In this document: positions 1 through 64,000 of the stretch, piece by piece
Numbering within the stretch: the stretch's first letter is position 1
Layout: each line of letters begins with the position of its first letter
Source: Gammaproteobacteria bacterium
GTDB taxonomy: Bacteria > Pseudomonadota > Gammaproteobacteria > SZUA-152
NCBI GenBank assembly: GCA_021647505.1
Contig: JAKIUN010000012.1
Span: 1 to 64,000, forward strand
Direction of reading: 5' to 3'
DNA length: 64,000 bases
Position numbers and translations under genes: made by a program
The notes under the pieces: generated by a model
What the model saw: the letters and a program-made list of their open reading frames with translations, nothing else
What the model was told of the DNA's origin: nothing
Database searches by the model: none

Positions 1-123
1 AGGGGCTCGTCTCTGTAAGAGAACGGTGGATCAAGTTTCACTATGCTTGACGAACCGCCCGGTGCGGACCCGCATGCCGGGTGGTGTGGGGACTGGGGGT
101 TAGATACCCCCGGTTACCCGATT
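1..123 (+). mobile_element. 3' end of a group II intron (domain V/VI region), probably class C (IIC-attC type)
   Basis: Domain-V-like 32-34 nt hairpin ACCGCCCGG-TGCG-GACC-CGCA-TG-CCGGGTGGT at 54-85, followed by a domain-VI-like hairpin CTGGGGGT..ACCCCCGG and a terminal CCCGAT(T). Truncated by the window start. Confidence 0.75.
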
Positions 124-556
124 AGCTGTTTTGATAACGTTCCACTGTTTTTTCAACTTTTTGTCTATACGATGTGTCGTCAAGAATTTTTTTAACTAAA
201 GGCCAAGCTTTTCTAAAAGCTTTTGTTTTACATATTTGTGCTCGATAATCATTTTCGCCAAATGGTTCTTCTGGATTATTATCAATCGTTTCATAGTAAA
301 CCTGCCCAGCCATAAAGTTTGCTACAAGATATGCCAATTCTTTTTCTGTTATATCGTGTGCTTCCATATCTTCTTCAGATATTCCATGAAAACGAAAAGC
401 TTCTGGCATTTCTGCGAGTTTCATTTTTATTTCAGCGAGTAATGCAATATTATGATTTAACCTTTCTTGTTCGTGTTGTTTTTTCCACGTGATTGCTTGC
501 CACCCGAGTGAAGAAAGCGATACAACTAGAGCAACGATTGAAATTATTATTTCCAA
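122..556 (-). CDS. Hypothetical protein with N-terminal TM segment; likely integron cassette ORF
   Basis: 144 aa ORF, RBS AAAGGAGG upstream of start, N-terminal hydrophobic helix, flanked by complementary TTAGCTG / CAGCTAAC motifs. Confidence 0.6.
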   Translation of the reverse strand: MEIIISIVALVVSLSSLGWQAITWKKQHEQERLNHNIALLAEIKMKLAEMPEAFRFHGISEEDMEAHDITEKELAYLVANFMAGQVYYETIDNNPEEPFGENDYRAQICKTKAFRKAWPLVKKILDDTSYRQKVEKTVERYQNS

Positions 557-571
557 AATACCTCCTTTAAC

Positions 572-578
572 AGCTAAC
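572..578 (-). other. attI/attC-type recombination core (GTTAGCT on minus strand)
   Basis: AGCTAAC on plus strand, inverted copy of TTAGCT(G) at 122-128 at the other end of the cassette ORF; resembles but does not perfectly fit GTTRRRY. Confidence 0.4.
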
Positions 579-981
579 GCTTAATCTACCCCAAAGTGGG
601 GTAGAACTCCGCCCCGAAATCCGGTGATTTATTCGCCGGTGATTCCCGACCTCTCTAAATACTCCTACAAACCTGCTAAACAATCAATCACTTACATCAT
701 CGTATTTTACGCCATGGACATGCAGTCTGCAATTCCCACCGAATATTGAACGGGCAAATAAGACATTTTGGGGGATATTATGTACGGTACTTTCGCTACA
801 TATTTATCAATTAAGCATGCCCCACCTTTGCCGCTTCCACTGAAAATCTATTGCATTCAACAAGTTGCCAAAGACTCATGAATGCTTTTCTCCTCGGAAT
901 ATTGGGGTGTGGCCGAGATATTGGATGAGATAATACCCCAAAGTGGGGGAATATTCCGCTTGCAATGGCTGACTTAAAAAA

Positions 982-1001
982 TACTGTACAAAACACCAGT
1001 A
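982..1001 (+). promoter_or_regulatory. Putative LexA (SOS) box upstream of intI
   Basis: TACTGTacaaaacaCCAGTA versus TACTGT-N8-ACAGTA; one mismatch in the arms, ~20 bp upstream of the probable IntI start at 1022. Confidence 0.5.
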
Positions 1002-1021
1002 CCACTCAAGGGAGTATTGTC

Positions 1022-1846
1022 ATGGATTCGACGCGCTATTCTTCACCTTTTCTGTGTTCAGTTTCTGATGCCATTCGTGTGCGCCATTACAGCCGCAGTA
1101 CGGAGAAAACTTATATCGGCTGGGTTAAACGCTTTATCTATTTTCACAACAAGCGGCATCCGCATGACATGGGTGCTCAGGAAGTATCGGCATTCTTGAC
1201 GCACTTGGCAGTAAATCGAAATGTTGCACCCAGCACACAGAACCAAGCTTTTAATGCGCTGATGTTTCTTTATCGTGCGGTGTTGGATCAACCCATTGAG
1301 GGATTAAATGGAGTAGCGCGCGCCAAGACACGCCAGAAAATTCCAGTGGTGTTGACGCCTGAAGAGGTGCAGGCAGTTTTGAAAGAGCTGGATGGAATCT
1401 ATTGGCTGGCGGCCTGTTTGATGTACGGCTCTGGCTTGAGGTTAATGGAATGTTTGCGCTTGCGGGTGATGAATCTCGATTTTTTTACATCGCTCAATTA
1501 ATGTGCACAATGGCAAGGGTGGGAAAGGTCGGGTGGTGACTTTGTCGGATGAGTTGATCGTGCCCTTGCAACGGCATCTGACGAATCGACAGCAAACGCA
1601 TGATAAGGATTTGGTAGATGGTTTTGGCAGTGTTTACCTTCCACATGCCTTGGCGAGAAAATATCCGAATGCACCCACGGAGTGGGCGTGGCAATACGTG
1701 TTCCCATCCAGCCGACGCAGCGTTGACCCACGCTCTGGGGTGGAACGGCGGCATCATTTTGATGAGAAGGCGATTCAACGCGCGGTTAAACAGGCCATTC
1801 GCAAGGCGAATATTCACAAACCAGCCAGCTGCCATACTGGTGCCTT
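1022..1846 (+). pseudogene. intI: Integron integrase (IntI) pseudogene: +1 frameshift in a poly-T tract (~1478-1487) and loss of C-terminal catalytic region
   Basis: [41 protein letters not shown]... continuing in another frame as NGKGGKGRVVTLSDEL...FGSVYLPHALARKYPNAPTEWAWQYVFPSSRRSVDPRSG.ERRHHFDEKAIQRAVKQAIRKANIHKPASCHT; ends where LRHSFATHLL would be expected. Confidence 0.88.
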
Positions 1847-1990
1847 ATACATCATGGATCGGGGCTGCCTGGATTTTTGGACGGCTTTTCAGTATAGCCC
1901 AGGCCGGCGCATTTTTTGTCATCCGAGCCAAAAGCAATACCGTATACAAACGTCGCTACTCCCATCCAGTTACCTCCGCTGTGGGATCTG
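1847..1990 (+). pseudogene. IS4-family-like transposase fragment
   Basis: ALYIMDRGCLDF (one frame) then GRLFSIAQAGAFFVIRAKSNTVYKRRYSHPV (another frame), resembling the IS4-type motif Y.MDRGY.DF.RL...H.AGAFFV.RAKSN. Confidence 0.6.
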
Positions 1991-2013
1991 GAGCCGAAAA
2001 TATGGTCATTCCG

Positions 2014-2145
2014 GGCGGAACGAAGTGAAGACCCGGAATCCAGAAATCTTGAAACGACGTACATTCTGGATGAATCGCTCCGGTGAAAACAGGATCCCGA
2101 TCTCTGGATTCCGACTAAAAACAAGCCGGAATGACGATAATCACA
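2014..2145. repeat. Dispersed imperfect palindromic repeat (GGAATCCAGA...CTGGATTCCG...GCCGGAATGAC)
   Basis: CTGGATTCCGRCTAAAAACAWGCCGGAATGACRATAATCRCAGC also present at ~46274-46318. Confidence 0.75.
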
Positions 2146-2251
2146 GCACCCAAAGTAGGCGCTTTTCTTAAAGAACCTACTTTTGGTAGGCGAGCTGCGG
2201 GGAATTCGATCCAAAAGATTAAAAACAATATGTTATGACTTGTTCGGCAAG

Positions 2252-2297
2252 CAAGCTGCGAACCAGGCGGTCGCACGTTTGAGTCGTGTCGGGCATA
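2252..2297 (+). pseudogene. tRNA 3'-half-like fragment
   Basis: GAACCAGGCGGTCGCACGTTTGAGTCGTGTCGGGCA: T-arm-like GCACG-TTTGAGT-CGTGT; antisense translation gives the familiar tRNA-derived string HDSNVRPPGS. Confidence 0.4.
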
Positions 2298-2482
2298 TTT
2301 TACCTGGGCGTCAGGAAGGGTCGTTGAGCCGAAATGTCGCACAGGAGGGATGACCTTTGGCCAAATTGGCTTGGCCGGTTGCGCAAATAACCGCAGCTCA
2401 CTCTATCCCCGTGTGGGCAACATCTTCGCAAAAAACAGACCGGCCTCTTCTGCCCCCCGCTGATTGGCGTTATCTTTGCGCT

Positions 2483-3895
2483 ATGGACTATCTGCTCGCC
2501 ATCGACCAGGGAACGCACGCCAGTCGCGCCTTGCTGTTTGACGTGTGCGGCCGGCAGATTGCCAGCCATCTTGTACCGGTCACGCTCACGCGGCCGCAGG
2601 CAAACCGTGCCGAGCAGGATCCCAGCGAAATCATCGCCTCGGTTCAGGATGCGGTTGCGCAAACCGTCCTCTCCCTGACTCCTGCCGAACGCGGCAATAT
2701 CCGCGCCTGCGGTTTGACCACCCAACGCTCCACGGTGCTGGCGTGGCGGACGAACGGAACCCCGTTGTCTGCCGCCATCAGTTGGCAGGACACGCGTGGC
2801 GCCTCGCTGGTCGATTCCTTGCACGCCCATGGGGCGGAGATCCGTAAGCGATCCGGGCTGCCACTCTCGGCCCATTACGGGGCCAGTAAACTGTGCTGGC
2901 TACACCAGCGACTGGTCGGCGAAGGCCGTTTGCGTCTCGGTCCGCTGGCCAGCTTTCTGCTGACCCATCTCACCGCCATAGGGCATGTCATCGACCACAG
3001 CAATGCCCAGCGTATGCAGTTGCTGGATGTCGACCATCTGGACTGGTCACACCCGCTGGCCGACTGCTTCGGGATTCCGCTCGATGGGCTGCCGGCATGC
3101 CGGCCGGTCATGAGCGACTATGGGGTACTCACCGACTATGGCATTCCGGTGACGGCCGTGTGCGGTGACCAGAATGCCGCATGGCACGGCAGCGGCGGGG
3201 ATACACACGATTGCGCCCTGATCAACCTTGGCAGTGGCGCCTTTGTGCTGGCAGCACAAGCGTCGGGGGACGACGTGCCGGCACTCCTGCGCAGCCTGTC
3301 CGCCAGCGACGCCAGGGGAGCTGAATGGCTGTTCGAAGGCACCGTGAACGGCGCCGGCAGTGCGTTGCAATGGCTGGCGGAACAGGAGGGTATCGATGAT
3401 CTTGCCACGCGCCTGCCCGACTGGCTGGAACAGGTGACAGAACCACCGTTGTTCATGAATACGGTCGGCGGCCTTGGCTCGCCCTGGTGGCGGCGGCCCG
3501 GGCCGCCGGTGTTTCGGCCGGACAACAGCTGTCGGGGCTGCGCGGAACGTGCCGTCGCTGTCGTGGAAAGCATCGTATTCCTGCTGCAATACAACCTGGA
3601 CTGCATGAGCCGCCATACAGCCATCGGGCGTCTGCGGGTCAGCGGCGGGCTGTCTCGGCTCGACGGTCTGTGCCAGAAGCTCGCCAACCTCAGCAAACTG
3701 CCGGTCGAGCGCTGCGAGGATACGGAAGCCAGTGCCCGTGGCGTTGCCTGGCTGGCGGCGGGGCGGCCTGCGGACTGGCTGGCGTCGAAAGACCTACCCC
3801 GATTCACTCCACGGCCTGATAGGCCACTACAAAATCGTTATCAACAGTTTGTTGACCTGCTCCGGCAATATTCGGCTGAGTTCGATGACAACTGA
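2483..3895 (+). CDS. glpK: FGGY-family kinase, probable glycerol kinase
   Basis: MDYLLAIDQGTHASRALLFD, SWQDTRG, INLGSGAFVL motifs; start chosen at residue 43 of the ORF (2357-). Confidence 0.85.
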   Translation: MDYLLAIDQGTHASRALLFDVCGRQIASHLVPVTLTRPQANRAEQDPSEIIASVQDAVAQTVLSLTPAERGNIRACGLTTQRSTVLAWRTNGTPLSAAISWQDTRGASLVDSLHAHGAEIRKRSGLPLSAHYGASKLCWLHQRLVGEGRLRLGPLASFLLTHLTAIGHVIDHSNAQRMQLLDVDHLDWSHPLADCFGIPLDGLPACRPVMSDYGVLTDYGIPVTAVCGDQNAAWHGSGGDTHDCALINLGSGAFVLAAQASGDDVPALLRSLSASDARGAEWLFEGTVNGAGSALQWLAEQEGIDDLATRLPDWLEQVTEPPLFMNTVGGLGSPWWRRPGPPVFRPDNSCRGCAERAVAVVESIVFLLQYNLDCMSRHTAIGRLRVSGGLSRLDGLCQKLANLSKLPVERCEDTEASARGVAWLAAGRPADWLASKDLPRFTPRPDRPLQNRYQQFVDLLRQYSAEFDDN

Positions 3896-4652
3896 GCGTA
3901 TCCCGCAGCTGGTCGGCCACCGTGGCGATATGGTGCAATACCCGGAAAACAGCTGGCCGGCATTGCTGGCGGCCGTCGATGCCGGCGCCTGCTGGCTGGA
4001 GTTCGATGTACAGATGTGCGCCGACGGTGGTTTTATACTGCTGCATGATGTCGATTTCCTGCGCACAGGCAATGACCCGCGAGCTGTCTTTGAACTCGAT
4101 GCGCAAGCCTGTAGCCGCATCAGTGTGCATTATCCCGAGCGCTTTGCTGCACGCTTTTTCCCGACACCGACACCCTTGCTCGATGACGTGCTCGAGTGGC
4201 TGTCCACTTATCCTGATGTACGTGCCATGGTGGAAATAAAAACGGAAAGTCTGAAACACTTTGGCCGTGAAGCCGTAACATGCGCGCTATTGAAGGTTAT
4301 CGCGCCATACCGGGATCAATGTGTACTCATCTCTTTTGATGATGAGGCATTACACCTTGCACGCAAGCATGTGGCGCCGGAATTGGGCTGGGTATTACAC
4401 GAATACAATGACAACTCCCGGCAACGCGCCGAACGGCTGAAACCGCAATACCTGATTTGCAATGAGCGTAAAATCCAGCGCTATGAAACACCCTGGCCGG
4501 GGGGTTGGCGCTGGATGCTTTACGATATCGGGGATCCACAGCAGGCCCTGGATTGGGCGCAACGGGGTGTCGACCTGATCGAAACTGGTGATATCTGCCG
4601 CCTGTTGAAACATCCTCGACTTACCGGGCGGGCCTGTCGTCATGGACTGTGA
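3885..4652 (+). CDS. Glycerophosphodiester phosphodiesterase
   Basis: LVGHRGDMVQYPENSWPALLAAVDAGACWLEFDVQMCADGGFILLHD; overlaps the glpK stop. Confidence 0.9.
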   Translation: MTTERIPQLVGHRGDMVQYPENSWPALLAAVDAGACWLEFDVQMCADGGFILLHDVDFLRTGNDPRAVFELDAQACSRISVHYPERFAARFFPTPTPLLDDVLEWLSTYPDVRAMVEIKTESLKHFGREAVTCALLKVIAPYRDQCVLISFDDEALHLARKHVAPELGWVLHEYNDNSRQRAERLKPQYLICNERKIQRYETPWPGGWRWMLYDIGDPQQALDWAQRGVDLIETGDICRLLKHPRLTGRACRHGL

Positions 4653-5757
4653 CATTCTCGTCGTTGGCGCCGGCATACACGGCGCTGCAGTCGCACATGC
4701 CGCTGCGCGACGGGGTTACCGCGTGCACGTCATCGAACAGTTCGGCCGGCCGGCGGAAGGAACCTCGAGCCGCTCATCAAAGCTTATTCATGGCGGTTTA
4801 CGCTATCTCGAAACCGGCCAGTTGCGACTGGTGCGTGAGTGTCTGCACGCACAACGCGCGTTATTACGCGAACGGCCCTCGCTGGTGCAACTCACCCCGT
4901 TCTATCTGCCGGTGTATACCCATACCACTCGCCCGGCCTGGAAGATTGCGTTTGGATTGTGGTTGTACCGCCTGCTGGGTGGGCAGCGCTTTCGCCGTAT
5001 CCCCGCCAGTGAATGGCATGACCTGGACGGACTGGACAGCCACGATCTGCGCGCCGTGTTTCGCTATTTTGATGCGCAAACCGATGATCGTGCGCTGACC
5101 GAAGCGGTACTCGCCGATGCGCAGGCGCTGGGTGCAAGCGTTGCCTTCAATACCCGCCTCGAACGGGCCGAATGCACGGCGACCCGTTGTCGTGTGCGTT
5201 GTCATGGGCCGGCGGGGGCGGAAGAATTTACCGCCATATGCGTGGTCAATGCTGCCGGCCCCTGGGTCAATCTCGTGCTGGAATGCATGACGCCGCATCT
5301 GGCACCATTGGACATTGAACTGGTGCAGGGTACGCACATCGTTGTTCCGGGGAGGCTGAAGCGGGGTATCTATTATCTGGAAGCCCCGCAGGATCGGCGT
5401 GCGGTTTTTGTCATGCCCTGGCGGGGTCACACGCTGATCGGGACAACCGAGACCCCCTACCGGGGCGATCCGGCCGATGTCCAGCCGCTGCCATCGGAAC
5501 AGTTCTACCTGCTGGCCGTGTACAACCATTATTTCAACAGCCAGCTCGAACCCACGGACATCCTGGCGTCATTTGCTGGCTTGCGTGTGTTACCGGCGGG
5601 TAAGGGACGTGCCTTCACCCGGCCACGGGACACCGTCCTGCATTGTGACGACGCCATGCCCAGGGTCGTCAGTATCTATGGCGGGAAACTGACCTCGCAC
5701 GCGCATACTGCGGTGCAGGTGATGAAGATGCTGGAGCCGATATTGAAGCGTGATTGA
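4642..5757 (+). CDS. glpD: FAD-dependent glycerol-3-phosphate dehydrogenase-like protein (short form)
   Basis: DILVVGAGIHGAAVAHAAARRGYRV, SSRSSKLIHGGLRYLE, NAAGPWV; 371 aa, lacking the usual C-terminal domain. Confidence 0.82.
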   Translation: MDCDILVVGAGIHGAAVAHAAARRGYRVHVIEQFGRPAEGTSSRSSKLIHGGLRYLETGQLRLVRECLHAQRALLRERPSLVQLTPFYLPVYTHTTRPAWKIAFGLWLYRLLGGQRFRRIPASEWHDLDGLDSHDLRAVFRYFDAQTDDRALTEAVLADAQALGASVAFNTRLERAECTATRCRVRCHGPAGAEEFTAICVVNAAGPWVNLVLECMTPHLAPLDIELVQGTHIVVPGRLKRGIYYLEAPQDRRAVFVMPWRGHTLIGTTETPYRGDPADVQPLPSEQFYLLAVYNHYFNSQLEPTDILASFAGLRVLPAGKGRAFTRPRDTVLHCDDAMPRVVSIYGGKLTSHAHTAVQVMKMLEPILKRD

Positions 5758-5961
5758 TTCACGTTCCCGTGGGTACAAAAAACTGATTCAGCCTGCCCGG
5801 CCAGCGTTCAATCTACTGGCCAGGCGAATGGCTGTGAATATTTTGATTTCAACGTTGATAACGCAAAGGCACTTGGGGCATCTGTGCAGGATGCTGGTGA
5901 GCCTGCGAACCGCATCGGTCGAGAACGATGGTTTCCTCAATGACCAACGCTCAACACTCGA

Positions 5962-6774
5962 TCAGACCTCGATGGGCGTATCAGGGCTATTGCCCCAGTC
6001 CGACCAGGAACCGGGGTAGCCCTTGATGTTCGGGTAGCCGAGTACCTTCAAGACGAAGTAGGTCAACGCCGAACGATGGTGAGTCTGGCAGTAAGTGATG
6101 ACGGTTTTGTCGCGGGTAATGCCCTTGCCTTCGAGCAGGGTACGTAGATCCATTGCGGTTTTCAGGCGCATATTGCGTGATCTGTCCATGACATCGAGCC
6201 AGTCGATGTTAAGGGCGCCGGGGATATGACCGCCGCGTTCGGCGAATTTCTTCTTGCCGCTGTATTCCAGAGCGGAACGGGAGTCCCACAGCACCACGCC
6301 GGGGTCGTTCAGATGGCTGAGGATGTAGTCGCGGCTGGCCAGCGGGGCATCGGTGATGTTGACCGCATATTTGCTCTGCGCCGGGTGGTGCGCGGTGATT
6401 TCTAGCGAGTGACCTTCGTTGGTCCAGCTGAACAGGCCACCATCGAGCAAGGAGGCCGTTTTGTGGCCGACGGTATCCAGGGTCCAGAGGAAGCGTGCCG
6501 CACGGCCGCCACCTTCGTCGTCATAGGCAACAACCTGTGTCTTCGGCGTGAGACCGATGGAAGAAAAAATGTTGCTCAGGCTGGTGGCGTCGGGCAGTAG
6601 GCCCATGCGCGGCCTGTCCAGGCGCACGATCTGTGCGTAGTCAAGATGTACCGCACCGGGGATGTGTCCCTTGGCGAAGGTTTCCGGCTTGCACAGATCG
6701 ACCACCAGCAGGCCGTCGTGGCCGAGCTTCTGCTCCAGTTGTTCGGGTTCGATGACGAGGGGCATGTTGTTCAT
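5962..6774 (-). CDS. Sulfurtransferase with two rhodanese domains
   Basis: CKPETFAKGHIPGAVHLDY, CQTHHRS active-site loop. Confidence 0.88.
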   Translation of the reverse strand: MNNMPLVIEPEQLEQKLGHDGLLVVDLCKPETFAKGHIPGAVHLDYAQIVRLDRPRMGLLPDATSLSNIFSSIGLTPKTQVVAYDDEGGGRAARFLWTLDTVGHKTASLLDGGLFSWTNEGHSLEITAHHPAQSKYAVNITDAPLASRDYILSHLNDPGVVLWDSRSALEYSGKKKFAERGGHIPGALNIDWLDVMDRSRNMRLKTAMDLRTLLEGKGITRDKTVITYCQTHHRSALTYFVLKVLGYPNIKGYPGSWSDWGNSPDTPIEV

Positions 6775-6780
6775 GGTTGG

Positions 6781-7911
6781 TTACTTCTCGTTATTCGTTT
6801 CAGTGGGTTCGTTGCCGGATATGGTAATGCCTGTGGTGGCGCTGGGGGTGAGGCCGGAGAGGCGCATCTGCAGGCGCATGTTACTCATGGAGTCGGCATA
6901 GGCGAGGGCGATTTCCTCGCTGATGCGGCCTTCGGCATACAGCTCGTAGAGCGATTGATCCATGGTGCGCATGCCGGTGTTGGCGTCTTTTTCCATCACG
7001 TCCACCAGTGAGATAAAGTCGCCGCGACGGATCAGGTCGCGCACGCGCGAGGTGGAGAGCAGCAGTTCCACGGCCACGGCGCGTCCGCCTTCGAGGGTAG
7101 GCACCAGTACCTGCGAGATCACGGCCTTGATATTCTGTGCCAGGGTGATGTAGAGCAGATCGCGCTTTTCCTGCGGGAACATGTTGACGATGCGCTCGAA
7201 TACCTGGCTGGCGTTATTGGCATGCAGGGTGGCCAGGCACAGGTGACCGGTGTCGGAGAACTCCAGTACGTCTTCCATGATTTCGTGTTCGCGAATCTCG
7301 CCGATCATCAGCATGTCCGGTGATTGGCGTAGGGCATTGATGAGGGCCTTGTGATACGAGTTGGTGTCGACGCCGATTTCGCGTTGATTTACCACCGACT
7401 GCTTGTGTTGCAGGATGTATTCGATGGGGTCTTCGACGGTGATGATATGGCTGATGGTGTTGCTGTTGCGGTGGTCGATCATCGCTGCCAGGGTGGTGGA
7501 CTTGCCGGCGCCGGATGGGCCAACTACCAGGATCAGACCCCGCTTGAGCATCACCAGATCCTGCAGCATGTCGGGCACACCCAGGGTCTCGAAATCGGGT
7601 ACTTCAAAGGGCACGGCGCGGATGACCATGCTGATCTCGCCACGCTGGCGGAAGACGTTGAAACGGAAGCGGCCGATGCCGGGTACGGTATAGCCGAGGC
7701 TGATCTCCAGTTCTTCCGCGAAGGCCTCGGCATGCTCCTTGCGCATCACCAGTTTGGCCATCTGATCCGTCATGCCCGGGGCCAATGGCTGAATGGGGTG
7801 GGGTTGCAGGGCACCGTTGATACGGAAGGCGGGGGGGGATCCCGTGCTCAGAAACAGATCCGAGGCGCCACTGGACACCATTTTTTTTAACAGTTTGGAA
7901 AGAAGCTCCAT
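6781..7911 (-). CDS. pilU: PilT/PilU-family type IV pilus retraction ATPase
   Basis: GPSGAGKSTTLAAMIDHRN Walker A, EDPIEY, GEIREHEIMEDVLEFSDTGHLCLATLHANNASQ. Confidence 0.9.
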   Translation of the reverse strand: MELLSKLLKKMVSSGASDLFLSTGSPPAFRINGALQPHPIQPLAPGMTDQMAKLVMRKEHAEAFAEELEISLGYTVPGIGRFRFNVFRQRGEISMVIRAVPFEVPDFETLGVPDMLQDLVMLKRGLILVVGPSGAGKSTTLAAMIDHRNSNTISHIITVEDPIEYILQHKQSVVNQREIGVDTNSYHKALINALRQSPDMLMIGEIREHEIMEDVLEFSDTGHLCLATLHANNASQVFERIVNMFPQEKRDLLYITLAQNIKAVISQVLVPTLEGGRAVAVELLLSTSRVRDLIRRGDFISLVDVMEKDANTGMRTMDQSLYELYAEGRISEEIALAYADSMSNMRLQMRLSGLTPSATTGITISGNEPTETNNEK

Positions 7912-8046
7912 GCCGTGTTACTACCTTTGTCTTTTTGAGTGGCGGAAAAAATGGAGCCTAGCATCAGGCATAGGCCGGGAACAGCGAGTGTAACAAAGTT
8001 TTCACCCCGGATTGAACTCGTGGAGAGGGTTGGGAAATGAATTGTG

Positions 8047-8219
8047 TCTGGGAGCCTCTTGCAAAACTCATGAGCGGCGATCGGCTTCCCCTCTTTGTCC
8101 CATTTCCGAGCTGGAATTTCGCTCCATGGAACCACCATGAAACTCATTCCATCCCGAAAATGGACTCAAAGTGGGATTGCCGCTCATCCATTCAGAGTTC
8201 TGCAAGAGGCTCCTGGGGA
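8047..8219. mobile_element. Full-length imperfect foldback (MITE-like) element
   Basis: GGAGCCTCTTGCAAAACTC..GAGCGGC.. at left versus ..GCCGCTC..GAGTTCTGCAAGAGGCTCC at right; the inner parts also pair. Confidence 0.65.
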
Positions 8220-8264
8220 CAGCGTATTGCCAGATAGAAATTGGCCGTGGGGTGAGCGAGGGCG

Positions 8265-8588
8265 TCAGGCGGTCTGTTTCAGCAGGGTTTCATGCAGGTA
8301 AATGACGTTTTCGGTTCTGCGCTGCGGGTGGACGACGGTTGGTTCGGTAGGTGCCGGGGTAATGGCGAGGATTTTGAACGCGTTGCCTGAGCCCTGAAAG
8401 GCCAGCATCAGGGTGAATTCCTCCAGGCGGTCGAGCCCGTCGTGCAGCATCAGTTCCAGTGCTTGGCGATCTCGTTTCGAGCAACTGCCGGGGAGGTTGT
8501 TCACGTTACTGCTTCCGTGTGAGGTTGCCTTTAATTTCGGCGTTGTCGTGCGGAAACTTGAATGCTCACTGTGGGCCTGACCCACCAA
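8265..8588 (-). CDS. Hypothetical protein
   Basis: ORF of 107 aa only; no recognised family. Confidence 0.3.
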   Translation of the reverse strand: MVGQAHSEHSSFRTTTPKLKATSHGSSNVNNLPGSCSKRDRQALELMLHDGLDRLEEFTLMLAFQGSGNAFKILAITPAPTEPTVVHPQRRTENVIYLHETLLKQTA

Positions 8589-8730
8589 GGGTGTATCGGC
8601 AGGAGCGCCCGGTGGGTGGTGCCCAACAAAAACGACATTACATTGGGTTTAAGGCCAAAATGGCCGGTCTCATCGCCGTCATGCGCAAGTGGGGGCCTGT
8701 GGAGAGGGAGAGAACTCTGCAATTTGTCGG

Positions 8731-9531
8731 TCAGCGCAGCAGGTCTTTTGTCAGGTGCGGGCGAATGGCCTGTAGGATGGCCTTGAAGACCTTGGGGTTA
8801 CCGGACACTAGGTTGCCGCTGTCAAGGAATTCATTGCCACCACCGAAGTCGCTTACCAGTCCGCCGGCCTCCTGCACCAGCAGTGCGCCGGCGGCGGAAT
8901 CCCAGGGACTGAGACCGATTTCCCAAAAACCGTCAAGACGCCCGGCCGCCACGTAAGCCAGATCCAACGCCGCAGAGCCGGGGCGGCGGATGCCGGCGGT
9001 CATGGGGAACAGGGCACGGAAGGTGGCCAGGTAGGCATCGAGGTGTTGCTGTTGCTTGAATGGAAAACCGGTGCCGAGCAGGGCGCCGTCCAGTCCGCGG
9101 CGCTTGCTGACGCGGATACGACGGTCATTGAGCTGCGCGCCGGCGCCGCGGCTGGCGGTGAACAGCTCCTGACGCGTGGGATCGTAGACCACCGCTTGCT
9201 CCAGCCGGCCGCGCACCTTGAGGGCGATGGAGACGGCGAACTGGGGAAAGCCATGCAGGAAATTGGTGGTGCCATCCAGTGGGTCGATGATCCACAGGTA
9301 TTCTTCATCACCATTCTGTTCACCGCTTTCCTCGGCGAGAATGCCGTGAGTCGGGAAGGCGTCGCGCAGGATGTCGATAATGATCTGTTCGGCCTGCTGA
9401 TCCACCTGGCTGACGAAGTCATTGGGAGCCTTGGTGACGATGTCGAGACGGTCGATGTCGTCGGCGGAGCGGGCGATATGGTTGCCGGCGCGGCGTGCGG
9501 CGCGAACCGCGATATTGAGCATGGGATGCAT
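8731..9531 (-). CDS. suhB: Inositol-1-monophosphatase family protein
   Basis: GILAEESGEQNGDEEYLWIIDPLDGTTNFLHGFPQFAVSIAL; start at MHPMLNIAVRAAR. Confidence 0.93.
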   Translation of the reverse strand: MHPMLNIAVRAARRAGNHIARSADDIDRLDIVTKAPNDFVSQVDQQAEQIIIDILRDAFPTHGILAEESGEQNGDEEYLWIIDPLDGTTNFLHGFPQFAVSIALKVRGRLEQAVVYDPTRQELFTASRGAGAQLNDRRIRVSKRRGLDGALLGTGFPFKQQQHLDAYLATFRALFPMTAGIRRPGSAALDLAYVAAGRLDGFWEIGLSPWDSAAGALLVQEAGGLVSDFGGGNEFLDSGNLVSGNPKVFKAILQAIRPHLTKDLLR

Positions 9532-9688
9532 GGAAATTCTGGTCCTGGCTCTGGATGGCTGAACGTGGCGGGAAAGGCGGCGCGACTCTAGCAGAATCGA
9601 CACTAAAATGCGACTTTTGGCCTTGTCCAAGAATGAAATGCAATGATGAAATGGGTCTTTAAGTCCGGGTCGCTCAGCCCCGTTTTTC

Positions 9689-10540
9689 TCACACCGACAT
9701 ATTCTTCTCGATCAGAGCATAGGCCGAGTGGTTGTGGATGGATTCAAAATTCTCCGATTCCACGCAATAGGCGGTAATACGTTCGTCCGTGTTCAGGCGT
9801 CCGGCGATGTCGCGCACGATGTCTTCGACGAATTTGGGGTTTTCGTAGGCGCGTTCGGTGACCATTTTTTCATCCGGACGCTTTAACAGGCCGTACAACT
9901 CGCAGGAGGCCTCTTCCTCTACCACGTCGATGATATCTTCGATCCACACGAACTTGCAGGTGCGCACGGTGATGGTGACGTGCGAGCGCTGGTTGTGTGC
10001 GCCGTAGTCGGAGATTTTCTTTGAGCAGGGGCAAAGGCTGGTGACCGGTACCACCACTTTTAGCGTGGTCTGGTGTTCACCGTTACTGATCTCGCCAATC
10101 AGGGATACATCGTAGTCCATCAGACTCTCGACCCCGGAGACCGGCGCCGCCTTGCAGACGAAATAGGGGAAACTCATTTCGATGTGGCCGGACTCGGCTT
10201 CCAGGCGCGTGGTCATTTCCTTCAGCATGTGTTTAAAGGATTGCACCGAGATCTCACGTTCGTGCTCGTTGAGAATCTCGACGAAGCGTGACATGTGCGT
10301 GCCCTTGAAGTTGTGTGGCAGATTCACGTACATATTGAAATGGGCGATGGTGTGCTGGTCACCACCGGAGCGGTCACGTACCCGCACCGGGTGGCGGATA
10401 TCCTTGATACCGACCTTATTGATGGGCATGCGGCGGGTATCTATGGCGCTTTGTACGTCTTCGATGGCGGTGCCGGTGGTTTCGGTCACGGCTTGCTTCC
10501 TTTGGTTTTCTGTTCGTTTCTTGTGTTTGTCTTTTACCAC
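9689..10540 (-). CDS. folE2: GTP cyclohydrolase FolE2 (true start possibly internal, ~10489)
   Basis: [34 protein letters not shown]. Confidence 0.93.
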
Positions 10541-10688
10541 AGAGACACGGAGGGCTCAGAGAAAAGTCTTTTCCCGTGAAGGTGTCAAGGACGTAAAGAG
10601 TCAACATACCTCTGACTCTTTACGTCCTTGGTCGTTCTGCGAGAGCTGTCTTTTTTCTGTTCTCTGTGTCCTTCGTGGCTCTGTGGCA
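10536..10688. repeat. Nested foldback repeat between queD and folE2
   Basis: Perfect 18-bp stem CAAGGACGTAAAGAGTCA (10586-10603) / TGACTCTTTACGTCCTTG (10613-10630) inside outer arms ACCACAGAGACACGGAG / CTCTGTGTCC..GGCTCTGTGGC. Confidence 0.75.
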
Positions 10689-10698
10689 AATTAATCTT

Positions 10699-11082
10699 TC
10701 AAGTATCTTCGCTATAGCGCACGCAGGCCCGCTCGGTTTCCCACAGGGTGATAGCCCGCACGCGGATGCGTCCATCGTTCAGTGCCTCCGACAATCCCCG
10801 GTATAAATAGGCGGCGATATTTTCCGCTGTGGGGTTGATCTCGTCGAAGGGTGGGATCTCGTTCAGGTAGTAGTGGTCAAGTCGATCCGTGAGTTTTTTT
10901 ACTGCTTGGCGGATGACTTTGAAATCCACCGCCATGCCCACTTCATCCAGTTGGCTGGCTTCTACCTCGGCTTCCACTTTCCAGTTATGTCCGTGCATGC
11001 GTGAGCAGGCGCCGGGGTAGTCACGGAGGGTGTGGGCGGAGGCGAAGTCACTGACGACGTTGAGAGAATACATAGGGGTCAT
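10699..11082 (-). CDS. queD: 6-pyruvoyl tetrahydropterin synthase/QueD family protein
   Basis: FASAHTLRDYPGACSRMHGHNWKVE, DHYYLNEIPPFDEINPTAENIAAYLYR. Confidence 0.92.
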   Translation of the reverse strand: MTPMYSLNVVSDFASAHTLRDYPGACSRMHGHNWKVEAEVEASQLDEVGMAVDFKVIRQAVKKLTDRLDHYYLNEIPPFDEINPTAENIAAYLYRGLSEALNDGRIRVRAITLWETERACVRYSEDT

Positions 11083-11139
11083 GGCGGATTGTAAAAGGTA
11101 AAGTGTCGAGGTGTTGTGTCGCGGGGCGGCTAAAACTGA

Positions 11140-13035
11140 TCAAGATGCTATGTTATTGCGCGAGACTTGGCAACCGTCATCCGCCAGCAGGGATTCTACG
11201 GCGTGGCGGATAGCGGCGGCGTCGAGCCCGCAGGCGCTGAGCAACTGCTGATGGTTGCCGTGCTCGACGAAGCGGTCGGGCAGACCGAGGTGGGTCATGG
11301 GCAGATTGATGCCGTGTGCCGCCAGGCATTCGCTCACCGCGCTGCCGGCGCCACCGGCGATGACATTTTCTTCCACGGTGACAAAGGCGCCGTGGGTCTT
11401 CGCCAGTTGCAGGATCAGGGCTTCGTCCAAGGGCTTGACGAAGCGCATGTTGACCACCGTGGCGCCGCTTTCCCGCCCGGCCTGTTCGGCGGCGGAGACC
11501 ATGCTGCCAAAGGCGAGGATGGCAACCCCTGTACCCTCCCGGCGTAGCTCGGCCTGACCGATGGGCAGGGTATCGAGATCCTGCGCCGGGAGGGTGCCAG
11601 GGCCGAAGCCGCGCGGGTAGCGTACCGCTGCGGGGCCATCGTGGTAAAAACCGGTGCTCAACATCTGCCGGCATTCGGCTTCGTCCGCTGGGGCCATGAT
11701 CAGCATATTGGGTACGCAGCGCAGGAAGCTGAGGTCGAGATTGCCGGCGTGAGTGGGGCCGTCGGCGCCCACTAGGCCGGCGCGGTCGATGGCGAAGAGT
11801 ATCGGCAGGTTTTGGATCGCCACGTCATGGATGAGTTGGTCGTAGGCGCGCTGCAGGAAGGTGGAATAGATAGCCACTACCGGCTTGAGGCCTTCGCAGG
11901 CCATGCCGGCGGCGAGGGTCACCGCATGTTGTTCGGCGATACCCACATCTTGATAACGGTCGGCATATTCTTCGGAAAAACGCACCAGCCCAGAGCCCTC
12001 GCGCATGGCGGGGGTGATGCCGATGAGACGTGGGTCGGCGTCGGCCATATCGCAGATCCAGTCACTGAACACCTGGGTGTAGGTGGGGCCGCTACCGCCG
12101 GCAGGGCGGCTCAGGGGTTCGCCGGTATCCGGGTCGTAGCTGCCGACGCCGTGGAAGGCGCAGGGGTTTTCCTCCGCCGGGGCGAAACCCTTGCCCTTCT
12201 TGGTGACTACATGCAGGAACTGCGGGCCTTTCAGTGACTTGAGGTTGCCCAGGGTCTTGATCAGGGTGTCGAGGTCGTGGCCATCGATGGGGCCGATATA
12301 GTTGAAGCCGAGTTCTTCGAACAGGGTGCCGGGGATCACCATGCCTTTCATGTGTTCTTCGGCGCGTTTGGCCAGCTCCCACATGTTGGGGATGGTGCTG
12401 AGTACCTTTTTCGAGCCCTCGCGGGCGGTGAGGTAGAGCTTGCCGGAGAGGATGCGCGCCAGGTAGTTGGATAGTCCGCCGACGTTGGCGGAGATGGACA
12501 TGTCGTTGTCGTTGAGTACCACCAGCAGGTTGGCATCCAGTGCTCCGGCGTGATTCAAGGCCTCGAAGGCCATGCCGGCGGTCATAGCGCCGTCACCAAT
12601 CACCGCCACCACCTCGCGTTTTTCATCGGCCTGCCGGGCGGCCAAGGCCATGCCCAGGGCGGCACTGATGGAGGTGCTGGAATGACCGACGCCGAAGGTG
12701 TCATAAGGACTTTCCTCGCGCTTGGGGAAGCCGGCGATGCCACCTTGCTGACGCAGGGTATCCATGCGCTCACGGCGGCCGGTGAGGATCTTGTGCGGAT
12801 AGCTCTGATGGCCTACGTCCCACACCAAACGGTCGTGGGGGGTATTGAACACGTAATGCAGGGCGATGGTGAGTTCCACTGTGCCCAGGCCAGAGGCCAA
12901 GTGCCCACCGGTTTGGCCCACCGACTGGATCAGAAATGCGCGCAGCTCGTCGGCCAGAGGGGCGAGCTGGTCTGACGCCAGTAGGCGCAGCTCGTCGGTG
13001 TCGTTGATGTGCTCCAGCAGGGGGAACTCGGACAT
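11140..13035 (-). CDS. dxs: 1-deoxy-D-xylulose-5-phosphate synthase
   Basis: Full-length 631 aa with [47 protein letters not shown]. Confidence 0.97.
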
Positions 13036-13366
13036 AGTTGGTTGGGCTGTCTGTTTGGGTTGGGTGTGCGGTGGTGCTTGAGCCCACGGGCTGTGGGGCG
13101 GGCAGCCAAGCTAAGCGGCGCATTATAGCGAAAAATCACTCCCATCGGGGACTCGTGCGGAGATTGAGGGTGAAATGGTTGGGTAATATGGCAAAATAGG
13201 CGCATCGGGCGAATCAGTTTTGGCGCCCGCTGCCTGTATTTCGGTACATCCTACTACCGAATTTTATAAACAATTGGGGATGTCTCCTGGGTAAGGGGCG
13301 CATCATCATTATTGCTGTCAGGGTGCCAGGCAGCCTGTTTCGGCAAATTAGTCATAGGGGCTGCCA

Positions 13367-14944
13367 GTGGATATGGAGGATGACAAGACCCGGGTTTCCC
13401 GCCGGCGTGCCCAGCCGACAAATTCGTCGGTTTCATCGCACGCCAATGGGATGGATCCGCGCGAGGGCATAGAGGAAAATGATAACACCCGGGTTTCTCG
13501 TCAGCATGTGCAGCCGGCCAACCCATCGGTTTTATCGCATGCCGGTGAGATGGACATGGAAGCGGAGAAGACTCGGGCTTTTCAGTCGCAGACTCGGCCG
13601 GTCAATCCATCGGTTGCATCGCAGGCCAGTGAGATAGGTTCGGGGGGGCTGATCAATAACCGCTTTCGCCTCGAATACATGCTGGGGCAGGGCGGCATGG
13701 GGGTTGTCTATGCCGCGCGGGATTTGCGCAAAGAGGAACTCGGTGATTCCGACTCGCGGATTGCAATCAAGCTGCTGTCGCAAAATGTCCAGCATCTGCC
13801 CAATGCGTTGCGTATGTTGCAGCAGGAATGTACAAAGGCACAGGAACTGGCCCATCCTAATGTTGTGACGGTCTATGATTTTGATCGGGATGGTGACATT
13901 GTTTACATGACGATGGAATTACTCGCCGGGCAGCCCCTGGGCAAGTACATGGCTGACAAGGAAGCCCCGGCATCCGGGCAGGATACACCTGTTGGTATCA
14001 GCGAACGCCTTTCTATTATCTCCGACATCGTACAAGGGCTGGCCTACGCCCACAAACGGGGTATTGTGCATTTCGACCTAAAACCCGGCAATGTTTTCAT
14101 TACGGAGGATGGCACGACAAAGATCCTGGATTTTGGTATTGCCCGTGCCGTACTGACCTCGGGTAACAAGACGGCGAGTGGTGCCCCTGGATTGTTTGAC
14201 GATATGATCGCGCTGACCCCCCCCTATGCCAGCCTGGAAATGCTTCGCGGCATGCCGCCAGATCCCCGCGATGATATTTATGCACTGGCGATTATTGCCT
14301 ATAAATTGCTGGCCGGGAAACACCCGTTCGACGAATTGTCGGCGATGGATGCTCTGCGCCAAAACCTGAAGCCGGAACGCATTCCGGGCCTGACAGACCG
14401 GCAATGGAAGGGGTTGTTGGGTGGTTTAGCCCTTCAGCGAGAGGATCGAACCCTTTCTGCCGAGGCGTTTCTCGAAGCCCTGTTGCCAAGCAAGGTTGAT
14501 CGCCGTTATTGGCTGGCCGTCGGCACGGCACTAACGGCGGTTGCTTTGAGTCTTTTTTTCTGGCTACAGCCTCCGCAAATCGTTGCCCCCAGCCTGTTTG
14601 AAAATCCACCGCCGGCGGCTGAACTGACCAAGGCAGACAGACAGCGGATCGAACAGTTGCTGGAAATCGCCGAGGTTCATATGATGGTCGGGCGCCTGAT
14701 TTCTCCTGCGGGCGCCAATGCACTTGATGTTTATAACCAAGTGCTTAGCATGCATCCCTACAACCGTCGGGCAATTCAGGGGCTGGAAACCGTATTGGAC
14801 AGGCTGGCGCAAGCTGCCGAGTCAGCACTAAGTGACGGCGAACGGCTCCGGGCCGAAAAATTGATAGACAGTGGGCTGACAATCTACCCACAACATAAAA
14901 AGCTACTAAATGTGAAACAACGGCTTAGCGAGGAAAAACCATGA
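13367..14944 (+). CDS. Membrane-anchored Ser/Thr protein kinase with three N-terminal repeats
   Basis: RFRLEYMLGQGGMGVVYAARD, IVHFDLKPGNVFI, KILDFGIA; TM WLAVGTALTAVALSLFFWL; three ~30-aa repeats containing DKTRVSR / DNTRVSR / EKTRAFQ. Confidence 0.92.
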   Translation: MDMEDDKTRVSRRRAQPTNSSVSSHANGMDPREGIEENDNTRVSRQHVQPANPSVLSHAGEMDMEAEKTRAFQSQTRPVNPSVASQASEIGSGGLINNRFRLEYMLGQGGMGVVYAARDLRKEELGDSDSRIAIKLLSQNVQHLPNALRMLQQECTKAQELAHPNVVTVYDFDRDGDIVYMTMELLAGQPLGKYMADKEAPASGQDTPVGISERLSIISDIVQGLAYAHKRGIVHFDLKPGNVFITEDGTTKILDFGIARAVLTSGNKTASGAPGLFDDMIALTPPYASLEMLRGMPPDPRDDIYALAIIAYKLLAGKHPFDELSAMDALRQNLKPERIPGLTDRQWKGLLGGLALQREDRTLSAEAFLEALLPSKVDRRYWLAVGTALTAVALSLFFWLQPPQIVAPSLFENPPPAAELTKADRQRIEQLLEIAEVHMMVGRLISPAGANALDVYNQVLSMHPYNRRAIQGLETVLDRLAQAAESALSDGERLRAEKLIDSGLTIYPQHKKLLNVKQRLSEEKP

Positions 14945-17031
14945 GAAATATCCGCAAGAATGTGCAAAAATATACAGCGTACGCGGGTTTTTCCCTAAAA
15001 TCCCTACAGCGCGGCATGATGGCGTTCGCTGTCACACTCACCGTCGGTTGTGCCGCAGGGCTGAACGGATCTGATAGTGCATTACAGCTTGAGGGCGACG
15101 CAGCGAAGATATCACCGGACAAATTCCTGCCTGTTGATTGTCTTCTGCCCCCGCAGGTGCGAAAACTTGGCGCACAAATGACCTATCTGGCCGCCCGCCG
15201 GCCGATCAAAACCACGGCGCTGAATTGTGAAATACGTGGCGGTGAATACGTTGCCTATGACCGGGCCGACTATCGCACCGCACTGAAAACCTGGCTGGAA
15301 CCGGCGAAACAAGGTAATGCCGAGGCACAGACCTATGTTGGCGAGATTTATGAAAAAGGTCTGGGTTTACCCGCCGACTACAAAACCGCCTTCACTTGGT
15401 ATTCGCGGGCGGCAGAGCAAAATTTTTCACGGGCGCAAATCAATCTGGGCTACCTGTATGAAAAAGGCCTGGGTGTTCCCCGGGATATGCTCAAGGCATT
15501 GAATTGGTACCGACTGGCATCGGGTATTCAGGACGACCATCTTGACTATTCCTCGAATATCGAGATCAAGGCATCCACGTTGGCGCAGGAACAAACCGAG
15601 GTACTGCGGCAGGAAATACAGCGGCGGGAGCAGCAAGTACAAGACTTGTCCACCTCCGTCGCCGACATGGAGAAACAGCTACAGCAACGTGAAAATACGT
15701 TGCAGAGCGCAAGGCAGCAACTCGCACAACTGAATGATAAAATAACGCAGGATCAGGAAGATGCCACGCACCTGAGCGAGCTGAAGGCGGCCTATGCCGC
15801 ACAGCAAAAGCGTATTGCTCAAACGCAGGCTGCGGTGGTTGCGCTACAGTCGCAGATGTTGCAGGTGCGCACGCAGGTGACGCGACAGACAGGCAACCTG
15901 ACGACCCAGCGGCAAATGCTGGCGATGCAGGATATCGCCGGCCCCTCCATTGAGGTGTTTGACCCCGTGATTGTGGTGACCCGGGGTAGCGGGCCGGTAG
16001 TGCGGGTTCCGCCGGGCAATAAGGTGCGTAGCATCAAAGGGAGAATTACAGCCCCGGCAGGGCTGAAACGGGCATCCATCAATGGTGAGTCGTTAGCCAT
16101 CGACGGTGAAGGCATTTTCCAGGCAACCGTACCCGTTGAGAGCAAGGCAGAAGTCTCGATATTGGCCACCGACAAGCAAGATCGGACGGCCAGTTTTTCT
16201 TTTGTCATGGAGCCTGCCCGCCACATGGTTGCGCAGGATAACCGTATTTCCCGGATTGGCGTGGCGGCCAAAGGTGTTAATTTTGGACGCTACTTCGCAT
16301 TGGTTATCGGCAATAATGACTACTCACAATTCCCCACACTTGAGACCGCCGTTAATGATGCACAGCGAGTGGCTGCGGTGCTGCAATCTGATTACGGTTT
16401 TGATACACAGCTTATTCTCAACGCAGACAGGTATGCGATTCTTTCGGCACTGAATGATCTTCGCGGGCAGCTGACGGAGGCCGATAACCTGCTGATTTAC
16501 TATGCCGGTCACGGTGAGCGGGATCCGGAAACCTTGCAGGGATACTGGCTGCCAGTGGATGCCGAACAGGCAAATACCGCCAACTGGATAGCCAATTCGA
16601 CCATCTCTGATTTACTCAACACATTCAAAGCCAAGCATATTCTAGTGGTTGCCGACTCTTGTTATTCCGGCTCCATGACGCAAAGCTCGGTGGCGCGTAT
16701 TGACACCCAACTGGATGATGAACATCTGAAAAAGTGGCTGAAAGTCATGGCGAAAACACCCTCCCGCACCGTGTTGACATCCGGTGGTGTCAGCCCTGTG
16801 CTGGATGGCGGCGGCGGTGAGCATTCTGTTTTTGCCAAGGCCTTTATTCAGGAACTGGAACAAGACACCGGTATTATCGATGCGTATAAAATCTACCTGG
16901 GGGTGTCGGGGCAAGTCAAAACACAAGCGGCATCCATCGGGTTTATACAGCGGCCGACGTATGCGCCTATTCGCCATACGGGCCATAACGGGGGTGAATT
17001 CATTTTCGTTAAAGAGAGGGAAGAGGGGTGA
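14941..17031 (+). CDS. Lipoprotein-like caspase-family (C14) protein with Sel1 repeats and coiled coil
   Basis: Lipobox-like LTVGC; Sel1 repeats GNAEAQTYVGEIYEKGLGLPADYKTAFTWYSRAAEQ; caspase LVIGNNDY..., LIYYAGHGERD (His), VVADSCYSG (Cys). Confidence 0.9.
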   Translation: MRNIRKNVQKYTAYAGFSLKSLQRGMMAFAVTLTVGCAAGLNGSDSALQLEGDAAKISPDKFLPVDCLLPPQVRKLGAQMTYLAARRPIKTTALNCEIRGGEYVAYDRADYRTALKTWLEPAKQGNAEAQTYVGEIYEKGLGLPADYKTAFTWYSRAAEQNFSRAQINLGYLYEKGLGVPRDMLKALNWYRLASGIQDDHLDYSSNIEIKASTLAQEQTEVLRQEIQRREQQVQDLSTSVADMEKQLQQRENTLQSARQQLAQLNDKITQDQEDATHLSELKAAYAAQQKRIAQTQAAVVALQSQMLQVRTQVTRQTGNLTTQRQMLAMQDIAGPSIEVFDPVIVVTRGSGPVVRVPPGNKVRSIKGRITAPAGLKRASINGESLAIDGEGIFQATVPVESKAEVSILATDKQDRTASFSFVMEPARHMVAQDNRISRIGVAAKGVNFGRYFALVIGNNDYSQFPTLETAVNDAQRVAAVLQSDYGFDTQLILNADRYAILSALNDLRGQLTEADNLLIYYAGHGERDPETLQGYWLPVDAEQANTANWIANSTISDLLNTFKAKHILVVADSCYSGSMTQSSVARIDTQLDDEHLKKWLKVMAKTPSRTVLTSGGVSPVLDGGGGEHSVFAKAFIQELEQDTGIIDAYKIYLGVSGQVKTQAASIGFIQRPTYAPIRHTGHNGGEFIFVKEREEG

Positions 17032-17097
17032 TAGTGCGCTGAATTTTGTTTCGGCTGTCTTTATATTTTCTATACTCTCTATGCACGCTTAAGCCAT

Positions 17098-17173
17098 GTA
17101 GGGTGGGCAGGCTTTTCATGCCCACGTGGAATATCCGTCAACCGCGTGGGCACAAAAAACGTGCCCACCCTAC
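17098..17173. repeat. Dispersed GTAGGGTGGGCA... repeat, copy 1
   Basis: Near-identical ~75 bp copy at 44164-44238; contains GTGGGCACAAAAAACGTGCCCAC hairpin. Confidence 0.8.
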
Positions 17174-17183
17174 CAAACTTTTT

Positions 17184-18026
17184 ATGGGGAGCCGTCAGGG
17201 TCAGTGCATTACAGTCATGTTGTTGGCGCTACTGTCTGGCGCCTGCACCACCCCTGCGGCGCGCAATGACTCGTTTGCTGCAGCTAATGGTTTTACGCGT
17301 CAGATTGTCACCGGGGCTGACTTTTCGCATCTTGTTTTTATGGCTAACAAGCGTGCTGACACCCGCAACGAAGAAAGTCTGTGGCATGTCTATATTGAAG
17401 GAGACGGCACCCCTTGGGTTCGGCGGCATGTTGTCGCCACTGATCCCACGTCAGCAGAGCCGCTGATGCTGCAATTAATGGCGCAGGATCCGTACCCAGC
17501 CATTTATCTGGGCAGGCCCTGCTATCACGGACTGGCCAGAGACTCGGCCTGCAACCCCTGGCTGTGGACCTATGGGCGCTATTCAGAGCAAGTCGTTGAG
17601 AGCATGAGCGCGGCATTGGCTTCATTAGTCAGTGAAAATGCCATTAGCTCTCTGGTGCTGATCGGTCATAGCGGGGGAGGGACGTTGGCCATGCTGCTTG
17701 CGGAGCGGGTGCCCCAGGCCCGGCTTGTTGTGACACTGGCCGGAAATCTGGACATAGACGCATGGACGGCTCGGCATGGTTATACAAAACTGGTGCATTC
17801 ATTAAATCCGGCCCATCGTCCATCTTTGCCACGTCATATTTATCAGTTGCACTATGTAGGTCGGGACGACAGCAACGTGCCACCGAAAATGCTTGAGGTC
17901 GCTGTCAGTCAACAAAGAAATGCCAAGGTGTTCGTGCTGGATGGTTTGAGACATGAGCATGGCTGGGGCGATTTTTGGGTGGAAATTCTACACAAAATAG
18001 ATATTGCGGAGAGGGATTATGAATAA
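17184..18026 (+). CDS. Lipoprotein alpha/beta hydrolase
   Basis: Signal/lipobox MLLALLSGACTT; nucleophile elbow LIGHSGGGTLAMLLA; C-terminal DGLRHEHGW. Confidence 0.8.
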   Translation: MGSRQGQCITVMLLALLSGACTTPAARNDSFAAANGFTRQIVTGADFSHLVFMANKRADTRNEESLWHVYIEGDGTPWVRRHVVATDPTSAEPLMLQLMAQDPYPAIYLGRPCYHGLARDSACNPWLWTYGRYSEQVVESMSAALASLVSENAISSLVLIGHSGGGTLAMLLAERVPQARLVVTLAGNLDIDAWTARHGYTKLVHSLNPAHRPSLPRHIYQLHYVGRDDSNVPPKMLEVAVSQQRNAKVFVLDGLRHEHGWGDFWVEILHKIDIAERDYE

Positions 18027-20529
18027 TCTCATAGGGTTATTTTCAAACGCTGAGGCTTGGAGATTCAGCAAGAAGTCTTTTTCTCTGCCGGCATTTTCAT
18101 TGAGCATATTTTCTCAGATGTTTCTGCTTATCCTAGGCTTTTGTGTGGTGAGAACAGGTTTGGCGGTGGAGCATGAGGGGCTTCGAATAACGGACATTGC
18201 GCAAGCTCCAGGTAACCCTGTTACATCCGGCGATATCGTACGCTATACGCTCATGGTGGAAAATACCGATGTCCAGAGATTTGCCGAAATTCGGATAACC
18301 TCGGCGGGACAAAATGCTAACGGCTCATTTACGTCGGATGAATGCTATGACGCGGGATACGGCACAGGTTTTTACTGCCCGGAAGGAATCAATGCCGGCC
18401 AGTCAATACAGTATACCTTTACCTGGCAGCCGCCCGAGGGACATCTCGACCTTGCATTTACTGTTGACTGTTCATCTAACTGCGTGGGGAATACTTACTC
18501 CGTTTCGACGAATGTCATCCAGCCCTCTCCGGGCACTATTCAATTTAGCAGCGCCGATTATCAGGTCAGCGAAGAAGACGGCCGGGCGGCAATAACGGTG
18601 ACGCGAACCGGTGGCAGCGCAGGTGCGTTGTGGGTTCGCGTATTGGCGGGTGGAGAGGGCGACACGGCGACAACGGCGGATTATTCCTTCCAGATGACAG
18701 AGGCGCCTGATGTACTCAGTTGGTCTGATGGCGACATGGCGACTAAAACCTTGAACATCGATATTGTGGCCGATTCACTGGTGGAGGGAGACGAAACCCT
18801 AACCCTTACGCTACAAGACCTACCCCTCGGACAATCAGAAGGCACAGAAAAAAATGCCGCTGCAGAGAGAGTCGGAAATGTACAAGCCAATGCGATAGGC
18901 AGCCTCAGTCAGGCAACGTTAACCATCAAGGACTCAACGATCGACCCGCCGGCGGTGGATCAGATCAAGGCCATTTCCGGCAATGATCAGCGAGGTGCAC
19001 CGGAAGACATCCTGGCACCCTTTGTTATCACTGCCGTCGATGCCTCAGGGAATCCCGTTGCTGGGGTGTCTGTTGACTGGGAAGTCTTGCCTGCGAGTGG
19101 GGGGACGCTAGAACAGACACGGCCAACGGTGACCGATGCCGATGGCCGATCCAGTAACACACTGACTCTGGATATATTTGACCGCCTGATTGTAAAGGCT
19201 ACTGTGGGCTCGGATTTTGTCACTTTTGTGGTCAATGGTGGCATCGCTGAGCAGCCAGGGCTCACGGGAAATCAGCGCTCCGTGGCAAGGGCGATGGATA
19301 CCATGTGCCTCGCCCTGAAGAAAATGGCAGGAGCGGAAGAAGTGTTGAGTTCCGGGCAGGGAGACTTGCTGGCAACCTGCCGACGCCTGGAGGTCGATGA
19401 TCCGGGGGTGGTTGCTGCGAATCTGGATCTCCTGGCCCACGAGGAGGTATCGGCCCAGGGCCGGGTTGTTATCGAGACTGCCAAGCTTCAGTCTGCGAGT
19501 ATCCACAGACGGCTGACGGCCCTGCGGGCTGGCGCGCGGGGTGTCAGTCTCTCGGGCCTGACGATCAACATCGATGGACAGACCCTGCCTGAATCCGTTG
19601 TTTCTGCGCTATTTGGCAGTGGGGCGCGAGGTGGCTCGGCGGGTGAGGAGGCGCAGGGTATTGCCAGCCGCTGGGGCGCCTTTATCAATGCCAATGTCAT
19701 TATCGGCGACAGGGATAAAACAGATCGGGGGACGGGGTTCGACTTCCGTGCCCGGGGGGTCACCGCCGGCGCCGACTACCGCATATCCGATGCACTGGTC
19801 GTGGGTAGCGCCTTGGGTTATGCCAGCAAGGATTCCGATTTTAAAGGCGATGCCGGTAATCTGGAGATGGACAGTTGGCATCTGGCGGCCTACGGCAGCT
19901 ACTACCAGTCAGAAAGATTCTATTTGGATGGTCTGCTCAGACTGGGCAGAAATAATATCGATACCGACCGCCGAATCAATTTGCCGGGTGATCCCCAGCA
20001 GGAGGGCGTAGGCAGTACGACCGGCTGGGAATATGCCTTTAGTCTGAGTGGCGGCTATGAATATAGCCGCAATGCGTTGACTGCCGGCCCCTATGGGCGG
20101 TTGGGATTTATTCAGACCTCTATTGATGGTTACACGGAGTCAGCCTCGAATCCCGGTGGTGCGGGTGCCGGCTCGATATTGGTGATTGATGATCAGGATG
20201 TGGATTCCATAACAGCGGTACTGGGTGGCCAGGTCACTTACGCGATCAGTGCCCGTAATGCGGTGTATCTATTGCAGATCAATGGTGAGTGGGAGCATGA
20301 GTTTACAGATAATTCACGCGCCATCGCTGCGCAATTTGTCTATGACCCGACTCGCACCAGTTTTGATATTCGCTCGGACAATCCCGACCGGAACTACTTT
20401 AACCTGGGCCTGGGTGTGACGGCGGTTTTCGCCAATGGCCGGTCAGGATTTCTTCATTATGAAAGCCGGTTGGGACAGGATAATGTCCGGCAGTACTGGA
20501 TCAATGGGGGTATCAGGATAGAGTTATAG
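18019..20529 (+). CDS. Autotransporter with Calx-beta-like and Ig-like passenger and C-terminal beta-barrel
   Basis: YQVSEEDGRAAITVTRTGG...DSLVEGDETLTLTLQD (Calx-beta); DASGNPVAGVSVDWEVLP (Ig-like); SRWGAFINANVIIGDRD..TAGADYRISDALVVGSALGYA...YWINGGIRIEL (autotransporter barrel). Confidence 0.88.
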   Translation: MNNLIGLFSNAEAWRFSKKSFSLPAFSLSIFSQMFLLILGFCVVRTGLAVEHEGLRITDIAQAPGNPVTSGDIVRYTLMVENTDVQRFAEIRITSAGQNANGSFTSDECYDAGYGTGFYCPEGINAGQSIQYTFTWQPPEGHLDLAFTVDCSSNCVGNTYSVSTNVIQPSPGTIQFSSADYQVSEEDGRAAITVTRTGGSAGALWVRVLAGGEGDTATTADYSFQMTEAPDVLSWSDGDMATKTLNIDIVADSLVEGDETLTLTLQDLPLGQSEGTEKNAAAERVGNVQANAIGSLSQATLTIKDSTIDPPAVDQIKAISGNDQRGAPEDILAPFVITAVDASGNPVAGVSVDWEVLPASGGTLEQTRPTVTDADGRSSNTLTLDIFDRLIVKATVGSDFVTFVVNGGIAEQPGLTGNQRSVARAMDTMCLALKKMAGAEEVLSSGQGDLLATCRRLEVDDPGVVAANLDLLAHEEVSAQGRVVIETAKLQSASIHRRLTALRAGARGVSLSGLTINIDGQTLPESVVSALFGSGARGGSAGEEAQGIASRWGAFINANVIIGDRDKTDRGTGFDFRARGVTAGADYRISDALVVGSALGYASKDSDFKGDAGNLEMDSWHLAAYGSYYQSERFYLDGLLRLGRNNIDTDRRINLPGDPQQEGVGSTTGWEYAFSLSGGYEYSRNALTAGPYGRLGFIQTSIDGYTESASNPGGAGAGSILVIDDQDVDSITAVLGGQVTYAISARNAVYLLQINGEWEHEFTDNSRAIAAQFVYDPTRTSFDIRSDNPDRNYFNLGLGVTAVFANGRSGFLHYESRLGQDNVRQYWINGGIRIEL

Positions 20530-20593
20530 TGCTGCAAAAAATAAGTGCAGGCAGGGCTGTCAACATAATTGTTATGGAATGAAGGTGTGTTTG

Positions 20594-21172
20594 ATGAAAA
20601 TTGTGCTGCTTCGGCATGGTAGGCCTGAAATGGAAGCGCCAGGTAAATTAAAAGCAAGCGAGCTTCATCGATGGATAAACTCTTATAATTCCGCCGGAAT
20701 TCATCAAAATAGTCAACCTTCAGCTGGCGCTCTTAAATTGGCAAAAAAGTGTAAGGTGGTGGTATGCAGTGATTTGCCTCGCTCTATAGAGTCTGCGGAG
20801 TTGCTTGGTATCGAGAAAATTGATTACACCGATCCGTTATTTAGGGAAATGGGATTGCCCTACGCAAATTGGCCTACCCCAAAAGCACCCCCGCTTTTTT
20901 GGGCAGGCATATTTCGGTTGCTTTGGTTCTGTGGGTATTCCTCCAATGGTGAGGCATTTTCATTGGCAAAGCGCAGGGCTCTAAAAGGTGCGGATAAGCT
21001 GGAAGTTATAGCAAAAGATAAAGGCTCAGTCCTTCATGTTGGGCATGGATTCATGAACAGATATATTTCTAAAGCCCTTCTTGCAAAAGGCTGGGTTGGC
21101 CCTCAATCAGCGGGTAGAAAATATTGGGAGTTTGGGGTTTATAAATACCACACTAGCTCCTGCGATGGATGA
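20594..21172 (+). CDS. Histidine phosphatase family protein
   Basis: MKIVLLRHGRPE; CSDLPRSIESAELL; VLHVGHG. Confidence 0.85.
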   Translation: MKIVLLRHGRPEMEAPGKLKASELHRWINSYNSAGIHQNSQPSAGALKLAKKCKVVVCSDLPRSIESAELLGIEKIDYTDPLFREMGLPYANWPTPKAPPLFWAGIFRLLWFCGYSSNGEAFSLAKRRALKGADKLEVIAKDKGSVLHVGHGFMNRYISKALLAKGWVGPQSAGRKYWEFGVYKYHTSSCDG

Positions 21173-22043
21173 TGTACTCAGCGATATCGCGCAGGGGTTG
21201 CCCGGCACCACCCAGCGGCGCGAGACTGTCCAGCGCCTCCTGATGCAGGTCGCGGGCCATGTGCTTGGCCTCGTCCATGCCTACCAGCGCTGGGTAGGTG
21301 GGCTTGCAGCCAGCCTGGTCGCTGCCCTGTGGCTTGCCGAGGGTGGCGGTATCTCCCTCAATGTCGAGGATGTCGTCGCGGATCTGGAAGGCCAGCCCCA
21401 TGCATTTGGCGTAGTGATCCAGCTGCTCCAGCAGCATCGTGTCGCTGCCAGGCTGGCTGAGGGCGCCGAGGCGCACGCTGGCACGGATCAGTGCGCCGGT
21501 CTTGTGGATGTGCATGTCTTCCAGCTCGGCGAGCGTAATCTCACGGCCGGCGGCGGCAAGGTCGATAGCCTGGCCGCCGGCCATGCCGCGTGAACCCGAG
21601 GCCAGGGCCAGGGTTTCTACCATCTGCAGGCGCCGGGCAGGATCGTCGAGCATTTGCGGGTCGTGGGCGAGGATATAAAAGGCCAGCGATTGCAGGGCAT
21701 CGCCCACCAGCATCGCGGTGGCCTCATCGAAGGCGATGTGGGTGGTGGGCTTGCCGCGACGCAGGTCGTCGTCGTCCATGGCGGGAAGATCGTCATGCGC
21801 CAGCGAATAGACATGGATCAGCTCCAGTGCACAGGCCGGACCGTCGAGCCGGGCCAGCGGTGCTCCGAGGGCTACGCCGGTCATGTAGGCCAGCGCCGGG
21901 CGGATGCGCTTGCCGCCGTCCAGTGACGCGTAGCGCATGGCCTCGTGCAGGCGGCTGGGCAGAATCCGGGCTGCGGGCAGCCAATGCTGCAGGGCCTGTT
22001 CGGTACGGGCCTGATAGGTGCTCAGTAGTGTCGACAGACTCAT
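21153..22043 (-). CDS. ispA: Polyprenyl (farnesyl) diphosphate synthase
   Basis: MRYASLDGGKRIRPAL, HVYSLAHDDLPAMDDDDLRRGKPT, FQIRDDILDIEGD. Confidence 0.96.
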   Translation of the reverse strand: MSLSTLLSTYQARTEQALQHWLPAARILPSRLHEAMRYASLDGGKRIRPALAYMTGVALGAPLARLDGPACALELIHVYSLAHDDLPAMDDDDLRRGKPTTHIAFDEATAMLVGDALQSLAFYILAHDPQMLDDPARRLQMVETLALASGSRGMAGGQAIDLAAAGREITLAELEDMHIHKTGALIRASVRLGALSQPGSDTMLLEQLDHYAKCMGLAFQIRDDILDIEGDTATLGKPQGSDQAGCKPTYPALVGMDEAKHMARDLHQEALDSLAPLGGAGQPLRDIAEYIIHRRS

Positions 22044-22279
22044 GACTTCGCTGGCGACTCGAAATCCACCGCCCCGGTGTCCTTGTCCAGCAGAATTTGT
22101 ACCTTCTGCTCGGCCTCTTGCAGGGCGGCCTGGCAGGCGCGGGTCAGTTCGATGCCACGCTCGAAATCTTGTAGCGATGCCTCCAGGCTGGTCTCTCCCT
22201 GTTCCATGCGATCCACCAGTATTTCCAACTCGGCGAGCGCGGATTCAAAATCGAAGGTCTTGGTCTTTTTCTTTACCAC
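22040..22279 (-). CDS. xseB: Exodeoxyribonuclease VII small subunit
   Basis: TFDFESALAELEILVDRMEQGETSLEASLQDFERGIELTRACQ; GTG start; 4-nt overlap with ispA. Confidence 0.93.
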   Translation of the reverse strand: MVKKKTKTFDFESALAELEILVDRMEQGETSLEASLQDFERGIELTRACQAALQEAEQKVQILLDKDTGAVDFESPAKS

Positions 22280-22480
22280 GTTGTGTTTACCACGGTGATT
22301 TGTGCAGGGAGTACCAAGCTGGTACGGCCATTGTGTTTGAGGGCGTAAGCCCAAGTTTACCTGAGGCTACGTTACCTTTGCCTCCCGCAAGCGTCAAACG
22401 AATGTATTTCAATTACCACTTTCATCTGTGTGGAAAGCGGGCTAATCTTTTGGGGGAATTTCTACAGGAGAGAAGCTTTC

Positions 22481-22900
22481 ATGGCGCTCAAAGGCAGTAA
22501 GACCGCGCAGAACCTTAAAGATGCCTTCGCTGGCGAGTCACAGGCCAATCGTCGCTACCTCTACTTTGCCGCCAAGGCCGGCGTGGAGGGCTATAACGAC
22601 GTGGCGACGGTGTTTCGTTCCACCGCCGAGGGTGAGGCGGGTCATGCCCACGGCCATCTGGAGTATCTTGAAGAGGTAGGCGATCCCGCCACCGGCCTGC
22701 CTATCGGTTGTACCGATGACAACCTCAAGGCCGCCATTGCTGGTGAGACCTATGAGTATTCCGACATGTATCCTGGCATGGCGAAGACCGCCAGCGACGA
22801 AGGCTTTGATGAAATTGCCGACTGGTTTGAGACCCTGGCCAAGGCCGAGCGCTCCCATGCCAACCGCTTTCAGAAGGCGCTGGACACCCTTGATGATTGA
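22481..22900 (+). CDS. Rubrerythrin family protein (no rubredoxin domain)
   Basis: [59 protein letters not shown]. Confidence 0.93.
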
Positions 22901-22964
22901 GGGGCCTTGCCGTGGGGTGGCTGCTGTGCCATCCCGCAGTCCCCTGATTCTTTCGTCATACCCC

Positions 22965-23567
22965 ATGAAAAAACTGACCCGTGAAGACTTATTGAGTCTG
23001 GAGCAGTACGCCGTACAGCGTGCGCTGTTCCGTAACAGGGTGATTGCCCACAAGCGTATGCGCCGCATTGTGCTGGGCGATAACGCCTCCCTACATTTCG
23101 AAGATCGCCTCACCATTCAGTATCAGGTGCAGGAGATGCTGCGTATCGAGTGCATCTTCGAGGCAGATGAAATACAGGACGAGCTGGATACCTACAACCC
23201 GCTGATCCCCGATGGCGGCAATCTCAAGGCCACGCTGATGTTGGAATATGCCGATCCACAACAACGCCATGAAGCCCTGGCGGTGTTGGTGGGCATCGAG
23301 CATCAAATCTGGCTGCAGGTGATGGGGCATCCGGTGGTGCGGGCCATTGCCGATGAAGACCTGCCACGCAGCGACCCGTGCAAGACCTCCGCCGTACATT
23401 TTCTGCGCTTTGAACTCGAACCGGCCATGGTGACCTCGCTACGCCAGGGGATGACGTTGTCAATGGGCTGCAATCATCCGGCGTATCGTGTGCGCACAGA
23501 TGTCCTGCCGCCGGATATCCGCGTCTCGCTCGCCGGGGATCTGATGGATTCCTCTAGTGTACCGTAA
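22965..23567 (+). CDS. DUF3501 family protein
   Basis: MKKLTREDLLSLEQYAVQRALFRNRVIAHKRMRRIVLGDNASLHFEDRLTIQYQVQEMLRIE; adjacent to rubrerythrin. Confidence 0.85.
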   Translation: MKKLTREDLLSLEQYAVQRALFRNRVIAHKRMRRIVLGDNASLHFEDRLTIQYQVQEMLRIECIFEADEIQDELDTYNPLIPDGGNLKATLMLEYADPQQRHEALAVLVGIEHQIWLQVMGHPVVRAIADEDLPRSDPCKTSAVHFLRFELEPAMVTSLRQGMTLSMGCNHPAYRVRTDVLPPDIRVSLAGDLMDSSSVP

Positions 23568-25550
<1,983 letters not shown>

Positions 25551-25585
25551 TACACTGCCATCAAGCCGTCACTGGAGGTTGATTT

Positions 25586-25762
25586 ATGTCAACAGTAAAG
25601 CAAGACGTGAAAGAACTCATCGATCATCTACCCGAAGATGCCAGCATCGAGGATATTCAATACCACCTCTATGTATTGGAAAAGATCCGCCGGGGGCAGG
25701 CGGATATCCGCAATGGACGACATTTCAGCAGAAAGGAAGCCAAGGAGCGGCTAAATGTGTAG
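25586..25762 (+). CDS. Antitoxin-like protein (RelB/Phd-type partner of a RelE/ParE toxin)
   Basis: Translated by hand: MSTVKQDVKELIDHLPEDASIEDIQYHLYVLEKIRRGQADIRNGRHFSRKEAKERLNV*; the stop codon lies in the adjacent REP sequence. Confidence 0.6.
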   Translation: MSTVKQDVKELIDHLPEDASIEDIQYHLYVLEKIRRGQADIRNGRHFSRKEAKERLNV

Positions 25763-26488
25763 GTTGGGGTGAGGAACGAACCCCAACAAGGGCGGCGAAA
25801 AAACTCATGGAGATGAGGAATGCACTATCGACGGAGCGATATCGCAGGCGGAACGTATTTCTTTACTGTAAACCTGGCGGAACGGGAACGCACATTATTG
25901 ACTGGTTACGCGAACATCTTACGCGAAGTAATACGCACGGTGAAAGAGAGGCGACCCTTCGATATCGACGCCATGGTTGTTCTCCCCGATCATTTGCATA
26001 TGTTGTGGACATTGCCTGATGGCGACCATGATTTTGCCACCCGGTTGATGTTGATAAAGGCGGGCTTTTCCCGCTCGATGGACAAGGGTGAACCCCAGGG
26101 CGCAAGCCGCTTGTCCAAGGGTGAACGCGGAATATGGCAACGACGGTATTGGGAGCACCTGATTCGGGATGAACGGGATTTTGAAAATCACGTGAATTAT
26201 ATTCATTACAACCCGGTAAAACATGGCCATGTCGAGCGCGCAGTAGATTGGAAGTTTTCGAGTATTCATTGTTATATCAAGACCGGGATTTTGAGTGAGG
26301 ATTGGGGTTGTGGTGAGGCTGTCTCCGAAAGCGGTGAATTTGGCGAGCGTTGATGAAATTGTTGGGGTTCGTTCCTCACCCCAACCTACGGAGAAATACC
26401 AGAATGTAGGTTGATGAGCGCAGCGAACCCCAACGCGGTGGTCGATAAAGGAAGAATGTTGGGGTTCATGATGTTCATCCCAACCTAC
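25757..26488 (+). mobile_element. REP/RAYT element with flanking REP sequences
   Basis: Exact 29-bp inverted pair GTAGGTTGGGGTGAGGAACGAACCCCAAC (25759-25787) / reverse complement (26361-26389), plus variant copies at 26406-26434 and 26458-26488. Confidence 0.75.
25820..26353 (+). CDS. REP-associated tyrosine transposase (Y1_Tnp)
   Basis: DIDAMVVLPDHLHMLWTLPDGD (HUH-type HLH), WQRRYWEHLIRDERDFENHVNYIHYNPVKHG. Confidence 0.93.
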   Translation: MHYRRSDIAGGTYFFTVNLAERERTLLTGYANILREVIRTVKERRPFDIDAMVVLPDHLHMLWTLPDGDHDFATRLMLIKAGFSRSMDKGEPQGASRLSKGERGIWQRRYWEHLIRDERDFENHVNYIHYNPVKHGHVERAVDWKFSSIHCYIKTGILSEDWGCGEAVSESGEFGER

Positions 26489-26490
26489 GG

Positions 26491-26733
26491 GCTGAGTTCA
26501 TTGCCCGTGATTCACCAACCCATGCACGGCAGGTTGTCGAACGACTCTTCGAGTTGAGTGATGCCATCGTTGACCAGCCAAAGGCTGGTCGTGTCGTTCC
26601 GGAACTTGGAAATGCAGATATCCGTGAGCGCTTCCTGTACAGCTATCGTTTGATTTATGAAATGAGTAGCGGAGTGATCTCCATCTTGGCAGTCATTCAT
26701 GGCAAACGTTTGCTGAAGGAGAGGTTTGACTAG
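26491..26733 (+). pseudogene. RelE/ParE-family toxin lacking its N-terminus
   Basis: Open frame with no start: AEFIARDSPTHARQVVERLFELSDAIVDQPKAGRVVPELGNADIRERFLYSYRLIYEMSSGVISILAVIHGKRLLKERFD*. Confidence 0.75.
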
Positions 26734-26807
26734 GGGGTGGTACCTACCTCAGTCTACGGGCTATTTTCTGGTGTGAGGCATACAGCCTGTAGTGAGAGAA
26801 AGGTGAA

Positions 26808-27374
26808 ATGGATCGCAATACGTACCGAGGGCGGCTGGAACGCTGGAATGATGACAAGGGTTTTGGTTTTGTCCGGCCAGAGAATTCATCCAAGGACATT
26901 TTCATTCACATATCGGCCTTGAAGAACGTGAGTCGTCGGCCCGTTGTCGGAGATGTGATTTCTTTTCGCGTGGAAACGGATGACAAGGGCAAATTCCGGG
27001 CAGCCAATGCAACAATTGCTGGTATTCCGATCATCAAACCCAGATCGGCAAAGATACGCGGGAAGAGAAAGAAAGGACGTTCATCCCCATTCTCTGGATT
27101 GGTTCTGCTTGTGGTGATCGGTGTTACTGGTTATGCCGGGTTTGACAGCTGGAAATCCCGGCAGGCTGTGGCGGTAAGCAATGCCGGGGCCATTGTGGAG
27201 CCTGTTCCCGAAAAGCGAGACAATGCTGAGGGCTATCAATGCGACGGCAGAACGCATTGTTCACAGATGACGTCTTGTGAAGAGGCTAAATTTTTCATCC
27301 GCAATTGCCCTAATACAAAGATGGATGGAGATGGTGATAGGGTGCCCTGTGAACATCAGTTTTGCGGCCGCTAG
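26808..27374 (+). CDS. Cold-shock-domain protein with TM helix and C-terminal excalibur-like domain
   Basis: RGRLERWNDDKGFGFVRPENSSKDIFIHISAL (CSD); SGLVLLVVIGVTGYAGF (TM); YQCDGRTHCSQMTSCEEAKFFIRNCPNTKMDGDGDRVPCE (excalibur). Confidence 0.88.
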   Translation: MDRNTYRGRLERWNDDKGFGFVRPENSSKDIFIHISALKNVSRRPVVGDVISFRVETDDKGKFRAANATIAGIPIIKPRSAKIRGKRKKGRSSPFSGLVLLVVIGVTGYAGFDSWKSRQAVAVSNAGAIVEPVPEKRDNAEGYQCDGRTHCSQMTSCEEAKFFIRNCPNTKMDGDGDRVPCEHQFCGR

Positions 27375-27375
27375 T

Positions 27376-27794
27376 GTAGGTTGGGGTGAGAAACGAACCC
27401 CAACATTTTCAAGCCGGAAAACTCATGGAGATGAGAGATACAATATCGACGGGCCGATATCGCAGGTGGAACCTATTTCTTCACCGTAAACCTGGCTGAT
27501 CGGAGACACACGTTGCGGGTAGATCATGCTGATCTGTTGCGAACGGTGATACGCAAAGTGAAGGAGAAACATCCATTTGATATCGATGCCATGGTTGTTC
27601 TTCCTGATCATCTGCACATGTTGTGGATCTTGCCAAAAGGGGATGCTGATTTCCCAAGGTGGATGATGTTGATAAAGGCCAGTTTTTCCCGCTTGGTGGA
27701 AAAAGGTGAATATCAGAGTGCAAGCCGATTATCCAAAGGCGAACGGGGAATATGGCAGCGTCGGTATTGGGAACACTCAATCTGGGATGAATAG
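27376..27794 (+). pseudogene. Second RAYT transposase copy, decayed (start ATG to ATA, premature stop)
   Basis: ATACAATATCGACGG... parallels ATGCACTATCGACGG... of copy 1; HPFDIDAMVVLPDHLHMLWILPKGD...WQRRYWEHSIWDE*; preceded by the same REP sequence. Confidence 0.85.
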
Positions 27795-27945
27795 AATTTC
27801 GTCAGAGAGGGTATATATGTCAAGGGTTGGGGTGGTGATTTCAATGCGCCGGATACCGGGTTTGGCGAATAAACCGTAGGGTGGGCATTGCCCATCCTAC
27901 GAATGATTCTGGATTTTATAAATAGTTACGATAAGCTATCTTATT

Positions 27946-29139
27946 ATGTCAAATATAACCTTTTGTTGGGAGCTTGGCAGGGGCTATGGGCACCTCGCAG
28001 GTTTTAAACCTTTGGCGCAGGTTTTGCTGAACAAGAATCATAAAATTACCGCATTGTTGAGGGATGTAAGCGACGCCCATAAGTTTCTGGAAAAAATTCC
28101 CGTCAGCTATTTTCCTGCACCCAAGTGGCAAGCAACAAGAAAATACACTGCCCCGACCATCAATTATGCCGATATTATTTCCCGCTGTGGATACGATTGC
28201 GAAGAATCACTGCTGCCTCTTGTCCGGCAATGGCGGCAACAGTTTCAGGACTGCAAGACGGAATTGCTTATTGCCGATCATTCTCCAACGGCTTTGCTGG
28301 CAGCACGGACATTGAATTTGCCGGCGGCGACTTTGGGTGCGGGTTTTTTTTCACCACCACTGGAATATCCAATGCCGTCACTGACCCCCTGGCTCAATAC
28401 CCAGCCATTTTTTTTGAAATCGATTGAAGATGACGTGTTAAACGTGATTAATGGTGTTTTATCTCAGTTTGATGCACCTGGACTGGATTATCTATATCAG
28501 CTGTTCGAGGTTGACGAAAACTTTTTATGTACCTTTCCTGAACTCGATCACTATGACAGTCGAAGTTCAGATGATTTCTGGGGGCCGCAATTTAATGTAA
28601 GCAATGGTGTGGCTGCGTTTTGGCCAGAAAATTACCAGAGAAACATCTTTGTCTACACGATGCACCATTATTCTTTTTTGCAACGTTTGCTGGTAAGTTT
28701 TGGCGAGGTTGAGGCGAATTTTCTTGTGCATTGTGCAGGCATGAGTGCAGAGACTGCAAACCAATACACACAAAAAAATATCCGTTTCTCACCAGACCCC
28801 GTTCAGCTTAAAAGTATCGAGAATAGAGCCGACTTGGTGATTTGCCATGCCGGCCATGGAACCGTTGCGGCCAGCTTGCTCATGGGCATCCCTTTGCTAC
28901 TATTGCCGACCCAGCTTGAACAACTCTTGTTGGCAAATAAGCTCAGCGCTTTAAAATTGTCTGCTGTTATCAATATGAGAGATACACAGCCAGATTTTGT
29001 CCAACCGATAAAGCTTATTCTGAGCAATGATGAGTACAGACAACGGGTTGGCATGTTTGCCAACCATTACGCAAATTATGATCCTGACAAGCAGCTGGAA
29101 AATATTGCGATTGCCTGCGAGAAAATCTTGATGCGATAA
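27946..29139 (+). CDS. Glycosyltransferase (UGT/MGT-like)
   Basis: WELGRGYGHLAGFKPLAQVLLNKNHKITALLRD; ADLVICHAGHGTVAASLLMGIPLLLLPTQLEQLLLANKL. Confidence 0.85.
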   Translation: MSNITFCWELGRGYGHLAGFKPLAQVLLNKNHKITALLRDVSDAHKFLEKIPVSYFPAPKWQATRKYTAPTINYADIISRCGYDCEESLLPLVRQWRQQFQDCKTELLIADHSPTALLAARTLNLPAATLGAGFFSPPLEYPMPSLTPWLNTQPFFLKSIEDDVLNVINGVLSQFDAPGLDYLYQLFEVDENFLCTFPELDHYDSRSSDDFWGPQFNVSNGVAAFWPENYQRNIFVYTMHHYSFLQRLLVSFGEVEANFLVHCAGMSAETANQYTQKNIRFSPDPVQLKSIENRADLVICHAGHGTVAASLLMGIPLLLLPTQLEQLLLANKLSALKLSAVINMRDTQPDFVQPIKLILSNDEYRQRVGMFANHYANYDPDKQLENIAIACEKILMR

Positions 29140-29208
29140 TACCAGTGTGACAATACGCCACCTATTTACTTGTTGGTGGACAGTGTCCACCCTATGAAAA
29201 ATTGAGCA

Positions 29209-31464
29209 ATGACTGAAAAAACCGAACTTAACTACGAAGGCGTCGAGCAACTCCCACTCAAGGAGTTCACCGAAAAGGCCTATCTCGACTACTCCATGTA
29301 CGTGATCATGGATCGCGCCCTGCCGCATATCGGCGACGGGCTTAAACCCGTGCAGCGACGCATTGTCTACGCCATGTCTGAGCTAGGCCTGAAGGCGACG
29401 GCCAAGTACAAAAAATCGGCGCGCACCGTGGGTGATGTGCTGGGCAAGTTCCATCCCCATGGCGACTCGGCCTGTTACGAGGCGATGGTGTTGATGGCGC
29501 AGCCGTTTTCCTATCGTTACCCGCTCATCGACGGCCAGGGCAACTGGGGTGCACAGGATGATCCCAAGTCCTTTGCGGCAATGCGTTATACGGAGTCGCG
29601 GCTGGCAAAATATGCCGAGCTGCTGCTGGCGGAGGTGGGGCAGGGTACGGTGGACTGGGAGCCCAATTTCGATGCCTCCCTGGAGGAGCCGTCGGTGTTG
29701 CCGGCGCGGGTGCCGAATCTGTTGCTCAACGGCACCACCGGCATTGCCGTGGGTATGGCCACCGATATTCCGCCGCACAATCTGCGCGAGGTCGTCGCGG
29801 CCTGCGTGCATCTGCTGGAGGAGCCCAAGGCCACACTGGAGGACCTGTGCGAGTTCGTACAGGGGCCGGATTTTCCTACCGAGGCGGAGATTATCACCCC
29901 GCGAGCCGACCTGCTGAAGATGTACGCCAAGGGCGGTGGCTCGGTGCGCGCACGCGCGGTGTGGGAGAAAGAGGACGGCGCGGTGGTGATTACCGCGCTG
30001 CCGCATCAGGTGTCCGGTTCCAAGGTGCTGGAGCAGATCGCGGCGCAGATGCAGGATAAGAAGCTGCCGATGGTGGAGGATTTGCGCGATGAGTCGGATC
30101 ATGAAAACCCCACCCGGCTGGTGATCCTACCACGTTCCAATCGCGTCGATTTGGAGGAGGTGATGGCCCATTTGTTTGCCACTACCGATCTGGAGCGCAG
30201 CTACCGCGTCAACATGAACATCATTGGTCTCGACGGCCGCCCAAAGGTCAAAGATCTGCGCAGCCTGCTCAGCGAATGGCTGGCATTTCGCACCGACACC
30301 GTGCGCCGCCGGCTGGAATACCGCTTGCAGAAGGTCAAGCGCCGTCTGCATTTGCTGGATGGCCTGCTGGTCGCCTTCCTGAATCTGGACGAAGTGATCC
30401 ATATTATCCGTACCGAGGATGAGCCCAAGGCGGTGCTGATGCGGCGCTTCGATCTCAGCGAGGAACAGACGGACTACATCCTCGATACCAAGCTGCGCCA
30501 GTTGGCGCGCCTGGAAGAGATGAAGATCCGTGCCGAGCAGGAAGAACTGGCCACTGAACGTGACAAACTGGAGAAGATCCTCGCTTCGAAGCAGCGACTG
30601 AAAACGCTGGTGAAGAAGGAGTTGCTGGCCGATGCTGAAGAATATGGCGATGAACGCCGCTCGCCCATCGTCGAGCGCGAGGCGGCCCAGGCGCTGGACG
30701 AGACGGCGCTGATCAGTGCCGATCCGGTGACCATTGTGTTGTCCGAGAAGGGCTGGATTCGTGCCGCTAAGGGCCATGAGGTGGACGCCACGGCGCTCAA
30801 TTACAAGGCCGGCGATGCTTTTCGTGCCGCTGTTGCCGGGCGTTCCAACCAACTGGTGGTGTTTCTCGACAGCACGGGACGCTCGTACTCGATTTCGGCC
30901 CACACCCTGCCCTCGGCGCGCGGCCAGGGTGAGCCTCTCACCGGGCGGGTGAATCCGCCCGATGGGGCGCAGTTCGTCGATGTGCTTTCGGGCAGGCCGG
31001 ATGATCGTTACCTGCTGGCCTCGGATGCCGGTTACGGCTTCGTCACCCGGCTGGAAAACATGTTTGCCAAGAACAAGAGTGGCAAGGCGCTGCTGAATCT
31101 GCCGCGCGGGGCCAGGGTGCTGCCGGTGTCTCCAGTTACGGAGGTGGCCACGGACAGCATCGCCGCAGTGACCAGCGAGGGCCGTTTGCTGGTAATCCCG
31201 CTTAGCAAATTGCCGGAGATGGCCAAGGGTAAGGGCAACAAGATCATCGGTATTCCGGCGGCGCGGGTGCTGGATCGTGAGGAGTTTGTCGTGGGCCTGG
31301 CGGTGGTGCCGGTGGGCGAGAGTCTGACGATTTTATCCGGCAAGCGTCATCTGACGCTGAAGGCAAAGGATCTCGAACACTACGTCAGTGAACGTGGTCG
31401 TCGTGGCGCCAAGTTGCCACGCGGTTTTCAGCGTGTCGACGGCGTGCAGGCGGGCGAACGCTGA
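29209..31464 (+). CDS. parC: DNA topoisomerase IV subunit A
   Basis: [87 protein letters not shown]. Confidence 0.97.
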
Positions 31465-31763
31465 TTTGAAATTTTCCGCTCCAGGCCCTAATGTGGCAGG
31501 TGCGGCAGGCAGGCTATAAATAACGCAGTGATGACCTGCACTGGATTCTGCAGTTGACCGCTTGAATGTGAACCCAGCATTATGAAATTATTTGGCTCTA
31601 TAACTGCAACGCAGTTCATCGCTTGGGTGAACTGTGACGGTATGCAGTGCATGTTTTTTATCGTAATTGGCCGTGTTGTGAAGCATCACAATAGACCGGC
31701 TGTTTTTTCTCTTCGCGCCTTGCCTCTTAATGATAAAAAGCGTGCTCTGCATGCCGTTCAAGC

Positions 31764-33605
31764 ATGGGTTTTAGGTTGATGGATATGCCTGAGTGGCTGG
31801 ACTGGCTGCCTGTTGGCAGAAAAAGAGGCGGGGAGATAGCTCCGCGGATATTACCGATGCCGCTGGAGTTGGCTGCGTTGCGGAATCGTAGCGGTCTTTC
31901 GCGCCGGAAGGATAAGCTGTTATCGCCACCCGAGTCCTGGCGTGAGCTGGGAGGGCATCCCATTGAGCTGTTGCGTGAGATTGACCGCTATCTGAAGCGG
32001 GCAAATGGTGAGCGCCTACCGCCCCGGGGGCGCCTGCGCTGGATGATTTTCTGCCTGCAATACGCTTGTCCGGCGATCCGCAAGATCTATTCGGAGCACC
32101 ACAAGGGCGATGCCGTGCCGGAGACCCATGATCGTCGTGAGGGGTTGATGGTGGCAATCCAGGTTTGTTCCCAACTGTCTATGGGCTTCAAGCATATCTT
32201 GCGGCATGATTATCGATTGTCAGACGCACGTTACAGCCGTGTACGCGGCCGTGTGCGGGAGTGTGCGCAGCTTGTCCTCGAGCTGATTCGCATGGAACAG
32301 CGTTTGCGTGCACTGCGCTATCAGAAGCTGCCTGCTACCGCCTGGTTGGATTGCAATCGTATTTTCTTTGCCATCCGCCAGTGTGAGGATGTGCATGCTG
32401 AGCATAAAGCACTGAGTTGCCTGCAGGTACCGCTGGAACGTAAGGGCGGTAACACGGAGCTGTCCCGCCGACTGCCTCAAAACATCAGCATCCATCAGCT
32501 TTTTATCCTGATCCAGCTCTTTGGACTCATGGATACCAATACGGTTTCCTCGCAGAAGATGCATATCGTCGATGCGCAACTGGCCAAAGTATTGCCGAAG
32601 CTGAAGGTGGTTACGGATACCGGTATGGCACTGGCTATGGGGCAGGTGATCGTCTACGGCAATCAGGACAGGCCACCGTTTTTCGAGCGTCAGGATGAAA
32701 AGGCCGAGGCATCACTGGCGCGGCAGCGGCTATTGGCGGAGGAAGAGCAGGGTGCCACGGGTGGGCAGCAAGTGCCGGTGGCAGTGTGTATCGATTTGTT
32801 ATTGCTGGAAGAATCTCTGCGCCAGGAGCATGAGCAGCTGTATAGCCTGTTCGACAGCAGCGATGCTGGTGACCGTTCTCGTATGGTGGCGGATTCGCAG
32901 GATCTCACACGCCTGCTGACGGTGGATGCCATGTGCGACAAGCTGCATATGAAGCGGCGCCGGCATCCACGTAACTATTCCCTCGGCAAGAAGATACTAT
33001 ACGTTTACACGGGCTTCATGTCGGTCTATCAGCTGTTGATGGAGACCGAGGTGGCGGATGATGAACGCGCCCTGCTGAGTGATGAGCACCAGCTACGCGA
33101 CGCGCTGGCGGAACGCTCGGCGTTGATCGCCACGGATCGTGATTCCAGCTCGGCCGGGCAGTGGTTTGTGATGGATGTTAGTGCCGGCGGAGTGCATATC
33201 AAGACCCGTGAGTCTCAGTTCACCACGGCCTTGTTCATAGGCCAGCTGGTAGCCTTTGGCTATACGCGTGATGAGTTGCAATCACCGACGGTGGCCTATG
33301 TGTCGCGCTTTCTGCGCAATGGGTCGGATATCGAGGTGACCTTGCGTACCCTCTCCACCCGGGTCGAGGCCACGGCAGTGCAGAGTGATTTCCTCAGCCA
33401 GAGCGAGATGGCCCTGCCAGCCATCTGGGCACGCCTGGTGGATGGACGTGAAGGTGTGATTTTGCACCAGAGTCATCGCCTGTCCTTGGCGACACCGGTC
33501 GCTCTGGAGCGGGGTGGGGAGCGTGTTTCGCGGACGATTCAGTCCACCGGCACCCTGCAGCGGGAGTTCATTCTGCACATACTGGACAAGGATACCGTCG
33601 AATAG
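31764..33605 (+). CDS. Large conserved protein with C-terminal PilZ-like region; apparent paralog of 36839-38698
   Basis: MDVSAGGVHIKTRESQFTTALFIGQLVAFG; helical N-terminal region resembling that of the 36839-38698 protein. Confidence 0.6.
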   Translation: MGFRLMDMPEWLDWLPVGRKRGGEIAPRILPMPLELAALRNRSGLSRRKDKLLSPPESWRELGGHPIELLREIDRYLKRANGERLPPRGRLRWMIFCLQYACPAIRKIYSEHHKGDAVPETHDRREGLMVAIQVCSQLSMGFKHILRHDYRLSDARYSRVRGRVRECAQLVLELIRMEQRLRALRYQKLPATAWLDCNRIFFAIRQCEDVHAEHKALSCLQVPLERKGGNTELSRRLPQNISIHQLFILIQLFGLMDTNTVSSQKMHIVDAQLAKVLPKLKVVTDTGMALAMGQVIVYGNQDRPPFFERQDEKAEASLARQRLLAEEEQGATGGQQVPVAVCIDLLLLEESLRQEHEQLYSLFDSSDAGDRSRMVADSQDLTRLLTVDAMCDKLHMKRRRHPRNYSLGKKILYVYTGFMSVYQLLMETEVADDERALLSDEHQLRDALAERSALIATDRDSSSAGQWFVMDVSAGGVHIKTRESQFTTALFIGQLVAFGYTRDELQSPTVAYVSRFLRNGSDIEVTLRTLSTRVEATAVQSDFLSQSEMALPAIWARLVDGREGVILHQSHRLSLATPVALERGGERVSRTIQSTGTLQREFILHILDKDTVE

Positions 33606-33694
33606 GGCTTGAAAAGCCGTGGGGCGTCCCTTACATACTCTTCTTCTGAACCCACGTCTTCTGAAGCCATTGTCTGATTTGGGAGTTTTACTGC

Positions 33695-34582
33695 ATGAAA
33701 CGAATAGCATTATTCCTGGCCACTAACCTGGCCATCATTGTGGTGCTCAGCATCACGCTGCGCCTGCTGGGGGTGGAAGGAATCCTCGATGAGCAGGGGG
33801 TCAATCTGGATCTCAACAGTCTGCTGGTATTTTCGGCGCTGTTCGGCTTTGGTGGTTCCTTTCTTTCCCTGGCCATCTCCAAGTGGACGGCAAAGCGCTT
33901 CACCGGCGCTCAGGTCATCAAGCAACCACGTGACAACCGTGAGCGCTGGCTGATGGAAACAGTGGCGCGTCAGGCCCAGGCGGCCGGCATCGGTATGCCC
34001 GAGGTGGCCATCTATCCGGCGCCGGAGATCAATGCCTTTGCCACCGGCATGTCGCGCAATAATGCCCTGGTGGCGGTGAGCAGAGGCCTGCTCGACAGCA
34101 TGACCCAGGACGAGGCCGAGGCGGTGCTGGCCCATGAGGTCAGCCATGTGGCCAATGGCGACATGGTGACCCTGGCGCTGATCCAGGGGGTGGTGAATAC
34201 CTTCGTGATCTTCCTTTCCCGGGTTATTGGGCAGTTCGTTGACCGGGTGGTGTTCAAGAACGAGCGCGGTCATGGTCCGGCCTTTTGGATTACCACCATC
34301 ATTGCCGAAATTGTTATCGGCATTCTTGCCAGCACGATTGTCATGTGGTTTTCACGCCAGCGTGAATTTCGTGCCGACGCGGGGGGGGCGGCGCTGGCCG
34401 GGCGGGAGAAAATGATTGCCGCCCTGCAGCGCCTGAAGGTGAGCGCCGGTGAAGCGGAGCTGCCGGATCAGCTGGCTGCCTTCGGTATCTCCGGCCATAT
34501 CAGCCGTGGTTTGAAAGGTCTGTTTCGCTCGCATCCGCCACTGGATGATCGCATCGCGGCGCTGCGGGCCAGCGGCGTCTGA
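33695..34582 (+). CDS. htpX: Membrane zinc metalloprotease HtpX
   Basis: [49 protein letters not shown]. Confidence 0.96.
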
Positions 34583-34625
34583 TTCTGGCGGATCCGGCGT
34601 CCTGGTAAAATCGGTACGGTATCGC

Positions 34626-36788
34626 TTAGCCGCCAGTGCTGGAGAAGTCGTAATCCATGTCGTCTTCCGGGTGTTGCAGATAATAGCCCTGAATGAAGTT
34701 TACCCCGTGCTGCCACAGCACCGCCAGACACGCCGGATCCTGGACATGTTCGGCAATGGTCTGGAAGCCTTTATTGCGGCCCAACTCAGCCACTTCCTGA
34801 ATAACCCGCTGACTGTCTTCATTGCTGACGTTGGCGATGTGACTGCCATCGATTTTGAGGAAGTCCACCTGCAGGTGATTGAGATAGGACAGGGACTGGG
34901 CGGCGCTGCCCACATGGTCAAGGGCAAACTTGCAGTGCAGCTGCTGCAGGCCAGCAGCGAATTTTTTTGCTGTAGAGAGATTTTCTACGGCCGCCTGTTC
35001 GGTGATCTCGAACACCATGCTGTCACCATGCAGACGGGCGGCCTGCAGCAGTTTGCTGATGGAGCCCAGTGTGCCCGGGTCATTCAATGAGGCGGAAGAC
35101 AGTTTGATGAAAAACTGCAGCTTCTTGCCCAGCTTGCGCTTGTCGAGCAGGGCGCGGGCGGCATTTCTGACGACCCAACGGTCGATGTCGATCAACAGCC
35201 CGGCATTTTCGGCGGCATCGAGAAATTCACCCGGCATAAGCAGTTGGTTGTCCGAACCCAACATGCGTAGCAGAACCTCGTAGCGTTCCCCCGGTTCGGC
35301 GTGCAGGCTGACAATGGGCTGATACTGCAGGCTGAAACGATTGTTTTTCAGCGCCAGCTGCAACAAGGCAATCATTTTTTTGTCCGCTTCCAGTACCGCC
35401 AGGACATCCTCTTCCGAGAAAATGTGTACCTGGTTGCCACCTTGTTCCCGAGCGATGCCACAGGCCTGTTCTGCACGACTCAAAGCCTGCTTGGTATCCG
35501 GTGTGGTTTCATGGATGGGGGCAATACCAATGCTGAACGTGGTGGTGACGGACTTTTCCTCGATATCGAAAATCTTCTCAGCCAGTGCCAGTCGTAGTTG
35601 CTCAGCCAGTTGTTCGGCCTTTGCGATCGTTGAGTTATTGAGGATGATGGTAAACACGGTGCCAGCGTAGCGGGCCAGGATAGCATCGTCCGGGCTGTTG
35701 TCACGCAGCAGTTGTGCAATGTCGGCCAGCACCAGGTCGCTACCGGCAATGCCCAGCGTATCTTTGATATTTTTGAAATCGCCGGGTTCCAGGTACAGCA
35801 GGGTGCCGTGGCCTTCGTTCACCATGGCGCTGGCCAGGCTTACTTTGAGTTCTTCCATGAAGTACTGGTGATTGAACAGTCCGGTGAGCAGATCCTGCTG
35901 GCGCAGCTGCTGTAACTCCTTTTCCAGCTCTTTATCATGGCTCTTCTGGTGAATCATGACCTGGGTGCAGGGTTCACCATCCACACTGGCCGGAGAGAAC
36001 TGCATGGTCGCCTGGAATTCGTTGCCAGCGGCATGCACGACATTGAATTCCAGTGTGCCTTCCGGCGTTTCACCCGTGCCTAAGGTGCGCAGGATATCCT
36101 TGAATTTCTGTTGTTCGTCGGGGGCAATCATGTCCATGACCGGCACGGACTCCAATTCGTCGCGGTCGACATAGCCAAAGATGTCCAGATAACTTTGGTT
36201 GACGTAGACATGCATGCCCTCGTGTAGATAAGCCACCGGGTCACGAGAGCTGTCGAGCAACACTCGGTTGCGTTTTTCGCTTTCTGTGTAAAGGCTTTTG
36301 CACTGTCGGTGGGCGCGGCGTTCGCGCAGGTTGTCGATTTCCCGGGCGATCACCAACAGCAGATGATCCTGAGCTTCTTCGTTGATGTAGTCGGCAGCGC
36401 CAGCCTCCAGTGTAGTGGCGATGCTGTCGTTGTCGGCTGGTGGGCCAAACAGGACGCAGGGAATGTCCTTGCCGGCCCGTTTGATGGTGGCAACGGCATC
36501 AAGGGCGCGGTAGTCACCGACCTGCGATGTGGCCAGCAGGATGTCCCAGGCCTGCTCGTCGAGGGCGGACAGCAGGTCTTCGTTATCCTCGATATGGTGG
36601 TAGCGCACGGCGTAGCCAGCGTTGCGCAGGCTGCTGGCCAGTGCTTCGGCATCGTTGGATGATTCTTCAAGAATTAGCGGACGGATAACATTCCCGGTGT
36701 CCAATGAATTACTCCTGAGAGGTATTTTTGAGTAGGGTGCTATATGTGCATGGTGAATTGAATAGGTATTCAATTCAATACGTGACAT
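34626..36788 (-). CDS. fimX: REC-PAS-GGDEF-EAL protein with degenerate GGDEF and EAL motifs, FimX-like
   Basis: GGDEF position reads RYAGTVF, EAL position reads YEVLLRM, DDFG position reads LDHVGS; domain order and neighbours fit FimX. Confidence 0.8.
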   Translation of the reverse strand: MSRIELNTYSIHHAHIAPYSKIPLRSNSLDTGNVIRPLILEESSNDAEALASSLRNAGYAVRYHHIEDNEDLLSALDEQAWDILLATSQVGDYRALDAVATIKRAGKDIPCVLFGPPADNDSIATTLEAGAADYINEEAQDHLLLVIAREIDNLRERRAHRQCKSLYTESEKRNRVLLDSSRDPVAYLHEGMHVYVNQSYLDIFGYVDRDELESVPVMDMIAPDEQQKFKDILRTLGTGETPEGTLEFNVVHAAGNEFQATMQFSPASVDGEPCTQVMIHQKSHDKELEKELQQLRQQDLLTGLFNHQYFMEELKVSLASAMVNEGHGTLLYLEPGDFKNIKDTLGIAGSDLVLADIAQLLRDNSPDDAILARYAGTVFTIILNNSTIAKAEQLAEQLRLALAEKIFDIEEKSVTTTFSIGIAPIHETTPDTKQALSRAEQACGIAREQGGNQVHIFSEEDVLAVLEADKKMIALLQLALKNNRFSLQYQPIVSLHAEPGERYEVLLRMLGSDNQLLMPGEFLDAAENAGLLIDIDRWVVRNAARALLDKRKLGKKLQFFIKLSSASLNDPGTLGSISKLLQAARLHGDSMVFEITEQAAVENLSTAKKFAAGLQQLHCKFALDHVGSAAQSLSYLNHLQVDFLKIDGSHIANVSNEDSQRVIQEVAELGRNKGFQTIAEHVQDPACLAVLWQHGVNFIQGYYLQHPEDDMDYDFSSTGG

Positions 36789-36838
36789 AAATTAACCTGG
36801 ATATTCCATAAAATATCCGGGTTAATGGCCGTGTGGAT

Positions 36839-38698
36839 TCAGAGTGTTGACCACACGTCATCAAAGTCTTTCTCTTCTTGCGGAAATTTTTGCGTTGAGC
36901 CGGCCTTGTCTGCTGAGGTGTCTTTGTTTTCGATTACGGTGAACTCAAATTGTGCAAAGACGCCCGTGCTTTCCAGCATCTTGCTCAGGTTGATAAAGGC
37001 CTTCTGGCCGTGAATGTTGGTGATGATGTTATCACCTTCCCGCTGCCAGGCGTGGGTAATGATAGTGGCTGGCTGATTGATGCCGCTGAGCTCGGGAAGG
37101 ATCAGGCTACGGTTGTATTTCTTGTTTTCTCCGTCCTTGGGAATGGCGGCTGTGGCGATGGCCTCGGCACAGGGCGCCAGTTTCTGGATGCCCAGTTCGA
37201 GACCATTTTTCCAGCTTTTTATGCGGCGGATAATGCCGATGGAAAACTGTTTGGGATCCGATGTGTCGTCATTCAGGCCGACCAGCTCGCCGACCTGCAC
37301 GCGTCGTGAATCCTTGTCATACTCCACCCGGCCCAACAGGCAGTAGCCTCCGGCACTTTCATTGACACCCTTGCAGTCAACAGGCGTAAACAGGGCTTCC
37401 TTGCGCCGCCGGTCATCTTCCTCGTTGGCGGACATGCTGTAGGTCGAGTTGGAGGCGCGGTAGGTATAGTCAGGGTCCCATATATCCGGGGTATGGTCAT
37501 CGATATTACTGATACCAAACACCGGCGTGCTGGTGTAGAGAGCTGGTCTGTCCAGTTCCATACTGTCATCCGGTGTGCCCAGAACGGGCTGTACATTGAT
37601 GTTTTCAATGGTGCCGGCGCACAGGCTCCTGACGCCCACCCGCAGCGGACGCAGGATCTCGTCGATGTAGTGATGGGTTGCGCTCAGGCCCAGGGTAATG
37701 GTGATTTTATGATTGCTGGCGGTGCGTGCAAAGGCCCGCCGGGACTTGCCGCCCCAGGTGAGCGCCAGGCGTTTGAGTACTCCCTCCGGGATTCCGTTAT
37801 TAGCGGAACCTTGCGGCAGGATACCGTTGCTGATGACACGGGTCATTTCGGTCGTGTCGACATTGCGGCAGAAAACGGGACTGGTGGTACCGTCGTCACA
37901 AAAGAAGCCGGGTGCGGCATCGCTGTTCAGGTTGATCGAGGTGCAGCTCCCTACCTCTTCGCCGTTACTGAAGGGCAGGATGCGGCAGGCAGGCGCCCAC
38001 TCCCGGAGTGTCTTGAAGATTGCGCCGGTAATATGTTGGCGTAGGCCGTAGGGATTGGCCAGGGCGAGCAGCAGGATCTGTTTGTAGTTGTCCTGGATGG
38101 TGCTGCCCGGTGTATCGCTCTCTATAACGGCGTCCTTGATGATCTTGTCGTGAAGCTGGTTTTCTTCGGCAAACAGGTACAGGCGATTCAACTCCAACCA
38201 CGTGTTTTCCGGGTGGTGAATGTAGATCTGATAGGCACACAGCATCACGTTGCTGAGATAATGCATGGCCCGGTGAATGCTGATGCCGATGCTTTTCATC
38301 TTCAGGCGGGAAAAGCTTTTCGCCAGGGTGTCCTCGATGACGGACTTGTAGCCCATGGCCAGCTCGGCATTGAGTTGGATGGCGAGTTCGGCGATCTTCT
38401 GATTTTTGGGTGACAGTGGCAGGTTTTGCCGGATATAGTGTTTTTTAAGGGTCTCAGTGATGACGAACAGGGGCGGGCGCAGGAGTTCCAGGGACTTGAA
38501 GCGATCCTGTGGTGAAATAATCAGCCGGTTCATCTCCCGCAGAGTGGTATAAATCTGGCGTGCGCACTCGCCGATACTAGCCATCGGTAGGGCTGCCACC
38601 CAGGCCTCTACCTGTTTGGGGCGGGTAGGGAATGCGTTGTTGCCGGGTTGCACTTGGTGTGGAATGGTCAACAGCCCTTCCAGTGTATTGCCTGCCAC
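36839..38698 (-). CDS. FimX-adjacent conserved protein with PilZ-like C-terminal region
   Basis: Upstream of fimX on the same strand; SAGGYCLLGRVEYDKDSRRVQVGELVGLNDDTSDPKQFSIGIIRRIKSWKNGLELGIQKL. Confidence 0.6.
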   Translation of the reverse strand: MAGNTLEGLLTIPHQVQPGNNAFPTRPKQVEAWVAALPMASIGECARQIYTTLREMNRLIISPQDRFKSLELLRPPLFVITETLKKHYIRQNLPLSPKNQKIAELAIQLNAELAMGYKSVIEDTLAKSFSRLKMKSIGISIHRAMHYLSNVMLCAYQIYIHHPENTWLELNRLYLFAEENQLHDKIIKDAVIESDTPGSTIQDNYKQILLLALANPYGLRQHITGAIFKTLREWAPACRILPFSNGEEVGSCTSINLNSDAAPGFFCDDGTTSPVFCRNVDTTEMTRVISNGILPQGSANNGIPEGVLKRLALTWGGKSRRAFARTASNHKITITLGLSATHHYIDEILRPLRVGVRSLCAGTIENINVQPVLGTPDDSMELDRPALYTSTPVFGISNIDDHTPDIWDPDYTYRASNSTYSMSANEEDDRRRKEALFTPVDCKGVNESAGGYCLLGRVEYDKDSRRVQVGELVGLNDDTSDPKQFSIGIIRRIKSWKNGLELGIQKLAPCAEAIATAAIPKDGENKKYNRSLILPELSGINQPATIITHAWQREGDNIITNIHGQKAFINLSKMLESTGVFAQFEFTVIENKDTSADKAGSTQKFPQEEKDFDDVWSTL

Positions 38699-38913
38699 GT
38701 TCGCTCCTGGTTTTTAAGGGCGGTTCTAAAAAGTAGAACGGCCCAAAAGTTATTTTACGATCCTGTGTATCCGTACGAGAGTATACTTCGCTGCGGATAA
38801 AACGCCACATTCTCCCCTTATAATGGTATTTCGGCAGGTTTTTGTTGTGCCTTTAATGATTTCTCGGAGTAGAGCTGGCCGGGCTTTTCCGGTTCAATAT
38901 CCTGATTCTGATG

Positions 38914-39957
38914 CTATATGAGTTGTTTATAGAGGGCGCCGGCCTGTTCGTGAACCAGTCGGGGCACCAGATAACCCGGCAGTTGCCGGCGCAGCTGTTC
39001 CATCAGTTCGCGTGCGTGTGCCTCGTTGACGGCAAAATGTGCGCTGCCCTGCACACGATCGAGCAGATGCAGGTAATAGGGCAGGACACCGGCCTCGAAC
39101 AGGTTTTCGCCCAGATCCGCCAGTGCCTGCAGCGAATCGTTGACCCCCTGTAGCAGTACGGCCTGATTGAGCAGGGTGGCGTTGGCGGCCTGAATCTGGC
39201 GCAGACGCCGACGGACGGCGTCATCAATTTCATTGGCGTGATTGGCGTGAATTACCACCACCGTGTGCCAGGGTAACTCGGCCAGCCAGGCCAGGAATTC
39301 ATCATTAATGCGCTGTGGCAGCACCACCGGCATGCGGGTGTGAATGCGCAGGCGGCGGATATGCGGGATGTCGCGCAGGCCCTCACTGAGGGTGCGCAGG
39401 CGCGGGGTATCCAGGCTCAGCGGGTCGCCGCCGCTGAGGATCACCTCACTGATGCTGGTGTCGGCGGCGATGTGGGCGAGGGTGTCGCGCCAGTCGTTTG
39501 TGCCGGCATGCGCCTCGCTATAGGGAAAATGGCGGCGGAAGCAGTAGCGGCAGTGGATGGGGCAGGCGCCGGTGGTGATGATCAGCGCGCGGCCGTGATA
39601 CTTCTGTAACAGTCCCGGACGGCGGATAGCGGGGCCGTCACCCACCGGATCCAGGCTGTAGCCGGTGGATGTTTCACGTTCGCGGTGCAGGGCCAGCACC
39701 TGCCGCAGCAAGGGGTCGGCGGGATCACCGTGGCGCATGCGCTCGACATAGGCCCGTGGCACGCGCAGGGGGAAATCCGCGCTATCGTCGATGGGCTCCG
39801 GTAATTGTTTTGTGCTCAGGCCGACGGCTTGCAGTAGTTCACTGGGCTGTCGGATGGCCGTGGCCAGGGCCTTTTTCCAGTCTGTGTCCTGACATGGGTA
39901 GGTGCTTAGCGGTATCATAAAGGGCAATTCTATTAATCGCTTGTGGCCTCTGCGCAA
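38914..39957 (-). CDS. epmB: EF-P beta-lysylation protein (KamA-like radical SAM)
   Basis: GRALIITTGACPIHCRYCFRRHFPYSE; SGGDPLSLDTPRL; divergent from efp. Confidence 0.94.
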   Translation of the reverse strand: MRRGHKRLIELPFMIPLSTYPCQDTDWKKALATAIRQPSELLQAVGLSTKQLPEPIDDSADFPLRVPRAYVERMRHGDPADPLLRQVLALHRERETSTGYSLDPVGDGPAIRRPGLLQKYHGRALIITTGACPIHCRYCFRRHFPYSEAHAGTNDWRDTLAHIAADTSISEVILSGGDPLSLDTPRLRTLSEGLRDIPHIRRLRIHTRMPVVLPQRINDEFLAWLAELPWHTVVVIHANHANEIDDAVRRRLRQIQAANATLLNQAVLLQGVNDSLQALADLGENLFEAGVLPYYLHLLDRVQGSAHFAVNEAHARELMEQLRRQLPGYLVPRLVHEQAGALYKQLI

Positions 39958-40016
39958 CCTGATAAAGGCTGCCGCAAGGCGGAACGGGCGGCCAATATTC
40001 CCAGAAAGAGGCTGAA

Positions 40017-40586
40017 ATGGCTAATTACTCGACCAATGAATTCCGATCCGGCCTCAAGGTTATGATCGACAACGACCCCTGCGCCATGATCGAGTGCGAG
40101 TTCGTCAAGCCCGGTAAGGGACAGGCCTTCGCTCGCGTCAAGCTGCGTAACCTGTTGACCGGGCGCACCGTAGAACGCACCTATAAATCCGGCGAATCCC
40201 TACCGGGTGCCGATGTGATGGACACGGATCTGCAATATCTCTACAACGACGGTGAATTCTGGTACTTCATGCACCCCGAGACCTTTGAGCAGGTGGCCGC
40301 TGATGCCAGCGCCGTAGGTGATAATGGTAAGTGGCTGAAGGAGCAGGACTCGTGTGTCGTGACGCTTTGGAATGACCGTCCCATCGACGTCGTGCCGCCC
40401 AACTTTGTCGAGCTGCGCATCGTCGAGACCGATCCCGGTGTGCGTGGCGATACTGCCAGCGGTGGCGGCAAGCCGGCCACTCTGGAGACTGGCGCGGTGG
40501 TGCGCGTGCCGCTGTTTGTGGAGAACGATGAAGTTATCAAGGTGGACACGCGCAACGGTGAATATGTCGGCCGGGTGAAGGGATGA
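40017..40586 (+). CDS. efp: Elongation factor P
   Basis: [52 protein letters not shown]. Confidence 0.97.
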
Positions 40587-40609
40587 TTTGACGAAAAGTT
40601 GCTGCGCGC

Positions 40610-41608
40610 GTGTCACGCCAAGACGCAGAATGGCAGCCCAGCGCAACGCTGGATGCCCTGAAACAGCGGGCGGCTCTGATGGGCCGCCTGCGTTGTTTTT
40701 TCGCCAAGAAAGGCGTGTTGGAGGTGGAGACGCCGCTGCTCTCCGCTGCTGGCACCACCGATCCGCAGATCCACAGTTTCGAAACCTGCTACGAAGGCCC
40801 GGGTGCGGCACAGGGTCGACCGCTGTACCTTGCCACTTCTCCCGAATTCGCCATGAAGCGTCTGCTGGCCGCCGGCAGCGGCCCCATCTTCCAGGTCTGC
40901 AAGGCCTTCCGTCAGGGTGAGGCGGGGCGATTACACAATCCGGAATTCACTTTGCTGGAATGGTATCGGCCCGGGTTTGATCATTTTCAGTTGATGGATG
41001 AGGTCGAGGCCTTGGTGACTGAGCTGGCTGATGGACGGTTGCCCGCTGTGCGTGCTGAGCGCACGACCTATGCCGAGCTGTTTTGGCGGCATTTGGGGCT
41101 GGAACCGCATACGGCCAGCGCAGAGGTTTTGGCGCGGTGCGCGGCAGATTTTCCGGTGTTGGCGGGTATTTCTGGACTGGATCGTGACGGCTGGTTGGAT
41201 CTGCTCATGAGTCATATTATCCAGCCTCGTCTGGGGCAGGGGTGCCTCGCCTTTGTTTATCACTATCCCGCCTCACAAGCGGCCCTTGCACGCATTAGCC
41301 AATCCTCAGCGGATATTCCTGCCGTGGCTGAACGTTTTGAACTCTTTTATCAGGGCGTGGAGCTGGCCAACGGCTTTCACGAGTTGACGGATGCCGGCGA
41401 GCAAAGGGCACGTTTTGAGCGGGATCTGTTGCAACGCCGGGCGCAGAATTTGCCGCTGATCCCCATCGATGAGCATTTGCTCACGGCCTTGGATGAAGGC
41501 ATGCCCCCCTGTGCAGGTGTGGCCCTGGGGCTGGACAGGTTATTGTTGGTTGTCAATGGTCTTTCGCAGTTGTCAGATGTGATAGCCTTTCCCTTTGTCC
41601 GCGCCTGA
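40610..41608 (+). CDS. epmA: EF-P--(R)-beta-lysine ligase
   Basis: VETPLLSAAGTTDPQIHSF, YLATSPEFAMKRLLAAGSGPIFQVCKAFRQGEAGRLHNPEFTLLEWYRPG; GTG start. Confidence 0.96.
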   Translation: MSRQDAEWQPSATLDALKQRAALMGRLRCFFAKKGVLEVETPLLSAAGTTDPQIHSFETCYEGPGAAQGRPLYLATSPEFAMKRLLAAGSGPIFQVCKAFRQGEAGRLHNPEFTLLEWYRPGFDHFQLMDEVEALVTELADGRLPAVRAERTTYAELFWRHLGLEPHTASAEVLARCAADFPVLAGISGLDRDGWLDLLMSHIIQPRLGQGCLAFVYHYPASQAALARISQSSADIPAVAERFELFYQGVELANGFHELTDAGEQRARFERDLLQRRAQNLPLIPIDEHLLTALDEGMPPCAGVALGLDRLLLVVNGLSQLSDVIAFPFVRA

Positions 41609-41879
41609 GTCAGTAAAAAACAGGATTTTTGTCAGGTGTCGATTTACTTTACATTCCTACATGGGGAATCGTGCAGGATGCAATAGCTTTTTCCTCAGGG
41701 GTCTGCAGCGGATTGTTTTATCAACCGAAATCACGCGCAATGGAAACCTGGCCCGCATCTTGCTGCCTTTCTATATCAATCTGAAGTCGATATGAAAAAT
41801 TCTATATCGTTGTTTGCGATATCAAGATGCCAAGTAACAAAATGGGTGTCAGGGATGCTTGATTTGTCAGGAGAAAACG

Positions 41880-42242
41880 ATGGAAAAACGCTGGAGTGAA
41901 AGAAAGCAGCTTTGCGTTGGTGTAGAGGTCTATTTGGATGGGGATTTGCTGAATTCGGGGCATTCCTCGGATATCGGTCTCGGAGGTACCTTTCTGGGAG
42001 TTGACTCCGTGGCGGGCATAAACCAGGATGCCAATGTCGAACTGGTTTTTCGTTTGCTGTCCGATGGCGCCGGAGAAGAGGGTGTCCGCCACACGGTTCA
42101 CGCTCGCGTGGTTCGGATTGCTGACCAGGGGGTCGGGTTCAAATTCTGCGATTTTGATACAGGCGTGTTCCGTTCGCTGCAGGAAATTATGGCTTACCAA
42201 AAGCACAACAGCCTGGGGCACCACGCGTCATGTAGCAGATAA
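41880..42242 (+). CDS. PilZ domain protein
   Basis: EKRWSERKQLCVGVEVYLDGDLLNSGHSSDIGLGGTFLGVDS (RxxxR + D.S.GG). Confidence 0.85.
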   Translation: MEKRWSERKQLCVGVEVYLDGDLLNSGHSSDIGLGGTFLGVDSVAGINQDANVELVFRLLSDGAGEEGVRHTVHARVVRIADQGVGFKFCDFDTGVFRSLQEIMAYQKHNSLGHHASCSR

Positions 42243-42276
42243 TCGTACGGCGATTGTGCTGCGCCGCAGTTAGTTG

Positions 42277-42465
42277 TCAACCCTTATCATTCCCTTCGGG
42301 TTCTTCCGCCTGCTGATGTTTCCATTTGTCGTAGCATTCGAGGCCGCAGAAGTGTTGTGCATACTCGTCACCCTCTTGGCTCGTGGCCACGGTTGCAGGG
42401 ATTTCTTCCATACATACCGCACAGGCGACATGCTCGGGCTGCGCGGGTGTGATTTTTTCGGTCAT
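42277..42465 (-). CDS. Small Cys-rich DUF3330-like protein
   Basis: CAVCMEEIPATVATSQEGDEYAQHFCGLECYDKWK. Confidence 0.65.
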   Translation of the reverse strand: MTEKITPAQPEHVACAVCMEEIPATVATSQEGDEYAQHFCGLECYDKWKHQQAEEPEGNDKG

Positions 42466-42513
42466 TGTCCTCCCTCCTTTAAGCTGTTGCCCACCTATAC
42501 GTTAAGCATAGTC

Positions 42514-43401
42514 CTAAGTCTGGCAGGTTCCTAGTTGTTGCCCCATCTGCACCGCTGCGTCGGGTGTGACGGAATCCGTCCACTGCATGGCATCGCGGCC
42601 AAACAGCACGATGACGGTGGAGCCCATATTGAATCGCCCCATTTCCTCGCCCCTGGCGAATTCCCGCGCATCGCTGCCTTGGTAATCCCAGTGCCGCACC
42701 CGTTTGCCTGCCGGTGGGGTGATTTCACCGGCCCACACGGTTTCAATGCTGGCGACGAAGATGGCGCCCACCAGCACCATCGCCATGGGCCCGGCCTCGG
42801 TATCGAAATAGGTGATGACCCGTTCATTACGCGCAAACAGCCCAGGGATGATGCGGGCGGTGGCGGCATTGACGCTGAATAGCCGCCCTGGCACGTGGCT
42901 CATGGCCGTCAGTTTGCCGGCCAGCGGCATGTGGATGCGATGGTAGTCACGTGGTGACAGGTAGAGGGTGGCGAAGTTGCCACCGGTAAATTTTTTTGCC
43001 CGCTGTTCGTCGCCGCCCAGCAGCTGAAGTAGTGAGTAATCTTGGCTCTTGGCCTGGAAGATGCGGCCATCGTGGATCGCCCCGGCCTGACTGACGGCAC
43101 CGTCCACCGGGCAGGCGATGGCCTTTTCATCGCTCACCACCGGCCGTGCTTCCGGGCGCAGGGCGCGGGTGAAGAAGTCATTGAAGTTGGCGTAGCTGTC
43201 GAGGTTCGGCTCCTGCGCCAGACTCATGTCGACACCGTACTGTTTCACGAACCAGCGCATGAACCAGCACCGCATAAGGGGGTTAATGCTGCGGGTGAGG
43301 GCGTGCATGACGCGCGACAGGGCGTGGGTGGGCAACAGGTATTGCGGCCAGGCCTTGAGATAGTCGCTCAGGTTCGGGGACGGCTCGGGGTGTTGGTTCA
43401 T
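42514..43401 (-). CDS. psd: Phosphatidylserine decarboxylase
   Basis: FNDFFTRALRPEARP, SPRDYHRIHMPLAG, FNMGSTVIVLFG. Confidence 0.94.
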   Translation of the reverse strand: MNQHPEPSPNLSDYLKAWPQYLLPTHALSRVMHALTRSINPLMRCWFMRWFVKQYGVDMSLAQEPNLDSYANFNDFFTRALRPEARPVVSDEKAIACPVDGAVSQAGAIHDGRIFQAKSQDYSLLQLLGGDEQRAKKFTGGNFATLYLSPRDYHRIHMPLAGKLTAMSHVPGRLFSVNAATARIIPGLFARNERVITYFDTEAGPMAMVLVGAIFVASIETVWAGEITPPAGKRVRHWDYQGSDAREFARGEEMGRFNMGSTVIVLFGRDAMQWTDSVTPDAAVQMGQQLGTCQT

Positions 43402-43410
43402 GGGGTTGCC

Positions 43411-43938
43411 CTAATGGTCGTGCTCATGCTTTTTCATATCTCCATGCGATTCTTTCTGCATGTCCATCGAGTGATCTGGGTCGTGATGGTGGGCCTTGTC
43501 TTTGACGCCGCCGCTGCGGCGGACGTCTGCGTTGATGTCCAACGATGAGCCATCATTGAAACGCAGAGTGAGGCTTACCTTGTCGCCGGCCTTCAGTGGC
43601 GTGACCGGGTCAATCAGCATAATGTGCAGACTGCCCGGTTCGAAGATGACCTTGCCGTGGGCGGCAATCATGATTTTCGCGACCCGGGTCATCGTCGCCA
43701 TACCCTCCTTTTCTTCCGAACGATGCAGTTCGACGCGCTTGAAGGCTGGAGATTCCACGGAGACCAGCGTGCGCGTTTTGTCGTCATGGTTGTGTAATTG
43801 CAAGTAGGCTGCCAGCACCCTGGCCGTAGGCGGCGCCTCGCGTACCCAGGGGTCATGGATCTCGATACCGTGCTGAGCTGAGGCCCAGGCATTGCTGGCG
43901 AGGAAAAACAAGGTGAGGAGGGTGGCTAATAGTTTCAT
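43411..43938 (-). CDS. Copper chaperone PCu(A)C family protein with His-rich C-terminus
   Basis: MKLLATLLTLFFLASNAWA signal; IHDPWVREAPPTARVLAAYLQLHN; M.RVAKIMIAAHGKVIFEPGSLHIMLIDP; HHHDPDHSMDMQKESHGDMKKHEHDH. Confidence 0.9.
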   Translation of the reverse strand: MKLLATLLTLFFLASNAWASAQHGIEIHDPWVREAPPTARVLAAYLQLHNHDDKTRTLVSVESPAFKRVELHRSEEKEGMATMTRVAKIMIAAHGKVIFEPGSLHIMLIDPVTPLKAGDKVSLTLRFNDGSSLDINADVRRSGGVKDKAHHHDPDHSMDMQKESHGDMKKHEHDH

Positions 43939-44163
43939 GGCGTTCCTTTTTTCTGGCGGTTTTTGGGATACGTTTGTTATGACGAGAGCGGTCATGTATT
44001 GCCAGGGGATGTCCCGTGCATGGTGCGCTGCCCCAAGACGTGCATGATAACGAACCTGAGGTTCAATCGACAGAATTGTGTTGGCTTGATTCACGCTGTA
44101 GATCCCACGACTGTCGAACTGGCGTTGGATACCCCTGAGATGTATGAATTCGCCAGCAGCCAT

Positions 44164-44238
44164 GTAGGGTGGGCACGTTTTTTGTGCCCACGTGAAATAT
44201 GCGCCAACCGCGTGGGCACAAAAAACGTGCCCACCTTA
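44164..44238. repeat. Dispersed GTAGGGTGGGCA... repeat, copy 2
   Basis: Near-identical to 17098-17173. Confidence 0.8.
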
Positions 44239-44459
44239 ACACGGCTTTTACCGCCTGCCGACAGGAAAAGGCAGGCAAAAACAGGCTATTAAGATCATGG
44301 CTATGTTTAAAAACAATGCGTTAAATGCGACAAAGTAGAACTAAAGTGCCCCAGAGCAGCCGGGTTATGGTGAGCCGAAGAAAAATAGAGGTGTCCTTCA
44401 GTCTCGCCCGTTATACTGTGCGATCCATTTCAAGGTGCTTTTTGAGAACGGTGCTTCAC

Positions 44460-45587
44460 ATGTTGTCTGTCAACGAACCCCAACACTCTGGCGGAGATGG
44501 TTTTGCCCACGATGCGCCCATGGTTACTGGCATTTTGCTGGCCAATCTGGGCACGCCGGACGAACCCACCCCCAAGGCACTGCGCCGCTACCTGGGTGAA
44601 TTCCTCTGGGATCCGCGCATCGTCGATATGCCGCGTCCGCTCTGGTGGCTGATTCTGCATGGTTTCATCCTGCGTGTCCGCCCCAAGCGCTCCGCCGCGG
44701 CCTACCGTGAAATCTGGACCGAACAGGGCTCACCCCTGATGCAGATATCCCGCCAGCAGACCGAGGGCCTGAGCCGTGCCCTACAGCAACATCTGTGCGG
44801 GCCCGTGGTGGTGGAGCTGGGCATGCGCTACGGTAATCCGTCCATTGTCTCGGCGATGCAGCGTTTATGTGCTGCCAACGCACGGCGGGTGCTGGTGCTA
44901 CCGCTATATCCGCAGTATTCCTCCAGCACCACCGCCTCTACCTTCGATGCTGTGGCTGCGGCCGTGAAATCGTGGCGTTGGGTGCCGGAGCTGCGCTTCG
45001 TCAACCAGTATCATGACGAAACCGGCTATATTGAGGCCTTGGCCGCCAGTATCCGCGAAGACTGGGCGGGCCGTGAAGCGCCGCAAAAACTGTTATTCTC
45101 CTTCCATGGCACGCCCAAGCGTTTTCACACCGAGGGTGACCCCTATTTCTGCCACTGCCACAAAACCGCACGGTTGGTGGCCGACCGCCTGGGGCTGGCC
45201 GACGACCGCTGGCAGGTGACCTTTCAGTCTATCTTTGGCCGTGAGGAATGGCTCAAGCCCTACACCATCGACACCCTGCGCCGGTTGGGTAAGTCCGGGA
45301 TCAAATCCGTCGACGTCGTTTGCCCTGGATTTTCTGCCGACTGCCTGGAAACCATTGAAGAAATTGGTGTCGAAAACCGCGAGGCCTTTGAAATGGCGGG
45401 AGGGGAACACTTTCACTACATCGCCGCCCTCAATGACCGTGACGACCACATCAATGCCCTGGTAGCTCTGGTGAAAAAGCATATCGCCGGTTGGCCCGAG
45501 GCCGAGCCGGTGTGGGACGTCGCCACTAAAAAGGCGGAAGATGAGGCACGAGGGATGCGGGCAAAGGCTCAAGGAGCAAACCGTTAA
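44460..45587 (+). CDS. hemH: Ferrochelatase
   Basis: GILLANLGTPDEPTPKALRRYLGEFLWDPRIVD; LLFSFHGTPKRF; VVCPGFSADCLETIEEI. Confidence 0.96.
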   Translation: MLSVNEPQHSGGDGFAHDAPMVTGILLANLGTPDEPTPKALRRYLGEFLWDPRIVDMPRPLWWLILHGFILRVRPKRSAAAYREIWTEQGSPLMQISRQQTEGLSRALQQHLCGPVVVELGMRYGNPSIVSAMQRLCAANARRVLVLPLYPQYSSSTTASTFDAVAAAVKSWRWVPELRFVNQYHDETGYIEALAASIREDWAGREAPQKLLFSFHGTPKRFHTEGDPYFCHCHKTARLVADRLGLADDRWQVTFQSIFGREEWLKPYTIDTLRRLGKSGIKSVDVVCPGFSADCLETIEEIGVENREAFEMAGGEHFHYIAALNDRDDHINALVALVKKHIAGWPEAEPVWDVATKKAEDEARGMRAKAQGANR

Positions 45588-45605
45588 CACAATGAGGACA
45601 ACGAG

Positions 45606-45947
45606 ATGAAAAAGCTGGTTTTATTGGTGGCTGCAACCGCGCTGCTCGTCGGCGGCTGTACACAGGAAACGCAGAATAAATTCAGTCGTGCGGTACAGAA
45701 CTACACCGGCACCGATGGCGTGTTGGATGTCTATGCCGGCGACAAGTTGGTAAAGCGCTTTATCAAGATTGACAAGCTGACCACCGCCGTGAGTACCAGT
45801 GGCAATACGCCCCGGCCCTACCGCTACGCCTACGGCGTGTTGGATGAAAATCAGAACCTGCGCGTAGATCCCGGCGAAAAGAAGGTCTATTTTGAGTTCA
45901 GTGATTACTCGACCAGCTACATTTTTTACGAAAATCCGCAGAGCTGA
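45606..45947 (+). CDS. Small lipoprotein of unknown function
   Basis: MKKLVLLVAATALLVGGCTQETQ lipobox. Confidence 0.65.
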   Translation: MKKLVLLVAATALLVGGCTQETQNKFSRAVQNYTGTDGVLDVYAGDKLVKRFIKIDKLTTAVSTSGNTPRPYRYAYGVLDENQNLRVDPGEKKVYFEFSDYSTSYIFYENPQS

Positions 45948-46003
45948 CTGATTGGATTGTTAACGCCTTCTTTCTCTGAGGCGCTAGACTAAATACAGTC
46001 CTT

Positions 46004-46023
46004 GGAGCGGGCCACGCCCGCGA
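46004..46023. repeat. REP-like palindrome
   Basis: GGAGCGGGCCACGCCCGCGA, resembling the common pseudomonad/gammaproteobacterial REP core. Confidence 0.5.
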
Positions 46024-46070
46024 TTGTCGGCTGAGGAATACATTCAACAACATCTGTTAACAGAGTAGGG

Positions 46071-46190
46071 GGTCAGGCTTGCGTTATTGTACAGACTTAA
46101 AGTACCGCCGCCCCCTGGGCCGGATCATTCGCTACGAGACCGATCCCCAGGCTCTGACTGGCTCCACTATGCAATAGCGCAAGCCTGACC
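46071..46190. mobile_element. 120-bp MITE-like element
   Basis: Terminal inverted repeats GGTCAGGCTTGCGTTATTG (46071-46089) / CAATAGCGCAAGCCTGACC (46172-46190), 18/19 identity. Confidence 0.65.
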
Positions 46191-46215
46191 GTCTGGCTCT
46201 TGACCCTCTGGCTCT

Positions 46216-46324
46216 TGGAATACCGTCATTCCCGCGCAGGCGGGAATCCAGAATGTACGGAATTTCAAGCACTCTGGATTCCGGCTAAAAACATGCCGGA
46301 ATGACAATAATCGCAGCAAGCTGC
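46216..46324. repeat. Dispersed palindromic repeat, second copy of the 2014-2145 family
   Basis: CTGGATTCCGGCTAAAAACATGCCGGAATGACAATAATCGCAGC. Confidence 0.75.
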
Positions 46325-46329
46325 GGGGA

Positions 46330-46624
46330 GGGAAATACGACCCAAAGAGATTCAATAGCGGAATTTCTTCTTCATTCAGTTCGACGGTTAATGCGCCTTT
46401 TTCGCCTTCAGGTAAGGTGATTTTCTTCCAGGGGAGCCCTGACTTTTGCTGAATGAATTTTTGGACTTGCAGCGTTTTTCCGTGCTTTTGTACTGACGGG
46501 ATCGGCGGCCGCGACCACTTTTTGAGGCCGGTATCGCCGGCTCTGGGTCGTTCAGATAGATCTGCTGATCTTTGTGGACGTCGATCATGAAGGTTTCATT
46601 CAGATCATCCAGGCCGCACTTCAC
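46330..46624 (-). pseudogene. IS701-like transposase fragment, frameshifted
   Basis: FMIDVHKDQQIYLNDPEPAIPASKSGRGRRSRQYKSTEK then frameshift to LQVQKFIQQKSGLPWKKITLPEGEKGALTVELNEEEIPLLNLFGSYF. Confidence 0.6.
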
Positions 46625-46977
46625 AGCCCACCTTTATGGAATATTTTGGCGAGAGAGATAACAATAAGCGCTAAATAAGATATCGCTAGCAGCGAGTGAG
46701 GCAATGAATTTCCCCCCAAAAAATAGAGACCAACGGAGAAAAACGGGATAAGAGAAAAAACCAATAAGTGTATCGGTTTTAATCTTATTGATGCCCAGGC
46801 CGCAGAAACACCTAAAGCGATCATAACACCAGGAAGAATAAACCTTTCCGCCCCCGGGGAGTAACCACTGAGGTCAACAGGTGCATTGAATAGCCAAAAC
46901 AACCAAAACAGGCATGAATAAAGAGAAAGAGCACAACCAACCAGGCCCCATTTTTGTCGTATATCGCCAATTTTCAT
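46621..46977 (-). CDS. Hypothetical membrane protein
   Basis: Four predicted hydrophobic segments in a 118-aa ORF. Confidence 0.5.
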   Translation of the reverse strand: MKIGDIRQKWGLVGCALSLYSCLFWLFWLFNAPVDLSGYSPGAERFILPGVMIALGVSAAWASIRLKPIHLLVFSLIPFFSVGLYFLGGNSLPHSLLAISYLALIVISLAKIFHKGGL

Positions 46978-47172
46978 ACGGATTACATGTTACTGATAAC
47001 ACACACAAAGAATAAAAAAACTCGGCCGCAAGCGACCGAGCTTTAAGGACTCAAAAGTTCCATCGCTCTGCGATGAAACTTTGGAAACATTTAGAGACTC
47101 CGTGCTTTCATACATATCATAAGAGATACCCCCCGAGATTTTCACTATGCGGTTAAATGTAACGGAGTAGAA

Positions 47173-47841
47173 CTAGTTCAATGATATAACTCCCCATATG
47201 AATGTAGAATCCTCACCCGCATCAGTATGTGACCAGGAGTAGGTAACTGTAGCGTTATTATTCCCTCGAACAGAAACATACTGACTTACAGTAGTCGATA
47301 AGTGATCCCATCCCCAGTCGTAATTATAGTAAGAGCCATAAACGCTCTTTGTTACGTTTTGGCTACCTGCTCCATATGTTGGCCCCCAGTGGTCCTGCTG
47401 ACTAATATACCAATGGGTGTTAATGGGGGAAGGGTTAACGGCATACCAGTCGACACTCCAATGCAACCAATATACCGTCCCGTTGCCGTATACATACCAT
47501 CTCAGGCGATCACTCGTTTTTGTTATTGTCCAATTAGGAAAGTCACGAGTACGTAAAGAAACCGTCACATCATAAGCCCCTGGAGATATGGCGAATGGAA
47601 TAACTAAGCTATTTTCCGGTGTATTTGAAGGCAACTCGCAGGCACGATCACTATTATGCCCGGCATTGGCATCAAGCCCCTCTTTTAGTGCATTAGGATT
47701 AATTTTAGAATCCATGGCCTGTAACATTAAGTAAGAATCATCCAGGTTATGATTTGCAACAGGGTTAAGCGTATAGGATCTGTTATCAATATCGACTTTA
47801 TACTCAATACTAAAGCATGGCTTTCCATGTTCATAAACCAC
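47173..47841 (-). CDS. Hypothetical protein, N-terminus probably disrupted by the adjacent structured element
   Basis: 222-aa ORF whose only upstream start (GTG at 47841) lies inside the terminal hairpin of the 47835-48180 element. Confidence 0.5.
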   Translation of the reverse strand: MVYEHGKPCFSIEYKVDIDNRSYTLNPVANHNLDDSYLMLQAMDSKINPNALKEGLDANAGHNSDRACELPSNTPENSLVIPFAISPGAYDVTVSLRTRDFPNWTITKTSDRLRWYVYGNGTVYWLHWSVDWYAVNPSPINTHWYISQQDHWGPTYGAGSQNVTKSVYGSYYNYDWGWDHLSTTVSQYVSVRGNNNATVTYSWSHTDAGEDSTFIWGVISLN

Positions 47842-48180
47842 CAGCTAAAGCTGGTGGGTTAGTATTACGGACTGAAAGTCCGGATACGGGTCGGAAGACC
47901 CGTTTAGCCTTCAGTTCTGAAGTTATCATCAACTGAACTTGTGACACCGCTCTGCGGTGTTACACATCCCGTGGCGCTCAGCGCCACCTCCACCTCGGTG
48001 GATTATTAGACTGGCTTTCTTGCGCTACACCGCAGAGCGGTGTAGCGCGTCAAATACAAAATGATACTGAGTCTTGTCAACGGCATGACTACCGTAGCGA
48101 TATTCCATGCCCTACCCCCCTTCATCAGGGCAACGGCCAGTATCGCAGATAAACCTGACCGCCTAAAGGCGGTGGTTTTA
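47835..48180 (-). ncRNA. Orphan structured element, IS200/IS605- or HEARO(omega RNA)-like, without an associated IscB/IsrB/TnpB ORF
   Basis: Terminal hairpins CCACCAGCTAAAGCTGGTGG and ACCGCCTAAAGGCGGT; internal hairpins CGGACTGAAAGTCCG, ACGGGTCGGAAGACCCGT, CACCGCTCTGCGGTG, GTGGCGCTCAGCGCCAC, CGCTACACCGCAGAGCGGTGTAGCG; minus-strand 3' end abuts ATGA; no ORF. Confidence 0.5.
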
Positions 48181-48597
48181 ACCTTTAACCGGGACTAATA
48201 AATCGTATGACAATAAGATTGCATCCGCAGCGACAAACAATGGAAATTTTTATCGCTATCCCCGTCAGAATCAGGGAATTCGGCTTATTATAAGAATATA
48301 ATGGTTTAGTGATAAGAAATAGGATCGATTGGGTCTATCGAGAAAATCGAAAGGAATACTAAACCAATGAGGGTTCGACATAGTAATATCGTCCTGTTTG
48401 CTAGGGTAATTGACACCCAAATACACCTCTAGAACAACAATCATCCTTAATGTTAGAAATATAGCAACCCTTCATAGAAAATCAATGCATATATCTACCC
48501 GGTGGTGTACGAGATACTACTCAGCCTCGTAGTTGTTGCACCATGAGGAATGAATGTGTTGTAGATTAAGTGTGCATGTCCCTTATTTTGTTGTAAA

Positions 48598-49392
48598 TTA
48601 ATCCAAAGCAATATTAATGTCGCGAAATGTAAAAATATGATTTTCTTTGGATGCGCGTTTCTGTTTTATCGTCGCTATAAGTATTGCTTTGCTTATCATG
48701 GTGAATTCTTTGCTCACGTTGTTAAATTTTAATTTAACAGTAATATCTATACCTCTGACCAATTCTGCATGCACTGTTTCATTGAAGTAGTGATCTCTAA
48801 ATGCAGTTTTTAAATTGGCTGCTGTAATTTCAGATGGGACAAACTTGTTTCCGGATTGATCGTAAATGGCGGAGTTTTCAGATAGGTCAATGCTTAAGTC
48901 TGATTCCGTGGGGTCAGCAGAAAATTCGCAAATTATAGAGCTAGACTGCCTGTGACATGATGATAGTGTTACTTTTAATCCGCCCCCTGATTCCTGCCAT
49001 TTGATGCCGCCCAGGATCCTTTTCTTTGGCTTTCTAACTGTGGATTTTTCAGAAACCAGGCCGCTAAACTTCTCAATGAATATTGGTGAAAGCGCCTTCA
49101 CGCAATTTCTGTAATCGTTGTTATCTTCTACTGTTTTTTGTATGTCATGCCACTCCGCTTTAGAAAAGGTCGCTTCGTCCGTCATGCCAATGTCTGCCAG
49201 TTTTAGCTTGATTTTCGCCCCGCCATTACCTTTTGCCCTTATATCCCAATAATCTCCTGCATTCTCTGGTTTGTCGCAGACCTGCTTAAGATTATCGGCG
49301 ATCTGAGAAAGTGCCTCCGTATCATTTGCGGCGAAGGCAGGTAGTACAGATAGGGAAAAAATAGTGAAAAATAGTATTTTAAGTTGCCGCAT
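48598..49392 (-). CDS. Exported hypothetical protein
   Basis: Signal peptide MRQLKILFFTIFSLSVLPAFA; no recognised family. Confidence 0.55.
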   Translation of the reverse strand: MRQLKILFFTIFSLSVLPAFAANDTEALSQIADNLKQVCDKPENAGDYWDIRAKGNGGAKIKLKLADIGMTDEATFSKAEWHDIQKTVEDNNDYRNCVKALSPIFIEKFSGLVSEKSTVRKPKKRILGGIKWQESGGGLKVTLSSCHRQSSSIICEFSADPTESDLSIDLSENSAIYDQSGNKFVPSEITAANLKTAFRDHYFNETVHAELVRGIDITVKLKFNNVSKEFTMISKAILIATIKQKRASKENHIFTFRDINIALD

Positions 49393-49585
49393 AAGCACTC
49401 CTTATTTATTAAATAAACTGGTATTGTCTGCCGCTCGTCGGTGGTCGCTCCCCAACCTTGGAAGATGTCCATCCGCCAAGGGGTAGCGGTAGTCCGGCAA
49501 CCCAAGAGCGATTTTTACACACCCTGAAATACCCTGTGTTTAGTTGGTTTTTTAGATGATTTGGAGAGTAAGTCTACTGGGTATT

Positions 49586-50554
49586 TTAAAGCTGAGAGGG
49601 GGACAGCAATCCCTCCAAATCTTCAAAAAACAGCGCCGGATCCACCCGCGCATCATTCAGGCTTACGCCCCAATGCAGATGCGGGCCGGTAACGCGGCCG
49701 GTTTGACCCACGGTGCCGATGACCTCGCCCTGTTTGACTGTCTGCCCAGACTGTACGTCGATGCGGCTCATGTGACAATACAGGGTCACCAGGCCCTGGC
49801 CGTGGTCGAGAAATACCGTATTGCCGTTGAAAAAGTAATCGCCGGTATCGATGACCTGTCCTGAAGCGGGTGCACGAATAGGTGTGCCTTCGGCGGCGGC
49901 AATATCAATGCCGCTGTGCGGCTTGCGCGGCTGCTCGTTGAAATAGCGGCGCAGGCCGAAGGGGCTGCTGAGGCGGCCCTGCACGGGTAGAATGAAACGC
50001 GTTTCCACTTCTGTCGTTTCCCGCCAGTGCGCCAGTGCGGCGTTAATACGCCTGCGCTCGCTGCGGATGCGTGTCATGTCCTGCGGGTTCGGATTGACCT
50101 TGCGTTTGTTCTTGATGGTGAGATGCTGGGTGGCGTAGTCCTTGGCCTGCACGGTAAAGGCTAGCGGTGCGCCCTGGGCTGGCGTGAGCTTCTGGGTACC
50201 GGGTTTGGTTGAGAGCGGGATGCCCACCAAGGCCTTCCAGCGGCCCTGATCCTGCTGCACCATCACTTGCTGTTCCTTGTAATGCAGCACCGGTGATTCA
50301 CCATGAGCAGGGCCGAGGTCGATGATGGCGATGCCACCGGGTACCGCTTCGCTGTGCGGCGGCAGGGCGGCTTGCAGTGTCAGTGGCAGTAGCAGGAGAA
50401 GAAGGAGAAGGAGAAGGAGGGTGATGAGTTTTATCCCATTCCTCGGTATTAATAATTTGCCACAGAGATACGGAGTGCACAGAGATTTGTGTATACCTGA
50501 TTCCAGGTTTGTCGTGACCTTTGCGGTTGAGTTTGGTTTGCAGCGATTCATCAT
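49586..50554 (-). CDS. M23-family metallopeptidase
   Basis: SPFGLRRYFNEQPRKPHSGIDIAAAEGTPIRAPASGQVI...GPHLHWGVSLND. Confidence 0.92.
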   Translation of the reverse strand: MMNRCKPNSTAKVTTNLESGIHKSLCTPYLCGKLLIPRNGIKLITLLLLLLLLLLLPLTLQAALPPHSEAVPGGIAIIDLGPAHGESPVLHYKEQQVMVQQDQGRWKALVGIPLSTKPGTQKLTPAQGAPLAFTVQAKDYATQHLTIKNKRKVNPNPQDMTRIRSERRRINAALAHWRETTEVETRFILPVQGRLSSPFGLRRYFNEQPRKPHSGIDIAAAEGTPIRAPASGQVIDTGDYFFNGNTVFLDHGQGLVTLYCHMSRIDVQSGQTVKQGEVIGTVGQTGRVTGPHLHWGVSLNDARVDPALFFEDLEGLLSPSQL

Positions 50555-50610
50555 TCTGAAGGGGCTCTGTGTGCTCGGAATTTTTAGTGGAGAAAGTAAA
50601 TGATGCAGAC

Positions 50611-51969
50611 TCAGTCCTTGTGAGTGCCTTCAACCCGGCAGTCCAGCCGCCCTTCGCCGAGGCGGACAGACAATGGATCGCCGATGTTTACTTCGCCGGC
50701 CTTACGGACGATGAGGCCATCCGGGTGTTGCACGATGGCATAGCCGCGACTCAGCGTGGCCAGCGGGCTGACCGCATCCAGGGCGCGGGCGAGGGCGGCG
50801 AGGCGTTGCTGTTCTTCGCCCCGGCGTCGTGACATGGCGGCATGCAGGCGCCGGCGGTTGGCGTTCAGGCGCAATTGCAGGGTTGCCAGTTGCTGCTTCG
50901 GTGACTGGCTGTGCAGACGGGCGGTCAGCGTGCCAAGGCGTGCCTTGTTGTGTTGCAGGCGCGTGTGTAGGGCGCGGCTGAGGCGTTGTTCTTGCTCATC
51001 CAGCCGCTGGGCCTGATCCTGTAGCCGTTGGCCGGGATGTTTGAGGTGACGGCTAATGGCTCGTAGATGTTGCTGTTCGTGCGCCAGGCGGGACTGCACG
51101 GTGCGGATCAGTCGGCCACGCCAATGGTGCAGGGTGTCCAGCCATTCGCCACGATCCGGGCTGATCAGTTCGGCGGCGGCGGAGGGTGTCGGAGCGCGCA
51201 TGTCGGCGACGAAATCGGCGATGGTGATGTCGATTTCATGTCCCACGGCGCTGACTATTGGGATTGGGTTGTCGGCAATGGCGCGTGCTACGGCTTCGTC
51301 GTTGAAGGCCCACAGGTCTTCCAGAGAACCGCCGCCGCGGGTCAGCAGCAGCAGGTCGCATTCGTTGCGCTGTGCCGCAGTGTACAGGGCGTCGGCGATA
51401 GCTGCCGGGGCCTCGCTACCCTGCACCGGCACTGGGTAAATGAGCACCGGGATGGCCGGGAAACGCCGCTTGAGGACGCTGAGCACGTCGCGAATGGCTG
51501 CGCCGCTGGGCGAGGTGATGACGCCGATGCAGCGTGGCAGGTCGGGCAGGGGGCGCTTGCGGGCGGTGTCGAACAGGCCCTCGTCGGCCAGACGCTGCTT
51601 GAGCTGCTCGAATTGCCGTCGCAGACGGCCGTCGCCGGCCTCTTCCAGATGTTCGACAATGAGCTGGTAGTCACCGCGTGCCTCGTAGAGGCTGACGCGT
51701 ACCCGTGCCAGTACTGCACTGCCGTTTTCCGGTTGGAAGCCCCGTCGTTGCCGGCGCATCTTGAACATGGCGCAACGCACTTGAGCCTGTTCGTCTTTCA
51801 GACTGAAATAGATGTGGCCGGAGGCCGGGCGGGCCAGGTTGGAAATCTCACCCTCGACCCAGATCAGCGGGAAATTGCCTTCGAGCAGGGCGCGGGCTTC
51901 GCGATTGAGCTGGGCGATGCTGTAAATTTTGCGGTGGGGCTGGAGGGGGGGATTGTGGTCAGGGAGCAT
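50611..51969 (-). CDS. xseA: Exodeoxyribonuclease VII large subunit
   Basis: IWVEGEISNLARPASGHIYFSLKDEQAQVRCAMF; GVITSPSGAAIRDVLSVLKRRFP; TRGGGSLEDLWAFNDE. Confidence 0.96.
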   Translation of the reverse strand: MLPDHNPPLQPHRKIYSIAQLNREARALLEGNFPLIWVEGEISNLARPASGHIYFSLKDEQAQVRCAMFKMRRQRRGFQPENGSAVLARVRVSLYEARGDYQLIVEHLEEAGDGRLRRQFEQLKQRLADEGLFDTARKRPLPDLPRCIGVITSPSGAAIRDVLSVLKRRFPAIPVLIYPVPVQGSEAPAAIADALYTAAQRNECDLLLLTRGGGSLEDLWAFNDEAVARAIADNPIPIVSAVGHEIDITIADFVADMRAPTPSAAAELISPDRGEWLDTLHHWRGRLIRTVQSRLAHEQQHLRAISRHLKHPGQRLQDQAQRLDEQEQRLSRALHTRLQHNKARLGTLTARLHSQSPKQQLATLQLRLNANRRRLHAAMSRRRGEEQQRLAALARALDAVSPLATLSRGYAIVQHPDGLIVRKAGEVNIGDPLSVRLGEGRLDCRVEGTHKD

Positions 51970-52004
51970 GGGGTGGGTGGTGTATTTCCAGGCGGGGTCA
52001 ATGG

Positions 52005-52040
52005 AAAAAGGCGGGCTGCACCGTGCAGTCCGCCTTTTTT
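52005..52040. terminator. Bidirectional intrinsic terminator
   Basis: AAAAAGGCGGGCTGCACCGTGCAGTCCGCCTTTTTT. Confidence 0.75.
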
Positions 52041-52063
52041 GTCGTCACCAGGCGGAGTGGCTG

Positions 52064-52384
52064 TCAGAACAACCAAGGCCCGGCGCTCTTCTGCTCTATA
52101 GCCTGTTCGTAGCCCATTTCGCCTTGGAACCTGGCTCTGTTGGCCAGTTTGATGGCAGTTTCGAAATCGGCCTTATGGGCGGCGGTCTTGGCCTTTTTGA
52201 GGTATTTCTTTCTTGCGTCGCGCCATTCACCGTCAACACTGCGGGCTTTGTTCACTGCCGCCTCAGCGGCTTCGATGGCGGCGGTGGCGGCTGCTGCATT
52301 GACATCCTCGGCTTTACCCTGGGATGCACAGCCGCTCAACGCGATCAGCAGTGCGCCTGTTATTGTCATTGCGAGTTTTTTCAT
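52064..52384 (-). CDS. Small lipoprotein, SoxXA-binding protein (SoxK)-like
   Basis: Lipobox ALSGCAS; AAEAAVNKARSVDGEWRDARKKYLKKAKTAAHKADFETAIKLANRARFQGEMGYEQAIEQKSAGPWLF. Confidence 0.55.
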   Translation of the reverse strand: MKKLAMTITGALLIALSGCASQGKAEDVNAAAATAAIEAAEAAVNKARSVDGEWRDARKKYLKKAKTAAHKADFETAIKLANRARFQGEMGYEQAIEQKSAGPWLF

Positions 52385-52635
52385 GCCTTCCTCCTCCGAT
52401 GATCTTCAGAAGTATGGTTTTTTTCAGGGTGCTTTGACCACACTTGCTGAATCATATGAAACCAGTCCGGTTCAAGCTACCGGTTTCGCTGTTGCAGGTC
52501 AAACCCTGTGCTCGCCTCACCGGGTCTGCTTCGGGAAATGTTGCTGTCCGGTCGCAATGGCGGCCCGGCCGTTGCTCTGGCTGGCTTTGTATATCCTGAA
52601 TAAACAAGTACTTATCATAGGTGGATTGGTATTGA

Positions 52636-54186
<1,551 letters not shown>

Positions 54187-54267
54187 CTTGGCCGGCAGCG
54201 GCCGAGGTGGGTCATTGCCCGGCCGCTTGAATCCTCCATTTACTGTTACAGCACCGGACATCGTCCC

Positions 54268-55848
54268 TTGACTACCGACATCCATTCCCATCGCATCCTG
54301 ATCCTCGACTTCGGTTCACAGTACACCCAGCTTATCGCCCGCCGGGTGCGCGAGGCCGGCGTCTACTGCGAACTGCATGCCTGGGATCTGATGGACGACG
54401 ACTCGGTGCGTGAATTCGCCCCCAGCGGCATCATCCTCTCCGGCGGTCCCGAGTCGGTCACCGGCGACGAATCGCCACGTGCGCCGCAGGTGGTGTTCGA
54501 ACTGGGCGTGCCGGTGCTGGGCATCTGCTACGGCATGCAGACCATGGCCGCGCAGCTGGGCGGCAGGGTGGAAACCGCTGATCATCATGAATACGGCTAC
54601 GCGCAGGTGCGCGCCCGCGGTCACACCGCACTGCTGCGCGATATCGAAGACCACACCAGCGCCGAGGGCTACGGCCTGCTGGACGTGTGGATGAGCCACG
54701 GCGATCGTGTCGAGGAGCTGCCGCCAAACTTCAAGTTGATGGCCTCCACTGAGTCCGCGCCTATTGCCGCTATGGCCGATGAAGAGCGTCGTTTTTACGG
54801 CATCCAGTTCCATCCGGAGGTCACCCACACCCAGCAGGGCGAGCGCATCGTCAAACGCTTCGTACTGGACATCTGCGGCTGCCAGCCGCTGTGGACACCG
54901 GGGAACATTATCGAGGAAAATATCCGCGCGGTGCGCGAACAGGTGGGTTCCGATGAGGTCATCCTCGGCCTTTCCGGTGGCGTTGATTCCTCGGTGGTGG
55001 CGGCCCTGCTGCATCGCGCCATTGGTGACCAACTGACCTGCGTGTTCGTTGACAACGGCCTGCTGCGGCAGAACGAAGGTGATCAAGTGATGGCCACCTT
55101 CGCCCAGCACATGGGCGTGAAGGTGATTCGCGTCGATGCCGAACAGCGTTTTATGGATGCATTGGCCGGCGAGGCCGACCCAGAGAGAAAGCGCAAGATC
55201 ATCGGCAACCTGTTTGTCGACATCTTCGAAGAACACTCCACCAAGCTGCCTAACGCCAAATGGCTGGCGCAGGGAACCATCTATCCCGATGTGATTGAAT
55301 CCGCCGGCGCCAAGTCCGGCAAGGCACACGTCATCAAGTCGCATCATAACGTCGGCGGCCTGCCCGATTACATGAAATTGAAGCTGGTGGAACCGCTGCG
55401 CGAGCTGTTCAAGGATGAGGTGCGCAAGCTTGGCACCGAGCTGGGCCTGCCCTATGACATGGTCTATCGACATCCATTCCCGGGGCCCGGCCTCGGCGTG
55501 CGGATTCTCGGTGAAGTAAAAAAGGAATACGCCGATATCCTGCGTCCCGCCGATGCCATTTTTATCGAGGAGCTGCATAACCACGATTGGTACCATAAGG
55601 TAAGTCAGGCCTTCGCCGTGTTCCTGCCGGTGAAATCTGTCGGTGTCACCGGCGATGGCCGCCGCTATGATTACGTGGTCTCGCTGCGCGCGGTTGAGAC
55701 CATCGACTTCATGACCGCGCGCTGGGCGCATCTGCCTTACGACCTGCTGGAAACCGTTTCCCGCCGCATTATCAACGAAGTGCCCGGCATCTCCCGCGTC
55801 GCCTATGACATCTCCAGTAAGCCACCTGCCACGATTGAGTGGGAGTAG
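54268..55848 (+). CDS. guaA: GMP synthase (glutamine-hydrolysing)
   Basis: [62 protein letters not shown]-terminal [11 protein letters not shown] start. Confidence 0.98.
55831..55848 (+). repeat. att-like core 1 (native guaA 3' end)
   Basis: ACGATTGAGTGGGAGTAG (TIEWE*). Confidence 0.55.
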
Positions 55849-55859
55849 ATATATTGCAA

Positions 55860-56285
55860 CTTATTGTATTTTAATCCGGGTGTGGCTGGAAGTCTTCGTC
55901 CAGGAAAACCGAATTGCCGCAGTTCGTATTGCCGTGGCAGGGCGATGAAGTTACCGAAGCCGCCACGCGGGAGGGTGTCCTGGCTGGGGAGCAGGCGGTC
56001 ATAGGAACTCATGGACAATTATTGATGGCGGCGAGACATGGTCGCGGTGATGAGATAACAACCCATACGGCGGGCACTGACCGCAGGGGTCGGTGAGCTG
56101 AAGAAAAACCAGACATGGGCACCGTTACCCGATCGTGAGCGTTCCACTGTAGTAGGAATACCAAGGCCACGGCAGGTATCGACAAAGGCAGCCACGTCTT
56201 CGCCCCAGGATTCCTTGTCGAAGTCGGCGGTGAGGAACCAGCAGGTTTCGTCCTTGAGCGACGCCAATCGTTTTCGTAATAATAA
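55860..56285 (-). pseudogene. TOTE conflict-system-type primase domain relic
   Basis: DETCWFLTADFDKESWGEDVAAFVDTCRGLGIPTTVERSRSGNGAHVWFFFSSPTPAVSARRMG...RRHQ*LSMSSYDRLLPSQDTLPRGGFGNFIALP then frameshift to NCGNSVFLDEDFQPHPD. Confidence 0.75.
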
Positions 56286-56322
56286 TTCTTGACAATATAT
56301 TGCATAGTGTAATAATCATCTT

Positions 56323-56577
56323 ATGCACGAAATTCAATACGCAAGGAAGGCACTGAAAGGACTAAGGAAAATGCCATGTGACGTGTCAGACAGATTTGTC
56401 AGGAATTTTGAGCAGCTGGCCGAAGGCAACGAGGAGGGCTTGAATATAAAGGCCCTGCAAGGCCGGGATGGTTTCAGGATGCGGGTCAGGGAGTGGCGGG
56501 CGATCTACCAGATTGATGGCGACAGACTGGTTATTCTTGTATTGGACGTCGGTCCACGCGGAGCTATATACAGATGA
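56323..56577 (+). CDS. RelE/HigB-type toxin
   Basis: MHEIQYARKALKGLRKMPCDVSDRFVRNFEQLAEG...GFRMRVREWRAIYQIDGDRLVILVLDVGPRGAIYR. Confidence 0.88.
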   Translation: MHEIQYARKALKGLRKMPCDVSDRFVRNFEQLAEGNEEGLNIKALQGRDGFRMRVREWRAIYQIDGDRLVILVLDVGPRGAIYR

Positions 56578-56948
56578 GCGCACAAATTATTCAGAAAAAT
56601 GGCAAGGCAGAGTTTGCCGTGATCCCCATTGAGGAGTACAACCGTCTGCTTTCTATGGCAGAGGATTTTGATGATTTGGTGGCCTACGACAAGGCAATAG
56701 CAGAACTCCAGTCCGGTGAGGATGAGGCTATTCCTGCTGAGATCGTTGCACGCTTGGTAGCAGGTGATGAGCATCCGCTCAAGGTATGGCGCGAGTTTCG
56801 TGGTATGACTCAGACAGGGCTTGCTGACCAGGCGGGCGTTTCACAAGGGCAAGTAGCCTTGATTGAGGGTGGCAAACGACAGGGAACGGTTGATGTATTA
56901 AAGGGCTTGGCCAGAGTGCTGAATGTAGATCTGGATGACCTGGTTTAG
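56574..56948 (+). CDS. XRE-family antitoxin
   Basis: 4-nt overlap with toxin; FRGMTQTGLADQAGVSQGQVALIEGGKRQGTVDVLKGLARVLNVDLDDLV (HTH). Confidence 0.88.
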   Translation: MSAQIIQKNGKAEFAVIPIEEYNRLLSMAEDFDDLVAYDKAIAELQSGEDEAIPAEIVARLVAGDEHPLKVWREFRGMTQTGLADQAGVSQGQVALIEGGKRQGTVDVLKGLARVLNVDLDDLV

Positions 56949-57068
56949 TCTTTTGGGAAAATAACCTGATCGAATTGCAGGTCAGTGAAGGTTTTTCAAC
57001 AGCCTGTTAAAAGTGGCATCGGGTTGGATCTTCAGTAAGGTATAGCCATATTTTTTCAAGAAATTATT

Positions 57069-57165
57069 GATTATGGTATTTTCCATGGCATCAACCATTA
57101 TGACCGCCATAAAACCCGCGCCAATACTGAACTTTTGTGGGCTATTTACAATCGAGTGGGAGTGA
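57069..57165 (+). repeat. att-like repeat 2: guaA-3'-end sequence plus ~80 bp conserved upstream flank
   Basis: ...AAAACCCGCGCCAATACTGAACTTTTGTGGGCTATTTACAATCGAGTGGGAGTGA. Confidence 0.65.
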
Positions 57166-57249
57166 CCGGTATTGACCGGTATTGACAGGCAATGGCTGGT
57201 AATGACTGGCATTAAACGTTTATAGAAGGATTCGCCTCGAATCTACGAA

Positions 57250-58428
57250 TCACGCAGGCATCACAATCTGCTCGGGATCGATTTTATGCCATGGCAGGAT
57301 AGTGACGTTGGAGCGAGTCTGCAGGGTGTCGCCGCCGTAAATTAGCCATGCTTTCCCGGCGGTCTCACCTGCCAGTTTTCGCCAGAAATCCAATCCCTTG
57401 AAATAATCCCGGTTGATGGTCTGACCGGATTTTATTTCCAGTGGTGACAGGTGTGTTCCATGATCAATCAGCAGGTCTACCTCGTGCCCTGATCGATCAC
57501 GCCAGAAGTAAAGGTTCGAGGCCTCGCCCGCATTGTAGCGGGCCTTGAGTAATTCGCTGATGACCCAGGTTTCGAATAATGCGCCGCGTTGAACATGGGT
57601 GGCCAGTTGGTTCATGTTCTGAATACCGAGCAACCAGGTCGCAAGACCTGTATCCAGAAAATAGAGTTTGGGTGTCTTAACCAGACGTTTGTTGAAATTC
57701 TGGTGGTGAGGTGGCAGCAGATGTACGATGTAACTCGCTTCCAGCACAGATATCCAGGCTTTGGCCGTGTTGTGCGTAATGCCGGCGTCATTGGCCAGCG
57801 AGGAAAGATTGAGGAGTTGTCCGGTTCGACCTGCGCACAATTTCAGGAACCGTTGAAATGTCCCAAGATCCTGCACGTTAATCAATTGCCGGACATCGCG
57901 TTCCAGGTAAGTGCGCACATAATTCCCATACCACGGATGTGGCTCGAGTCTGCGATCAAAGATGGGAGGGTACGCGCCATAAAAAAGGGTTTGGTCGAGC
58001 TGGCGGCTGATTTGTCCTGTGCGCTTTAATTCGCCGTATGTCATGGGAAGCAGAGTAAGCAATGCTGCTCTGCCGGCCAGACTTTGTGTGATGCCCGATA
58101 GCAGGTCGAACTGTTGTGAGCCTGTCAGGATAAATTCGCCGGGCCGTTGCCGCTCGTCTATGCGTGTCTGCAGATAGGAAAACAGGGCAGGGCAGCGTTG
58201 CGCCTCATCCAGAATTGCATCTTCGGTAAACTGGTTCAGAAAGCCTCGGGGGTCACTTTCGGCAAAGTCCCGCTGATCGAGATCCTCAAGAGATATGTAA
58301 TGGTGTTCAGGAAAAGCATGGCGCACCAGCGTGGATTTGCCGGACTGGCGTGGACCGGTGACTACGACCACTGGGTAGCCGCTGGCGAAGCGCTGAAGTC
58401 TGGCCTCAGCCTCTCGGGGGATATACAT
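57250..58428 (-). CDS. ATP-binding protein, AAA_14/DUF4143 type
   Basis: VVVVTGPRQSGKSTLVRHAFPEHHYISLEDLDQRDFAESDPRGFL; ILDEAQRCPALFSYLQTRID; C-terminal DUF4143-like (FETWVISELLKARYNAGEASNLYFWRDRSGHEVDLLID). Confidence 0.9.
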   Translation of the reverse strand: MYIPREAEARLQRFASGYPVVVVTGPRQSGKSTLVRHAFPEHHYISLEDLDQRDFAESDPRGFLNQFTEDAILDEAQRCPALFSYLQTRIDERQRPGEFILTGSQQFDLLSGITQSLAGRAALLTLLPMTYGELKRTGQISRQLDQTLFYGAYPPIFDRRLEPHPWYGNYVRTYLERDVRQLINVQDLGTFQRFLKLCAGRTGQLLNLSSLANDAGITHNTAKAWISVLEASYIVHLLPPHHQNFNKRLVKTPKLYFLDTGLATWLLGIQNMNQLATHVQRGALFETWVISELLKARYNAGEASNLYFWRDRSGHEVDLLIDHGTHLSPLEIKSGQTINRDYFKGLDFWRKLAGETAGKAWLIYGGDTLQTRSNVTILPWHKIDPEQIVMPA

Positions 58429-58669
58429 CAGGTTCGCTCTGATTCGTTTCTCATATCGGTAAGGTAGCTCATTTTGGCTAATTGTCAATACGATTGATAA
58501 TTAGCCAAAATTCAGCATTCCAGCTTCTTGGGGTTGTCCATTTTCCCCTGCAATACCAACACTTGAATCAGGCACGCTGTGATGACCAGGGCTGTCAGTA
58601 AACCGATGTCGTTGGTCTGTTACGATATCGTTAACCGCACTCAATACAACTCACTGAGCAACAAATTCT

Positions 58670-58766
58670 GAACATAGTATATTTCATGGTATCGGCACTT
58701 ATGTCTCTCTCAAAACCCGCGCCATTACTGGCTTTCCCCGGTTCGTTTACAATCGAGTGGGAATAG
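58670..58766 (+). repeat. att-like repeat 3: guaA-3'-end sequence plus ~80 bp conserved upstream flank
   Basis: ...AAAACCCGCGCCATTACTGGCTTTCCCCGGTTCGTTTACAATCGAGTGGGAATAG. Confidence 0.65.
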
Positions 58767-59284
58767 GGCGGGCAGTTTTGGAAAGCCGGACAACTTCGAT
58801 TAGCCAGGATTTCACCAACGGTACACCGCGCGACCGGCAGTGGATGCGCCATGCCATGGTGCTGGCACAGCGCGCCGAGGTCGCAGGCGAAGTGCCGGTG
58901 GGCGCTGTTATCGTACGCGATAACAGCCTGTTGGCTGAAGGCTGGAATCAGCCTATCGGCGCTCACGACCCGACTGCCCATGCCGAAATCATGGCCCTGC
59001 GCGCGGGGGGGTTGAGCACGGCCAATTATCGCCTTACTGGCACCACCTTGTATGTGACCCTGGAGCCCTGTGTGATGTGTGCTGGCGCCATAGTTCATGC
59101 ACGCGTGGCGCGGCTGGTGTACGCTGCCACAGATCCGCGTGCCGGTGCCGCCGGGAGTGTTTTTTCTCTATTGGAAAATACGCCACTGAATCATCAGGTG
59201 CAGGTGCAGGGTGGGGTGCTGGCTGAAGCATGCAGTGACATGCTGCGGCAATTTTTTCGCGCACGGCGCAAAATATCCCGTTAA
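58757..59284 (+). CDS. tadA: tRNA adenosine(34) deaminase (start uncertain; may begin at ATG 58844)
   Basis: WMRHAMVLAQRAEVAGEVPVGAVIV; PTAHAEIMALR; TLEPCVMCAGAIVHARV. Confidence 0.94.
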   Translation: MGIGRAVLESRTTSISQDFTNGTPRDRQWMRHAMVLAQRAEVAGEVPVGAVIVRDNSLLAEGWNQPIGAHDPTAHAEIMALRAGGLSTANYRLTGTTLYVTLEPCVMCAGAIVHARVARLVYAATDPRAGAAGSVFSLLENTPLNHQVQVQGGVLAEACSDMLRQFFRARRKISR

Positions 59285-59343
59285 TAATGATGTGCGATGT
59301 ATTGAGCGCGAAATCGATAGCGCGTATCCTACCCTCCCTGTTT

Positions 59344-59435
<92 letters not shown>

Positions 59436-59890
59436 TACGTAATTCCGCGAAATTTTTCGCTATAACCCTCAGCAATCGACACAAGTCCCATTGGGTTGCC
59501 AGCCAGGCTGCGATTTACGGAAAGGAGTATGAGATAGATCGTTACTCATTCCGTAACTTGTAATGGCACTTTTGTCCTGTCCGCCACTCTGCGTCGCACC
59601 AAAGCGCCTACCGTTGGTGATTTTCTTTGTTATAGGCTCATTCTGGCTGTAGAAAAACGCCTTGATGGACCACTAGATGTGACACAGCATTAGTGCGCCA
59701 TTTCTGACATTTAATAGATTCTTTCGTAACAGACTCTTCTACAGGATAAGTGCCTCAATTATCTGGCTTTGCTGTTATTTTTCAGGCCATGAAATGCTAC
59801 TATTCGTGAGCGTATTCCATGCGTTGGTATGTGCCTGTTTTCTTTATTTTTTGATACTAATTTTAATAAGATAAATAAGAGGTTTTTCCT

Positions 59891-60724
59891 ATGGATGCAT
59901 TGTTTAACTCTGATGTAGATTATCTTGGCACCTATATTATTCCTTGGGCCGTTAATCTTGTTCTGGCATTGGTCATTTTCATTATTGGGCGCTGGATTGC
60001 GCGAGCAGTGACCAACGCGGTGGGTCGCCTGATGAAAAAGGGCGGCATAGATGAGTCCCTGGTCGACTTTCTCAGCAACCTGATTTTTGCCGCGCTGTTG
60101 GTCGTGGTTATCATCGCGGCGCTGGGTCAACTGGGTGTAGACACAACGTCAGTAATGGCTATCTTTGCGACCGCCGGCTTAGCTGTAGGTTTGGCACTGA
60201 AAGATTCACTGGGTAATCTGGCGTCGGGGGTGATGCTGGTGCTGTTCAAGCCTTTCAAACTCGGCGATTTCATCGAAGCGGGTGGTGAATCAGGGGTGGT
60301 GGAATCGATCCGTATTTTCAGCACGCTGTTGAAAACCGCAGATAATCGCGAGATTACGGTGCCAAACGGACAGATTTATGGTGGCACCATCGTCAATTTC
60401 AGCGCCCGTGATACACGCCGTATTGATCTGATATTCGGCATCGGTTATGGCGATGACATCCGCCAGGCCAAGCAGTTGATTGAAGAAGTGATGGCAGCCG
60501 ACGAACGTATCCTGAAAGATCCGGCCGCTGTGGTGATGGTTGCAGAGCTGGCCGATAGCAGCGTGAATCTGGCGGTGCGGCCGTGGGTGGCGACTGCGGA
60601 CTATTGGGGCGTACGTGCCGCGCTGTTGGAGAATGTAAAAATCACCCTTGACGATGCCGGAATTTCGATTCCCTATCCACAAACGGATGTGCATCTGTTT
60701 TCGGTGGACGAACAGGCCGCCTGA
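59891..60724 (+). CDS. mscS: Small-conductance mechanosensitive channel
   Basis: ATAGLAVGLALKDSLGNLASGVMLVLFKPFKLGDFIEAGG; TVPNGQIYGGTIVNFS. Confidence 0.95.
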   Translation: MDALFNSDVDYLGTYIIPWAVNLVLALVIFIIGRWIARAVTNAVGRLMKKGGIDESLVDFLSNLIFAALLVVVIIAALGQLGVDTTSVMAIFATAGLAVGLALKDSLGNLASGVMLVLFKPFKLGDFIEAGGESGVVESIRIFSTLLKTADNREITVPNGQIYGGTIVNFSARDTRRIDLIFGIGYGDDIRQAKQLIEEVMAADERILKDPAAVVMVAELADSSVNLAVRPWVATADYWGVRAALLENVKITLDDAGISIPYPQTDVHLFSVDEQAA

Positions 60725-60816
60725 TCGTCTGTGGCAATCCTGGTCGGGATGAAAGGGGCATTCAGCCCCCTTTATTCTTTGCCGGCAACGCGGGAGTGGC
60801 CGCGTGGTATTTTTCC

Positions 60817-61001
60817 CCTAGGAGCGTGCACGTAATAACATCCTGATATGGCGCTCATATTTAGTCTGTATTTGTTCGTTCTGATTGAACACAAGCGTAG
60901 GAATAGTTGTTCTATTTTGAGATTTTGTGATTGAAGAACGGGCGAAGACGGGCTGAAGATGGGATGCAAGATCGGGAAGTTATTACGTGCACGCTCCTTA
61001 G
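60817..61001. mobile_element. ~185-bp MITE-like element
   Basis: 19-bp perfect terminal inverted repeats GGAGCGTGCACGTAATAAC (60821-60839) / GTTATTACGTGCACGCTCC (60979-60997). Confidence 0.7.
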
Positions 61002-61315
61002 GGTTGATCGGTTGTGCTGGAGAGGCAGCGTGTGGTGTTTTCCTTCGCTGTGTTAACGCATGCCAAGTGCTTCTGTGGCTCATCCTGATATAGCTGGGTG
61101 CATATTTTATAACTGCGAATCAGGGCCCAGTTGCACTCCATCTGTTGTTCAATTCGTTGCAGAGCTGCCCGTTGTCTGTCGTTGTGCTGCTCATGTTCAT
61201 CAATGTCTTCGAGCAACTGACGGAGTGCCTGCTTTGTCTGAGGGGGGGCGATTTCCGCCGCACTGGCAAGTGAGAGGGCGAATAGGAACAGGACGGTGCT
61301 TCGAAGAACAATCAT
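60998..61315 (-). CDS. Small exported hypothetical protein; stop codon supplied by the MITE end
   Basis: Signal-like MIVLRSTVLFLFALSLASAAEI; two Cys; coiled-coil-like. Confidence 0.5.
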   Translation of the reverse strand: MIVLRSTVLFLFALSLASAAEIAPPQTKQALRQLLEDIDEHEQHNDRQRAALQRIEQQMECNWALIRSYKICTQLYQDEPQKHLACVNTAKENTTRCLSSTTDQP

Positions 61316-61488
61316 TGTGGTTACATCTGTGATCACGCGGCCAAGAATAGCAAATACGAAGGCCGGTGTGCAGGTCTTTGAACCTCAGGTTTGTTATCGC
61401 TAGAAATCGCTAGAACAAATAGAACTCCCCTAAAGAACCCTCTGTTTTAAGTCGATGTCTTTCCGGTGAGGGCTCTTTTGAGGGCGGG

Positions 61489-63654
61489 ATGTGTCGATGG
61501 ATCTCACGGATGCGGTGTAGCTTGCTGCACGACCAATCAATGCGGGGGCTTCAAGGGGTGTCTGAGCTGCTGAACGTGCTGCTGGTGGAAGATTCTGAGG
61601 ATGATGCAATCCTGACTCGGCGCCAGCTGTCACAGGCAGGTTTCGTGCTTTATTGCGAGCGGGTCGACAGTGCCAGACTCATGCAGGCTGCATTGGACTC
61701 TCGTGATTGGGATGTAGTTATATCCGATTATCATATGCCCGGCTTTAGTGGCTCTGCGGCGTTGAAACTGTTGCAGGCAACGGAGCTGGATATCCCCTTT
61801 GTCATCGTTTCCGGGGCGATTGGTGAGGGAATCGCCGTCGAGTTGATGCGTGCCGGAGCGCATGATTACATCATGAAAGACAATTTGGCGCGGTTGGCGC
61901 CGGCCATTGAGCGTGAGCTGCGCGAGGCCGGTGAACGCCGTGCGCGCCGGGCGGCAGAGGCGGATTTGCGGCTGGCTGCCAAGGTCTTCGAGGGGAGTGT
62001 CGAAGGCATCCTGATTACGGATAAGGACGGCCGTATTCTTCGTATCAATCAGGCCTTCCTGGATATCACCGGTTATGGTGAAGACGAGGCGATCGGTCAG
62101 AGACCCCGTATGCTGCAATCCGGCCGCCATGATGAGGCATTTTTTCGCCATATGTGGGCATCATTGGTCGACACGGGCTCCTGGCAGGGTGAGATTTGGA
62201 ACCGACGCAAAAATGGTGAGATTTATCCCGAGTGGCTGACGATTAGTGCGGTCAGTGATGAGTCGGGCCAAGTCACGCATTACATTGGTGGTTTCACTGA
62301 CCTGAGTCAGCAAAAACAGGCTGAGGAGCATATCCAGCATCTGATGTACTATGATGCACTGACTAATCTGCCCAACCGCACGCTGTTCCGCGATCACTTT
62401 CAGCACTGCATGCTGCGAACCCGGCGTTCTAACGACCATACGGCCTTCATTCATCTGGATCTCGATCGCTTTATCAAGGTCAACGATACCCTGGGGCATG
62501 CCGTGGGTGACCAGTTATTGCTGCAGGTGGGGCAGAGGTTGTCCAAGACTATTCGCCCGATGGACTTCGTGGCGCGCCTGGGGGGGGATGATTTTGCCAT
62601 AGCCGTGCCGGCGCTGATGACGCGTGCCGAAGTGGAAGATTTCCTGGAGACGATTGTCGATGTCTTCGCTGAACCTTTTTGTATCGCGAAAAGGGAGATA
62701 TTTCTCGTGCCCAGTATGGGAGCGGTCATGTACCCGGATGACGCCAGCAGTTATGACGAGCTGGCCTGCTGTGCTGAGACGGCCCTGCAATATGCAAAGC
62801 GGCTGGGGGAGCGCTATCAGTTCTACCACAGTGCCATGAATACCGATGCCGATGAACGCTTGAATATGGAAAGCGCCCTGCGGCGAGCGCTGGAACGCGA
62901 TGAGTTCCGCCTGCACTATCAACCCCAGGTGGATGTATCGACGGGCGATGTCATTGGTGTCGAGGCCTTGCTGCGTTGGGAGCGACGCGATGACGGCATG
63001 GTGATGCCGGGTCGCTTTATCCCCCTGCTGGAGGATACGGGATTGATTATCCCGGTTGGTGAATGGGTATTAAGACGTGCCTGTCGCGATCAGCAAACGT
63101 GGCTGGCGGAGGGAGGCAGGCCGGTGCCGGTTGCGGTCAATCTGTCACCACGCCAATTCCGCAACCGGGATCTGGTGCATATGATCGATAAGGTGCTGGA
63201 GGAAAGTGGTACAGATCCGCACCTGCTGGAGCTGGAAATTACCGAAAGCAGTGTCATGGATGACCCGGAGTTTGCGATGCAGACCCTTCAGGCCTGCCAC
63301 GAACGGGGTATCCGCATTGCCATCGATGACTTTGGTACGGGTTACTCGTCGCTCAGCTATCTGAAGCGTTTCCCGCTGGATGTGCTGAAGATTGATCGTT
63401 CCTTCGTCGCCGATGTGCCCGGGAATGATGACGATGCAGCTATTATTGACACCATTATCGCCATGGCGCACCGTTTGAATCTGCGTGTGATTGCCGAAGG
63501 CGTGGAGACTGCGGCACAGCAGGGTTTTCTGCGTGAACACGGCTGCGACTGGGTGCAGGGCTATTATTTTGGCCGGCCCATGCCGCTGCCAGATCTGTTG
63601 CATTATCTGCAAAAGCAGGCAGCGACTCCCGCCCGGGAGGGTTTGCGAGACTAG
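61489..63654 (+). CDS. REC-PAS-GGDEF-EAL protein
   Basis: NVLLVEDSEDDAILTRRQL; ARLGGDDFAIAV; GVEALLRWERR; IDDFGTGYSSLSYLKRFPLDVLKIDRSFV. Confidence 0.93.
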   Translation: MCRWISRMRCSLLHDQSMRGLQGVSELLNVLLVEDSEDDAILTRRQLSQAGFVLYCERVDSARLMQAALDSRDWDVVISDYHMPGFSGSAALKLLQATELDIPFVIVSGAIGEGIAVELMRAGAHDYIMKDNLARLAPAIERELREAGERRARRAAEADLRLAAKVFEGSVEGILITDKDGRILRINQAFLDITGYGEDEAIGQRPRMLQSGRHDEAFFRHMWASLVDTGSWQGEIWNRRKNGEIYPEWLTISAVSDESGQVTHYIGGFTDLSQQKQAEEHIQHLMYYDALTNLPNRTLFRDHFQHCMLRTRRSNDHTAFIHLDLDRFIKVNDTLGHAVGDQLLLQVGQRLSKTIRPMDFVARLGGDDFAIAVPALMTRAEVEDFLETIVDVFAEPFCIAKREIFLVPSMGAVMYPDDASSYDELACCAETALQYAKRLGERYQFYHSAMNTDADERLNMESALRRALERDEFRLHYQPQVDVSTGDVIGVEALLRWERRDDGMVMPGRFIPLLEDTGLIIPVGEWVLRRACRDQQTWLAEGGRPVPVAVNLSPRQFRNRDLVHMIDKVLEESGTDPHLLELEITESSVMDDPEFAMQTLQACHERGIRIAIDDFGTGYSSLSYLKRFPLDVLKIDRSFVADVPGNDDDAAIIDTIIAMAHRLNLRVIAEGVETAAQQGFLREHGCDWVQGYYFGRPMPLPDLLHYLQKQAATPAREGLRD

Positions 63655-63735
63655 CGTGGATAGAAAACGGGTTTTTTGACCCGTATTCGGACTTTCAGTC
63701 CGTAAAACTAACCCGCTTGCTTTAGCGGGTGGTTG
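63655..63735 (+). repeat. 3'-terminal relic of the structured element seen at 47835-48180
   Basis: ACGGGTTTTTTGACCCGT, CGGACTTTCAGTCCG, ACCCGCTTGCTTTAGCGGGT in the same order as the minus strand of the 47.8 kb element. Confidence 0.7.
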
Positions 63736-63886
63736 TTGAGTACCTTATCAGCCTGAATTATGTCTAGATCACTGATTCTACCATTGAATCAGGCAGGCTC
63801 TGTGGTAGATTCAGGGATGCACGGGAAAGCTGGTATATCCCAATTGCTATGCTAAGGTGAATGGAGGAGTTGTGAGGGATTACACA

Positions 63887-64000
63887 ATGTCAGACAAGGT
63901 GATTTTGCTGGTCGAGGATAATCCCGACGATGAGGCACTGACCCTGCGGGCTCTGAAGAAGAATAATATTTTGAATGAAGTTGTCGTCGCTCGTGACGGT
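63887..64000 (+). CDS. Response regulator receiver protein (partial, runs off window)
   Basis: [38 protein letters not shown]. Confidence 0.85.

Follow-up and report, generated by a model that had tools for sequence, protein, structure and literature searches.

The question raised by this locus is whether a Ser/Thr protein kinase (KIN), a caspase-type lipoprotein (CASP), a lipoprotein hydrolase (HYD) and an autotransporter (AT), encoded side by side in the window (the whole stretch of 64,000 nucleotides analysed here), form a unit, and what such a unit would do. Bacterial caspase homologues are usually discussed in terms of intracellular cell death, and for most of them we know of no physiological role. 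A sequence-only reading had taken the four genes for an unrecognised envelope system, encoded on one strand with overlaps within the first and the last pair. This layout is borne out: all four ORFs are intact on the plus strand, the KIN stop and the CASP start share ATGA (4 nt), and the HYD stop codon (18024-18026) lies within AT, which begins with the ATG at 18019, giving an overlap of 8 nt. The genes and their flanks are as follows.

11140..13035, minus strand: dxs, insertion-site flank, outside the module
13367..14944, plus strand: KIN, Ser/Thr protein kinase (Pfam Pkinase, 9.2e-37)
14941..17031, plus strand: CASP, caspase-type lipoprotein (Pfam Sel1, 3.6e-21; Peptidase_C14, 8.5e-24)
17092..17199, no strand: REP palindrome between CASP and HYD (inverted arms 17098-17129/17142-17173), which supplies the present HYD start region
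17184..18026, plus strand: HYD, lipoprotein alpha/beta serine hydrolase with GHSGGG
18019..20529, plus strand: AT, type Va-like autotransporter (Pfam Autotransporter, 2.7e-52)
21153..22043, minus strand: ispA, the other insertion-site flank, outside the module

The earlier assignment of an upstream HYD start, i.e. the TTG at 17046 of the mechanical ORF, did not hold up, because this stretch runs through the REP element (a second copy of which lies at 44158-44265); the start is the ATG at 17184. In relatives, the CASP-HYD gap contains the same REP, another palindrome or none, so this spacing is lineage-specific, unlike the two tightly overlapping pairs. A histidine phosphatase gene at 20579-21172 was excluded from the module, since relatives lack it.

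The REP element that splits the two gene pairs is the sole observation in favour of chance neighbours in one genome, and this explanation is refuted by permuted recurrence, matching presence/absence profiles and an empty insertion site. In the host genus, KIN-CASP-HYD-AT lies between ispA and dxs, and the site is empty in two congeners; it lacks the module in genomes G006, G005, G014 and G016, with dxs directly adjoining ispA in the first two. The sister genus carries the same four-gene block next to purD. Beyond the host family, loci with full-length CASP from 15 GTDB families have KIN within 10 kb in 12/15, AT in 12/15 and HYD in 8/15, with permuted gene order and rough binomial tails of 6e-17, 8e-23 and 5e-15, respectively (linkage background, about five kinases per genome); all four genes are present in seven families, the host family included. 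The neighbourhood is therefore kept within the host family and recurs, shuffled, in many others. Among 369 sampled gammaproteobacterial genomes, 29 carry CASP, 33 AT and 26 HYD, 28 of the 29 CASP-bearing ones also carry this AT subfamily, and the profiles match with Fisher p values of 3e-23 or less. As the AT profile had been built from linked copies, circularity was checked with a single-sequence AT query, which returned the same genome set plus three weak genomes. No four-gene module appeared outside Gammaproteobacteria in a phylum draw of 378, where other classes gave only caspase-end matches. The module genes are under purifying selection, with dN/dS values of 0.19 (KIN), 0.13 (CASP), 0.17 (HYD) and 0.27 (AT), against 0.11 for the dxs control. 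Permuted recurrence, matched profiles and invariant catalytic and lipobox residues (see below) thus argue for a conserved module and not for chance neighbours; on these comparative grounds, our data show KIN, CASP, HYD and AT to be such a module, gained or lost as a block, and we have very little doubt that the four-gene unit is real.

Its membership is nevertheless not rigid. CASP and AT occur without a linked kinase in lineages f185 and f168 and, in caspase-less form, in f85, while f75 has CASP unlinked, so that neither the kinase nor the hydrolase is an obligatory member; in genomes G142, G268, G362 and G267, HYD adjoins AT without CASP. Such kinase-free CASP-AT and HYD-AT pairs, together with an OmpA-like protein adjoining CASP in f37 and f81, could suggest a set for surface-protein biogenesis, in which maturation or anchoring of AT falls to CASP, HYD and OmpA-like helpers, whereas the kinase merely tunes expression or is a loose neighbour. 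This seems improbable to us, however, since KIN is found near CASP in 12/15 families, i.e. just as often as AT, and the module kinases have a periplasmic module in common.

The sequence-only reading had described the second protein as a Sel1/coiled-coil caspase with a lipobox and an intact His-Cys dyad, and all of this was confirmed in CASP. From the N-terminus, it consists of the lipobox, a conserved VDCLLP N-domain, two Sel1 repeats, a coiled coil, an Ig-like domain and the C-terminal C14 domain, which scores 85.0 bits against a curated cut-off of 21.4 and has an acidic residue two positions before the catalytic Cys.

15049..15051, plus strand: lipobox Cys37, a Cys in 38/38 full-length homologues
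15937..16215, plus strand: Ig-like beta-sandwich domain, from the predicted structure, without Pfam annotation in the window protein
16294..16962, plus strand: caspase catalytic domain (Pfam C14)
16510-16512, plus strand: His524 codon, 38/38 homologues
16654-16656, plus strand: S1-type Asp572 codon, 38/38 homologues
16660-16662, plus strand: Cys574 codon, 38/38 homologues

We infer Arg/Lys cleavage specificity for this enzyme. The Ig-like domain reaches a pLDDT of about 75-87 over most of its length and structurally matches fibronectin/Ig-like modules; the caspase-less relative gives a weak Glucodextran_B match. A natural caspase-less CASP (N-domain, Sel1 and Ig, 327 aa) still adjoins AT, and an Azospirillum gene encodes a TPS exoprotein fused to a similar Ig-caspase end. 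In HYD, likewise called correctly as a lipoprotein alpha/beta hydrolase with GHSGGG, the triad Ser163/Asp229/His257 and the cysteines Cys113 and Cys123 are conserved in 36/36 homologues and lipobox Cys21 in 35/36. Pfam matches to alpha/beta hydrolases are weak (Lipase_3, 1e-4), and Foldseek also finds this class; the models of HYD (mean pLDDT 53) and of CASP residues 330-696 (mean pLDDT 55) are weak and therefore support the fold class only. With the Cys of the N-terminal lipobox retained by 38/38 CASP and 35/36 HYD proteins, CASP is predicted to be an exported lipoprotein, and neither protein looks cytoplasmic by its sequence patterns.

A kinase next to a caspase may also call to mind a cell-death or anti-phage defence system, and PADLOC kinase models do match KIN (PD-T4-6, 4e-57) and a caspase model CASP (6e-13). 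These matches are to general domains, though, with none for AT and one at chance level for HYD, and PADLOC did not match a known anti-phage gene set at the locus. Moreover, CASP is predicted to be exported, the flanking genes are housekeeping genes, no relative turned up in viral contigs, and no near-full-length copy was present among 72,556 plasmids. We regard a defence role as very improbable.

AT was correctly read as an autotransporter with Calx-beta and Ig-like domains (Pfam Autotransporter 3e-52, Calx-beta 4e-11, Big_1 4e-9). A variable Calx-beta/Big_1 passenger is followed by a conserved pre-barrel stalk and a C-terminal barrel, which scores 178.5 bits and matches that of EstA (PDB 3kvn) with an E value of 1e-26; a hydrophobic stretch at residues 25-43 is the predicted export signal.

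19705..20526, plus strand: AT beta-barrel (Pfam PF03797)

The passenger evolves under weaker constraint (dN/dS 0.41) than the barrel (0.06), and across relatives it consists of Calx-beta, Big_1, Big_9/cadherin or HYDIN-type Ig domains or almost nothing, on a conserved stalk and barrel. A conserved R-x2-LR stretch before the barrel was considered as a cleavage site; we do not claim it as such, and it may be general to such autotransporters.

KIN is a Ser/Thr kinase with one probable transmembrane helix, as had been proposed. The C-terminal repeat region assigned to it turned out to be a TPR-like segment, predicted to be periplasmic, whereas the short repeats, DxxTR(V), lie N-terminally, ahead of the kinase domain.

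14507..14566, plus strand: probable transmembrane helix YWLAVGTALTAVALSLFFWL of KIN, read from sequence

At a hydropathy cut-off of 1.9, this helix scores slightly below in the window protein and above in relatives (L065, 1.91; L056, 1.97; L144, 2.29). In the linked kinases, HxD and DFG are present in 35/35 and the VAIK Lys in 33/35, the remaining two having an alignment gap, and most module kinases share a motif GRL-x2-P-x-G-x-NA-x3-Y in the TPR-like segment. The catalytic domains vary from lineage to lineage, which suggests that the kinase slot has been replaced in some of them. Neither Pfam nor a PASTA-kinase model search found PASTA repeats in KIN, which at 185.8 bits falls below the 450 cut-off of NF033483 and thus outside the PknB/StkP PASTA kinases.

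Overall, these features point to an undescribed machine reaching from the cell interior to the surface; in the open-access papers searched we found no description of the module. As a tentative mechanism, to which we give slightly less than even credence, we propose a kinase-controlled, outer membrane-tethered, Arg/Lys-specific caspase that acts on or with its partner autotransporter. AT would be an outer-membrane barrel displaying a variable surface passenger, whereas CASP, a lipoprotein of the outer membrane, would use its N-domain, the Sel1 repeats and the Ig domain for docking on AT and would cleave after Arg or Lys. Single-pass KIN would sense or control CASP through its TPR-like periplasmic end, its cytoplasmic kinase domain coupling this control to the state of the cell, and the DxxTR tails could recruit FHA proteins (the host has six FHA-domain matches). 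HYD would be a second outer-membrane lipoprotein, an esterase with its substrate on AT itself or in the membrane close by. The net result would be a surface protein processed, retained or released under kinase control. Of the single elements, physical interaction of CASP with AT is predicted with good confidence and caspase activity in the periplasm with a little less; kinase gating rather than pure sensing is close to a toss-up, and AT as the caspase substrate is a candidate about which we are somewhat sceptical.

Information might also flow in the opposite direction, with the AT passenger as a receptor for something at the surface, signalling via periplasmic CASP, or a product of it, to the TPR-like domain of KIN and further inwards, AT not being a substrate at all. 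Widely varying passengers on a conserved stalk and barrel are what a receptor would show, the kinase has a putative periplasmic module, and f37, f81 and f63 each have a PP2C close to the kinase. Sensing, however, does not obviously need a catalytic caspase, which is nonetheless invariant (38/38), and several ATs are nearly devoid of a passenger; we consider such an outside-in relay rather unlikely.

With a lipoprotein caspase tied to a transmembrane kinase and an autotransporter, a bacterial caspase acquires named partners and a testable substrate. The caspase question thereby moves into the envelope and, if the kinase-controlled caspase mechanism is true, a bacterial caspase would have an extracytoplasmic job; Gram-negative kinase signalling, this suggests, may extend to the cell surface. 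Since the block moves as a unit, is absent at a clean site in close relatives and has natural variants (a caspase-less form, and hydrolase plus autotransporter only), the roles within the module are genetically separable.

Each component resembles a known family from which it also departs. CASP shares C14 fold, His-Cys dyad, D-S-C motif and Sel1 repeats with prokaryotic caspase homologues, metacaspases and orthocaspases (PMC3501461, PMC6426788), but differs in its predicted outer-membrane lipoprotein architecture, which includes the VDCLLP N-domain, a long coiled coil and an Ig domain; the 2012 survey of prokaryotic caspase homologues lists Sel1 as a common partner domain, and its text does not mention autotransporters. 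KIN is like PknB-type kinases in its kinase domain, single transmembrane helix and extracytoplasmic C-terminus, but has a TPR-like GRL-PPGxNA module instead of PASTA domains. AT shares its C-terminal barrel with type Va autotransporters of the EstA kind, but in place of an esterase passenger it has a conserved Cys-pair stalk and a variable Ig-like passenger, the hydrolase being a separate lipoprotein. Releasing caspases of polymorphic toxins (PMC3482391) are likewise caspase-like peptidases linked to proteins that are secreted or surface-bound, but CASP is a separate lipoprotein, no toxin/immunity gene was recognised in the block, none of the four proteins has a Pfam toxin domain, and AT ends in a barrel, which sets it apart from polymorphic toxins. 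As a circuit, a close counterpart is LapD-LapG-LapA, the c-di-GMP-dependent inside-out control of an adhesin (PMC3032545), which also combines an inner-membrane signalling protein, an extracytoplasmic cysteine protease and a surface adhesin. In contrast, the module has a Ser/Thr kinase, a putative caspase-fold outer-membrane lipoprotein, a type Va autotransporter and an additional lipoprotein hydrolase, and no Pfam match to a LapG-type protease, a GGDEF/EAL receptor or a type I-secreted adhesin was found in the four proteins. We infer that the two would be analogous, LapD-LapG-LapA-like with unrelated parts, and not homologous. That a widespread gammaproteobacterial circuit exists, in which a Ser/Thr kinase across the inner membrane controls an outer membrane-anchored caspase editing or releasing an autotransporter, is possible, if doubtful; such a circuit would match the Lap system in kind but have evolved independently of it.

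The kinase, caspase, hydrolase and autotransporter genes form a module whose membership is retained across gammaproteobacterial families. In the window, the module and the features associated with it lie as follows:

13367-14944, +: Ser/Thr kinase gene (KIN)
14941-17031, +: caspase-type lipoprotein gene (CASP)
17092-17199, other copy 44158-44265: palindromic GTAGGGTGGGCA REP element
17184-18026, +: lipoprotein alpha/beta serine hydrolase gene (HYD)
18019-20529, +: type Va-like autotransporter gene (AT)
20579-21172, +: histidine-phosphatase-family gene between AT and ispA
25820-26353: REP-associated tyrosine transposase (NF047646, 4e-57)

The sequence-only reading had positioned all four ORFs correctly, as well as the overlaps of 4 nt (KIN/CASP) and 8 nt (HYD/AT), but had begun HYD too far upstream: the in-frame ATG is at 17184, and 17092-17199 is REP sequence, a copy of which has apparently replaced the original HYD start region. 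Pfam assigns Pkinase (9e-37) to KIN, Sel1 (4e-21) and Peptidase_C14 (9e-24) to CASP and, in line with the Calx-beta and Ig-like domains already recognized, Autotransporter (3e-52), Calx-beta (4e-11) and Big_1 (4e-9) to AT; alpha/beta-hydrolase matches to HYD are weak, and its GHSGGG elbow is present. Since the spot before HYD varies within the host genus (the same REP in G002, another palindrome in G003, none in G004), the REP was inserted secondarily between the two tight pairs, KIN-CASP and HYD-AT. A palindrome related to the REP also sits after AT in G002. Elsewhere in the window, inverted REP-like copies (25757-25789, 26354-26389, 27374-27411) surround the transposase, a diverged second copy of whose DNA lies at 27418-27799 without a full-length ORF.

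The module is mobile as a block. In the host genus (g1) it lies between dxs and ispA, whereas in genus g6 its genes are found upstream of a purD-like gene instead. G006 and G005, congeners that lack the module and whose dxs is 89-90% identical, have xseB, ispA and dxs in an unbroken row; the gaps are ~205 and ~105 bp, and on the dxs side their sequence matches window 13122-13138. Likewise, ispA adjoins dxs in g6 genomes without the module. CASP occurs at high identity in ten GTDB loci, with KIN in view in nine and, in most where the contig permits, HYD and AT following in unchanged order. HYD is present in 13 of 24 family genomes, always directly downstream of CASP; G021, the sole CASP genome without it, carries CASP on a 4.3-kb contig. 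All four genes show low dN/dS against G002 (0.13-0.27; dxs 0.11). The histidine-phosphatase-family gene, which shares 20 nt with the 3' end of ispA, is missing from the relatives G002 and G003 and so represents another insertion into this site. In G019 (L063, 6408-8914) the AT reading frame is broken into several frames, by decay or assembly error.

The conserved neighbourhood that the sequence-only reading had proposed to look for is present in the host family and permuted in distant ones. Distant loci were fetched, every six-frame ORF was labelled, and linkage was defined as lying within 10 kb of a full-length CASP. Among 15 GTDB families outside the host's with such a CASP, KIN is linked in 12 (f10, f37, f46, f53, f63, f71, f80, f81, f101, f131, f141, f145), AT in 12 (f37, f46, f63, f71, f80, f81, f101, f131, f141, f145, f168, f185) and HYD in eight (f10, f37, f46, f63, f80, f131, f141, f168), absences making these lower bounds because some loci stop at contig edges. 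With 3-12 kinases per genome, chance KIN-CASP linkage is expected at ~3% per locus. All four genes occur together in seven families, the host's included. The order KIN-CASP-HYD-AT is found in f1 (the host family) and f131, AT-KIN-CASP-HYD in L056, HYD-KIN-CASP in L058 and HYD-AT-KIN-CASP in L151; L150 has AT-CASP, a reversed HYD and then KIN, L157 and L158 have KIN-CASP with HYD-AT divergent, and in L178 and L179 CASP and AT diverge. Membership is thus kept despite shuffled order, as is characteristic of a functional unit and not of frozen synteny.

Co-occurrence was also scored in 369 genomes drawn across the class, many of them metagenome assemblies, with families given as GTDB-derived codes. 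HYD (profile A1) was found in 51, 26 strongly. CASP (A2), counted as a full-length protein, as one cut off by a contig end or as one bearing the N-domain, occurs in 29, and 33 have the AT subfamily (A3). CASP and AT coincide in 28 genomes (Fisher 8e-36), CASP and HYD in 21 (3e-23) and AT and HYD in 24 (4e-28), p values that ignore kinship and so overstate independence, making family-level linkage the safer argument. As A3 came from linked copies, the search was repeated with the window AT alone, which returned 36 genomes: all of the A3 set and, weakly, three more. No full module was seen outside Gammaproteobacteria. Another autotransporter belonging to this subfamily is encoded elsewhere in the host genome (G000:C92:5722-6915), and other genomes hold up to four copies.

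Active sites and lipoprotein signatures are intact. The lipobox and His/Cys dyad noted earlier in CASP (Cys37, His524, Cys574) are found in 38/38 homologues, as are Cys67, Cys96 and Asp572, while the coiled coil accounts for most of the variation in length (~580-1065 aa). In E. coli, lipoprotein sorting follows the +2 rule, outer-membrane localization being expected when the residue next to the lipobox Cys is not Asp; since it is not Asp in the sequences inspected, CASP is predicted to be an outer-membrane lipoprotein. The Asp two residues before the catalytic Cys is the S1 residue of metacaspase/paracaspase type, so CASP would cleave after Arg/Lys; orthocaspases cleave after positive residues (PMC6426788). 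HYD, likewise proposed before to be a lipoprotein, has the lipobox Cys21 in 35/36 homologues, and Ser163, Asp229, His257, Cys113 and Cys123 are present in 36/36. KIN, with one TM helix as anticipated, retains HxD and DFG in 35/35 and the VAIK Lys wherever letters cover that position; its N-terminus carries DDKTRV-type repeats, and most linked kinases share a C-terminal module, LL-x2-AE-x-H-x4-GRL-x2-P-x-G-x-NA. The host has six FHA-domain matches. AT combines a variable passenger (none, Calx-beta, Big_1, Big_9/cadherin or HYDIN-type Ig) with a conserved stalk bearing two Cys and a constant barrel closest in sequence to EstA; against G002, dN/dS is relaxed in the passenger (0.41) and very low in the barrel (0.06).

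Variant loci point to CASP as the hub of the module. Its co-variation with AT is the tightest, and its non-catalytic part alone suffices to stay beside AT: f85 relatives (L164:8816-9796, L165:9088-10071), of 327 aa, have an N-domain and two Sel1 repeats and stop after an Ig-like domain, with neither caspase nor coiled coil; the neighbour is AT in L164 and, where the contig of L165 runs out, a fragment of AT. Moreover, KIN adjoined only the caspase-bearing form in the loci examined. HYD adjoins AT without CASP in G142, G268, G362 and G267, and the two are neighbours on a separate contig in G123; in f75 CASP, HYD and AT are all present but unlinked. In f37 and f81 the loci also contain genes for an OmpA-like protein and a PP2C phosphatase; in L156, L158 and L159, from these two families, Crp-like cNMP-binding regulators lie near the module along with PP2C phosphatases. 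On Azospirillum sp. B510 plasmid pAB510d (L184:3711-8942), a 1743-aa protein joins a TPS/filamentous-haemagglutinin secretion (type Vb) domain, an Ig-like domain and a caspase; by its predicted domains it again ties such caspases to a type V surface protein. Similar genes lie on three other Azospirillum plasmids.

In the simplest model, a periplasmic caspase tethered to the outer membrane would act, under control of the kinase, on or with AT, where HYD may trim an ester. The main rival, which fits nearly as well, runs in the opposite direction, with AT as sensor and the kinase as output. A kinase-controlled caspase acting at AT would work much like LapD-LapG-LapA (PMC3032545), with which the module has no family in common. 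The 2012 survey of prokaryotic caspases (PMC3501461) reports many operons and names Sel1 among common partner domains, its text making no mention of autotransporters, and no description of the module was found in open-access papers. Each part belongs to a known family; against that literature, the combination appears to be new as a conserved unit.
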